Notes under the pieces: model-generated
Told to the model about the DNA's origin: nothing
What the model saw: only the letters and a program-made list of their open reading frames with translations
Database searches by the model: none
Assembly: GCF_004803635.1 (NCBI RefSeq)
Contig: NZ_SSWX01000030.1
Coordinates: forward strand, 3,023-38,500
Direction of reading: 5' to 3'
Length of the DNA stretch: 35,478 nucleotides
From: Lampropedia aestuarii
GTDB taxonomy: Bacteria > Pseudomonadota > Gammaproteobacteria > Burkholderiales > Burkholderiaceae_C
Shown here: piece by piece, positions 1 through 35,478 of the stretch
Numbering within the stretch: the stretch's first letter is position 1
Layout: each line of letters starts with the position of its first letter
Program-made: the position numbers and the translations under genes

Positions 1-241
1 GGTTGGTCGCGCCCATGTCTTGCCACTTGAGCGGCGAGGATTCCGGCGTGGCCGTGTCCCCAGCTTCTATAGCGACCAGCGCCTGGTAGCGCTTGTGCGT
101 CTCAAGCCGAATTACAGAATCGCCCAGCGCATAAGTCTGCCCAGAAGACCAAACTTGCTCACCATTGGCCACGTCTGGCTCTGGCACTGAAGACGCTACA
201 AACCGCGCTTGATCTATGTCAATCGGCGGATAAACAATCAT
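1..241 (-). CDS. Tail-associated protein, 5' part only (runs off the window)
   Basis: The reading frame opens with ATG at 241 and stays open for 80 codons to the window edge. It starts MIVYPPID and contains a segment of the type seen in small carbohydrate-binding/chitin-binding folds (WSSGQTYALGDSVIRL, then a Lys-Trp-Gln stretch). Its ATG overlaps the TGA of the tape measure gene (ATGA), indicating translational coupling. By position it is the first gene after the tape measure, where phages of this type encode a tail-tip or carbohydrate-binding structural protein. The C-terminal part is missing, so the exact family cannot be settled. Confidence 0.75.
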   Translation of the reverse strand, partial: MIVYPPIDIDQARFVASSVPEPDVANGEQVWSSGQTYALGDSVIRLETHKRYQALVAIEAGDTATPESSPLKWQDMGATN

Positions 242-3200
242 GCTGTAGCCTCCCTTGTAATCATTGCATCACCCCCATTTGTCACTTCATCTAGCGTTCG
301 GCTGATGTTGCGCGTGTTTGCCGCAGTGTCTTCTGCGCTTGAGCGCGCTGCTGCCAGCTCCGCCTTCACCGCAGCCAGCTCCGTGCGCATAGCCCGCATC
401 TCAGCCAGCAACGCAGTGTTGCCACTACTGCTATTCAGAGAGTTGAGCATCGCGCTGTTGTCAACCGTAGGAATCACCTTGGCCGGCACATTCACAGGCT
501 TCATGTCAGCGGCTTGATAAACGCTTTGCGTGTCCCATGCCTCCAGATCGGACAGTTTCCCGCCTGCTTTTTGATAGAAGCCCGCGATGTACTTCTGCGT
601 GTCTTCAAGCGACTTGATGTAGCCCGCTATGCTTGAGTTTTGGTCAAACAAAGACGCGCTATTGCCTTTTGCGTATTCGGCCAGCTTGTCCACCAGTTCG
701 GGCAGCTTCTCAGCGGCATCCTTATCGCCCGCCCTGGCCTGAGCCGTGAGCATTGCAAACTGCGCTTCGTAGAAGCTGTTGCCCGAGTCTTGCGTCGTAC
801 CAAGAATCGTGTCGCGCAAATCCTCCATAGAGCCAAGAATCGCGTTATAGACAGACTCCCATGCGCTGATCATCTCGTTTGCTTGAGACTTGATCGACGA
901 CCCGCCGCTGTAACCGCCGCTGTAACTTGGGCGAGCGACAGGTTTTGGCACAGCTACCGATCCAACATTCAGGTCTTTGATTGTTGAATTGATAGCAGCT
1001 ATCGCCGCCTGCAAAGCGGGGTCATCCAAGATCGCCTGCAAAGCAGCAACAGATGCACGAGCCTGCCCCACAACAGCGTCAATCGAGGCCTGCGACACCA
1101 CGCCAGACATTGCAGAGCCAGTAGCCGCAGCTTGCAGCAGTGGCGTAATGATTCCACTCGTAAAAGTGTCTGTGATCTGCTGCGCAAAACCACCCGCAAT
1201 ACTGTTGTAGATGCCGTCGATGATGTGGGCCGACAACTGAGCGCCCACGTCATCTTGCGTCAACCGGCCCAGCATCCCGTCGCGCAGAATCTGTGCGATC
1301 GTGTCGCCGCTAATGCCCGCGTCGCTGTAGAGCGCGTCAATGACTCGCTGCTGCTCATCGATGCGGGCCTGTGCCAGCTCTGCTTCTGCCTGCGCCGCAG
1401 CTTCAGCTGCATCCGTTGTCTGCGCGAACGCTGGCCCCAGATTCAGCAGCATCGCTGCCAGCTCTGCGCCCTCTTCCCCAGCCGCAAGCGCTTCTTCGAC
1501 CATGGCGCGCCAGGCTGCTTTGACCTCCTCAGCCGTGTCCATCGTCTCATCACTGAGATCAAGCATCGGCATCTTCAGATCAAACTTCGCAAGCTGCTCT
1601 GCGATCTGCTTTTGCGACATTTCCAGCTTTTCAGCGTCGCTGTAGAACAAGTCCACGAACGCGGCAACGCCGGACGACAGGTTTTCAAAGCCGCCCATGC
1701 TTTCCAGCAGTGCGCCGAATGCCGCGTCACCCACATTGCCGAACTCGACAAGGTAGGTTTGCCAGCCCGCCAGCGTCTCGCGCATGGCCGCAAGCTGCCC
1801 AAGAACCGCATTGATCTGCTCTAAAGAAGCGTCATCGCCAACCTGGCCAAGCAATCCGCTTGCCCAATCTGGCAAATCCAAGCCTTGCAGCGCCTCTACG
1901 TATGACTGCGCAACTGCTGTGACGTACTCAGCCCAGCCCTCCTCCATCGGCGCAAACTCACGCGGCGACCATTTGCTATCCCAAGGCTCCGACGCCCAAT
2001 TGATCAGCTCTTCCCACTCCCCTTGCGCGTTCTGGATATTGATCCGCAGATCGCCCCATGACCCGCCTTCGCCGTCGAAGTCATCAGACCAGCCGGTGAA
2101 AACTTGAGCGCGACCCTCTAGGCCAAAATCCGAGAGGAATTTGTCAAAGCTAGCGCCAACGCCAAGGGCCAGGCCTTCTAGTGCGCCCCCCACGGTTGCG
2201 TCGTAATGGGACTGTGGGCCAGACTGGTAGTTTTCTGAATTGCCGCTGAAGTAATGACCCGTTCCTCCGCGGTGCACATCCCCCGACCCATCCAGCCCAT
2301 CAATCCATCCGCCGAGCAACCCACCCAGCATCGTGCCGATGCCGGGCATGATCGCAGTACCAATTGCCGAGCCAATGCCAGAGCCGTAGTTGCCCTGGAA
2401 CAACTGGAATATCGCGCCCGCATAGCCTGCAGCTGAGCCGATCCCGCCTTGAAAGCCCGGAATATCCTGCAGCCATGTGTCAAAGTCGCGGATTGAGTCG
2501 CTCAAACCCATTAGGGCATTGCCTGCAGACTCATAGCCGTTTTCGTACAAGCCAAATCCAAGGTTGCCGAAACCTCTAGCGGCATTCCCACCCCAGCCGC
2601 TCCAGTTTGTGAAGCCGCCGCCAGAGTTACCAAGTCCACCCCAAAAGCCGCCGGATTGAGCTGCAGCCCCTTGGCCGCCGCCGAAAAGCCCCATGACAGA
2701 GCCCACGCCAGCCTCAACAATGGGTCGCAACACTAAAGCAGCGAATAGCCTCTCCAGATACTCAGCAGCACTTTTACCGCCGCCAATGATGTAATCGTTG
2801 AGCGTGTCGCCGATTGTCTTGGCAGTCTTGTCCCATTGGCTGGCGATTAACTTGGCGGCCTCGGCATTGCCTTCAGCAAAATCCTTGTTTTCAAGTAAAG
2901 CGATGCGCTCACGGATTTTGTCGACAATTTGCTGTTGGGCATACAACTCTTGCGTGGTTGACTGGCCAAGATCTGCTGCGCGCTGCAGTTCAGCAAGACG
3001 CAACTCAGCAACAGCTAGGCGCTGCTGTTCACGACCAATTAGTATCCTGGCTTGCTCTTGACGCGACTTGCCGATTAACTCAATCTCTTCCCGCAACGTG
3101 GTGTTGCTCTTATCCATCTGCTCGACGGACTTCAGCATCTCCTCCACTTGCTTCTGACGCGCCTTGCGTGACTCATCAATCTCTTTCGTGAATGCCTGCT

Positions 3201-4983
3201 CGCGCTTGAGGCGGTCTTCCTCCGCTTGCGTGGCCTTCTCTGCTGTGACTAGCCGCTTAGCCTCTTCCAAGGCCAGCTCTTTGGTTGCGCGCTGGCGTGA
3301 CGTCAGCTTGCCGGTCAAGTCCTCTTGCAGCTTCAGGACGATGCGTTCGCCTTCTGTCAGCTTTTGTGTCTCTGTGCCGTGGATTTTCAGGCGCTCAAGC
3401 AGCTCGTCTTGTGCTGCAATACGGGCACGGATAGATGCCAGCTCAGCGTCACCAGCAGAGCGTCCGCCACCGCCGCCAGTTTTAGACTGCCTGTTTGCGC
3501 GCAGTGACGCGATTTGCTCCTCAATGGCCTTTTCATCCTTGCCCAAGGCAATACCTGCGCGGCGCAATTCATTTTCTTCGTCCTGAAGTTTCTTGCGCTT
3601 CTTGGCGTCCTCGGGAGCCGCCGCCGCCCAAGTAGCGCTTGCAGTGATGCGTTCATTTTCAAGCCTAACGCCCTCGGCGGCTGCATCATTCAGAGAATCA
3701 AGAGCGTCCTTGGTGTACTCTAATCGTTTGATCTGCAGCTCTTGATCAGCAATTGCTCCTTGGTTGTTTGTCGCTGGAAGGAAATTGTCAATCTCTGAAA
3801 TACCAGTTGAGGATGGCGCTGATTGAAGGGAGGCTATTGTTGCCCTTGCTTCCGCAATCGCTTGCTCGATTGATTTCTCACGCCCGAGTCCGAGCATGTT
3901 GTCCCACGCCTTAGACGCAACTCCGGCGACCCCAGCCCACGCTTTCTCCAGGACGCCAAGGTTTGCTTCCAATGAGGCGGTTCGCTCATCCATCGCTTTT
4001 TTGTAGGCCTGCTGTGCAAGCTCTGCCGCTTCGTCGGTGCGCCCCTGCTCTTCCAAAGCCTTGATTTGCTCGTAAACAGCAAAGGTCAGATAGCCATACT
4101 GCTCATTGAGTTTCTGCGAAGCCTCAACGGGTGACTTGCCCAGTGACTCAAAGTCACCAATGGTTTCCTCGACGGATTTGCCCACCAAGCGATTCAGGTT
4201 GATGGCAGTTTCTGCATAGCCCACCATGCCCTCTTTGGCGATGTTAGCCGAGCCTGCCATTTGGGCCAGCACGGCAGATGCCTCGCGCTGCGTTCCTGTG
4301 ATTTCGCCAACCTGGCGAGCCATTGTCTGCAGCTCACCGGCACTCAATCCGGCCACATTCCCCGACATGACAATGGCTTTATTGAAAGCCTGAGCCTCTT
4401 TTTGACCCGAGTGCCAAGCAGCAAAAAGCACCCCAACCGCAGTCGCGGCAATCGTCATGGGGTTAACCATTCCAACCACCGCAGATCCCGCGCCTGCAGC
4501 AACCTGCTTCCATGAGCCGAACATGTCGCGCAATTGCAGGCCCTGCTGCAAAAACACGGTCATAGGGCGCTGTCCGCCCTGCAACGACACCACAATATCG
4601 CTGATTTGCGCTGGCGTACCGCGCATTGCCTGTTGGAGCTGCTTGTGGCTGCGGTAACCCATGTCCAGTGCTGCGTTGTCGCTGACTTGCGCAGCTTCAT
4701 GGGCGCGGATGCGCTTGATTACCTCGTCGTGAAGTGCGCCACTGGTCTTTAAGGTAGCGTTATAGGCAAGCTGCTGAGAGCGCGTCATGCCCAGTTGGTC
4801 GGCATTTTTCAGGAGCGCGTCATATCGGTTTTTCTCGCTGCGGGTCAGCTTCTGATATTCGGCCTGAGCCTCCTGCGACATGGATTTGATGAAATTTTTG
4901 GCCTTATTGGTTCCAACCTCAACGCCATCAGCCCCAACAACAATGTCAACCCGTGCTGTGCCGACTACTTGATCTTCTGCCAT
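238..4983 (-). CDS. Tail tape measure protein
   Basis: A 1581-residue protein, by far the longest in the window and in the tape-measure position. The N-terminal ~120 residues (VDIVVGADGV, then TRSEKNRYDALLK) match the lambda gpH-type tape-measure N-terminus. A hydrophobic stretch follows near residues 165-190 (AGAGSAVVGMVNPMTIAATAVGVLF). Long Ala/Glu/Lys/Arg-rich coiled-coil segments span roughly 440-740, a Gly/Trp-rich region spans 780-960, and more helical repeats follow. The ATG at 4983 is chosen over an upstream TTG-type start at 5028, because the extra 15 residues are encoded by a terminator hairpin. It sets tail length and is threaded inside the tail tube. It is separated from its usual chaperone partner by an inserted regulatory cassette at 5.0-7.2 kb. 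Confidence 0.95.
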   Translation of the reverse strand: MAEDQVVGTARVDIVVGADGVEVGTNKAKNFIKSMSQEAQAEYQKLTRSEKNRYDALLKNADQLGMTRSQQLAYNATLKTSGALHDEVIKRIRAHEAAQVSDNAALDMGYRSHKQLQQAMRGTPAQISDIVVSLQGGQRPMTVFLQQGLQLRDMFGSWKQVAAGAGSAVVGMVNPMTIAATAVGVLFAAWHSGQKEAQAFNKAIVMSGNVAGLSAGELQTMARQVGEITGTQREASAVLAQMAGSANIAKEGMVGYAETAINLNRLVGKSVEETIGDFESLGKSPVEASQKLNEQYGYLTFAVYEQIKALEEQGRTDEAAELAQQAYKKAMDERTASLEANLGVLEKAWAGVAGVASKAWDNMLGLGREKSIEQAIAEARATIASLQSAPSSTGISEIDNFLPATNNQGAIADQELQIKRLEYTKDALDSLNDAAAEGVRLENERITASATWAAAAPEDAKKRKKLQDEENELRRAGIALGKDEKAIEEQIASLRANRQSKTGGGGGRSAGDAELASIRARIAAQDELLERLKIHGTETQKLTEGERIVLKLQEDLTGKLTSRQRATKELALEEAKRLVTAEKATQAEEDRLKREQAFTKEIDESRKARQKQVEEMLKSVEQMDKSNTTLREEIELIGKSRQEQARILIGREQQRLAVAELRLAELQRAADLGQSTTQELYAQQQIVDKIRERIALLENKDFAEGNAEAAKLIASQWDKTAKTIGDTLNDYIIGGGKSAAEYLERLFAALVLRPIVEAGVGSVMGLFGGGQGAAAQSGGFWGGLGNSGGGFTNWSGWGGNAARGFGNLGFGLYENGYESAGNALMGLSDSIRDFDTWLQDIPGFQGGIGSAAGYAGAIFQLFQGNYGSGIGSAIGTAIMPGIGTMLGGLLGGWIDGLDGSGDVHRGGTGHYFSGNSENYQSGPQSHYDATVGGALEGLALGVGASFDKFLSDFGLEGRAQVFTGWSDDFDGEGGSWGDLRINIQNAQGEWEELINWASEPWDSKWSPREFAPMEEGWAEYVTAVAQSYVEALQGLDLPDWASGLLGQVGDDASLEQINAVLGQLAAMRETLAGWQTYLVEFGNVGDAAFGALLESMGGFENLSSGVAAFVDLFYSDAEKLEMSQKQIAEQLAKFDLKMPMLDLSDETMDTAEEVKAAWRAMVEEALAAGEEGAELAAMLLNLGPAFAQTTDAAEAAAQAEAELAQARIDEQQRVIDALYSDAGISGDTIAQILRDGMLGRLTQDDVGAQLSAHIIDGIYNSIAGGFAQQITDTFTSGIITPLLQAAATGSAMSGVVSQASIDAVVGQARASVAALQAILDDPALQAAIAAINSTIKDLNVGSVAVPKPVARPSYSGGYSGGSSIKSQANEMISAWESVYNAILGSMEDLRDTILGTTQDSGNSFYEAQFAMLTAQARAGDKDAAEKLPELVDKLAEYAKGNSASLFDQNSSIAGYIKSLEDTQKYIAGFYQKAGGKLSDLEAWDTQSVYQAADMKPVNVPAKVIPTVDNSAMLNSLNSSSGNTALLAEMRAMRTELAAVKAELAAARSSAEDTAANTRNISRTLDEVTNGGDAMITREATA

Positions 4984-4994
4984 ATTTCGCCCAC

Positions 4995-5026
4995 AAAAAA
5001 GCCCGCAAGGCGCAAACCGTGCGGGC
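4995..5026 (-). terminator. Intrinsic terminator upstream of the tape measure gene
   Basis: GCCCGC (5001-5006) pairs with GCGGGC (5021-5026), and six T residues follow on the minus strand (4995-5000). It lies immediately before the tape measure start and would stop transcripts coming from the accessory cassette unless antitermination occurs. Confidence 0.7.
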
Positions 5027-5030
5027 AAAA

Positions 5031-5051
5031 TAAAAGCGCCATTTTGGCGCT
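5031..5051 (-). terminator. Second terminator in tandem
   Basis: A 6-bp stem AGCGCC/GGCGCT (5035-5040 and 5046-5051) is followed on the minus strand by a T-rich run. It lies directly upstream (in transcription) of the terminator at 4995-5026, giving a tandem pair after the lipoprotein gene at 5063. Confidence 0.55.
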
Positions 5052-5062
5052 CGTTGATCCTC

Positions 5063-5386
5063 TTATTTGACGTCTATTTCTATTAGACGCCAACCACCTA
5101 AATTTTTACTGTACTCAATTTTTATAATGGCATTCTCTTCAAGATAAACACCACCACCATTAATTGACTCAATCACCGTCTCTACACTAAACCTGCATCT
5201 TGCGTACTCATCGACTTTTGACTTTGAGTAAGAAGCCAACTGATAAGAGGCTGTGGTTTGTAGCTCGCTACGAATAAAACGATTCGCCGCTGCATACGCA
5301 TCATGAGGGCTCGCGCAATTTTTCCCTAAATTAAAATCGCAACCAACCAATAAAAAAACGATGACTATCAATGCCACTCTTTGCAT
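5063..5386 (-). CDS. Small predicted lipoprotein
   Basis: 107 residues. The N-terminus is a short basic start, a hydrophobic stretch (VALIVIVFLLVG) and a Cys at residue 15-16 in a lipobox-like LVGC context, so it is likely secreted and lipid-anchored. The mature part (about 90 residues) has no family I recognise. It is clearly more AT-rich than the flanking tail genes, as are the next two minus-strand genes, suggesting separate acquisition. A tandem terminator follows. It may be a lysogenic-conversion or superinfection-exclusion lipoprotein, but only its position and signal support that. Confidence 0.65.
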   Translation of the reverse strand: MQRVALIVIVFLLVGCDFNLGKNCASPHDAYAAANRFIRSELQTTASYQLASYSKSKVDEYARCRFSVETVIESINGGGVYLEENAIIKIEYSKNLGGWRLIEIDVK

Positions 5387-5417
5387 AACATCTCATTACT
5401 TTAATTATAAAAACACA

Positions 5418-5606
5418 TCATCGCCACCAATATTTAACACTTAACCGTTCATATTCCTTAAGCTCATCTGGCGGAAGTTTTCTGCCCCCATATCGCCTTT
5501 TATATTTCAGCCGATCATATCGGAGCTTCTCCTCTTTATTTGAAGGCCAAAGATACGCGCAAGCCACCAAAAAAACAAAAACCAACGATATATAAAAACC
5601 AATCAT
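5418..5606 (-). CDS. Small single-span membrane protein
   Basis: 62 residues from ATG at 5606; a GTG two codons upstream is less likely because TGGAG sits 5 nt before the ATG. Residues ~1-22 (MIGFYISLVFVFLVACAYLW) form one transmembrane segment, followed by a strongly basic and Tyr-rich cytoplasmic tail (RLKYKRRYGGRK). The family is not recognised. It lies between the RHH-type regulator and the lipoprotein in the AT-rich accessory cassette, transcribed in the same direction and probably as one unit. Confidence 0.6.
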   Translation of the reverse strand: MIGFYISLVFVFLVACAYLWPSNKEEKLRYDRLKYKRRYGGRKLPPDELKEYERLSVKYWWR

Positions 5607-5620
5607 CAGCACTCCAAAAA

Positions 5621-6115
5621 CTACTTCATTGCTTTTGTTTCTTTAATATCGCCAGTCAAATAAAAAACATGCGCATCATCCTCCGCATTTTTATTAACCT
5701 CCATAATAAGATCTCTCACCTCTCCAGCAGTTGCACCTCTTGCCGTTTGGATTATTACTACAGGTGCATTATTTAAACTTGCCAACCCCTTTGAAGCGAG
5801 AAGAAAAAGAGCATCATTAAATCCAAGCCCTGTACTAACCATTCCCTCATGAACAAGGTGCGATATCGCCTCATTTTTTTGGATCATGTTTTCTGGCAGC
5901 GATCCTCTTATTTCAGCCAACTCCTTGGCAAGAGCCGCAAACGACTCTTCATTGATCTTTTGAAGGTCGTTAGTTCTAAACGCCGCCTCCAGCCGCGCCA
6001 CGATCTCTGCATTCATACTGCGGCCAGATGCTTTGGCTGCTGCTGCTATCTTTTCGCGTAGCTCCTCCTCCATGCGCAATGGATAGGACGGTAATTGGTG
6101 TCTGCTGCTGCTCAT
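5621..6115 (-). CDS. Arc/Mnt-type ribbon-helix-helix repressor with C-terminal extension
   Basis: 164 residues from ATG at 6115; the frame opens 36 nt upstream with TTG only. Residues 6-45 fit an Arc/Mnt-like ribbon-helix-helix domain: a beta strand (QLPSYPLRM) followed by EELREKIAAAAKASGRSMNAEIVARLEAAF. The remaining ~110 residues form a second domain that includes the strand-like PVVIIQTARG. It is transcribed divergently from a second Arc-like gene and an antirepressor, the arrangement of the P22 immI region (mnt / arc-ant). It probably binds the shared intergenic region, which contains the inverted repeat ATCCA-CA-TGGAT. The function of the C-terminal domain is unknown. Confidence 0.75.
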   Translation of the reverse strand: MSSSRHQLPSYPLRMEEELREKIAAAAKASGRSMNAEIVARLEAAFRTNDLQKINEESFAALAKELAEIRGSLPENMIQKNEAISHLVHEGMVSTGLGFNDALFLLASKGLASLNNAPVVIIQTARGATAGEVRDLIMEVNKNAEDDAHVFYLTGDIKETKAMK

Positions 6116-6160
6116 GGACGCAATTGTGGCTATCAAAAGGAATCTTTTCAAAGAATCTAT

Positions 6161-6209
6161 TTGACATCCACATGGATATCAAACAGAATCACCTCGACAC
6201 CAAACGAAA
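6161..6209 (+). promoter_or_regulatory. Divergent promoter/operator of the immI-like cassette
   Basis: TTGACA (6161-6166) followed 17 nt later by CAGAAT (6184-6189) is a plausible sigma70 promoter for the plus-strand Arc-like gene. The spacer contains an inverted repeat ATCCA-CA-TGGAT (6166-6177), a good candidate operator for one or both RHH proteins encoded on either side. The promoter match is moderate (6/6 and 4/6). Confidence 0.5.
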
Positions 6210-6217
6210 GGATAGCG

Positions 6218-6388
6218 ATGACACACCGTCAAACTAGAACGACATTCCCATTCCGCCCAAACAAACCAGACACTATGGAATGGGTGAAGCAACAAGCTGA
6301 ACAAATAGACCGCTCTGCCAATTGGTTCATCAACAACCTGATCGAACAGGCCAAACATCAACAGGAAACGCAATGCAAGAAGCCGTAA
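6218..6388 (+). CDS. Arc-like DNA-binding protein
   Basis: 56 residues, about the size of P22 Arc. ATG at 6218 is preceded by AAAGGA at good spacing. It contains a short strand-like segment (FPFRPNKPD) followed by two helices (MEWVKQQAEQIDRSANWFINNLIEQA), the ribbon-helix-helix pattern in which the strand pairs in a dimer and contacts DNA. It is followed directly by the antirepressor gene, as arc precedes ant in P22. By analogy it would repress the divergent promoter and limit antirepressor production. Confidence 0.7.
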   Translation: MTHRQTRTTFPFRPNKPDTMEWVKQQAEQIDRSANWFINNLIEQAKHQQETQCKKP

Positions 6389-6390
6389 GC

Positions 6391-6435
6391 ACAAAAGGCG
6401 AAGCCCCAACCGCGCCAACGGTTGAGGCTTCTAAT
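6391..6435 (+). repeat. Hairpin leader element, copy 1
   Basis: The stem is GAAGCC (6400-6405) with GGCTTC (6426-6431), one C/A mismatch, then CAACCG (6407-6412) with CGGTTG (6419-6424) around a 6-nt loop. A homologous element lies at 32526-32570. Both share the flanks ACAAAAGGCGAA and GGCTTCTA. Both sit just upstream of a strong RBS-ATG and just inside an alternative upstream ATG that overlaps the preceding gene. When translated, both give a KGE-x-P...(E/G)AS peptide. Confidence 0.7.
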
Positions 6436-6468
6436 GAAAAATCCCAACCTCTTACCGAAGGAATCTTC

Positions 6469-7272
6469 ATGTCAAATTCTATCACCTCATCAAATTTTCA
6501 CTTTGATGATCACCTCGTGCGCTTGATTCAGGACGGTGACAGCACTTGGTTTCACGCTGGCGACGTTATGAATGCCCTGGACTATGCGGCCACCAGCCGC
6601 TCATCCAAAGTTTGCGCCCATATCCCTGAGATTTGGAAGGGTGTGAAACCGATTCACACCCTTGGCGGCACTCAAAGCGCCCTATTTCTCCAAGAGCAAG
6701 GCTTGTATTTCTTCCTTGGTCGTAGCGACAAGCCCAAGGCCTTGCCGTTTCAAATGTGGGTCTATGGCGAAGTCCTGCCCTCAATCCGCAAGACCGGCTC
6801 CTACAAAGTCGGGCAGCAGCAGGAGTTGGCGATTGACGAAACTGCCGAGTCCATCCGGCGCGACTCCATCGGCAGCATCATCGAACGCCTGACAAGCCGC
6901 GTACAACAATCCAATACCTACCCTGTCGAAGTGTTCATGCCACTGGTCAATGCAGTTCTCAGAAAAGCAGGCCTTGATTTTGTCCATCGCAGCGGCCACA
7001 GCGCATTGCCAATCTCGTTTGCTCAAGAGCTTGAAGATCGCCTCACCTCTTTGGGCCGCGTATTTCATCCGATGACAAGCCCGAATTTCCATGACGTGAT
7101 CGCAATTCGGCGCATTTTGTCAGGCATGGACCCGAAGACCGGCCAAAAAGACAGCCGATGCACCGCCATACTCCCAGCCAAAAATCCAACACTTGAGCCA
7201 GAGGTAAGGCGTGCAAACAAGCGGTCTACTTCTTCGCCTGCTGCGCTTCCAAGTCCTTGTAGTGCTTGTTAA
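6469..7272 (+). CDS. BRO-N family antirepressor
   Basis: 267 residues from ATG at 6469, which has GAAGGAA at ideal spacing. An in-frame ATG at 6373, also with an RBS (AGGA), would add 32 residues encoded across the hairpin leader. The BRO-N domain is clear: FHFDDHLVRLIQDGDSTWFHAGDVMNAL, then SKVCAHIP, FLQEQGLYFFLGRS and ALPFQMWVYGEVLPSIRKTGSY, ending near residue 115. In phages such proteins bind the lysogenic repressor and promote induction. The C-terminus carries LEPEVRRANKR, a tail shared with two other proteins in this window. The last ~15 residues are read antisense through the end of the tail chaperone gene, which looks like an insertion junction. Confidence 0.85.
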   Translation: MSNSITSSNFHFDDHLVRLIQDGDSTWFHAGDVMNALDYAATSRSSKVCAHIPEIWKGVKPIHTLGGTQSALFLQEQGLYFFLGRSDKPKALPFQMWVYGEVLPSIRKTGSYKVGQQQELAIDETAESIRRDSIGSIIERLTSRVQQSNTYPVEVFMPLVNAVLRKAGLDFVHRSGHSALPISFAQELEDRLTSLGRVFHPMTSPNFHDVIAIRRILSGMDPKTGQKDSRCTAILPAKNPTLEPEVRRANKRSTSSPAALPSPCSAC

Positions 7273-7540
7273 GCATTTCGGCCTCGATGATGCGCACATG
7301 CCCCATGATTTCCTCACGCTCATCGCCCTGTAAGCCCATGCGGTCAAGCTCACTATTGAACACAAGGTAGTTCAGACCAGTAGGCCCGTTAAAGCCCGGT
7401 ATGGTCTGAGTGCGATTGTCGTGATACAGCATGAGTGCGGGCCAAATGTCGGGCCAACACTCCACCATCGGCTCTTGGTAATGACTGGGTCGCAGCCCAG
7501 TTCCCCGCAAATCCTCGGCAGTCGGCCTGCGCCAAAGCAT
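7226..7540 (-). CDS. Tail assembly chaperone, downstream (T) frame, DUF1799-like
   Basis: 104 residues from ATG at 7540, but the frame is probably reached mainly by -1 frameshifting from the upstream chaperone gene. The pattern GLRPSHY, WPDIWPALMLY, TQTIPGFNGPTGLNY and a helical Glu/Lys-rich end fits the DUF1799 phage family, which occupies the lambda GT position. No convincing Shine-Dalgarno sequence precedes the ATG, which sits inside the loop of the frameshift-stimulating hairpin. The 3' end overlaps the convergent antirepressor gene by 47 nt. As a fused GT product it would recruit the tape measure during tail assembly. Confidence 0.8.
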   Translation of the reverse strand: MLWRRPTAEDLRGTGLRPSHYQEPMVECWPDIWPALMLYHDNRTQTIPGFNGPTGLNYLVFNSELDRMGLQGDEREEIMGHVRIIEAEMLNKHYKDLEAQQAKK

Positions 7541-7567
7541 CGCGCCGACTGCCTCTTTCAGTTTTTT
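7517..7567 (-). promoter_or_regulatory. Programmed -1 ribosomal frameshift site
   Basis: The upstream chaperone ends GAA AAA AAC TGA, so the heptamer A AAA AAC (7567-7561 on the minus strand) lies exactly in the X XXY YYZ phase just before the stop. Seven nucleotides later a perfect 10-bp stem begins (GGCAGTCGGC / GCCGACTGCC, plus-strand 7544-7553 and 7517-7526), with an extra inner GCG/CGC. A -1 slip gives K-K-L-K-E-A-V-G-A-M and enters the DUF1799 frame without a stop. This is the lambda G/GT arrangement. Confidence 0.88.
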
Positions 7568-7875
7568 TCCAGTGCGAACTGGCGGGATTTGTGGAAGCCT
7601 TCAATGATTGCTCGCAGCGTGCCCGGGCGTTCATCTTCCAGCTCTTGCATGCCTTCAATCGACAAAGAGTAGTCGGTATCCCATTCGGCAACGATATGCA
7701 CTGCAACCGATGGATAGAACGGATCTTTTTTCCCCTGCAAACTCTCCACAAAGTCTTTGAATTCAGTGGACTTGAGATTGCGATAAGTCAGGTTGAGTGC
7801 GTTTGTTTCTCCCTGGCCTTTGATCGTCAATTTTGCAGGGATGGTTTTTGGTGCGTTGCCTTTTTTAATGGCCAT
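7558..7875 (-). CDS. Tail assembly chaperone (gpG-like)
   Basis: 105 residues from ATG at 7875 (MAIKKGNAPK). The reading frame extends further upstream, but that part crosses a terminator hairpin. The protein is small and mixed alpha/beta (ELEDERPGTLRAIIEGFHKSRQFALEKN at the end), lies directly downstream of the tail tube gene and ends on a slippery heptamer, as expected for the G protein of the G/GT pair. It coats the tape measure during tail assembly and is absent from the virion in lambda-like phages. Most ribosomes should stop at 7558; a minority shift into the next frame to make the longer product. Confidence 0.85.
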   Translation of the reverse strand: MAIKKGNAPKTIPAKLTIKGQGETNALNLTYRNLKSTEFKDFVESLQGKKDPFYPSVAVHIVAEWDTDYSLSIEGMQELEDERPGTLRAIIEGFHKSRQFALEKN

Positions 7876-7900
7876 GGTGTTCTTTCGGTGAATAGAATGG

Positions 7901-7923
7901 AAAACGGCACCGCATGGGTGCCG
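7901..7923 (-). terminator. Hairpin after the tail tube gene
   Basis: CGGCACC (7905-7911), loop GCATG, GGTGCCG (7917-7923), with four T residues after it on the minus strand. It is nearly identical to the hairpin at 8630-8648 apart from a compensating G-C to C-G pair swap. The short T run makes it a weak terminator or an attenuator/processing site. Confidence 0.5.
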
Positions 7924-7949
7924 TTGTGTTGGTGTTGGTGTTGGCTGAC

Positions 7950-8606
7950 TTACGCCCGAGCCACCAGCGTGCCTTCCGCGCTCTGGAAATAGAAGGTGGC
8001 CGTGTTCTTGATCGGTTGGCCAGAGGTCAGCGGCAAGCTGCCATTGAAGTGCAGATAGCCCCACTCATAGATGGCATCGCCGTTGGGCAAAGTGATGCGG
8101 ATCACGGTCGGCTGACGCTTGCGCGATTGCGCTTTGGCCGCTTTGTACCAAGGCAACTCTTTGTCATAGTCCAGCGTCAGCGCAGAACTGCGCGCAGTCT
8201 GGCCAATCGGAATCTGAAACTCTTGGCCCAGCGGGTTTTCCAGGTACTTGCCGTTATAGGTCTGCGGCTCACCGCCAGATGGCGTCAGTTCGCCTTGCTG
8301 TGAAAAGTCGACAAAGTTGGATGCGACCACCAGCTGGCCAGCGCCATTGCCTGGGACATACAGTGTTGTGTCGCTGGTATCGATGCCAAGCAGTTCAGCA
8401 ACACCGGCGTCAACCGCGCCCACTTCAGTTGCAATGTTGACCAAGCCGGGCCATTTTGCGCTGGTGACGGCAATTACACTGCCTTCAGTCAGGCCTGTAG
8501 CCGTAATATCCAACGGGTCGGCGTTTGTGCCGTCGCTGAAGGCTTGAGCGGCACTGATGGTTGTTGCAAAGCCCACTACGGAGCCGTCAGGGAAGGTTAC
8601 TGCCAT
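7950..8606 (-). CDS. Major tail tube protein
   Basis: 218 residues, MAVTFPDGSVVGFATTISAAQAF at the N-terminus, then beta-rich sequence with segments typical of lambda gpV-like tube proteins (GLTEGSVIAVTSAKWPGLVN; TYNGKYLENPLGQEF; GYLHFNGSLPLTSGQPIKNTATFYFQS). It lies upstream of the chaperone pair and downstream of tail completion genes, the standard position. It should polymerise in hexameric rings around the tape measure. It is flanked on both sides by near-identical hairpins, probably because this highly expressed gene is a separate transcription or processing unit. Confidence 0.88.
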   Translation of the reverse strand: MAVTFPDGSVVGFATTISAAQAFSDGTNADPLDITATGLTEGSVIAVTSAKWPGLVNIATEVGAVDAGVAELLGIDTSDTTLYVPGNGAGQLVVASNFVDFSQQGELTPSGGEPQTYNGKYLENPLGQEFQIPIGQTARSSALTLDYDKELPWYKAAKAQSRKRQPTVIRITLPNGDAIYEWGYLHFNGSLPLTSGQPIKNTATFYFQSAEGTLVARA

Positions 8607-8629
8607 TTTGTGGCCCTTTCAATTGAAAA

Positions 8630-8648
8630 CGCCACCGCATGGGTGGCT
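8630..8648 (-). terminator. Hairpin before the tail tube gene
   Basis: CGCCACC (8630-8636), loop GCATG, GGTGGCT (8642-8648), followed by TTTT on the minus strand. It is a sister of the hairpin at 7905-7923, with one covarying base pair. It lies between the Rha gene terminator and the tail tube start, inside the tail tube leader. Confidence 0.45.
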
Positions 8649-8713
8649 GAGATTCGCCCGGAATGGGCACAAAAAAACCGCCTCGGCTTTCACGTTGGCG
8701 GTGATGCGGAAAT

Positions 8714-8734
8714 AAAAAACCCGCACAAGGCGGG
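8714..8734 (-). terminator. Intrinsic terminator after the Rha gene
   Basis: CCCGC (8720-8724) pairs with GCGGG (8730-8734) and is followed on the minus strand by a run of T residues (8714-8719). It is a strong terminator shape positioned 25 nt after the Rha stop codon. Confidence 0.75.
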
Positions 8735-8759
8735 CAACCACGAAAGGACTGTGTGGTAA

Positions 8760-9266
8760 TTAGTGCAGCGGTAGGGTTGGCTGAATTTCGTTTTCGAGTT
8801 TCATGATGCGCCCCTCAAGCAAAGGTTTCTCACGCTTGCGATCCAACATCAAGCGCGATCCGAAGGTGGCTTTTACCTTTGACTCCACTTCCTCAGCAAT
8901 CGCAGCCTGCAGCTGCTGCCATAGATTGTGTGTCCGCTGCGAAAGCGCATCACGCATGCGGAAGAATTCATAGATCAAGTTTTCCTTAAAGTCCACAACA
9001 GAATTGCTGTTTCGCATCAAGGAAATAACGAACGCAGATTGACGTTCATTCAGGTACGCATATTCAGCGTCGCCGCCTCCATGCTTGCCTGGCGATCTTG
9101 GTTGGATTTCAAATCTGACCAAGCCAAATCGCTCAAGCCTTGCTTGGTATCTGCGCACCAGCTTTATTGTGCTGGCATGCTGTGCCTTCATCCCCTTGGC
9201 AATCACAAGCGTGGAGGCAAGCGGCTCGCCATCAATAATTTCAACCAATGGTGTAAATTTGTTCAT
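8760..9266 (-). CDS. Rha family phage regulatory protein
   Basis: 168 residues from ATG at 9266, with AAAGGA upstream. The N-terminal ~100 residues match the pRha pattern: DGEPLASTLVIAKGMKAQHASTIKLVRRY, RFEIQPRSPGKHGGGDAEYAYLNERQSAFVISLMRNS and VDFKENLIYEFFRMRDAL. Rha proteins are DNA-binding phage regulators, described as interfering with phage growth in some hosts. It sits between tail completion and tail tube genes with a terminator on each side, so it is an insert in the structural operon rather than a structural gene. A second, differently diverged Rha-like gene lies at 31723. Confidence 0.85.
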   Translation of the reverse strand: MNKFTPLVEIIDGEPLASTLVIAKGMKAQHASTIKLVRRYQARLERFGLVRFEIQPRSPGKHGGGDAEYAYLNERQSAFVISLMRNSNSVVDFKENLIYEFFRMRDALSQRTHNLWQQLQAAIAEEVESKVKATFGSRLMLDRKREKPLLEGRIMKLENEIQPTLPLH

Positions 9267-9289
9267 CTCAGTCCTTTCGTTTACACAAT

Positions 9290-9311
9290 AAAAAACCCGC
9301 TCGATGGCGGG
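9290..9311 (-). terminator. Intrinsic terminator before the Rha gene
   Basis: CCCGC (9296-9300) pairs with GCGGG (9307-9311), with T residues on the minus strand at 9290-9295. It lies between the DUF3168 gene and the Rha gene, close to the Rha ribosome binding site. Confidence 0.75.
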
Positions 9312-9342
9312 CTGAATTTGGCCTTTACGGCTCTTGTTGGTG

Positions 9343-9708
9343 TTACCTGACTTTGAGCCAGATGCTGAAGTCTTGGCGGCTGCCGTACAGCTTGAGTGGT
9401 TCCTCGTACTGACTCACGGCTTGGCCAAGTGTTTTGGCTGACTTGAATGCATGACCAGCCTCAATGATTTTTTGCCGCACCAGCAGGGCCAAGGCAGTGG
9501 TTTCTGCGCGCCGCTTCGTCCAGCAAATAATCTGAATGCGGTAATTCTCACTGTCGGGCGGCTTGCGCTCCACGTAGTCATATGCCTGGCCGCCCACGCT
9601 CTGATAGACGATGCAGGGGAACACAGGCGTATCTGGCGTGGTGTCGGGATGGCACCGGCCGTCAACAAGCGACCCCAGCAGCGCAAACAGTTCTGTTTCA
9701 ATGGTCAT
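9343..9708 (-). CDS. Tail completion/terminator protein, DUF3168-like
   Basis: 121 residues, MTIETELFALLGSLVDGRCHPDTTPD at the N-terminus, then PCIVYQSVGG and a YRIQIICWTKRRAETTALALLVRQKI core. This pattern is typical of DUF3168 proteins that occupy the lambda gpU-like tail terminator position. It overlaps the upstream HK97 gp10-like gene by 4 nt (ATGA). It probably caps the tail tube and helps attach the tail to the head. Confidence 0.85.
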   Translation of the reverse strand: MTIETELFALLGSLVDGRCHPDTTPDTPVFPCIVYQSVGGQAYDYVERKPPDSENYRIQIICWTKRRAETTALALLVRQKIIEAGHAFKSAKTLGQAVSQYEEPLKLYGSRQDFSIWLKVR

Positions 9709-10262
9709 GCTGAGTCCTTTGCTGTCCAGTCTTTGCCATCTGCCACTGCCTTCATGATCTCAGCCAGGCGCACTTGGCCGCGATCTAGCATGGCCTGCAC
9801 CGAGGTTTGGGCTATCGCGTCGTAAGCCGGCCGCATGAACGGGTTGGCTGGCACCCATACAGGCTTTTCCAGCGCGCCTGGCCCGCTATGGTCCTGCGCC
9901 CCCTTGCCGCGACGCACACCTGGCCGCTTTGACTTCATGTAGCGCCCGTTTTCCGCCTGCTTGTTGTAGCGCCAGTGACCAAACTCGATCAAATGCCCAT
10001 GCGGTGCCGTTTTTGCATTCCACGCAACCGAATAGATCGCCAACCCATCTTTTGGTTGGGACCGCTTATCGGCATAGGCCACATAAATGCTGCTGGCCAA
10101 CAGGCCTGATTGCTTGGGCGCTCTTTTTTTCGCTTCATCGCGCACGACCTGCCCACCGGCGACAGCCATGGATCGCGGCAGGTGCCCCTTGAGCTGGACC
10201 GCAAAAGCATCAATCCCTTTTAGTGCGCCAGCTACATCGAACGAAAGTCCGGTTTTAGCCAT
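9705..10262 (-). CDS. HK97 gp10-like tail completion protein
   Basis: 185 residues from ATG at 10262, with GGGAGG 5 nt upstream; an earlier in-frame start at 10280 is less well placed. Family features are LPRSMAVAGGQVVRDEAKKRAPKQSGLLASSIYV near the N-terminus and APHGHLIEFGHWRYN in the middle, then NPFMRPAYDA near the end. The family acts at the head-tail junction or as the tail completion protein (lambda gpZ-like). The gene overlaps the head-tail adaptor gene upstream by 8 nt and is coupled to DUF3168 downstream. Confidence 0.88.
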   Translation of the reverse strand: MAKTGLSFDVAGALKGIDAFAVQLKGHLPRSMAVAGGQVVRDEAKKRAPKQSGLLASSIYVAYADKRSQPKDGLAIYSVAWNAKTAPHGHLIEFGHWRYNKQAENGRYMKSKRPGVRRGKGAQDHSGPGALEKPVWVPANPFMRPAYDAIAQTSVQAMLDRGQVRLAEIMKAVADGKDWTAKDSA

Positions 10263-10587
10263 CGTTGCCTCCCACTTCACACAGCAGGTCAGTCCATTCT
10301 CGGCCAGCGTGGTCGTGAGAGACTAGGCGCACGTCATAGGCCACTCCTTTCAACAGCACGCGCATGCTGTTATCCAGACTCGGCCTGTACCGCACGCGGA
10401 TTGAGTACGAAGTGATCGAGCGCGCCACGCCCTCTTGTGCATTTGCCATGCCGCTGCCGGTGGGCGCTTTGACCCACGCCCACAACTTGAGGTCATTGCC
10501 CCAGCCATCCAGTGGCTGGCCTGCGGCATCATGGCCTTGCCGCCGCGTCTGGATCGTGATGCGGCGATTGAGTTTTCCAGCCTCCAT
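10255..10587 (-). CDS. Phage head-tail adaptor (stopper)
   Basis: 110 residues from ATG at 10587, which overlaps the stop of the connector gene (TGATG); a GTG one codon earlier is possible. MEAGKLNRRITIQTRRQGHDAAGQPLDGWGN and the later RVLLKGVAYDVRLVSH match the SPP1 gp16/HK97 gp7-type head-tail joining family. It follows the connector gene and precedes the gp10-like gene, the canonical order. It should close the portal channel and hold DNA in the filled head. Confidence 0.88.
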   Translation of the reverse strand: MEAGKLNRRITIQTRRQGHDAAGQPLDGWGNDLKLWAWVKAPTGSGMANAQEGVARSITSYSIRVRYRPSLDNSMRVLLKGVAYDVRLVSHDHAGREWTDLLCEVGGNDG

Positions 10588-10976
10588 CACACCACCGTCG
10601 GCTTTCTGAGTGAATACAGCAAAGCCGTGGCCGACTGGGGCAGCGCATAACCGTATCCATTCTGATCATTCACACGATGCTCCTGTGAGCCGTTGCGCTC
10701 CCTGTAGAAGTAGCCAACCGTCAGCAAGATGGCGTGGCGCACAGTAGCGCGAACGATCTTTTTTCCATCGGCATCTGTAGCTGGAACCTCAATGCCGTCA
10801 CCGCCTTTGACTGGTCGGCCGTCCTCGCTACGCGCCGGCTCCCAGATCGGAGCAGTGATGTAGTCCAGCACTGCCTCAGTGGCTGCATTGATTTTGATTT
10901 GCAGGTCCGCGTCATCCTCATCATCCGCATCGGCACGCAAATGCTCTCTGGCTTGGTCGATTGTCACAATTTCCAT
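10587..10976 (-). CDS. Head-tail connector (gp6-like)
   Basis: 129 residues from ATG at 10976. AAGGAG lies 5 nt upstream of this ATG, which decides it over the in-frame GTG at 10982. The helical pattern VTIDQAREHLRADADDEDDADLQIKINAATEAVLDYI followed by VRHAILLTVGYFYRERNG is the signature of HK97 gp6-like connector proteins. These form a ring under the portal. The protein also carries a central Asp/Gly-rich insert around residues 50-70. Confidence 0.9.
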   Translation of the reverse strand: MEIVTIDQAREHLRADADDEDDADLQIKINAATEAVLDYITAPIWEPARSEDGRPVKGGDGIEVPATDADGKKIVRATVRHAILLTVGYFYRERNGSQEHRVNDQNGYGYALPQSATALLYSLRKPTVV

Positions 10977-10978
10977 AT

Positions 10979-11782
10979 TCACTCCTTGACCTTCACCGGC
11001 GCGGTTTTATCGATGCCGTTGCGGCCATCTTTACCGTCGCGGCCCTTTTTCACTGCAAGGCGGAATCCGCTGTTTTGCGAATCTGGCTTAGCCTTGGTCG
11101 CCTGTTGGGCGATCCAGTAAGAGCCGCCCCAGGTAACGCCGTCACCTGTTACATAGTCCGCACCCTCTTTGTAGACGCCGCGATCAATCACAACGGGCAT
11201 AGCCAGTGCAATCGACTTCACCCGATCGTCTTTAGTGAACTTCAAAGTGATACCACGCTCGCCGTCGTACTCGGCCTGCAGGTCATCGAAGCCAAGTCCA
11301 TCAACACCGTCGCGTCCATCCTTTCCGTCTGTGCCATCCTTCGGTTTTGGCATGCGGTCAATTGCCTTTTCCAAGGTTGCCGCAGCCCGGCGCTCGAAAT
11401 CCAACTCCCAACGCGCAGACTTTTCTGCCACCAAAGAATCGATTTCCTCCAGGGTCACGGTTTTGCCGTCTTGACCTGGAGCGCCGTCCTTGCCGTCAGC
11501 GCCGTCTTTTGGTGCAGGCATGGCAGCAATGGCGGCCTTAACTCGCGCCTCAACCAGCTTATCGACCTCTTCGATGCTCACCGCTTTTCCATCTTGCCCC
11601 GGCGCGCCATCCTTTGGCACAGGCAGCGCTTTGATCTGTTCCCGCACGAATGCCTGCGTGGCGACTGTCTGCTTTGCTTCGGCTAGCTGTTTTCTTAGCT
11701 CTTCAATCTCCGCCTTCAGAGGCCGAACAGCATCCAATACCAACTGCCCCATGGCCTCGCCAAACTCATCAGGATTAAACAT
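10979..11782 (-). CDS. Collagen-like repeat structural protein
   Basis: 267 residues. The N-terminal ~45 residues form a coiled coil (AEIEELRKQLAEAKQTV). Three to four short collagen-like Gly-X-Y runs follow (PKDGAPGQDGK, KDGADGKDGAPGQDGK, KDGTDGKDGRDGVDG, KKGRDGKDGRNG), separated by helical linkers. The C-terminal part has a carbohydrate-binding-like motif (VYKEGADYVTGDGVTWGGSYWIAQ). It lies between the portal and connector genes, an unusual place for a fibre. It is probably a head- or neck-associated trimeric decoration or whisker protein. This role is inferred from composition and position. Confidence 0.75.
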   Translation of the reverse strand: MFNPDEFGEAMGQLVLDAVRPLKAEIEELRKQLAEAKQTVATQAFVREQIKALPVPKDGAPGQDGKAVSIEEVDKLVEARVKAAIAAMPAPKDGADGKDGAPGQDGKTVTLEEIDSLVAEKSARWELDFERRAAATLEKAIDRMPKPKDGTDGKDGRDGVDGLGFDDLQAEYDGERGITLKFTKDDRVKSIALAMPVVIDRGVYKEGADYVTGDGVTWGGSYWIAQQATKAKPDSQNSGFRLAVKKGRDGKDGRNGIDKTAPVKVKE

Positions 11783-13139
11783 GGGTCATTACCTTTTCTC
11801 GTGCAGCCTGAATGGCCTTTTGTGTGGCTAGCAGCGCTTTTGCCTCTGCTAACGCCTGACTGTCTGCCTCGCTCATTTGGGCAATTGCCGGAACGCTTTC
11901 AGCCTGGTCGATGCGGTTCAGTCGAACTTGGTCAAGCGGGTAATCCTGCTGCTGCATGTAGACAGTTTCGCCACCAGCCAGCGGCGGAAGATTTACACGC
12001 TTGCGCGCATCATTCACCGCAAGGATTGATCCATCAATACCAGCCTTCAGCGTCTCCATCTGGGTCTTGCTATCCATGCGCATCAAACCATCGAGGTCGA
12101 GCTCGACACCCTTTGTCTCGCCATCGAAGCCTAGGCCAGCGTCCAAGCAAGCCTCCATCTCTTCAATAGGCGATTGCAAGCAGTCCGAGTAATAAGCACG
12201 GTCCAGCGCCTCGATGTTGTTGTGGCTTGGCGCTGCACCAACGCCAACTTTGTAGCCTGGCACATGGAAGACCGAGCAAATGCGCTCGTCCGACCATCGC
12301 AGCGTCTCGATCAGCTGGGAGTCCACAGCCGTGCGACTCATAGGCTCGAATTTCATGCCCTCGCCCAGCACAGCCACTCGACCTGCATTTGAACCCGAGT
12401 AGCCGGTATCCCACGCTTCCTTGATCTCTTTGGCGTTTTCCGGGGTGATCTTGCCAGGGGCCACAAGGATGCCACCCGGCTGGGCGCTATTGGCAAAGAA
12501 TCGAAGTGTGTTGTCCTGAATCTTGATGCCAATGCCCGCAGCAATAGCAGCTGCATACAAAGGCGAAATTCCAACCAACGGGTGGTACAGGCAGTTCATA
12601 CGATCGTGAATGATCTCGCTCGCCGGAACCACAGTGCCCCCGGTGCGCAATCCTGCCAAGTTGTCTTGGCCCAGCTGGTAAAAAATCGATCCGTCATCGG
12701 AAACCAGCGGCGTCACCAATGTTGGGTCGAGCACATACAGCGCCTTGACCTTGCCCTTTGAATCGCGCTCTTTGAGAGCGTATACATTGCCAAACCGCAG
12801 TTTTGACATGAGCCACCACTGCTTGAACTGGATGTGATTTTGAAAACGGTTAGGGGTGCGCAGCACTGGCTTTACCCCATTGTCTTCGGCCACCTCTACC
12901 CAAATTCCCTGCGAGTCTTTAGCGACGATCTTCACGCGCAGCTTACCTATATCATTGGCAATCAAGGTAATGCAGGAATAGACAATAGGCGAAGCCAAGA
13001 GGTCCATGTGTTGCAGCTCTTGGTTGCGCTGCCATGCACCTGCAAATGCCTCACGAACCATTGGCCACCAGCCGCGCCCACCGCCGACCGGACTCATGGC
13101 CTTGCGTACTGACCGATATGCGCGGCTAATGAAATTCAT
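11775..13139 (-). CDS. Portal protein, HK97 family
   Basis: 454 residues. Family features include LASPIVYSCITLIANDIGKLRVKIV near residue 50, PNRFQNHIQFKQWWLMSKLRFGNVYALKERD, GISPLYAA, RFFANSAQPGGILVAPG, and a C-terminal crown-like helix rich in Ala/Glu. It forms the dodecameric portal vertex through which DNA enters the prohead. The start overlaps the small gene upstream by 4 nt, and its end overlaps the collagen-like gene. Length is normal for the HK97 family (about 420-460). Confidence 0.95.
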   Translation of the reverse strand: MNFISRAYRSVRKAMSPVGGGRGWWPMVREAFAGAWQRNQELQHMDLLASPIVYSCITLIANDIGKLRVKIVAKDSQGIWVEVAEDNGVKPVLRTPNRFQNHIQFKQWWLMSKLRFGNVYALKERDSKGKVKALYVLDPTLVTPLVSDDGSIFYQLGQDNLAGLRTGGTVVPASEIIHDRMNCLYHPLVGISPLYAAAIAAGIGIKIQDNTLRFFANSAQPGGILVAPGKITPENAKEIKEAWDTGYSGSNAGRVAVLGEGMKFEPMSRTAVDSQLIETLRWSDERICSVFHVPGYKVGVGAAPSHNNIEALDRAYYSDCLQSPIEEMEACLDAGLGFDGETKGVELDLDGLMRMDSKTQMETLKAGIDGSILAVNDARKRVNLPPLAGGETVYMQQQDYPLDQVRLNRIDQAESVPAIAQMSEADSQALAEAKALLATQKAIQAAREKVMTHV

Positions 13140-13354
13140 TCTGGCGTTCCCTTATCTGCTTGACGCTTGCGTGTCTGCTTTTTGATTGGCTCGTCTGTTG
13201 CGCCATGCTGAACTGACCCTGCCTCCTGAGTCACAGGCCGCGCCTGCATGTCTTTGGTCTGATATGTGCCGCGTTTGAGCTTTTGCAGAATATCCGCCTC
13301 TCGCTGATTCATCAGCTCAGATCGGCCTGACTTGTGTTTGAAGACAACCTTCAT
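13136..13354 (-). CDS. Small basic protein between capsid and portal
   Basis: 72 residues, with AAAGGA upstream of ATG at 13354 and a stop overlapping the portal start (ATGA). It is highly charged (MKVVFKHKSGRSEL..., with KKQTRKRQADKG near the end) and has no recognised domain. Its position suggests a head-related accessory or a small capsid-assembly protein, but nothing in the sequence proves this. Confidence 0.7.
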   Translation of the reverse strand: MKVVFKHKSGRSELMNQREADILQKLKRGTYQTKDMQARPVTQEAGSVQHGATDEPIKKQTRKRQADKGTPE

Positions 13355-13377
13355 GGCTTTCCTTTCAGATGCTTTGC

Positions 13378-13403
13378 AAAAAGGGCCGGCACATCGGCCA
13401 GCC
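13378..13403 (-). terminator. Intrinsic terminator after the major capsid gene
   Basis: On the minus strand GGCTGGC (13403-13397) pairs with GCCGGCC (13390-13384) through one G-U pair and is followed by CTTTTT. It lies 20 nt after the capsid stop codon. Confidence 0.7.
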
Positions 13404-13422
13404 CCTTAAACCAAGCTACTGT

Positions 13423-15435
13423 TTATTCACCGCCACCAGCAGCAGGCACACCCCAATTGACGCCGGTCAGCACCTGAACCGCGCCAGGACGACGCTTGGC
13501 CCAGTTCAAATGACGCTCAGCACGGAATGCAACGCTGTTTGTCTGGAACATCGACACAAGGCCGGTCGCAGCTGTTGGCGTGTTGCTGTCATGCGATGGA
13601 GCGTTATCCATTTCCAAGGACGCTTCGCGAGACAGGTCAACTTCAAAGCCACCTTCGTCTGCAAAGTAGATATCCGAAGCGTTCGCCAAGATCACCAGGC
13701 CAGCAGGCACATAGTCAGAAACAATGGCAGGCAAGCCCAAGAATGTGCCGCCCGTCATGGTGATGCCTGGGAATTCAGGCTGGCCCAATGGATTGAGCAT
13801 CAGCGACAACGCCAGCGCAGTGGCAGACCCCATCAACCAAACACCGGTAGATGGAACGTTGCTGGCGGCCAGGAACTTGCCCATGATGGCGCGCACGTCC
13901 GTACGCACTGCATCTGCATCGTTGCCGCTGGATGCGGTTGCAGCCACACCATTGGTGATCGAAGCTGGCGAGATATTCGCAACTGCGGCCTTGGCAGGGT
14001 TCACAAAGTCGGTATCCAAGCGCTCACGCAGTGCCGCCACCAATTGATCACGGATCATGGTGTCTGCAGCGACAGATGCGCGCTTCAACAGCTCTTCAGT
14101 GATGACGGCGATGTTGGCAACTTTGAGCGGCTGCAGAATTTGCGAGCCGTATGCAAACTGGGTCAATGGTTTAGCCTTGCCCTCGCCAACCCAGTAGCCA
14201 GCGCCGCCAGTCGCCTGACCGACCAGCGGCACATTGAATGGCACGCCACGGAGCGCGGGAATGCCGCCCTGGCCGAACTTGCCCAAAATTGTTTGTGGAC
14301 GCAGGAATTCAACGAAATCACCGATCACGCCGCCTTGCGCAACCAAGACGCCACCCCATGCTGGCGTGCCAGTGTTGCCAGCAGGTACAGCGGCCTTAAC
14401 CATTTCAACCACACGCGGATCCAAGCTGCCTTTTTGCGACTCGGCGATCTGTGCGGCATAGAAAGGGTTGTTGCCGGACTGGTGCTTCAGGCGCACCAGT
14501 TGCGCCATGGCCAAACCTTTTTCAGCATGGTTGTGCTTGACACTGATCACAGATGCGCCGCCGCGTGATGCGGTCGCATCTTCTTGGGACTTGCCATGCA
14601 CCGGCTTTGCTGTGGCCTGTAGGTCTTTTTCCATTTCACGCAGATCAGCCAGCTCGGTGTCCAACGCTTTGATTTCGGCAGTGATTTCACCGAAGCGCTC
14701 AGACTCGGATGCATCTTTGGTGCGGCCTTCGTCAGCAGCCTTGGTTTGGATGGTCACTCGCTCGTCAGCCAGCTCTTTGCGCTTAGCTTCCAAAGCCTTG
14801 ATTTGCTCTTGTACGTTCATTTGATTGCCTTTCGTTTTGGCGTAAAAAAACCCGCTTGGTGCGGGCTGTTGCTTTTTGCCAGTAACGCCTGGCGGTGAAT
14901 CGGGGCTTCCCCCGCAATGCGGATCATCATCGCGCTTAATGCCTAACGCGGCGCGTGACGAAGAATCCAAAGACTTGATTGAGGTGATGGATGCCTCTTG
15001 ATTTGCAGGGACAGTCACGGCTGAAAGCTCATACCACCCCCAGCGCACAAAATGCATGCCTCCGCCATCCAAGAACGAGTATTCAAGCGGCGTGAAGCCG
15101 ATAGAAAGCCCGCGCACCAACCCCGACTTGATCGAGGCCCATGCTTCATTGAGCCGCGCCACCATCTGGCTGGGCATGTCCTGAGTCGGCGCAACAAGCT
15201 TGGCTTTGATCTCAATGCCTGCCTTGGTCAGCTTTGCGGCTGTCACCTCGCCAATTGGCTGGTGACGGTCGTGCTGCCAAAGCAAGGGAATGGGAAGCTT
15301 GAACTCCGCGCCACCAGGGTCCACGATGTCGCCATCGCGATCAGTAGCGATTGTTGAGGCGATGCCGGTGATTTCACGGGCGTCCTCGCTCATCGACTTT
15401 ACGATGATTTGGCTGTAAACACGTTTCACTGTCAT
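13423..15435 (-). CDS. Prohead protease fused in frame to major capsid protein
   Basis: One continuous 670-residue frame. Residues 1-~165 are an HK97-type (S78) prohead protease, with a candidate catalytic His at 55 (LWQHDRHQP) and Ser at 111 (RGLSIGF). Residues ~165-205 are a low-complexity linker that decodes a terminator hairpin. From residue 206 ([17 protein letters not shown]) comes the HK97-fold major capsid: a coiled-coil delta/scaffold domain to about 280, then the capsid body (VARLKH-like region, [50 protein letters not shown]). An internal ATG at 14820 with an AAAGG ribosome binding site would make separate capsid protein. Both readthrough fusion and internal initiation are possible; most capsid is likely made from 14820. 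Confidence 0.93.
14844..14865 (-). terminator. Terminator hairpin inside the protease-capsid frame
   Basis: CCCGC (14851-14855), a 5-nt loop and GCGGG (14861-14865), followed on the minus strand by seven T residues (14844-14850). It is translated in frame within the protease-capsid linker. The capsid internal start (ATG 14820, AAAGG about 8 nt upstream) lies just downstream, so the element separates the two genes in transcription while the frame stays open. Confidence 0.7.
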
Positions 15436-17132
15436 AAGAAAAACACCTGGTAATCCTTTTCCTGTTCTGGTGGCAGCAATACACGCCCCACCGCCATGAT
15501 CAAGGCCACAGCCCCGTCAATCTTGTTGTCATTGCCCTGCTTAATAGGTCTCACCACATCGTCATTACCCGGCAACGTCTTGCCAATCACGTTGGCAATG
15601 CACCAGGTCATGATCGGGTTGCCGTCATGATGAAATCGTCCCGAAGCAATAGCGGCTTCCAGCTCTTTCATCGGATCGGACATGTTGGTGTAGTTCTGCG
15701 TGATCGTGATTGGCATCAGGCCTTCGTCATCCAAGTGATGGCTTAGGTTGGTGGCTCCATGCGGGTCAATTGGGGAGCACTGCACTGGGTTGAGCCTATT
15801 GGCTTCTTTGGCCTCTTCCAGAATTTCCCTGTAATCCACCTCTGCGCCATCTGTTGGAGTCAACAATCCCGCATTCACCCACTTCTGAAACCGCTCGGCC
15901 ATGCGCCGGTTGTCCATGTTGCTCACCGTCTCGTCAGGCACCCAAAATTTAGGGGCCACTGAGTAGTAATGCCGCCTGCCGTCGATATCGCGCCAGAACA
16001 ATCGCGCCATACTGTTCATATCCAGCTTGCGCGCCAAGTCAAACGACAGCACGCACGGCTGGCCCTCGAACTGCTCCAGCGTCAATGATTCATCTTTAAG
16101 TGCATCCCACTGTGCAACGTTGAAAAATCCCGACTTTGCCGTCACCCACAAGCCCAAATGCTTGGTTTTGAACGTATTGGTAAAGCGCGCCTGCTGGATA
16201 GCCCTTCGCTGCTGGCTCTCCAGGTACTCCCGGTAGACAGACACGCCAATATTGGGGTTTGCCTTGGCCAAGACAGCCGGGTCTTTCCAGTCGTCATCCT
16301 CGTCAATCGTCCAAATCCAGCCAAACAACTCCTCGTTGGGGACCGTGCCTTCGAGCATTTCCACTACTTCGCGGCGCTTGTCGTAGCATGGGCCTTCGAT
16401 ATTTGCTCCAGCGGTGGTGATGATGAACATCAGCGGCTGCTTGCGCGCCCCCATGCCGGTCAACATCGTGGTGTAGAGCGAGTCACTGTCATGCTCGTGG
16501 TATTCATCCACAATGGAGCACGAAGGCGAAGCGCCGTCACCCGGATTGCCAATGATTGGCTCAAAGCGACTTCCATCTGAGGGCTTGTTTAGGTTTGATG
16601 CATTCACCTCAACGCCTGCGGCTTGCACCAGTAGCGGCGACCTCTGCACCATCAGGCGTGCAGGCCGAAACACCTCCCACGCTTGCTTTTCAGTCGTAGC
16701 ACCCGAGTACACCTCAGCGCCAAACTCTTGGTCCATGGCAAACATGGCCAAGCCGACGCCGGCCGCAATCACAGACTTGCCGTTTTTTCGGTTAACCTCC
16801 CAATAGCTCTCACGGAATCGGCGCATGCCATCGCTTTTACGCTTCCAGCCAAAGGTGCAAGCCAGCCCGAACTTTTGCCACGGCTCCAGCGTGACCAATT
16901 GGCGCTTAAAACCCCACTCGCCCTTGGTATGCGGCAGCAGCTCGATAAACGCTATCTTCCGCTGCGCCTCCTTAGGGTCAAACACATACGGGAAATCATC
17001 CCCTTTGCTGCGCTCCAGATCATCTAAATGGCGCTGACACGCCTGCTTAACGTACCGGCAGCATGGCACCTTGCCTGCGATTGCATCTTTTGCGAAACGG
17101 TTGGCAACATCAACAGAGGAATATTTAGGCAT
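15432..17132 (-). CDS. Terminase large subunit
   Basis: 566 residues from ATG at 17132; an upstream TTG would add five residues. The N-terminal ATPase has a Walker A-like NRKNGKS (residues 114-120) and Walker B IVDE (Asp209-Glu210), followed by the coupling motif region TTAGA. The C-terminal nuclease domain contains [13 protein letters not shown] and later acidic residues (PIDPHG, GNDDVV). It packages DNA into the prohead, driven by ATP, and cuts concatemers. It overlaps the small subunit gene by 8 nt and the protease gene by 4 nt. The size fits the HK97/P27-partner terminases. Confidence 0.96.
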
Positions 17133-17604
17133 TGAATAGCTCGGCAAATGGATTGCCGCCTCCCTCTGGTTTCTTACCGATGATGCGCTGACGGCTGGCT
17201 GGATCTAGGCCCAGCATGCCGCCGTATGTGGCCATCATCGCGACGGCCTCTTTCACAGCGGTCACAGCTGGGTTCTTAATCGGAGAGCCAGAGGCGCCCA
17301 GCACAGTCACGCCATTGTTTTTGACCTCTTCTTGCGCAATCCTGAATTGGTCGTATGCGTTGCAGTACACCTCAAGGTTTTGCACGTCGGTGGCTTCAAG
17401 CACCTTCTCTCGGCACAGCAGCGGGCAGACCGTCTCCCACAGCTCGCGGCCATGGTCGCCCATCCAAAATGGGCAGTCGATAGACTGGACCAGCCCAAAA
17501 TCAGGCTCATCTTGGTTGATTGCGCGCTTGCCAGGGTTGCCAGCAAGCAGCTTCTTGGCCGTAGGCTTTGGACGACGGCCGGAACGTCCTGAAACTCCAG
17601 CCAT
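17125..17604 (-). CDS. Terminase small subunit, P27 family
   Basis: 159 residues. The N-terminus [30 protein letters not shown] is the classic P27-family opening, followed by [24 protein letters not shown] and a [21 protein letters not shown] helix, with [16 protein letters not shown] near the C-terminus. It recognises phage DNA and recruits the large subunit. The stop lies inside the large-subunit start region. An HNH nuclease is encoded upstream, a common partner in HK97-type packaging. Confidence 0.95.
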
Positions 17605-17703
17605 ACAGCCTCCGGTTAAATTTCATATTACGCGGGTACAAAAAAAGACTTGAACAGACGGTCTACAAACCGATCCGCCCCAGCGATTGACCCTCCCCCC
17701 CGC

Positions 17704-18078
17704 CTATCTCGACCCATGCCGCCCTCTAGCAGCCTCCATAGCAGTCTTTGATTTATGGCAGCAGGTGCAAATAGCTTGAAGGTTCTTCGGCTCATCTGTG
17801 CCACCTTCTGACTTGTTTGTGATGTGGTCCACCTCAGTCGCTTCAGTTAGCCTTCCCTCTCTCTTGCACACCTGGCACAAGTAGAGGTCACGGCGAAGGA
17901 TTTGCTCCCTCAGTCTGCGCCATGCTGACCCATAACCGCGCTCGGTACTGCTGCCCTTGGGCTTACGCATCCACCCTGCCTTCTCTTGCTGGTGGGCATC
18001 GCAGTAGCCATGGCTGTTGCGGTGGATGGCGTTGCAGCCTCTATGCCTGCAGAGCATTGGTGTTCTTTGTCTCGCCAT
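17704..18078 (-). CDS. HNH endonuclease (packaging-associated)
   Basis: 124 residues. Two Cys pairs frame the HNH core: Cys68-x2-Cys71 and Cys104-x2-Cys107-His108, with Asp84-His85 (VDHI) and Asn99 as the catalytic/metal set. An additional N-terminal zinc site is suggested by Cys10, Cys15, Cys26 and His29. The YGSAWRRLREQILRRD segment is typical of phage HNH proteins encoded next to terminase. These are needed for efficient cos cleavage in HK97-like phages. The gene lies 100 nt upstream of the small terminase gene, in the same direction, so the role is well supported by position. Confidence 0.93.
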   Translation of the reverse strand: MARQRTPMLCRHRGCNAIHRNSHGYCDAHQQEKAGWMRKPKGSSTERGYGSAWRRLREQILRRDLYLCQVCKREGRLTEATEVDHITNKSEGGTDEPKNLQAICTCCHKSKTAMEAARGRHGSR

Positions 18079-18090
18079 CTTTCACCCATT

Positions 18091-18112
18091 AAAAAACCAC
18101 TCCGAAGAGTGG
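18091..18112 (-). terminator. Intrinsic terminator upstream of the HNH gene
   Basis: CCACTC (18097-18102), loop CGAA, GAGTGG (18107-18112), then six T residues on the minus strand (18091-18096). It follows the hypothetical gene ending at 18131 and precedes the HNH gene, so late transcription from further upstream would need antitermination. Confidence 0.8.
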
Positions 18113-18130
18113 CTTGCTGCATCTGTTTTC

Positions 18131-18574
18131 TTACTTGGCGCTGAACTCTACTTGTTTGAAGAGTGCATTCTGAAGAATTGTGTAGTAATAATTCGGCAGT
18201 GAATTCCAATCATTATGCTTAGCTACCCCATTGCCTAAAAAGAAGTAGTGACCATCCCAAGGATGAATACGTGCCTCAAAGATTACAAGCTTGTCATTGT
18301 TTAAGTTGCTTTTTGCGAGGAAGAGAATGACACCTTCAATCCCATCATCCCCTGGCGCCCAGGCTAATTTTATTTCAGCTTCACCAAACACTGACTGGAG
18401 TGCTGCCGCCTGCCTTGATCCACTCACACTAACCGCCAGCTCGCTCTCCATTTCTTGAGCCGCCTTACTCAAACCAATCAGCAATTCATCATAGGAATTT
18501 TGGATTTGATTAACTTTTTGTGCGCCGCTTCTGACTTGTCGCCACTGCTTTTCGATTACGCCCATTGTGTCCAT
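18131..18574 (-). CDS. Hypothetical protein, probable accessory gene
   Basis: 147 residues, with AAGGAG 6 nt before ATG at 18574, so translation is well supported. An N-terminal helical region (MDTMGVIEKQWRQVRSGAQKVNQIQNSYDELL) is followed by a compact beta-rich part (IKLAWAPGDDGIEGVILFLAK, KLVIFEARIHPWDGHYFFLGNG). No family is recognised. It has its own terminator and lies at the head of the packaging block, so it may be an independent accessory unit. Confidence 0.7.
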   Translation of the reverse strand: MDTMGVIEKQWRQVRSGAQKVNQIQNSYDELLIGLSKAAQEMESELAVSVSGSRQAAALQSVFGEAEIKLAWAPGDDGIEGVILFLAKSNLNNDKLVIFEARIHPWDGHYFFLGNGVAKHNDWNSLPNYYYTILQNALFKQVEFSAK

Positions 18575-18861
18575 GACTTCTCCTTTTAAAGAGTCATATG
18601 CTACACAATGTCAGTGACAGTTATAAAATCCAGTCTGCACGCTTATCTGTATCTTAGGCTTGAGGGCTTGTAGTCTCAATCGCACTCAGCGATCAAGGCG
18701 CGGCAACCTCAGCTGGATTAGTGGCCTTCAGCGAACAACCCAATCCCTCTTTTGTGGTTAAGCACATCACGCAAACGGGTGGATACGACTGGACCCTGAT
18801 AGAGGCGGCCTACCTGGCCTAAATCGGTGTAGCGACCGGGGCCACTTCATTTTTTCAATTG
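18575..18861. other. Intergenic region with a possible gene remnant
   Basis: Between the divergent genes at 18574 (minus) and 18862 (plus). On the plus strand an open stretch from 18664 to a TAA at 18820-18822 lacks an ATG but reads like protein (SEQPNPSFVVKHITQTGGYDW near its end); a GTG at 18721 could start a 33-residue peptide. It may be the 3' end of a decayed gene. No convincing promoter was identified. Confidence 0.35.
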
Positions 18862-19362
18862 ATGCAAATGACCGTTAAATGGACCGACCCACTTCCCCTT
18901 TCCGATTACCTACAGTCGGTTCGCGGACCTGGCTTGTATGTGATTGGAGAATCACCCCATGGGGTTGCACCAAGCCCTCCAACTGATGATGACAAGTTTC
19001 TTGGCGAAAACTGGCCAGATAACTTCCACCCCCATTACGCAGGCATCTCTTTATCACCCAAAAGAGGAATGACATCTCGCCTTTACTGCCATGCTAGAAG
19101 CAGGGGCAACTCTTATATTGCAAGCCTTATCCAAAAAAAGGCCAACCTTTACTTTATTCAATTACCCGGAAGGATGAATGCAGACCTAGAGCAGCATATG
19201 ATCATGCTGAAAAGCTCTATTGTCTTTTTAGGCAATGTACGTGATGAAGAATCGCGCTTAATTAAGCGGTGGCAGAAGCAGCTCGATATAGATATGCCAA
19301 ACTGGCGAGAATACGGTCGCCATCTTGAAGATCCAGAATATGACCAGCGGCGTGAAGGCTGA
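18862..19362 (+). CDS. GIY-YIG-like nuclease domain protein
   Basis: 166 residues from ATG at 18862; ATG at 18868 is an alternative, and neither has a clear ribosome binding site. The GIY-YIG order is visible: GLYVIG (residues 24-29), then HYAGIS (58-63) as the second strand, Arg73 and His77 in TSRLYCHA, and Glu110 in DLEQHMI as the metal-binding residue. The strand-separating loop is longer than usual, with a Pro-rich insert (ESPHGVAPSPP). It is on the plus strand, opposite the late operon, like a mobile or accessory gene. It could be a solitary nuclease acting on foreign DNA. Confidence 0.65.
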   Translation: MQMTVKWTDPLPLSDYLQSVRGPGLYVIGESPHGVAPSPPTDDDKFLGENWPDNFHPHYAGISLSPKRGMTSRLYCHARSRGNSYIASLIQKKANLYFIQLPGRMNADLEQHMIMLKSSIVFLGNVRDEESRLIKRWQKQLDIDMPNWREYGRHLEDPEYDQRREG

Positions 19363-19470
19363 GAGCGTGGCTGCAAATGGATTCGAACCCTTGCAGACCC
19401 GCGCATTGACTCTAGTCGCCCCGCTTGTCCTCTTGATCTAGTCACCGTTAGGCCACTCCGGCACTCTGTC
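19363..19470 (-). ncRNA. tRNA-like structured element (non-canonical or decayed tRNA)
   Basis: On the minus strand a tRNA-Ser-like D-arm block, TGCCGGAGTGGCC followed by TAACGG, is found near 19465-19447. A T-arm block GGGTTCGAATCC lies near 19390-19379. The spacing between them is about 16 nt longer than in tRNA-Ser, and no normal anticodon arm could be drawn. A cloverleaf-like fold is possible with AGAGTG/CGCTCT, CCG/CGG, TGACT/AGTCA and CTGCAA/TTGCAG stems. No CCA is encoded. It may be a degenerate phage tRNA or a tRNA mimic. Confidence 0.35.
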
Positions 19471-19496
19471 TTTGCACTACACCCACTAGATGCACT

Positions 19497-19520
19497 GCAA
19501 AGAGCCCTCCGTGAAGGGCT
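19497..19520 (-). terminator. Weak hairpin after the gene at 19533
   Basis: AGCCCT (19503-19508) pairs with AGGGCT (19515-19520), followed on the minus strand by CTTTGC. The T run is too short for a strong terminator. It lies 13 nt past the stop codon of the small gene. Confidence 0.35.
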
Positions 19521-19532
19521 ACACAGCTTCAA

Positions 19533-19787
19533 TCAAACAGACGGGCACATTCGCCAGGAGTCCGTAAACACTGGGCGCTCACGGCGCATCAGGGAAGCTG
19601 CAAAGGCGCGGGCTTTGATTACCCAGCTGGGTTTGGTCTGGCGCACTTCATTGCGGGGCGCGGCGATTGCGCAGGCATCCATCACACGGAACATCACCCA
19701 GCGATATGCAGACACCAGCGGCACGGCAATCGCAGAGCAAGCAGCCATAGCAGCCGCAACGCACGCAGTCAAACGACTTCGAAACAT
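19533..19787 (-). CDS. Small protein with N-terminal hydrophobic segment
   Basis: 84 residues, with AAGGAGAGAGAA directly before ATG at 19787, a near-ideal ribosome binding site. The N-terminus (FRSRLTACVAAAMAACSAIAVPLVSAYRWVMF) is a signal-anchor or transmembrane helix. The rest is basic (RNEVRQTKPSWVIKARAFAASLMRRERP). No family is recognised. It might be an accessory membrane protein, or less likely a small holin or lysis factor. Confidence 0.6.
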   Translation of the reverse strand: MFRSRLTACVAAAMAACSAIAVPLVSAYRWVMFRVMDACAIAAPRNEVRQTKPSWVIKARAFAASLMRRERPVFTDSWRMCPSV

Positions 19788-19855
19788 TTCTCTCTCCTTG
19801 TTTTTGCTGTGGCTACCAGCGGGAACCCCTTGCCGTGACGGGAAAACCTGATCGG

Positions 19856-20260
19856 TTACTTTGCTTGGCCTTCACCCTCTGCCACTTGGTGAGTTCCTTC
19901 AACACCGGCACGCATGCGGCGGATAGTGCGCTGCTGCAGCCAGTGCATAGCCTCTTCAATCTTGGTGAGTGCCAATGCATTCTCGCGACATGAGAACGGG
20001 CCAGCCTGAAAGCTACGCAGACGGTCAGCAACGATTGCCAACAACACCTCTTGCGTCAGGCCGTTCACGCCTTCTTCATTGATTGGCCCATTCTGAAATC
20101 GGATCACCGTCGCAGTCTCGTCGGCCGCCTTGTTGTGGTAGCCGCGCACTTGGTATGCATGGTTTGCGCCGCCAGCACCGGGCGCATCGATTGTCTCGAT
20201 GACCAACTTGTCGTTGGCTGGGTTGATGATGTGATCTGTGATCGCGCGAGCTTGGGACAT
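19856..20260 (-). CDS. Tad1/Acb2-type hairpin domain protein, probable cyclic-nucleotide sponge
   Basis: 134 residues from ATG at 20260, with TGGAG upstream; a TTG-type start at 20275 is rejected. The C-terminal ~65 residues carry the pattern I associate with the Acb2/Tad1 helical hairpin: IRFQNGPINEEGVNGLTQEVLLAIVADRL (53-81), FQAGPFSCRENALALTKIEEAMHWL (84-108) and RTIRRMRAGVEGTH (111-124). The N-terminal part (NHAYQVRGY) fits the preceding beta strands. Known members bind and sequester signalling nucleotides of Thoeris or CBASS defence, so this is a candidate anti-defence protein made from the early/late boundary region. The family call is from recall of the pattern, not a search. Confidence 0.68.
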   Translation of the reverse strand: MSQARAITDHIINPANDKLVIETIDAPGAGGANHAYQVRGYHNKAADETATVIRFQNGPINEEGVNGLTQEVLLAIVADRLRSFQAGPFSCRENALALTKIEEAMHWLQQRTIRRMRAGVEGTHQVAEGEGQAK

Positions 20261-20277
20261 GTTTTCTCCAGACAAAC

Positions 20278-20307
20278 AAAAAGCCCCGACCGTTTCCGAT
20301 AGGGGCT
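20278..20307 (-). terminator. Intrinsic terminator upstream of the Tad1-like gene
   Basis: AGCCCC (20282-20287) pairs with GGGGCT (20302-20307), followed on the minus strand by TTTTT. It would stop read-through from the Q-like gene region into the Tad1-like gene, unless antiterminated. Confidence 0.7.
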
Positions 20308-20409
20308 GTATGGGTTAAATAGGGGTTTCTAATTAACTGATTTCAGTGATTGACATTGCATTTAAACATATTGACACTCATGCAACATTTCAACTTGAGG
20401 CCATTCGAT

Positions 20410-21018
20410 ATGCACCCGTTTGTCAAACTCTTACTCTCCGCCGCTGTGCTGGCAGCTTCTTCTACCGCTGCTTTTGGGCAGACAGTGATCACTGGCACTC
20501 TAGATTCCAACAGTCCTCTCTTTGAACGCCCTCACACCAAGGAGCCAGGAGAGGAATGCGAATTAAACGGCGTTGGCCCCTTCTACAGCTATGCTGCCTA
20601 TACCGCCGACCATGCAGGCGGGGAGCTTACTGTGCGGCTGGAGTCCACCGACTACGCCAACGACGGTTACGATCCCTTCCTCGGCATATATAACGACACC
20701 TTCAATCCATCGTTGGGCTGTCAAAATGCAGTTGAATATGTTGACGACACAGGGGGTGCGCCGAACGCACTCATCAGCGGCAATTACCCTGCCGGAAGAT
20801 ATGTAATCGTCGCAACAACTTGGAGCCCAGACCTATCCTCTGGCTCATACGCACTGACCACCAATGCAACCAATGTAGCCCCATGGGCTCCTACAGCCGC
20901 CAAACCAGTCGCTGTCCCCGCAGCGGGCATCCCCGCCTTAGCCTTGGGTAGCCTCGGTTTGATTGGCGCTGCTGGGCTTGTGTCTCGTCGCCGTAAAGCT
21001 AAAGCAGAAAAAGCTTAA
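20410..21018 (+). CDS. Secreted protein with C-terminal membrane sorting signal
   Basis: 202 residues from ATG at 20410; upstream in-frame ATGs at 20380 and earlier would spoil the signal peptide. The N-terminus HPFVKLLLSAAVLAASSTAAFGQ is a clear signal peptide with AFG cleavage context. The middle is a secreted beta-rich domain (GELTVRLESTDYANDGYDPFLGIYNDTFNPSLGC and NYPAGRYVIVATTW). The C-terminus has VPAAGIPALALGSLGLIGAAGLVSRRRKAKA: a small motif, one transmembrane span and a basic cluster, the layout of PEP-CTERM-like/IPTL-CTERM sorting signals. It lies on the opposite strand to neighbours with its own terminator, as expected of a lysogenic-conversion gene. The ligand is unknown. Confidence 0.75.
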   Translation: MHPFVKLLLSAAVLAASSTAAFGQTVITGTLDSNSPLFERPHTKEPGEECELNGVGPFYSYAAYTADHAGGELTVRLESTDYANDGYDPFLGIYNDTFNPSLGCQNAVEYVDDTGGAPNALISGNYPAGRYVIVATTWSPDLSSGSYALTTNATNVAPWAPTAAKPVAVPAAGIPALALGSLGLIGAAGLVSRRRKAKAEKA

Positions 21019-21072
21019 TCGCTCCCCCAAACGCCTCAGCCTCTTTGCCTGGTGCGTTTTTACATCCAAAGC

Positions 21073-21112
21073 AAAAAAGCCCAGTCAGTGATGACTTGGG
21101 CTTTTCTTTTTT
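21073..21112. terminator. Bidirectional intrinsic terminator
   Basis: AGCCCAGTCA (21078-21087) pairs with TGACTTGGGCT (21092-21102) with one bulged T, with A residues on the left and TTTTCTTTTTT on the right. It ends the plus-strand secreted gene and can also act on the minus strand after the Q-like gene. Confidence 0.8.
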
Positions 21113-21120
21113 CCACAACG

Positions 21121-21141
21121 CTGGAGCCCTTACGGCTCCAG
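21121..21141. repeat. Perfect 8-bp hairpin between the secreted and Q-like genes
   Basis: CTGGAGCC, 5-nt loop, GGCTCCAG. No T run on either side, so it is not a simple intrinsic terminator. It lies 35 nt past the stop codon of the Q-like gene on the minus strand and may be a processing or antitermination-related site. Confidence 0.4.
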
Positions 21142-21176
21142 TTCAGTGACACAGTGTCTTAAATCTATGAGGCCGA

Positions 21177-21584
21177 TCATACACTATTTTTTTGGAAATG
21201 CAAGCGATAAATATTCCAGAACATTCGCATGCCATGAATCCGAGCCTCGTTCCATGTTCTCGGGCTGAATCCAGCTTTACGCATGGCGGCGTGGTGTTGG
21301 CGTGGGTGTGAAACGTAGTGCATCTGCAGCACCTTGCGCTCTCTCTCTGGCGTCGCCACCAATGCGCGCTGAATGTTCATGGCCTGCCAGGTCGGGATCA
21401 TCGGCGGCAGTCTGCCTTCCTCTGCATCAGCGCCAGTCTCTTCCGATGCATACGCGCCCTCTGCACTACGGCACCGCTGCGGCCTGCCAGTGTCTTTGGC
21501 CCAGCGGCCATAGCTGATGATCAACCCCTCTGCCTCTTTCAAGTCGGCCGGCATGAATAGCTTTTGCGCTTTCTCTTGTCCCAT
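21177..21584 (-). CDS. Q-like late-gene regulator (probable)
   Basis: 135 residues, with GAGGGGAAG before ATG at 21584. The C-terminal half contains a region-4-like helix-turn-helix: PERERKVLQMHYVSHPRQHHAAMRKAGFSPRTWNEARIHGMRMFWN, the pattern seen in phage antitermination Q/ArpU-type regulators. Its place at the end of the early/replication block and before the late genes is where Q is found. Many terminator hairpins in the late region fit an antitermination function. The family is inferred from pattern and position, and a sigma-like transcriptional activator would look the same. Confidence 0.6.
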   Translation of the reverse strand: MGQEKAQKLFMPADLKEAEGLIISYGRWAKDTGRPQRCRSAEGAYASEETGADAEEGRLPPMIPTWQAMNIQRALVATPERERKVLQMHYVSHPRQHHAAMRKAGFSPRTWNEARIHGMRMFWNIYRLHFQKNSV

Positions 21585-21848
21585 TTACTTCCCCTCAAAG
21601 TTACTGAATCTGCGTGCAAACAATTGGCGGTTTGTGTCGGCCAATGCTTGCTGTTCTGTGGTGCCCAGCATGCGCCAGGCTCTTTGGTTCTGCAGCGTGG
21701 CGGCATGCTCATCGCATAGCGGCACCGCTAGAAATGGGCTTGATGTGGTGCGCGCCTTCGCTTTCGTGGTGTTCCCGCCATAGACGCGGCAGGCATAGCA
21801 GCCAAGCTTGGCTACGCAGGCCAGATAGGTGGTTTCGTCTTTGGTCAT
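21585..21848 (-). CDS. Ref-like (RecA-dependent nuclease family) protein, possibly degenerate
   Basis: 87 residues from ATG at 21848 (MTKDETTYLACVAKLGCYACRVYG). The opening matches Ref-family recombination-enhancement nucleases (a YL..VA.LGC..C pattern), and VPLCDEH matches the second metal-binding block. The expected Ala-Glu-x-His-His block is absent, replaced by KAKARTTSSPF, so catalysis may be lost. It is followed immediately by the Q-like gene. Confidence 0.55.
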   Translation of the reverse strand: MTKDETTYLACVAKLGCYACRVYGGNTTKAKARTTSSPFLAVPLCDEHAATLQNQRAWRMLGTTEQQALADTNRQLFARRFSNFEGK

Positions 21849-21852
21849 TTGC

Positions 21853-22119
21853 TTAACGCCCCTTTCCGCGAACTTCAAACATTTCGCACCGGTGCAGGAT
21901 GAACAAGCGGTGCCGCCCGTTTTTGCATTTCTTGTCGATCAGGTTGGCGCACTCTTGGCACACCCGCATATCAAACTCACCGCACCGGTCTCGAACCAGC
22001 ATTTGCTCGGCCAATTGCTCTGCATCACCGTCCTTCAGCCCCTGCGCAACGAAAACCTTGTGTCGTCTTTGAAATGTCACGACCTCTTTGTCGGTCCATG
22101 TGCTTGCTGTCTCATTCAT
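21853..22119 (-). CDS. Small zinc-finger-like protein
   Basis: 88 residues. The N-terminus (TDKEVVTFQRRHKVFVAQGLKDGDAEQLAEQMLVRDR) is helical. The C-terminus has Cys-x2-Cys (VCQECANL), then a Cys (KKCKNG) and a final Cys (LHRCEMF), a plausible zinc site. Similar Cys-rich proteins accompany phage replication genes, but I do not recognise the exact family. The gene overlaps the upstream small gene by 8 nt, indicating one operon. Confidence 0.65.
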   Translation of the reverse strand: MNETASTWTDKEVVTFQRRHKVFVAQGLKDGDAEQLAEQMLVRDRCGEFDMRVCQECANLIDKKCKNGRHRLFILHRCEMFEVRGKGR

Positions 22120-22309
22120 TCGGCTTCCCTGCGTTGATACGGCACATATTGCAAATCTCTTTTCCGTGGTGCTCTGCCAAGATCACATAGCCATCACGCC
22201 GTTGGTTCATGCCACCGGTCGACCACATCTTGCAAACGGTGTCTTTACCATTCCAGAAGTGCGCTTTGGATTTGCGCTTCTTGGTATTCAGTAGGTATTG
22301 CTGTTGCAT
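22112..22309 (-). CDS. Small Cys-containing phage protein
   Basis: 65 residues. The core reads AHFWNGKDTVCKMWSTGG, then YVILAEHHGKEICNMCRIN, with a Cys near the middle and a Cys-x2-Cys pair near the end, probably a zinc site. The start at ATG 22309 overlaps another likely gene (22245-22373) in a different frame. The same operon continues downstream. No biochemical function is recognised. Confidence 0.6.
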   Translation of the reverse strand: MQQQYLLNTKKRKSKAHFWNGKDTVCKMWSTGGMNQRRDGYVILAEHHGKEICNMCRINAGKPNE

Positions 22310-22373
22310 CTCTAATCACCTTCTTTAAATATCTGTCAGGGTTCAGATCGGTTCCGCAGACCGCAACATTCAC
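22245..22373 (-). CDS. Small protein (42 aa) overlapping the next gene
   Basis: A GTG at 22373 opens a 42-codon frame ending with TAA at 22245. The sequence is protein-like: VNVAVCGTDLNPDRYLKKVIRD, then AIPTEYQEAQIQSALLEW. It overlaps the ATG-started gene at 22309 by 65 nt in another frame. An in-frame stop lies four codons upstream, so the frame is short, and the ribosome binding site is poor (AAGAG). It is below common length limits and easily missed. Confidence 0.45.
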   Translation of the reverse strand: MNVAVCGTDLNPDRYLKKVIRDATAIPTEYQEAQIQSALLEW

Positions 22374-22718
22374 CAAGAGGAGCTCTTAAAAGCACCCCTT
22401 AGTGAGTTGCGGGAGCCTTTTTCTGTCACGGGACGAGATTCGGACACTTAACCGCACAGCACCATTTGATGATTGCGCTGCTTGCAGGATTACTCGCCAT
22501 CAAGCGACCCATCTCCCCGTTCCTGCACAGCCCGAAGGCCCACTCATGAGGGGTTGGCTTGGGATGGTCCCCCGTAGCCTCTCGATGCAGTTACGGCGGC
22601 CCTTTCGGAGCGGTCTACCTGCATCCATCGTTTAAGGTTCGACAACCATCTCTGCCTGCTGCTGCGGTGCTTGGAGAACCGCTCTAACCTCTCTGGCTTC
22701 GGGCGCAGGCGATGTGAT
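22374..22718. other. 345-nt region without a clear gene
   Basis: It separates the primase gene from the small-gene block. No frame on either strand has good protein character; a 42-codon minus-strand frame starting at 22633 lacks an RBS. A GATGCAG...CTGCATC inverted repeat (about 22583-22625) encloses a GC-rich block with a GAAA-type loop on the minus strand, so a structured leader or noncoding RNA is possible. Nothing here is recognised. Confidence 0.4.
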
Positions 22719-23591
22719 TTATGTGTGTGCTGCCTCCTGCTGCAGGCGTACAGCCATCAGCTTGCGCACGACTGGAAACAGCCCTGAAGCCACATGCAAA
22801 TCGTTGAAGTCTTGCCCCTCTTCATCGGGCATACACCAGGGCAGGCCAGTGGCCTCTGCGGCCTCCTGCCCGGTCTTGCTGGCGTCGTTGTCGGCGCAGA
22901 CAAACCGGCGGCCAGTGGTAAGGCTGGCAACGTGCTCCAGGTTCACAGCGCTGAAACACACAAGCACAGCAGCCTGCGAGCCGATGGAGCGCAATGCGGC
23001 ATGGATTGATAGCCCTGTCGCGTAGCCTTCGCAGAGGAAGGTTTCTTTTGCCTGGGCAGGACCCATGCGAAACACGGCCGCTTTGGCGCGCATCCCGGTG
23101 AACATGCGCTTTTTGTATTTGCGCTCAGCCTCAATCCACTCGATTTGCTGCAGCCCCTGGAGTGCATTGGTCTGGACATGGCGCATTGGGGTGAGCAAGA
23201 CGCCCTCACGCACCAGGCCATGCGCATCAGGAAAACCTTTGCGATGCAGGTATGCGTGCTTGTCGCTCTTGGCCTGCCTAAGGGTCAAGTCGGCGCGCTG
23301 TGCGGCCCGCAGATAGGAGGCCTCTTGCTCTCGCTTTGCAGCCTGCCGTTGAGCGTGCCACTGGGCCTTCTCTTCATCAGTCCACGGCTTGGCGGTTGGG
23401 TCGTTCCACCACTCCACACGCGCGCCATCGGACCAGTTGCAGACCCAGCCGCGCTGGCCGTCAAAGTAGTAAGCGCCATTGAGGCTCTTGGGTTTGTCGG
23501 TTGTGCCGCACCGGCGAATCTTTTCGCTTGAGTACAGCTTCTCGTGGATGATCTCTAAGCCGTGGATTCGGCCAAATTGGATGAAGTCCAT
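22719..23591 (-). CDS. TOPRIM-domain phage DNA primase
   Basis: 290 residues. The TOPRIM core has Glu188 in FLCEGYATGLSIHAAL and the Asp234-x-Asp236 pair in RRFVCADND, with a further DFND near 261-264. The N-terminus has a reduced primase zinc-finger-like region (YYFDGQRGWVCNWSDG), then a charged helical linker. It should synthesise RNA primers for phage replication. Its start overlaps the helicase stop (TAATG), so the two are translationally coupled. Confidence 0.9.
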   Translation of the reverse strand: MDFIQFGRIHGLEIIHEKLYSSEKIRRCGTTDKPKSLNGAYYFDGQRGWVCNWSDGARVEWWNDPTAKPWTDEEKAQWHAQRQAAKREQEASYLRAAQRADLTLRQAKSDKHAYLHRKGFPDAHGLVREGVLLTPMRHVQTNALQGLQQIEWIEAERKYKKRMFTGMRAKAAVFRMGPAQAKETFLCEGYATGLSIHAALRSIGSQAAVLVCFSAVNLEHVASLTTGRRFVCADNDASKTGQEAAEATGLPWCMPDEEGQDFNDLHVASGLFPVVRKLMAVRLQQEAAHT

Positions 23592-25138
23592 TACGCAGAC
23601 GCCCTCTTGTTGAAGCGAATGGATTCATGAGCGATGCGCCCACTAACCGCACGCGTGATAGGCACATCACTGGCCCTACAAAAATCCCAGCTTGGCCAAT
23701 CGCCAGTCCATTCTTTGAATTTGGCTTTTACAAAGCCTTCTTTTTTGACGAGTTTTGGCTTTGTCTTTGAGTAGGCAACAAGCTGATCAAATAAGTGTTT
23801 TTTGTCATCGGCTAACTTTTGCTTGCCGATGACCACCTCTTTCATCTCTCCGCTGATGGCAGCATCCAGTGCAGGTGCTACGTACTCGTAGCCGCACGCC
23901 ATGCAGTGCTTGCCGAATGGCTTGAAGCCACACGAAGGGCATCCTTTGGGCTCCCGAAATTCCGGCTCTTTTCGAGGTGTTTTATCCAGGCGCTCGCCCT
24001 CAACTAGCGAATGCACGCCGTTGTAGAAAAAGTCCTCGTAATCGGCCAAAAAGCGAACGATGTTGCCGCTGTGATCAAGCAGGATGCAATCTGTTTTGCC
24101 GGTCTCTGGGCTGGAGCGCAGCCCACGACCCCACATCTGAATCGCCAGGGAAAGAGACTTGCGCAGCGGTCGGCAATCAACGACACAACCAACATCGCGC
24201 ACGTCAAACCCTTTGGCCAACGCCTCAACAGATATCAGCACGCGAATTGATGATTCAGCCTTCTTAAACTCTTTGAGCAAAGAGGCTTTTTCTTCATCAG
24301 GAGTCTTGCTGGTATAGGTTGCGGCCACGACACCAGACTCAATGAACTGTCTAGCCAGCTCTTTGCAATGATCAATGGTTGCTGCAAAAACGATGGTCTT
24401 TCGGTTTTCACCGTGCTTGTGCCATTCGGCAACCACATCTCCGACAATCTCCATGCCGCGTTCGCCAACATCCTCAGCGGTCCATTCGCCGCCTTTCTTG
24501 GCAATACCGTCCATATTGATAGGTTTGCAAGACAGCACGCGCAAAGGCACCAGCGTCCCATCTCTAGTCAGCTCGTCCATGGTGGCCGCCTTAACCAGGT
24601 TTGTATAAAAGCTACCGAGTCCAGCCACGAAAGGTGTCGCTGTCAGGCCGATGACAAACGCTTTGGAGCCCTCCTCCGACTTCAGGTAGTAGTCGAAGCA
24701 TTTCTCATAGATTGTGTGAGCCTCATCAATGATCACAAGGTCGGCTTCAGGCCATTTGTCGCGCCTAGTGAGCGTCTGCATACTCGCAATTTGGTATGGA
24801 ATATCTCTGTCACGCCGCCAGTGTTTCGCCTTGATGATGGCGTGATCAGAAAGCCCGTACCCATCTGCTGCTTGGCTGGTCTGCTCGACCAGCGTCTCGC
24901 GGTCACAAATGAACATGACGCGTTTTTGCTTAGGCTTGTTATTTACCAGGGCTGAATGGGCAATTTTGTGGCCGATCCAGCTCTTGCCTGCTCCGGTTGG
25001 AGCCATGATCAGCTGGCGTCGATGTCCCTGTCTAAAGCCTTCTGCAATCGCTTCGATTGTGGGCGTTTGGAATGGACGCGGTGTTCCAAAATCGGCCTTG
25101 TCATAATTAGGCATTGCGCTTGCAAACAGACTGGTCAT
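23591..25138 (-). CDS. SF2 DEAD/DEAH-type helicase
   Basis: 515 residues. Walker A APTGAGKS (residues 46-53), Walker B DEAH (138-141), motif III region LTATP, motif VI QMWGRGLRS. A C-terminal zinc ribbon follows (CPSCGFKPFGKHCMACGY), then a helical tail. Helicases of this RecG/UvrB-like/SSL2-like phage group sit beside TOPRIM primases and are the likely replicative or origin-remodelling helicase. The start ATG overlaps the ParB-like gene stop (ATGA). Confidence 0.93.
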   Translation of the reverse strand: MTSLFASAMPNYDKADFGTPRPFQTPTIEAIAEGFRQGHRRQLIMAPTGAGKSWIGHKIAHSALVNNKPKQKRVMFICDRETLVEQTSQAADGYGLSDHAIIKAKHWRRDRDIPYQIASMQTLTRRDKWPEADLVIIDEAHTIYEKCFDYYLKSEEGSKAFVIGLTATPFVAGLGSFYTNLVKAATMDELTRDGTLVPLRVLSCKPINMDGIAKKGGEWTAEDVGERGMEIVGDVVAEWHKHGENRKTIVFAATIDHCKELARQFIESGVVAATYTSKTPDEEKASLLKEFKKAESSIRVLISVEALAKGFDVRDVGCVVDCRPLRKSLSLAIQMWGRGLRSSPETGKTDCILLDHSGNIVRFLADYEDFFYNGVHSLVEGERLDKTPRKEPEFREPKGCPSCGFKPFGKHCMACGYEYVAPALDAAISGEMKEVVIGKQKLADDKKHLFDQLVAYSKTKPKLVKKEGFVKAKFKEWTGDWPSWDFCRASDVPITRAVSGRIAHESIRFNKRASA

Positions 25139-26049
25139 GCCATTGCTCCCATGTTGTTTTCAGAGATCCATGTCTTGAGTTTTTCCAGCTCTTTAGCAAG
25201 CCTGTCAGCCTTACGCTGGGCTTTTTCTGCGTGGTCGATGGCAGCCGACTTCTCATTCAGCAGGCTATTGAGCCGCAGCTGCAGTGCAGCAAGCTGGGCT
25301 GTTAGCTTCTTGTTTTCCTCAGTGACGGCGGCCAAGGGCTCATCGGAGTCGAGTAGCAACTCCATGCGGCGAAGATCAGCCTTGTGCTCTGCCTCCAGAA
25401 GCGCCAACTCTTCGGCGTCAGGTGCGTACTCATCTACATCCTCTTGAACAGCGTCTGATGCGGATGTTTGCTCAATTGGTTCTGGTGCAGAAGGTGCTAC
25501 TAGCGCGGGTGACGCAGCAGCATTCACTTGCGCTTCTGGCTTCTTGCCGATGTTGGCCGTGTTCTGGGTGTAGGTGGTGCCGTTGCGGGTGACAGTGCGA
25601 TCGATAGGTCTATCTTCGTTTTTATCGAAGATGGAGTCACGAATAGAGCGGACTAAAAACTCAGAAACGCCACAAGCCTTCGCCACCTGAACATTGCTCC
25701 ACGTCGCCCACTCCGCATCTGCCAGCAGTGTTTCAACCGCCTTGCGCTTGTCAGCGTTAGTGCGACGCAAACCGTGGTTCGCATTAGCTCCAAGACTATG
25801 CAAGATGGCTTCGCGCTTTGTGCCTGGAATGACATGTTCCAGAATCTGGGCTAAGCCAGCATGACGGGCTGCGTGGTAACGATGGAAGCCATCAGCCAGC
25901 CAATAGTCTGAGCCATCAAAGAAGACTGTGATAGCAGGGAATGCAACACCTTCGCGCATAGCTTCGGCGTACTCAGCCACCGTATCTTCATTCAGCTGCA
26001 CGCGCGACTGAGTAGTCCCGTCAAAACGAATTTTGTCTAACTCAAGCAT
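25135..26049 (-). CDS. ParB/Srx-like N-terminal domain protein
   Basis: 304 residues. Residues 1-~75 form a ParB-type domain (LDKIRFDGTTQSRVQLNEDTVAEYAEAMREG, then WLADGFHRYHAARHAG with the conserved G-x-H-R). A HTH-like middle follows (VAKACGVSEFLVRSIRD), then a Pro/Ala linker and a C-terminal coiled coil (~230-300). It heads the replication block, so it may bind an origin or act as a replication initiator rather than in plasmid-style partition. That role is inferred. It overlaps the small gene upstream by 8 nt. Confidence 0.85.
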   Translation of the reverse strand: MLELDKIRFDGTTQSRVQLNEDTVAEYAEAMREGVAFPAITVFFDGSDYWLADGFHRYHAARHAGLAQILEHVIPGTKREAILHSLGANANHGLRRTNADKRKAVETLLADAEWATWSNVQVAKACGVSEFLVRSIRDSIFDKNEDRPIDRTVTRNGTTYTQNTANIGKKPEAQVNAAASPALVAPSAPEPIEQTSASDAVQEDVDEYAPDAEELALLEAEHKADLRRMELLLDSDEPLAAVTEENKKLTAQLAALQLRLNSLLNEKSAAIDHAEKAQRKADRLAKELEKLKTWISENNMGAMA

Positions 26050-26146
26050 GTTTCATCTCTTCTTGTTCGTAGGCATCAACCCAAAGCGCCAGCGGCAAAG
26101 ACCGCAGCACAAACAGGTGGCGAATAAATCGTGTCAATCGGGTCAT
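26042..26146 (-). CDS. 34-residue basic/hydrophobic peptide
   Basis: ATG at 26146 overlaps the stop of the CII-like gene (ATGA) and its TGA lies inside the start of the ParB-like gene, so it fits a tightly coupled operon. Sequence: MTRLTRFIRHLFVLRSLPLA, then LWVDAYEQEEMKHA. It is an amphipathic, hydrophobic N-terminal half with an acidic end. No function is known. It is too short for most gene-length cut-offs. Confidence 0.6.
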   Translation of the reverse strand: MTRLTRFIRHLFVLRSLPLALWVDAYEQEEMKHA

Positions 26147-26652
26147 GCTGTTGCGCGCTCCCCATTGGCATAAGCCTCGCCCTCGGCGCGGTGGCGATTG
26201 CTGTGGGCGTGCTCATTGGCCAGAGCCTGATAGGCGGTTTGAATCGCGCTCATCAGGTCGGTCATTTCCTTCAGAATCTCTTTGCGGTCGTTGTCCGAGA
26301 CCTTCCCGTCAGCGCGCGCCTTAGTCACCGCTGTGAGGTATTCAGCCGCCTCATGAATCACTGCAGTAGAAGCAGTGGCATGGCAAGACGCATCACCGGC
26401 ACCAGCAGGAATTACAAAGGCATGGCCTGCGCGGAAAGAGAACACTGTGGCCAGGCCAAACGCCTCTTTCACACCCTGCTCATGGCACATTGCGGCGAGT
26501 TCTTCAGCATCGGCCAGCCCCATCTTGTGAGACTGCGAGCCAGCCAGCTCCTTACGCAAAACATCGTCAGATTTACCGGTGCGCGCGGCCAACGCAGGCC
26601 TGCCACCAGGGTATGCAGCCACCATGCGGCGCAATGAATCAAGTGCGTTCAT
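26143..26652 (-). CDS. CII-like phage regulatory protein (CP76 family)
   Basis: 169 residues. The N-terminal ~60 residues (MNALDSLRRMVAAYPGGRPALAARTGKSDDVLRKELAGS, then HKMGLADAEELAAMCHEQG) match the phage CII/CP76 regulator pattern, with a helix-turn-helix-like core. The C-terminal part is helical (SDNDRKEILKEMTDLMSAIQTAYQAL). It lies in the early operon two genes after Cro, where CII is found. It probably activates repressor establishment. Start and stop overlap both neighbours by 4 nt. Confidence 0.8.
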   Translation of the reverse strand: MNALDSLRRMVAAYPGGRPALAARTGKSDDVLRKELAGSQSHKMGLADAEELAAMCHEQGVKEAFGLATVFSFRAGHAFVIPAGAGDASCHATASTAVIHEAAEYLTAVTKARADGKVSDNDRKEILKEMTDLMSAIQTAYQALANEHAHSNRHRAEGEAYANGERATA

Positions 26653-26888
26653 GCCGATGTACTCCCAGCGATTTTTTGGACATTGAGCTCCACCGGCGCG
26701 CTTGCGACACTACGTGCATCGAAACAAATCACACCAGGAGCAGACGATGAAGAAGCAGGAACCAACACGCCGCGAGGAACTGACACAGGAGCAGCTGGAA
26801 CGCTTGCACACGAGAGCACAGAAATGGCTGTGGCGCATGCAATCAGGAGCACTGCGTAACCTTTGGCTTGGCCGGAAGATTTAGGCAT
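26649..26888 (-). CDS. Small exported or membrane-anchored protein
   Basis: 79 residues from ATG at 26888, preceded by AGGAG; the longer frame to 26942 overlaps the Cro gene unnecessarily. Residues 8-28 (GYAVLLIACATAISVLSCAS) are a hydrophobic signal or anchor, with a Cys that could be a weak lipobox. A Pro/Ser/Ala-rich tail follows. Start and stop overlap the flanking genes by a few bases, supporting real translation. No family is recognised. Confidence 0.55.
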   Translation of the reverse strand: MPKSSGQAKGYAVLLIACATAISVLSCASVPAAPVSVPRGVLVPASSSSAPGVICFDARSVASAPVELNVQKIAGSTSA

Positions 26889-27141
26889 TGGTGGGCTCCT
26901 GGGTGAGCTCTGGGCGAGATTTGCGCAAATAGGCCCAGTCAACGCCTGAAGCCATATCCTCGCAAGTCACAACCCCATTGCTAAGCTTCTCAAGCTCAAT
27001 AAAAACCTGAGCTTCACGAATCTTCCTCGCGCCGCTTCGATAGTGGTAAATGGCCTGAATAGATAAACCGAGCACACTAGCAAGTGCCTCAACACCGGCA
27101 AGATCTATCGCCTTCTGGATGGCAGGAAGATTTGTAGTCAT
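26881..27141 (-). CDS. Cro-like repressor (YdaS/Cro-type HTH)
   Basis: 86 residues from ATG at 27141; an ATG at 27159 lies inside an operator and has no ribosome binding site. The N-terminal half is a short helix-turn-helix: NLPAIQKAIDLAGVEALASVLGLSIQAIYHYRSGARKI, close to the YdaS/Cro family (Ala-x2-Leu-Gly-(L/V)-S...Y). It is the first gene of the minus early operon, divergent from CI, and should repress CI transcription to favour lytic growth. Confidence 0.85.
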   Translation of the reverse strand: MTTNLPAIQKAIDLAGVEALASVLGLSIQAIYHYRSGARKIREAQVFIELEKLSNGVVTCEDMASGVDWAYLRKSRPELTQEPTNA

Positions 27142-27149
27142 GCGAGCAA

Positions 27150-27210
27150 TTCTACACATGTAGATAGATTAAGTCTACATGTGTATTTGCTGTTTTTCTA
27201 CATTTGTTTA
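27150..27210. promoter_or_regulatory. CI/Cro operator-promoter region
   Basis: Three related sites: CTACA-CA-TGTAG (27152-27163), CTACATGTGTA (27175-27185) and CTACATTTGT (27198-27207). The first is an inverted repeat. They cover the divergent promoters of the cro-like gene (minus) and ci-like gene (plus). The third is part of a 14-nt string TTTCTACATTTGTT repeated exactly at the distal promoter near 30668-30681. A weak plus-strand promoter match is TTGCTG-17-AATAGT. Confidence 0.65.
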
Positions 27211-27236
27211 ATAGTGCGGGCAACAAAGGAAGTTGT

Positions 27237-27917
27237 ATGTCGCTTGGATCTCAAATTAAGCATTACCGCGAAAAAATGGGCTGGACCTATGAGCAACTGT
27301 CCGAAAAAAGCGGTGTCGAGAAAGGCACGCTCAATGCCATGGAAAAACGAGGAAGTCAGGCCTCTAAGTTCGCTTCAGAAATCGCAAAAGCATTCGGCTT
27401 AACCGTCGAGATGCTCATAGATGAATCTGTGGATTACGATGTCCCATACCCTATCTCGCGTGTAACACCTTTACCCGAAGGTGCTATCCACGTTGGCAAT
27501 GAGCGCGCCAGGCCAATTTACGTAGTCGGTAAGGGTGCAGGTAGCCCCGCACCCGAAAGAATCTGGACTGATGGAGACAGACCCGTGGGCGCTATTGATG
27601 AATTTGTAATGGGCTATTCATCAGATCCGGAGGCATTCTTGATTGAAGTCGATGGGTCGAGCATGTACCCAAAGTACGAGCATGGAAACTTTGCCCTGAT
27701 TGAGCCCAACACCAGCATTGACCTTGAAGATGTGGTGCTGGTGCGTCAGGAAGATGGCCGAACCTTGTTGAAAAGACTGCTATCCAGACGAAACGGAAAG
27801 ATTGTTTTAGCAAGCTACAACGACCCGGCGCGTCTTGAGCTGGACGAACTGGATGTGAGTTGGATGTACTACGCAGCCAACGAGATAGCCCGCAAGAAGA
27901 TCAAGTCGCGGTTTTGA
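27237..27917 (+). CDS. CI-type phage repressor with S24/LexA-like peptidase domain
   Basis: 226 residues from ATG at 27237, with AAAGGAAG upstream; the longer frame from 27204 has no RBS. The N-terminal HTH (LGSQIKHYREKMGWTYEQLSEKSGVEKGTLNAMEKRG) is followed by a linker, then a peptidase S24 domain with Ser142 (VDGSSMYPKYEHG) and Lys179 (TLLKRLLSR). An Ala-Gly pair at ~101-102 (KGAGS) lies about 40 residues before the Ser, a suitable autocleavage site. It should maintain lysogeny and be inactivated by RecA in the SOS response. Confidence 0.93.
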   Translation: MSLGSQIKHYREKMGWTYEQLSEKSGVEKGTLNAMEKRGSQASKFASEIAKAFGLTVEMLIDESVDYDVPYPISRVTPLPEGAIHVGNERARPIYVVGKGAGSPAPERIWTDGDRPVGAIDEFVMGYSSDPEAFLIEVDGSSMYPKYEHGNFALIEPNTSIDLEDVVLVRQEDGRTLLKRLLSRRNGKIVLASYNDPARLELDELDVSWMYYAANEIARKKIKSRF

Positions 27918-27991
27918 TCTTCAAGATCAATTTCGAAAGACTCTCAGTTACAATGTATAAATTTACTAACATTTCCAGCTAAGAGGATTAC

Positions 27992-28363
27992 ATGGCGCTG
28001 ATCACATGCCCAGAATGTCAGAATGAAATTTCTGACAGAGCAACAAGTTGCCCAAAGTGCGGATGCCCAATCAATGCAAGCATTCAACTTGCGCCACCCC
28101 CTGCGCCTAGTCCACAGTTTCAACCTCAAATGCAAGCCACGCAGAGCGGCACAAGCAGAGGTATCTACATACTAATCGCACTATTTCTTGGCATTTTTGG
28201 CATCCACAACTTCTATGCTGGCAGGATCGGTCCTGGGGTCGCCCAACTATTGATTACTCTGATCTTAGGGTGGTTCATTATTGGTCTTGTCATCACTGGC
28301 ATCTGGGCAATCGTGGACATAGTCGCAGTGAAAACTGATGGCTCAGGGCGCGCAATGACCTGA
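27992..28363 (+). CDS. Zinc-ribbon/TM2-domain membrane protein
   Basis: 123 residues, AAGAGGA before ATG at 27992. N-terminal zinc ribbon with Cys6, Cys9, Cys20 and Cys23 (CPECQNEIS...CPKCGCPI), then a Pro/Gln-rich linker. A TM2 domain follows (YILIALFLGIFGIHNFYAGRIGPGVAQLLITLILGWFIIGLVITGIWAIVDI) with the GIHNFY(A/G)R motif between two membrane spans. It directly follows CI and precedes the RuvC-like/kinase pair. In prophages this slot often holds exclusion or lysogeny genes; the function here is unknown. Confidence 0.85.
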   Translation: MALITCPECQNEISDRATSCPKCGCPINASIQLAPPPAPSPQFQPQMQATQSGTSRGIYILIALFLGIFGIHNFYAGRIGPGVAQLLITLILGWFIIGLVITGIWAIVDIVAVKTDGSGRAMT

Positions 28364-28678
28364 CCTGATCAAGCGCGCAGCAGGCTCAGTGCCAAGCGAT
28401 GCGTATTGGTGGGGTGATGGGTGGAAGCCCGTTAGAAGGCGAGTCAGGGCCCGCCCTCAAAAATCCTGAAAAGTCGACTAATCCAACATTTTGCTTACAA
28501 TACACACTTTTCCTAACGCAGGGAGTGAGTATTTAGGCATTAGGTTGCGGCTTCCCCGATCTAGGGCCCTCAGCAGTTGGGTGATCTGGTCCGCAGGGTG
28601 TCTCAACGGCGTAGACACAAGCTCATTACGCTATGCGATTCAGATTTACACCGGAGCAATAAAGAGAGGAAGGATGGC
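28364..28678 (+). other. Leader region upstream of the RuvC-like/kinase pair
   Basis: 315 nt with no convincing gene. A -10-like TACAAT is at 28496-28501 without a good -35. A perfect hairpin GTGTCT/AGACAC (28598-28603 and 28613-28618) lies in the likely 5' leader. A frame ending at 28682 overlaps the next start (ATGA), but it has only a TTG-type start and poor protein character, and a 45-codon frame from ATG ~28401 lacks an RBS. Confidence 0.4.
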
Positions 28679-29137
28679 ATGAATACCATCGGAATTCGGG
28701 CTAAGCCCGCAGAGGTGACATTCGCGGTCTACGATGCTGACGCTAACGCCATAATTAATGTCGAAACAATAAAGATTCCAAAGGCGCTATCGGCGCCCGA
28801 TGCGCTCAAGTATGTTCGAAACAATATCCTAGATGTCCTGCGGGAGTATTCGATAGACAGCGCAGGGCTGCGTGTAACCGAAAGCACAGCGAAGCAGATG
28901 AATGTAGAAAGAATTGAGATTGAGGGGGTGATTCAAGAGGCCTTTGCCAGTAGCTGTCTCAAGAGCTATTACGTCGGACAGATCGCAAGCATTTCTCGCC
29001 GACTTGGATTCCCGCGGGAGCAATTCAAGCGCTACGTAAGCAATGAGATTTCATATGATGCGGTCGAGAATTGGGGGGAGCTAAAGCCTGAGGCCAGAGA
29101 GGCTATTTTCGCGGCGCTGGGGGCTCGCAATGCTTAA
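28679..29137 (+). CDS. Small RNase-H/RuvC-like fold protein paired with a kinase
   Basis: 152 residues, with GAGGAAGGA just before ATG at 28679. The pattern resembles a RuvC/RNase-H fold: a first strand (TIGIRAKPAEVTFAVYD), a second block (LRVTES, with Glu68), then an alpha-helix (VERIEIEGVIQEAF) and SYYVGQIASISRRLG. The usual first-strand Asp is not visible, so it may bind rather than cut nucleic acid. Its stop overlaps the kinase start by 8 nt, giving a two-gene operon. I do not recognise a named family; the fold assignment is tentative. Confidence 0.7.
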   Translation: MNTIGIRAKPAEVTFAVYDADANAIINVETIKIPKALSAPDALKYVRNNILDVLREYSIDSAGLRVTESTAKQMNVERIEIEGVIQEAFASSCLKSYYVGQIASISRRLGFPREQFKRYVSNEISYDAVENWGELKPEAREAIFAALGARNA

Positions 29138-30173
29138 ACCATACAACATCGCAGATGTCGCATTTCAGCTCGACCAAGAGATAGGCCAAGAAGGTCGTAA
29201 CTCACAGGTTTTTATCGCACACGACCCTCAACTAAATGCGCGTCTTGTTATAAAGAAGGTTCCCAAGGCCGGACTTGACTCTGCTACATTCTTTTCAGAA
29301 TCTGGGCATGTTTATGCAAGTAAGCATTCGAACGTGGTGCCCATCCACTATGCCTGCCAGGATCAAGATCACATTTATCTCGCGATGCCGTATTACGCCA
29401 ACGGCTCCTTGAAAAAGTTGATGGAGCATGGCTTCTTGACCGTTCGCCAGATCGTGGTCATCTCTACACAGTTTCTTAGTGGCCTGCACCACATTCACTC
29501 CAAGAAGTTAGTCCACTTTGACCTTAAGCCAGACAACATACTTATTTCCGAAAGGGGCGAGGCCCTGTTGGCCGACTTTGGCCTAGCGAAGTCGCTCGGT
29601 CTGAATGGCCTTGCAGAGCAAGACATGTTTTACGGGAAGATGGTGCCGCCCGAAGTGTTTCAACAGGCCGCTTACGATCAGCGATACGACATCTATCAGG
29701 TCGGATTGATTTTGTTTAGGATGTGCGTGGGGGACGTAGAGTTTTACTCGCAGTACAACTCACACATTGTTAATGGCAACTTTGATAGACATGCATTCAA
29801 GCACGCTGTCATTAATAGGCAGTTTCCCAATACCAGCAATGACGTCTTTCCTGAGCACATACCTGACTCATTGATAAAGGTTATTAGGACATGCCTGCAA
29901 GAGGTGGGCCTGCGCTACAAGTCTGCGATTGACATCGTGAACGATTTGGCCTCAATAGAAGGTGAGTTATTGGACTGGCGCTATTCTCAGAACGGTCCCG
30001 GTAGGCGTTGGATCAAGAAGGTCGACGACATGACTTATTCGTTGGACCTCGACGAGAATAGGACGTCTATCGCAAAAAAACTCAAAGATGGAGGGCAGGA
30101 GCGTAGAATAAAAGACTACTGTACGGACGCTTTGAACAGGCAATCTACCAAGCGTTTTCTTCGGGAGCATTGA
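29130..30173 (+). CDS. Hanks-type (eukaryotic-like) protein kinase
   Basis: 347 residues. Kinase motifs in order: Gly-rich loop IGQEGRNSQVF (18-28), catalytic Lys42 in VIKK, hydrophobic gatekeeper region, HFDLKPDN (129-136; the usual Arg of HRD is Phe), DFG at 149-151, PPE at 173-175, DIYQVG at 187-192. About 70 residues of C-terminal extension with basic, helical character follow the kinase fold. The motifs are intact, so it should be active. Prophage kinases such as the Stk protein of phage 933W cause exclusion of other phages; here the partner is a RuvC-like protein. Confidence 0.95.
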   Translation: MLKPYNIADVAFQLDQEIGQEGRNSQVFIAHDPQLNARLVIKKVPKAGLDSATFFSESGHVYASKHSNVVPIHYACQDQDHIYLAMPYYANGSLKKLMEHGFLTVRQIVVISTQFLSGLHHIHSKKLVHFDLKPDNILISERGEALLADFGLAKSLGLNGLAEQDMFYGKMVPPEVFQQAAYDQRYDIYQVGLILFRMCVGDVEFYSQYNSHIVNGNFDRHAFKHAVINRQFPNTSNDVFPEHIPDSLIKVIRTCLQEVGLRYKSAIDIVNDLASIEGELLDWRYSQNGPGRRWIKKVDDMTYSLDLDENRTSIAKKLKDGGQERRIKDYCTDALNRQSTKRFLREH

Positions 30174-30174
30174 T

Positions 30175-30345
30175 ATGAAGAAAATTCGTAATGACAGAAG
30201 CGCCTATCTATCTAGATCCGCGCTCGCCCGACCACAAGCCGACCCGCCCAAAGAAAGTAAGACCAATCCTAAAGATCGCGGGGACTTCAGGGTCGATGCA
30301 ACAGGGTACTTTGTCTGGCCGAAAAGGATCAAGGCATCCTGCTAA
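30175..30345 (+). CDS. Small basic ORF downstream of the kinase
   Basis: 56 residues from ATG at 30175, two nt after the kinase TGA and preceded by GGGAG. MKKIRNDRSAYLSRSALARPQ then KDRGDFRVDATGYFVWPKRIKASC has better protein character than the overlapping frame starting at 30191 (72 residues). Probably the third gene of the operon. No family is recognised. The alternative frame cannot be excluded. Confidence 0.45.
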   Translation: MKKIRNDRSAYLSRSALARPQADPPKESKTNPKDRGDFRVDATGYFVWPKRIKASC

Positions 30346-30373
30346 GTGGGCACCTGACGCAAGTCACAACTCT

Positions 30374-30571
30374 TCAATTAGCTTTAGCAATTCTTGCGAG
30401 TGTTCCTGATGCTTGCATTTTTGTGATCGGCTTTTTGAGATATGGACGCGTAATAGTGGCGCAGCTTGCAAAGAATGAAACGCAAAGCGTAAAGCAAATC
30501 ACGCGCCACGTAACCTTATCTACCAGTCTCGCACCCGGCGGCACGTAACCCCATTCGCCTCGTTTATCCAT
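30374..30571 (-). CDS. Small predicted membrane or lipoprotein, convergent
   Basis: 65 residues from ATG at 30571 with AGGGGGA upstream. DKRGEWGYVPPGARLVDKVTWRVICFTLCVSFFASCATITRP contains one hydrophobic segment ending in a Cys (ASC) that could be a lipobox. It lies on the minus strand after a plus-strand terminator. No known family. It may be a conversion gene. Confidence 0.5.
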   Translation of the reverse strand: MDKRGEWGYVPPGARLVDKVTWRVICFTLCVSFFASCATITRPYLKKPITKMQASGTLARIAKAN

Positions 30572-30582
30572 ATGATCCCCCT

Positions 30583-30606
30583 GCCCGCACCGCGCGGGCT
30601 TTTTTG
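30583..30606 (+). terminator. Terminator after the kinase operon
   Basis: GCCCGC (30583-30588) pairs with GCGGGC (30594-30599), followed by six T residues (30600-30605). It would end plus-strand transcription from the CI/kinase block before the second promoter at 30679. Confidence 0.8.
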
Positions 30607-30632
30607 CGCCCGGAATTGGGTGCATGGGGAGA

Positions 30633-30706
30633 TTGTAGAAGTAATCATAAAAAATCTACAATTTTATTTCTACATTTGTTGACAGATTAATATACATATG
30701 TAGAAT
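30633..30706 (+). promoter_or_regulatory. Strong sigma70 promoter with CI-type operators
   Basis: TTGACA (30679-30684), 16-nt spacer, TAGAAT (30701-30706): a near-consensus plus-strand promoter. CTACATTTGT (30670-30679) covers the -35 and TACATATGTAG (30693-30703) covers the -10; both resemble the CI/Cro operators at 27152-27207. Additional half-sites TTGTAGA (30633-30639) and TCTACAA (30655-30661) lie upstream. It looks like a pL/pR-type promoter silenced in lysogeny. Confidence 0.75.
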
Positions 30707-30801
30707 CAATCCCAGCAGCACAGAAAGCCGCTGGGCAAAGCAGATCGAGGCTGGCTCCCCACTCCTTAAGAATTTGACTTGTGCGAGATGGCTTCGGCCT
30801 G

Positions 30802-30912
30802 ATGCTCTATGAGTACCGCACGACGTTTCCCGGTTGGGTGAAGTACCGGGTGAAAACCAGATCAGGGGAACCTTCCAACACGCAGGCAAATGCCGCGTGG
30901 ATCTGGCGCTAG
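30802..30912 (+). CDS. Possible 36-residue leader ORF
   Basis: ATG at 30802 to TAG at 30912; reads MLYEYRTTFPGWVKYRV then Lys/Thr/Arg-rich and ending AAWIWR. It is protein-like in composition but has no good ribosome binding site. It might be a leader peptide of the structured region. A 28-codon GTG frame further downstream (about 30978-31064) is also protein-like. Confidence 0.3.
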   Translation: MLYEYRTTFPGWVKYRVKTRSGEPSNTQANAAWIWR

Positions 30913-31216
30913 TCGCGGGCAATAGCAACAACGCGACAAGAACGGCACTGATACAGATCAGCAAACGCGCAGCCAGTGCGCGAGTGGGAGCCGCACCAGC
31001 GGGGAGTGCCCACCGGGCAGCACGCCTCAGACAACGAAGACCAATTCATCCGGGTTGGCTGAGGTATCGATATCCAAGGACGCCGCCCATTCTTGCCGTA
31101 CAGGCAGCTCAGAAAGATGTTGTTCAGCCCACCAATGCTGGCTGTCCCCGACATTCACAAGCGGTAATTTTCTGCCGAACAGGCAGCATCTTAAATGCCC
31201 TCACCTGAGGGCCATG

Positions 31217-31294
31217 AGCACAGCCTACCCTTGCGATCCACTACGAATCTTTCGTAGTGAAGTCGTAGACCGAATAGGGGTGGTGGGCTGTGCT
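31217..31294 (+). ncRNA. Nested two-stem structured RNA element
   Basis: Outer stem AGCACAGCC (31217-31225) with GGCTGTGCT (31286-31294), perfect 9 bp. Inner stem CACTACGAA (31239-31247) with TTCGTAGTG (31251-31259), perfect 9 bp with a 3-nt loop. A second TCGTAG (31263-31268) can compete for CTACGA, giving alternative pairings. It ends 24 nt before the ATG at 31318. No known riboswitch class was recognised. Confidence 0.55.
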
Positions 31295-31317
31295 GATGAT
31301 TCAGCAAGGGAGTTCAC

Positions 31318-31449
31318 ATGAGAGTTGTTGCACTGGCCGCATTAGCGGTCATTTTTTTGGTCGCTGCATTGGTAGAGCGCGGTGCCATACAGGCTGACCG
31401 CATCGTCGCACAAATCGCAGCAGAGCAAGGAGCTGGCCTGAATGACTGA
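31318..31449 (+). CDS. 43-residue membrane peptide
   Basis: ATG at 31318 with AAGGGAG upstream, TGA at 31447 inside the next gene's start. RVVALAALAVIFLVAALVERGAIQAD is one transmembrane span, then a short helical cytoplasmic tail (IVAQIAAEQGAGL). Overlap with the next gene supports translation. Too short for the usual gene cut-off. Confidence 0.65.
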   Translation: MRVVALAALAVIFLVAALVERGAIQADRIVAQIAAEQGAGLND

Positions 31450-31726
31450 AGCAGTCGACCCAATCCAAAAGCTTTTGGCCACGCCCAAGTTCTACATCGT
31501 AGACCGCCTAGCCAACACCATCACGCACCGCGAGCTGACCAAGTTTGAGCTGCGCAACAAAGACGCCTTCCAAGTGAGCAAGAGTCACCATGGCACGTTT
31601 GAAAAGGCGCGCGCCGAGTTGCTTCGAGTCCGGCACGACGAGCAGATCGAGGCCGAACGTGAACTGGAGAAAGCGGATCGGCGGCTTGAGGCTGCGGCAA
31701 GTATTAAGGAGGAATCGATTCGATGA
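31442..31726 (+). CDS. Small helical hypothetical protein
   Basis: 94 residues. ATG at 31442 overlaps the preceding peptide. The C-terminal half is a charged coiled coil (EKARAELLRVRHDEQIEAERELEKADRRLEAAA). The N-terminal half has TPKFYIVDRLANTITHRELTKFELRNKDAF, an amphipathic region. No family is recognised. The stop overlaps the Rha start by 4 nt. Confidence 0.65.
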   Translation: MTEAVDPIQKLLATPKFYIVDRLANTITHRELTKFELRNKDAFQVSKSHHGTFEKARAELLRVRHDEQIEAERELEKADRRLEAAASIKEESIR

Positions 31727-32238
31727 ACGGCATCGTACTTACTGACAGCCTTGGCAGCATCATGGACAGTCGTGCAACCATGACCTGCAAAGAGATAGCT
31801 GAACTTGTTCAGTCAAGGCACGACAACGTGAAAACGTCTATCGAGCGACTTGCAAGACGCGGCGTGATACGACTTCCTGCATTGCAGGAAACCGAAGAAA
31901 TCAACAACTTAGGACTCCCGCGCAAAGTATCTGTTTATGTGTTTGAAGGAAAGCGGGGACGCCGCGACAGCACCATAGTGGTCGCCCAGCTTTGCCCGGA
32001 ATTCACGGCTCGAATTGTTGATCGCTGGCATGAACTAGAGGAACAACTCTCGCTTTCGCCGCTTTGGGCCGCACGGCTTGAAGTCGAGCGCCATGATGCT
32101 GAAACCTTCGCCGCAGCCTCTCAGGGTAGCCGCGCCATGCACGCACGCAAAGCTGCCATTCCAATCATCCGCGCAAAGCGCCAGCAACTCAAGCTCTTGA
32201 TGGAGCCTGAACTACCCCTTCTGCCTACTACCCATTGA
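31723..32238 (+). CDS. Rha-like phage regulatory protein
   Basis: 171 residues. MTCKEIAELVQSRHDNVKTSIERLARRGVI is a winged-helix start; KVSVYVFEGKRGRRDSTIVVAQLCPEFTARIVDRWHELE matches the core of Rha proteins; the end is helical. It is a second Rha-like gene in the window, different in sequence from the one at 8760. It probably regulates this operon or phage decisions. Start overlaps the upstream stop (ATGA). Confidence 0.8.
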   Translation: MNGIVLTDSLGSIMDSRATMTCKEIAELVQSRHDNVKTSIERLARRGVIRLPALQETEEINNLGLPRKVSVYVFEGKRGRRDSTIVVAQLCPEFTARIVDRWHELEEQLSLSPLWAARLEVERHDAETFAAASQGSRAMHARKAAIPIIRAKRQQLKLLMEPELPLLPTTH

Positions 32239-32247
32239 AAGCAAACC

Positions 32248-32520
32248 ATGACCACCACCAACCTATCAATCGCAGGCCTAAAGGCTGTTGAGTACAAGCA
32301 ATTTCATGACGCACGAAAAGCTGCGAACGCCGCCTACCAAGAAGCTTGCAGCACATGGCGTCACCGCAATAGCTTTTACGAAGACATTGAGCGCGACAGC
32401 AAAGAATGGAAAGCCTTGATGAAATTCACAGCGACCGAGTACCAGGCGCTGGTAAAAGCCAAAGCAGCCGAGCGTAATGCCCGTGAGCGGATGTTCCGCG
32501 CATGCCGGAAAGCCGCATGA
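32248..32520 (+). CDS. Small helical hypothetical protein
   Basis: 90 residues, N-terminal Thr-rich MTTTNLS, then helical (KAVEYKQFHDARKAANAAYQEACSTW; KAKAAERNARERMFRACRKAA). No recognised domain. It is in the same operon; its stop overlaps the alternative start of the next gene. Confidence 0.65.
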   Translation: MTTTNLSIAGLKAVEYKQFHDARKAANAAYQEACSTWRHRNSFYEDIERDSKEWKALMKFTATEYQALVKAKAAERNARERMFRACRKAA

Positions 32521-32525
32521 GGCCC

Positions 32526-32570
32526 ACAAAAGGCGAAACCCCGAAGGCTGGCACCAACGGGGCTTCTAGT
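32526..32570 (+). repeat. Hairpin leader element, copy 2
   Basis: Homologous to 6391-6435: ACAAAAGGCGAA, GAAACCCCG (32535-32543), a 14-nt loop, CGGGGCTTC (32558-32566), CTA. One A/C mismatch in the stem. The nearby ATG at 32517 overlaps the previous gene, and the main start at 32604 has its own RBS. The same layout occurs at 6.4 kb ahead of the unrelated antirepressor. Confidence 0.7.
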
Positions 32571-32603
32571 GTCAATAACCAAGTGTTTTCGCAAGGAGTC
32601 GAC

Positions 32604-33089
32604 ATGGCGAATGATAGCAAACAACGAGAACCAGACCAGCCCGATTACTCATTCCATCGCGATGACAGTGAATTCAATCCGCGCGGCGTTGAGTGGTGCG
32701 GCTTCACTGACGGCCAATATCATGGCTACGCTGTTATGGCAGAGCTCATTGGGAAGCTTCCAAGCGATGGGAGTCCTGGCGAAACAGTGAGAACGGTGAT
32801 GCTGGAGGCTGCGCAGGATTGGCACAACGACGCTCCTGATCGTGCGGGACGGCGCGGCGCTGCTGTTTCTTTCATGTATGTGATCGAAAGCATCTTGATT
32901 GACGCCATTTTTTCCGGTCGTGCAGAGTCAGTTTTCCGTGAAGAGGTCAAGGGCCACTTTGATGCTGAGCAGTCGGATCTTGATCTATCAATCGCAAAAA
33001 TCAATTCGCTACTACCGCCACGCCAAGTAGAACCCGAAGTCAAGCGCGCCAAACGTCGCGCCGCCAAGACTCAAGAGGTGGTGGTATGA
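32604..33089 (+). CDS. Hypothetical protein with EPEV-type basic C-tail
   Basis: 161 residues from ATG at 32604 with AAGGAG; a longer form from 32517 would add 29 residues across the hairpin. Features: FNPRGVEWCGFTDGQYHGYAVMAELIGKL, then RTVMLEAAQDWHNDAPDRAGRRGAAVSFMYVIESILIDAIF. C-terminal tail VEPEVKRAKRRAAK, shared with the antirepressor and the next gene. No known family. Stop overlaps the next start (ATGA). Confidence 0.6.
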   Translation: MANDSKQREPDQPDYSFHRDDSEFNPRGVEWCGFTDGQYHGYAVMAELIGKLPSDGSPGETVRTVMLEAAQDWHNDAPDRAGRRGAAVSFMYVIESILIDAIFSGRAESVFREEVKGHFDAEQSDLDLSIAKINSLLPPRQVEPEVKRAKRRAAKTQEVVV

Positions 33090-33574
33090 ATGCAACTGTC
33101 TCAATAACCCCCTATACCCCGACCCAGAAAAACGGCCAGATCGTATGCAATTTGTTGTTTGATGAGCTGCTTGAAAGCGTGCAGGCGGTTAGTCGCGCTA
33201 TAGATCACGGTCAGAAAGATGGCGTTAAAAGCCCCGATCAAATTTGGCCAGAGACAACGATTGGATGGAACTGTGAATCAGCAATTGCGCTTGTCATTAG
33301 AGACTTGGAAACACTTAAAGGCCATTCATACGATTTGACCGATCTTAGCTCTCGCGTATTTCAAGTTGAATCTGCTTTGAGTGTGATTCGTGCCGTTGCG
33401 CCTGAATCGGCTGGCTATGTTTGCCGAACACTCGACGGCGCAATAAAACTGGCTGGAGTAGCCGGATGCCTAATCATGGATTGCATTGCGCCGGGAAAAC
33501 CGTCTTCGGCCAAGATTGAACCAGAGGTTCGCCGCGCCGCACGCCGTGCCAACAAAGAGGCTGCCCATGCCTAA
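33086..33574 (+). CDS. Hypothetical protein with EPEV-type basic C-tail
   Basis: 162 residues. FDELLESVQAVSRAID, DLTDLSSRVFQVESALSVIRAVAP, helical throughout. C-terminus IEPEVRRAARRANKEA. Shares this tail with 32604 and the BRO-N antirepressor although the bodies are unrelated. No known family. Stop overlaps a small ORF start. Confidence 0.65.
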   Translation: MNATVSITPYTPTQKNGQIVCNLLFDELLESVQAVSRAIDHGQKDGVKSPDQIWPETTIGWNCESAIALVIRDLETLKGHSYDLTDLSSRVFQVESALSVIRAVAPESAGYVCRTLDGAIKLAGVAGCLIMDCIAPGKPSSAKIEPEVRRAARRANKEAAHA

Positions 33575-33659
33575 CCTGCCCGCCACCACCGAAACCAAGC
33601 AATCGCTTGTCGACCAGCTGCTATGCACCTTGTGCGAGTGGCTTGAGTCGCTGATCTGA
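33567..33659 (+). CDS. 30-residue peptide overlapping the preceding gene
   Basis: ATG at 33567 overlaps the stop at 33574 by 8 nt; MPNLPATTETKQSLVDQLLC then TLCEWLESLI. Cys-x2-Cys and an amphipathic helical end suggest a possible small functional peptide. Translation relies on coupling; no independent RBS. Confidence 0.4.
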   Translation: MPNLPATTETKQSLVDQLLCTLCEWLESLI

Positions 33660-33716
33660 ACCACCCTACCCCAATACTTTGGGCCTCATTCAAGTTGAGG
33701 CTCTGGATTAACACGC

Positions 33717-34532
33717 ATGAACAACAATGAAAAGCTGCGCGCATTGCTCGCGCTCCCTCCAATACTGCCCAGCGCCAGCACCGCGCTTGTGGTGCCGCAG
33801 ATGCCGCCTCAGCAGGTGGTCTCCGGTGACCGTGAAGTCGATGCAGTGCTGTGGCTGCAGGCCGTCATTGCCACCGGTGACACCGGGCTGATCGATAAAG
33901 CTCTGGAGTCAGCCAAGGCAATCACCACGCCAATGAAGGAGCTGGCCCTGCGCTACGGCAATCACCTGGCTCGAACCCACGGAGCATTTGCCGCGGCTCT
34001 TAGCTCCTTTGGGTTTGGCGAGCTGGAAGACCAAGCCAAGCGCGCAAAGGAAAAGGCTGCGCGCCGACATGAAGCGCTGTCTCACTTTGGCGATGAGAAA
34101 ACCCTGTTTGCCGACACTGCTGCAGAGAAGGCATGCAAGACCGCGCTGCGTGGCCTCAAGCAGCAGGGCTATCCGTACTACGACCCAGCAGCTGCGGCCG
34201 AGCGGTTCAGTGCGCGGGAAGCGCTCCAGCCTCATACGCTGGACGACTGCCTTTATGCCATGGAGCATTGGGACAAACTGTATTGGCTGCGCGCCGCTTG
34301 GGAGAACAGCGGGGACCAATGGCCGCAAGTGCAAGCACACGATAACTACTGCTTTGCGATGCTGGCCAACATCAGGCCGCGCAGCCAAGAGGAAGCAATT
34401 CGGGTGCTTGAGTATCTGGATGATGATCGCATGGACCGCAACGAAGCGGCAGCGATTCTGCGCAACCTCGTGGTTAGCGGATGGGGATTCAAAAATTACG
34501 CAGTTATGACTGAGTCGTCGCTAACCGTCTAA
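33717..34532 (+). CDS. Hypothetical phage protein (271 aa)
   Basis: 271 residues. A Pro-rich N-terminus (PPILPSASTALVVPQMPPQQ), then helical regions (ELALRYGNHLARTHGAFAAALSSFGFGELEDQAKRAKEKAARRHEAL) and a C-terminal part with DDCLYAMEHWDKLYWLRAAWENSG. ATG at 33717 has no strong RBS. No family is recognised. In the same operon as flanking small genes, suggesting an early-expressed accessory set. Confidence 0.65.
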   Translation: MNNNEKLRALLALPPILPSASTALVVPQMPPQQVVSGDREVDAVLWLQAVIATGDTGLIDKALESAKAITTPMKELALRYGNHLARTHGAFAAALSSFGFGELEDQAKRAKEKAARRHEALSHFGDEKTLFADTAAEKACKTALRGLKQQGYPYYDPAAAAERFSAREALQPHTLDDCLYAMEHWDKLYWLRAAWENSGDQWPQVQAHDNYCFAMLANIRPRSQEEAIRVLEYLDDDRMDRNEAAAILRNLVVSGWGFKNYAVMTESSLTV

Positions 34533-34544
34533 GGAGCAAAAGCC

Positions 34545-35084
34545 ATGACCAAATCGTTAAAGCAACAGCGCGCACTGTTTCAGCCGCAATTGGTAGAGCT
34601 GATCGCCGGACTACGCCGCCACCAAATTGAAGAGGCCGTGCAAATCCTGCTGGACTACATCGACGCATCAACAGCATCGGTGCAATGTCTGCCAAGTTTC
34701 GAATCTCCACTGGTTCAATCGATCTACGAGATTCTTGCCGACTCCGATGCCGCCACGCCAACCGGCGAGCACTACGAAGGGTTCACAGCACGCCGAATTG
34801 CACAGACCATCATGCAATGTGCACTCCTGAGGCTACCACCAGCCCCGCACAAGATGGGTGACGTGGAGCTTTGGCCAAGGCATGTGATTGAGGAATGCTT
34901 TATGGCTGCGACATGCGGCACGGTCGACCAAGCGCAGAACCAACGCGATCCAGAAGTTGCCATCGACGCCCTCATTCTTGAGGCGTGGAACAAGCACGGC
35001 GGCGGCATCAGCTGGGGCGACTTCTACCAAGCAACCTTGGTCGGAATTCAAATCGGGGCAAGTTATTCAGAGTCTGGCAAATGA
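34545..35084 (+). CDS. Hypothetical protein (179 aa)
   Basis: 179 residues, AAGGAG upstream of ATG at 34545. Helical (QIEEAVQILLDYIDAS, FTARRIAQTIMQCALLRL), acidic end, no recognised domain. A possible 14-residue peptide (ATG 35081, overlapping the stop) follows. Located near the end of the operon. Confidence 0.65.
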   Translation: MTKSLKQQRALFQPQLVELIAGLRRHQIEEAVQILLDYIDASTASVQCLPSFESPLVQSIYEILADSDAATPTGEHYEGFTARRIAQTIMQCALLRLPPAPHKMGDVELWPRHVIEECFMAATCGTVDQAQNQRDPEVAIDALILEAWNKHGGGISWGDFYQATLVGIQIGASYSESGK

Positions 35085-35118
35085 GCAAACAACGACAACA
35101 ACGGAAAGGACCACACAA

Positions 35119-35370
35119 ATGGTAGGCGAACAAAAAACCGGACGAATCGACGGCGTGCGCATCGAGGCCGTTGTCCATGAAGGTCTGACGGCAACCTACA
35201 ACGGTGAGCAAGTGCGACTGGCCATCATTACAGCAGACGGCAAGATCATCGCCGCAGGCAAGGACGTGGCGCGCGAGGCCCAGGCTGTGGCGGTCAACTG
35301 CTACCAGAACATGCTCAAGGGCCAAGGCCGCATGCGCGTGCTCAGCCCACCGCTAACCCAAAGTAAATAA
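35119..35370 (+). CDS. Small beta-rich hypothetical protein
   Basis: 83 residues from ATG at 35119, AAAGGA upstream. VRIEAVVHEGLTATYNGEQVRLAIITADGKIIAAGKDV is a compact beta fold. Last gene of the operon, terminator follows directly. Family not recognised; the short domain might bind a protein or nucleic acid. Confidence 0.65.
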   Translation: MVGEQKTGRIDGVRIEAVVHEGLTATYNGEQVRLAIITADGKIIAAGKDVAREAQAVAVNCYQNMLKGQGRMRVLSPPLTQSK

Positions 35371-35377
35371 AGGAAAA

Positions 35378-35402
35378 GCCAGCGTAATTGCTGGCTTTTT
35401 TA
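35378..35402 (+). terminator. Terminator at the end of the plus-strand operon
   Basis: GCCAGC (35378-35383), loop GTAATT, GCTGGC (35390-35395), then seven T residues (35396-35402). A strong intrinsic terminator. The last 76 nt of the window after it are AT-rich, contain no gene I can support, and might be a promoter or att region. Confidence 0.85.
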
Positions 35403-35478
35403 TTGTCTGCGAATTGATCAAAAATAAGTATAAATTGAATTGCTTATGGGCAGCCTAAGCTGACGAAGCCAACTTTCG

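Follow-up and report, generated by a model that had tools for sequence, protein, structure and literature searches.

What does a protein kinase gene do when it lies, together with two smaller genes, behind the CI-like repressor of a prophage, and do the three genes constitute a system of their own? The question is raised by a stretch of 35,478 nucleotides of Lampropedia aestuarii (contig NZ_SSWX01000030.1), referred to as the window in its whole length, in which genes for the tape measure, portal, head and terminase indicate a tailed prophage. A sequence-only reading of this DNA had described a complete kinase overlapping by 8 nt a 152-residue protein, with a small ORF next to it and with CI and a TM2 protein in front, and had proposed an exclusion or defence system. 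The ORF coordinates and domain matches bore out this description of the locus, the features of which are as follows.

27151..27210, strand not applicable: putative OR cluster, three near-palindromic sites, at 27151, 27174 and 27197
27237..27917, + strand: CI-like repressor, HTH and S24 peptidase domain (Pfam); context
27992..28363, + strand: zinc-ribbon and TM2 membrane protein (PF05154, E 2.9e-10; phrog_10292); context
28679..29137, + strand: RuvC-fold partner (phrog_3875, predicted fold), 152 aa; Arg7, Glu68, Glu141
29130..30173, + strand: Stk-family Hanks-type kinase, 347 aa (Pfam Pkinase, phrog_2361)
30175..30345, + strand: small basic protein, 56 aa, pI 10.3; third conserved cassette gene
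30669..30704, strand not applicable: putative OL cluster, sites at 30669 and 30691
30679..30706, + strand: pL-like promoter TTGACA-16-TAGAAT, 11/12 matches, overlapping putative OL

The TM2 protein carries its zinc ribbon at the N-terminus, and no convincing copy of it was found in 11 other loci searched (two with short flanks). A purine-rich AGAGAGGAAGG directly precedes the RuvC-like gene, which overlaps the kinase gene by 8 nt. The putative OR lies in the gap that separates the CI-like gene from a small gene of divergent orientation; its sites are spaced by 23 nt, with 0, 2 and 1 mismatches on the better-matching strand. Across the window, operator-like sites with no more than one mismatch were found only in this cluster and at 30669-30704. 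It is to be noted that these operators were assigned by pattern and that the argument concerns the clustering of the best sites only; with three mismatches allowed, the same pattern gave 22 matches over the whole window against 17.3 by chance, which is not significant. Promoter-like sites overall were also not in excess (4, against a shuffle mean of 4.4), and a promoter directly 5' of the RuvC-like gene (28474-28501) was set aside, its 9/12 matches being no better than those of shuffles. Since the operator-like clusters flank the block, the cassette seems to be placed between CI and OL, as rexAB is in lambda, i.e., to occupy the rex/stk slot of lambdoid phages. The earlier assignment of the set to a lysogeny slot is thus consistent with the operator-like clusters and the pL-like promoter on either side, and the feature table of phage phi24B agrees with it. 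In lambda the slot, again between cI and OL, holds extra lysogeny genes that are transcribed together with cI, and RexAB is placed on the PRM transcript in PMC3564112. The likeness to RexAB is one of position; the proteins differ, the window having a kinase and a RuvC fold.

The kinase is a complete Pkinase domain protein by Pfam (E 1.1e-41) and matches phrog_2361, ‘serine-threonine kinase’, with an E of 1.5e-68. The catalytic Lys, the Glu, the H-F-D-x-K-P-x-N loop and the DFG motif are invariant across 22 aligned kinases, the window copy included, and two more distant kinases (L152 and L187) have H-L-D in place of H-F-D. Its predicted model (pLDDT 82.5) was nearest by Foldseek to S. aureus PknB/Stk1, followed by Aurora and ROCK, and residues ~283-347 form a separate, beta-rich C-terminal domain that is common to the relatives. 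Because the record of Stx phage 933W, whose Stk is a eukaryotic-like tyrosine kinase that excludes HK97, was absent from the matches, comparison was made with phi24B, whose record describes its own region as similar to 933W, and with the E. coli copies. The Stk of phi24B shares phrog_2361 with the window kinase and is 39% identical to it over 94% of the query. The resemblance extends to the surroundings: in the immunity-region record of phi24B (L006), an unannotated RuvC-like gene (1484-1945) lies directly upstream of stk (1939-2985), a 54-aa ORF begins 2 nt after stk, and the set again has the CI-OL position. The loci differ in that a phi24B-type locus (L010) has a DUF3024 protein in front, where the window has the TM2 protein, and in the host group. 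Thus, the suggestion that no named system is built in this way does not hold, as the cassette is of the Stk family, whose phi24B locus has both partner genes. An exclusion role, also proposed from the sequence, is upheld as probable, and it is likely that the cassette is a member of the Stk exclusion family in this functional sense as well.

The kinase of 933W is co-transcribed with cI and aborts infection by HK97 (PMC3564112; also PMC8008677); it is activated by HK97 infection, before which it has limited if any activity (PMC3681748), and in phi24B the levels of stk and cI are unaltered on induction (PMC4651098). How infection by HK97 switches the 933W Stk on is not stated in the available passages of PMC3564112, PMC8008677 and PMC3681748. 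In such passages the published accounts of 933W exclusion name the kinase only, which means that the kinase might suffice. What seems to be new here is that Stk comes with two constant, apparently overlooked partners, one of which is a probable pseudo-resolvase. Word searches of the open literature turned up no description of a RuvC-like gene beside Stk; their scope did not include the two original 933W papers (Friedman 2011, Tyler 2004), which may mention it. Should the kinase prove to be one component of a conserved cassette, studies of ‘stk’ only have covered one subunit of three, and phrog_3875 beside phrog_2361 offers a ready annotation marker for the system.

The RuvC-like partner matched phrog_3875, ‘RuvC-like Holliday junction resolvase’, with an E of 1.4e-35, and had no Pfam family above cut-off, RuvC itself (PF02075) included. 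A model predicted by AlphaFold2 from 25 sequences (pLDDT 93, pTM 0.88) was compared with the PDB by Foldseek, and the top 13 structures were all RuvC (best E 1.4e-8, TM 0.73); by this model the partner clearly has the RuvC/RNase H fold, in agreement with the tentative pattern noted earlier. At the profile level, hhalign against RuvC was weak (probability 24 and 19), against values of at most 1.8 for 100 column shuffles and 0.1 for the reversed profile. DUF3010 (PF11215), considered for its similar motif, gave hhalign probabilities of 12 and 23 with one member and had no Pfam hit, and the best match in a profile search of PDB sequences was unrelated (E 0.25). The hhalign register places the Arg of the partner's G-I-R on the Asp of the I-L-G-I-D of RuvC, and the position of the first catalytic Asp was indeed Arg7 in 42/42 unique partner sequences, which come from all the loci gathered before the viral scan with the divergent set. 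Also unvarying in the 42 were Arg47, Arg65, Glu68, Arg78, Glu82, Glu87 and Glu141, and position 138 was variable. Thirteen further, more divergent sequences (one a repeat) all have G-I-R as well, but vary at other positions, Arg65 being replaced by Lys in L187. Glu68 and Glu141 we take to be the counterparts of the later catalytic residues of RuvC, an assignment made by eye from the secondary structure of the model. Compared with the RuvC resolvase (PF02075), the partner thus has the fold and the strand 1 register in common, and differs in the Arg at the first catalytic position, in a Glu for the last Asp and in the missing Pfam match. The first-strand Asp is required in RuvC-type nucleases. 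Judged from the alignments, the partner probably has a resolvase fold that lacks the first metal ligand and would thus be a pseudo-resolvase, and the Arg in all 42 makes a nuclease role for it doubtful. Binding of DNA could not be judged by charge: the median pI of the RuvC-like proteins (6.4; 35 sequences) is about the same as that of genuine RuvC cores (7.0; 14 sequences), so that charge does not mark the partner as a DNA binder.

The small ORF had been mentioned only in passing; its presence stood, and its status proved to be that of a conserved third gene. With the third gene defined as the first ORF of at least 30 codons starting near the kinase stop, it was present in 55/55 loci with an intact kinase (out of 60 loci examined, the window counted three times), starting -7 to +23 nt from the kinase stop, and nine additional kinase loci agreed. 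These 64 loci yielded 35 unique proteins of 50-64 aa; in more divergent loci the start lies up to +53 nt away and the lengths reach 75 and 84 aa, the 84-aa ORF (L187) being dissimilar to the other third proteins. All 28 unique sequences analyzed for charge were basic (pI 9.3-11.1), and the proteins begin with an Arg-rich stretch and have an aromatic residue close to the C-terminus. Purifying selection acts on the small ORF: of 10 pairs, three were saturated, and the other 7 gave dN/dS values of 0.10-0.48. A role as a conserved tyrosine substrate was considered as well and is weakened by the distribution of the residue, since a Tyr occurs within the last 16 residues of only 29/35 unique third proteins, with Phe in some of the more divergent ones.

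We infer that the window copy acts like the 933W Stk, with the two partners in the following roles. In the uninfected lysogen, the kinase would be idle. The replication or recombination machinery of a rival phage, or its branched DNA, would be recognized via the RuvC-fold subunit, which, having kept the resolvase shape and lost the first catalytic Asp, would be a sensor or gate rather than a nuclease. Once switched on in this way, the kinase would phosphorylate host and/or phage proteins, such that the infection aborts, and the small basic protein may modulate the kinase as a substrate, inhibitor or docking peptide. That the RuvC-like protein is the sensor is a tentative proposal, which we place somewhat below an even chance. 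If it is true, a resolvase fold has been re-used as a protein-kinase sensor with its first catalytic Asp replaced.

Some support for a recombination trigger comes from HK97, whose orf41 is said to activate Stk (Friedman 2011). The HK97 table gives, in the recombination region, the order Gp40, erf, a small gene annotated ‘recombinase’, and kil (= Gp43), by which order erf would be gp41, and the erf product matches Pfam ERF (PF04404, E 2.1e-44). Against the idea, the window's own genome has no ERF match. Phage recombinases are also targeted by unrelated defence systems, AbiK and a staphylococcal Abi system being cited (PMC11846896), and the reference given there for the action of the S. aureus Abi system against phage recombinases is the Stk2 kinase paper. 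By analogy, a resolvase-shaped sensor of recombination would fit. The full form of this proposal is that Stk exclusion is a three-component, structure-gated switch, in which a dead resolvase detects recombination intermediates or an annealing protein of the Erf/Sak type and turns on a tyrosine kinase, the small basic protein setting the threshold; in such detail it is rather unlikely to be right as a whole. Were it true, the staphylococcal Stk2, with its different architecture, would have arrived at the same trigger by convergence. The annealing protein of lambda is of the Red type, not ERF. Lambda is nonetheless also excluded from a 933W lysogen, and the exclusion is relieved by a swap of the immunity region (PMC6989128); hence, either the exclusion of lambda has a cause other than Stk, or Stk has a trigger other than recombination.

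A different role for the RuvC-like protein, or for the small third protein in its stead, is that of an antitoxin or inhibitor of the kinase that is removed on infection. The RuvC-like gene is indeed small, upstream of the kinase gene and translationally coupled to it; the limited if any activity of the 933W kinase in the absence of infection (PMC3681748) would be explained, and KKP offers a precedent for a prophage-encoded kinase system based on a toxin-antitoxin principle (PMC11341870). All this is indirect, and the loci in which the kinase is broken and the RuvC-like gene intact (L012, L019, L028, L034) fit an inhibitor and other roles as well. We consider this account unlikely. The RuvC-like protein could also be an active or structure-specific nuclease and the effector, switched on by phosphorylation by the kinase, for which one may cite its clear RuvC fold, the retention of Glu68 and Glu141 in 42/42 and the tight translational coupling. 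This is a poor prospect: it is set back by Arg7, which replaces the first-strand Asp in 42/42, position 138 is not conserved, and the available passages of PMC3681748, PMC8008677 and PMC3564112 ascribe exclusion to the kinase.

The conserved co-occurrence of the two genes, on which the sequence-only reading had made its own refutation depend, was borne out. When 50,697 phage records were searched in translation, the RuvC-like protein was retrieved in 14, and in 14/14 the kinase lies beside it. Twelve of these records belong to E. coli phages (phi24B, Stx-type phages and others), some being duplicates of one phage, with 38.9% identity to the window in the RuvC-like protein and 39.4% in the kinase, and two are SPbeta-like phages of Bacillus, with 33.6% and 40.8%, respectively. 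In plasmids, the RuvC-like protein was found in 5/72,556 records, and the same five top the kinase list. Among the matches listed, kinases of at least 38% identity have the RuvC-like gene adjacent in 14/14 phage and 5/5 plasmid records, and distant kinases without a RuvC-like partner exist in both phage and plasmid records; within the rows listed (the best 40 of 41 for phages and 25 of 141 for plasmids), there is a gap in kinase identity, the values being either at least 38% or at most 31%, which sets the family apart from generic kinases. The closest copies overall are in two Pseudoxanthomonas genomes (77-78% in the RuvC-like protein, 68-73% in the kinase). The phi24B pair is matched in 223/5426 complete E. 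coli genomes, 221 of which cover at least 80% of it. With the window's own genome counted, the cassette was present in 2/100 relatives, 1/369 genomes of the class and 2/398 of the phylum, and a scan of genome contigs added 3 copies; copies of the cassette outside phages are few.

Viral contigs were scanned with the RuvC-like profile (47 contigs), the kinase profile (55) and the divergent RuvC-like set (66), which together gave 67 distinct contigs, the window included. The kinase scan relies on the motif patterns of this clade and is therefore uninformative on distant kinases. In 63/67, the kinase directly adjoins the RuvC-like gene, and the other four end at a gene border; many of the contigs are near-identical E. 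coli prophages. Of the four, three end at the stop of the RuvC-like gene (L018, L139, L140) and one begins at the start of the kinase (L094). Among the 63, the kinase frame is broken in L019, L028 and L034, as it is in the plasmid copy L012, and the kinase of L155 runs off the contig. Wherever a related viral contig has DNA to either side, the gene order is kept, from phages of Bacillus to those of Pseudomonadota. The genes also share a history: pairwise distances of the RuvC-like protein and the kinase were correlated with a Spearman coefficient of 0.91 (n=36 loci; 0/2000 permutations), and those of the kinase and the third protein with 0.87 (0/2000). The distances of the RuvC-like protein and CI were not (rho 0.08, n=13 loci with a comparable CI; 549/2000), whereas the same 13 loci gave a rho of 0.96 for the RuvC-like protein and the kinase. 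Since the three proteins share a history and CI does not, the cassette moves as a unit between repressor backgrounds.

These distances bear on the idea that the cassette works for the prophage itself, in the control of lysogeny (repressor stability, induction), exclusion being a by-product. It draws support from the position between cI and OL in the window and in phi24B, and from KKP, which has a part in defence as well as in the control of its prophage (PMC11341870). It is nevertheless improbable, even more so than the nuclease effector: the history of the cassette does not track that of the repressor, and a CI-like gene was found upstream in at least 17/44 loci (phmmer, three queries, within the available upstream bases). 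Inspection by eye added a repressor-like HTH gene in five more of 19 loci (L015, L023, L059, L104, L139), and the cassette is also carried on plasmids and, by eye, at sites with no repressor-like gene upstream. In favour of an exclusion role, some copies have defence genes directly upstream (PADLOC), namely a dGTPase in L005 (E 4e-145), a TIR effector in L104 (E 2e-34), and DarT (E 4e-32) and DarG (E 8e-107) in L008; these four are examples picked by eye from the upstream ORFs of 19 loci and from annotation tables, and do not give a rate. Morons do cluster in lambdoid immunity regions, but that the kinase and the RuvC-like gene are unrelated morons that merely travel together is scarcely credible, as the two are never apart in the 67 viral contigs save at contig ends, their order is kept from Bacillus to Pseudomonadota phages, and their distance matrices match.

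Other known kinase systems resemble the three-gene cassette in part. KKP of P. aeruginosa is likewise a Ser/Thr kinase module that is carried by a prophage and takes part in defence (PMC11341870); it consists of kinases and a phosphatase, whereas the window block has one kinase and, by Pfam on the five proteins scanned, no phosphatase, and the word ‘RuvC’ is absent from the available text of the KKP paper (PMC11341870). Stk2 of Staphylococcus is also a kinase-based phage defence; it is a single host-encoded locus (PMC11341870), and its model matches residues 85-194 only of the window kinase (E 6.3e-10), not its full length. In PADLOC, the RuvC-like protein matched nothing better than E 0.033, and the kinases that resemble the window kinase domain are MADS mad6 (E 9.3e-45) and PD-T4-6 (E 1.8e-34); since the PADLOC matches stop by residue 304 (25 of 35 families listed), the C-terminal domain of the kinase is mostly outside them. 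Lastly, the labels carried by the partner in E. coli vary (20 of the 223 records listed), and comprise ‘hypothetical protein’, ‘RuvC family protein’ and ‘crossover junction endodeoxyribonuclease RuvC’.

Directly upstream of other copies of the cassette, which comprises a RuvC-like gene, an Stk-family kinase gene and a gene for a small basic protein, the following defence genes were located:
L008:2221-3941, DarT and DarG, on a Mesorhizobium plasmid
L005:3641-4957, dGTPase
L104:1459-2460, TIR effector
The sites occupied by the dGTPase and the TIR effector are possibly defence hot spots. In the copy on a Klebsiella plasmid (L012:4456-6072), the RuvC-like gene is intact and the kinase frame is broken, with insertion sequences lying downstream.

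Four viral contigs (L018, L139, L140 and L094) break off exactly where the RuvC-like gene stops or the kinase gene starts; programs that trim prophages may be taking the kinase gene for one of the host's. The RuvC-like family (phrog_3875) was matched in one of the 14 control genomes, that of Bacteroides ihuae, and therefore it may extend into Bacteroidota.

Two neighbours of the cassette in the window, and one HK97 region, were also annotated:
27992-28363, membrane protein with a zinc ribbon and a TM2 domain (phrog_10292), encoded after CI and before the cassette
31723-32238, Rha/antirepressor-like gene (phrog_63, E 1.2e-22), behind the putative left operator cluster
L116:176-1043, HK97 erf and a small neighbour annotated 'recombinase'
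The small HK97 gene had no Pfam match, and the Pfam Rha score of the antirepressor-like gene fell slightly under the cut-off. The slot of the TM2 protein is filled by a DUF3024-annotated protein in the phi24B-type (L010) and Providencia (L011) loci.
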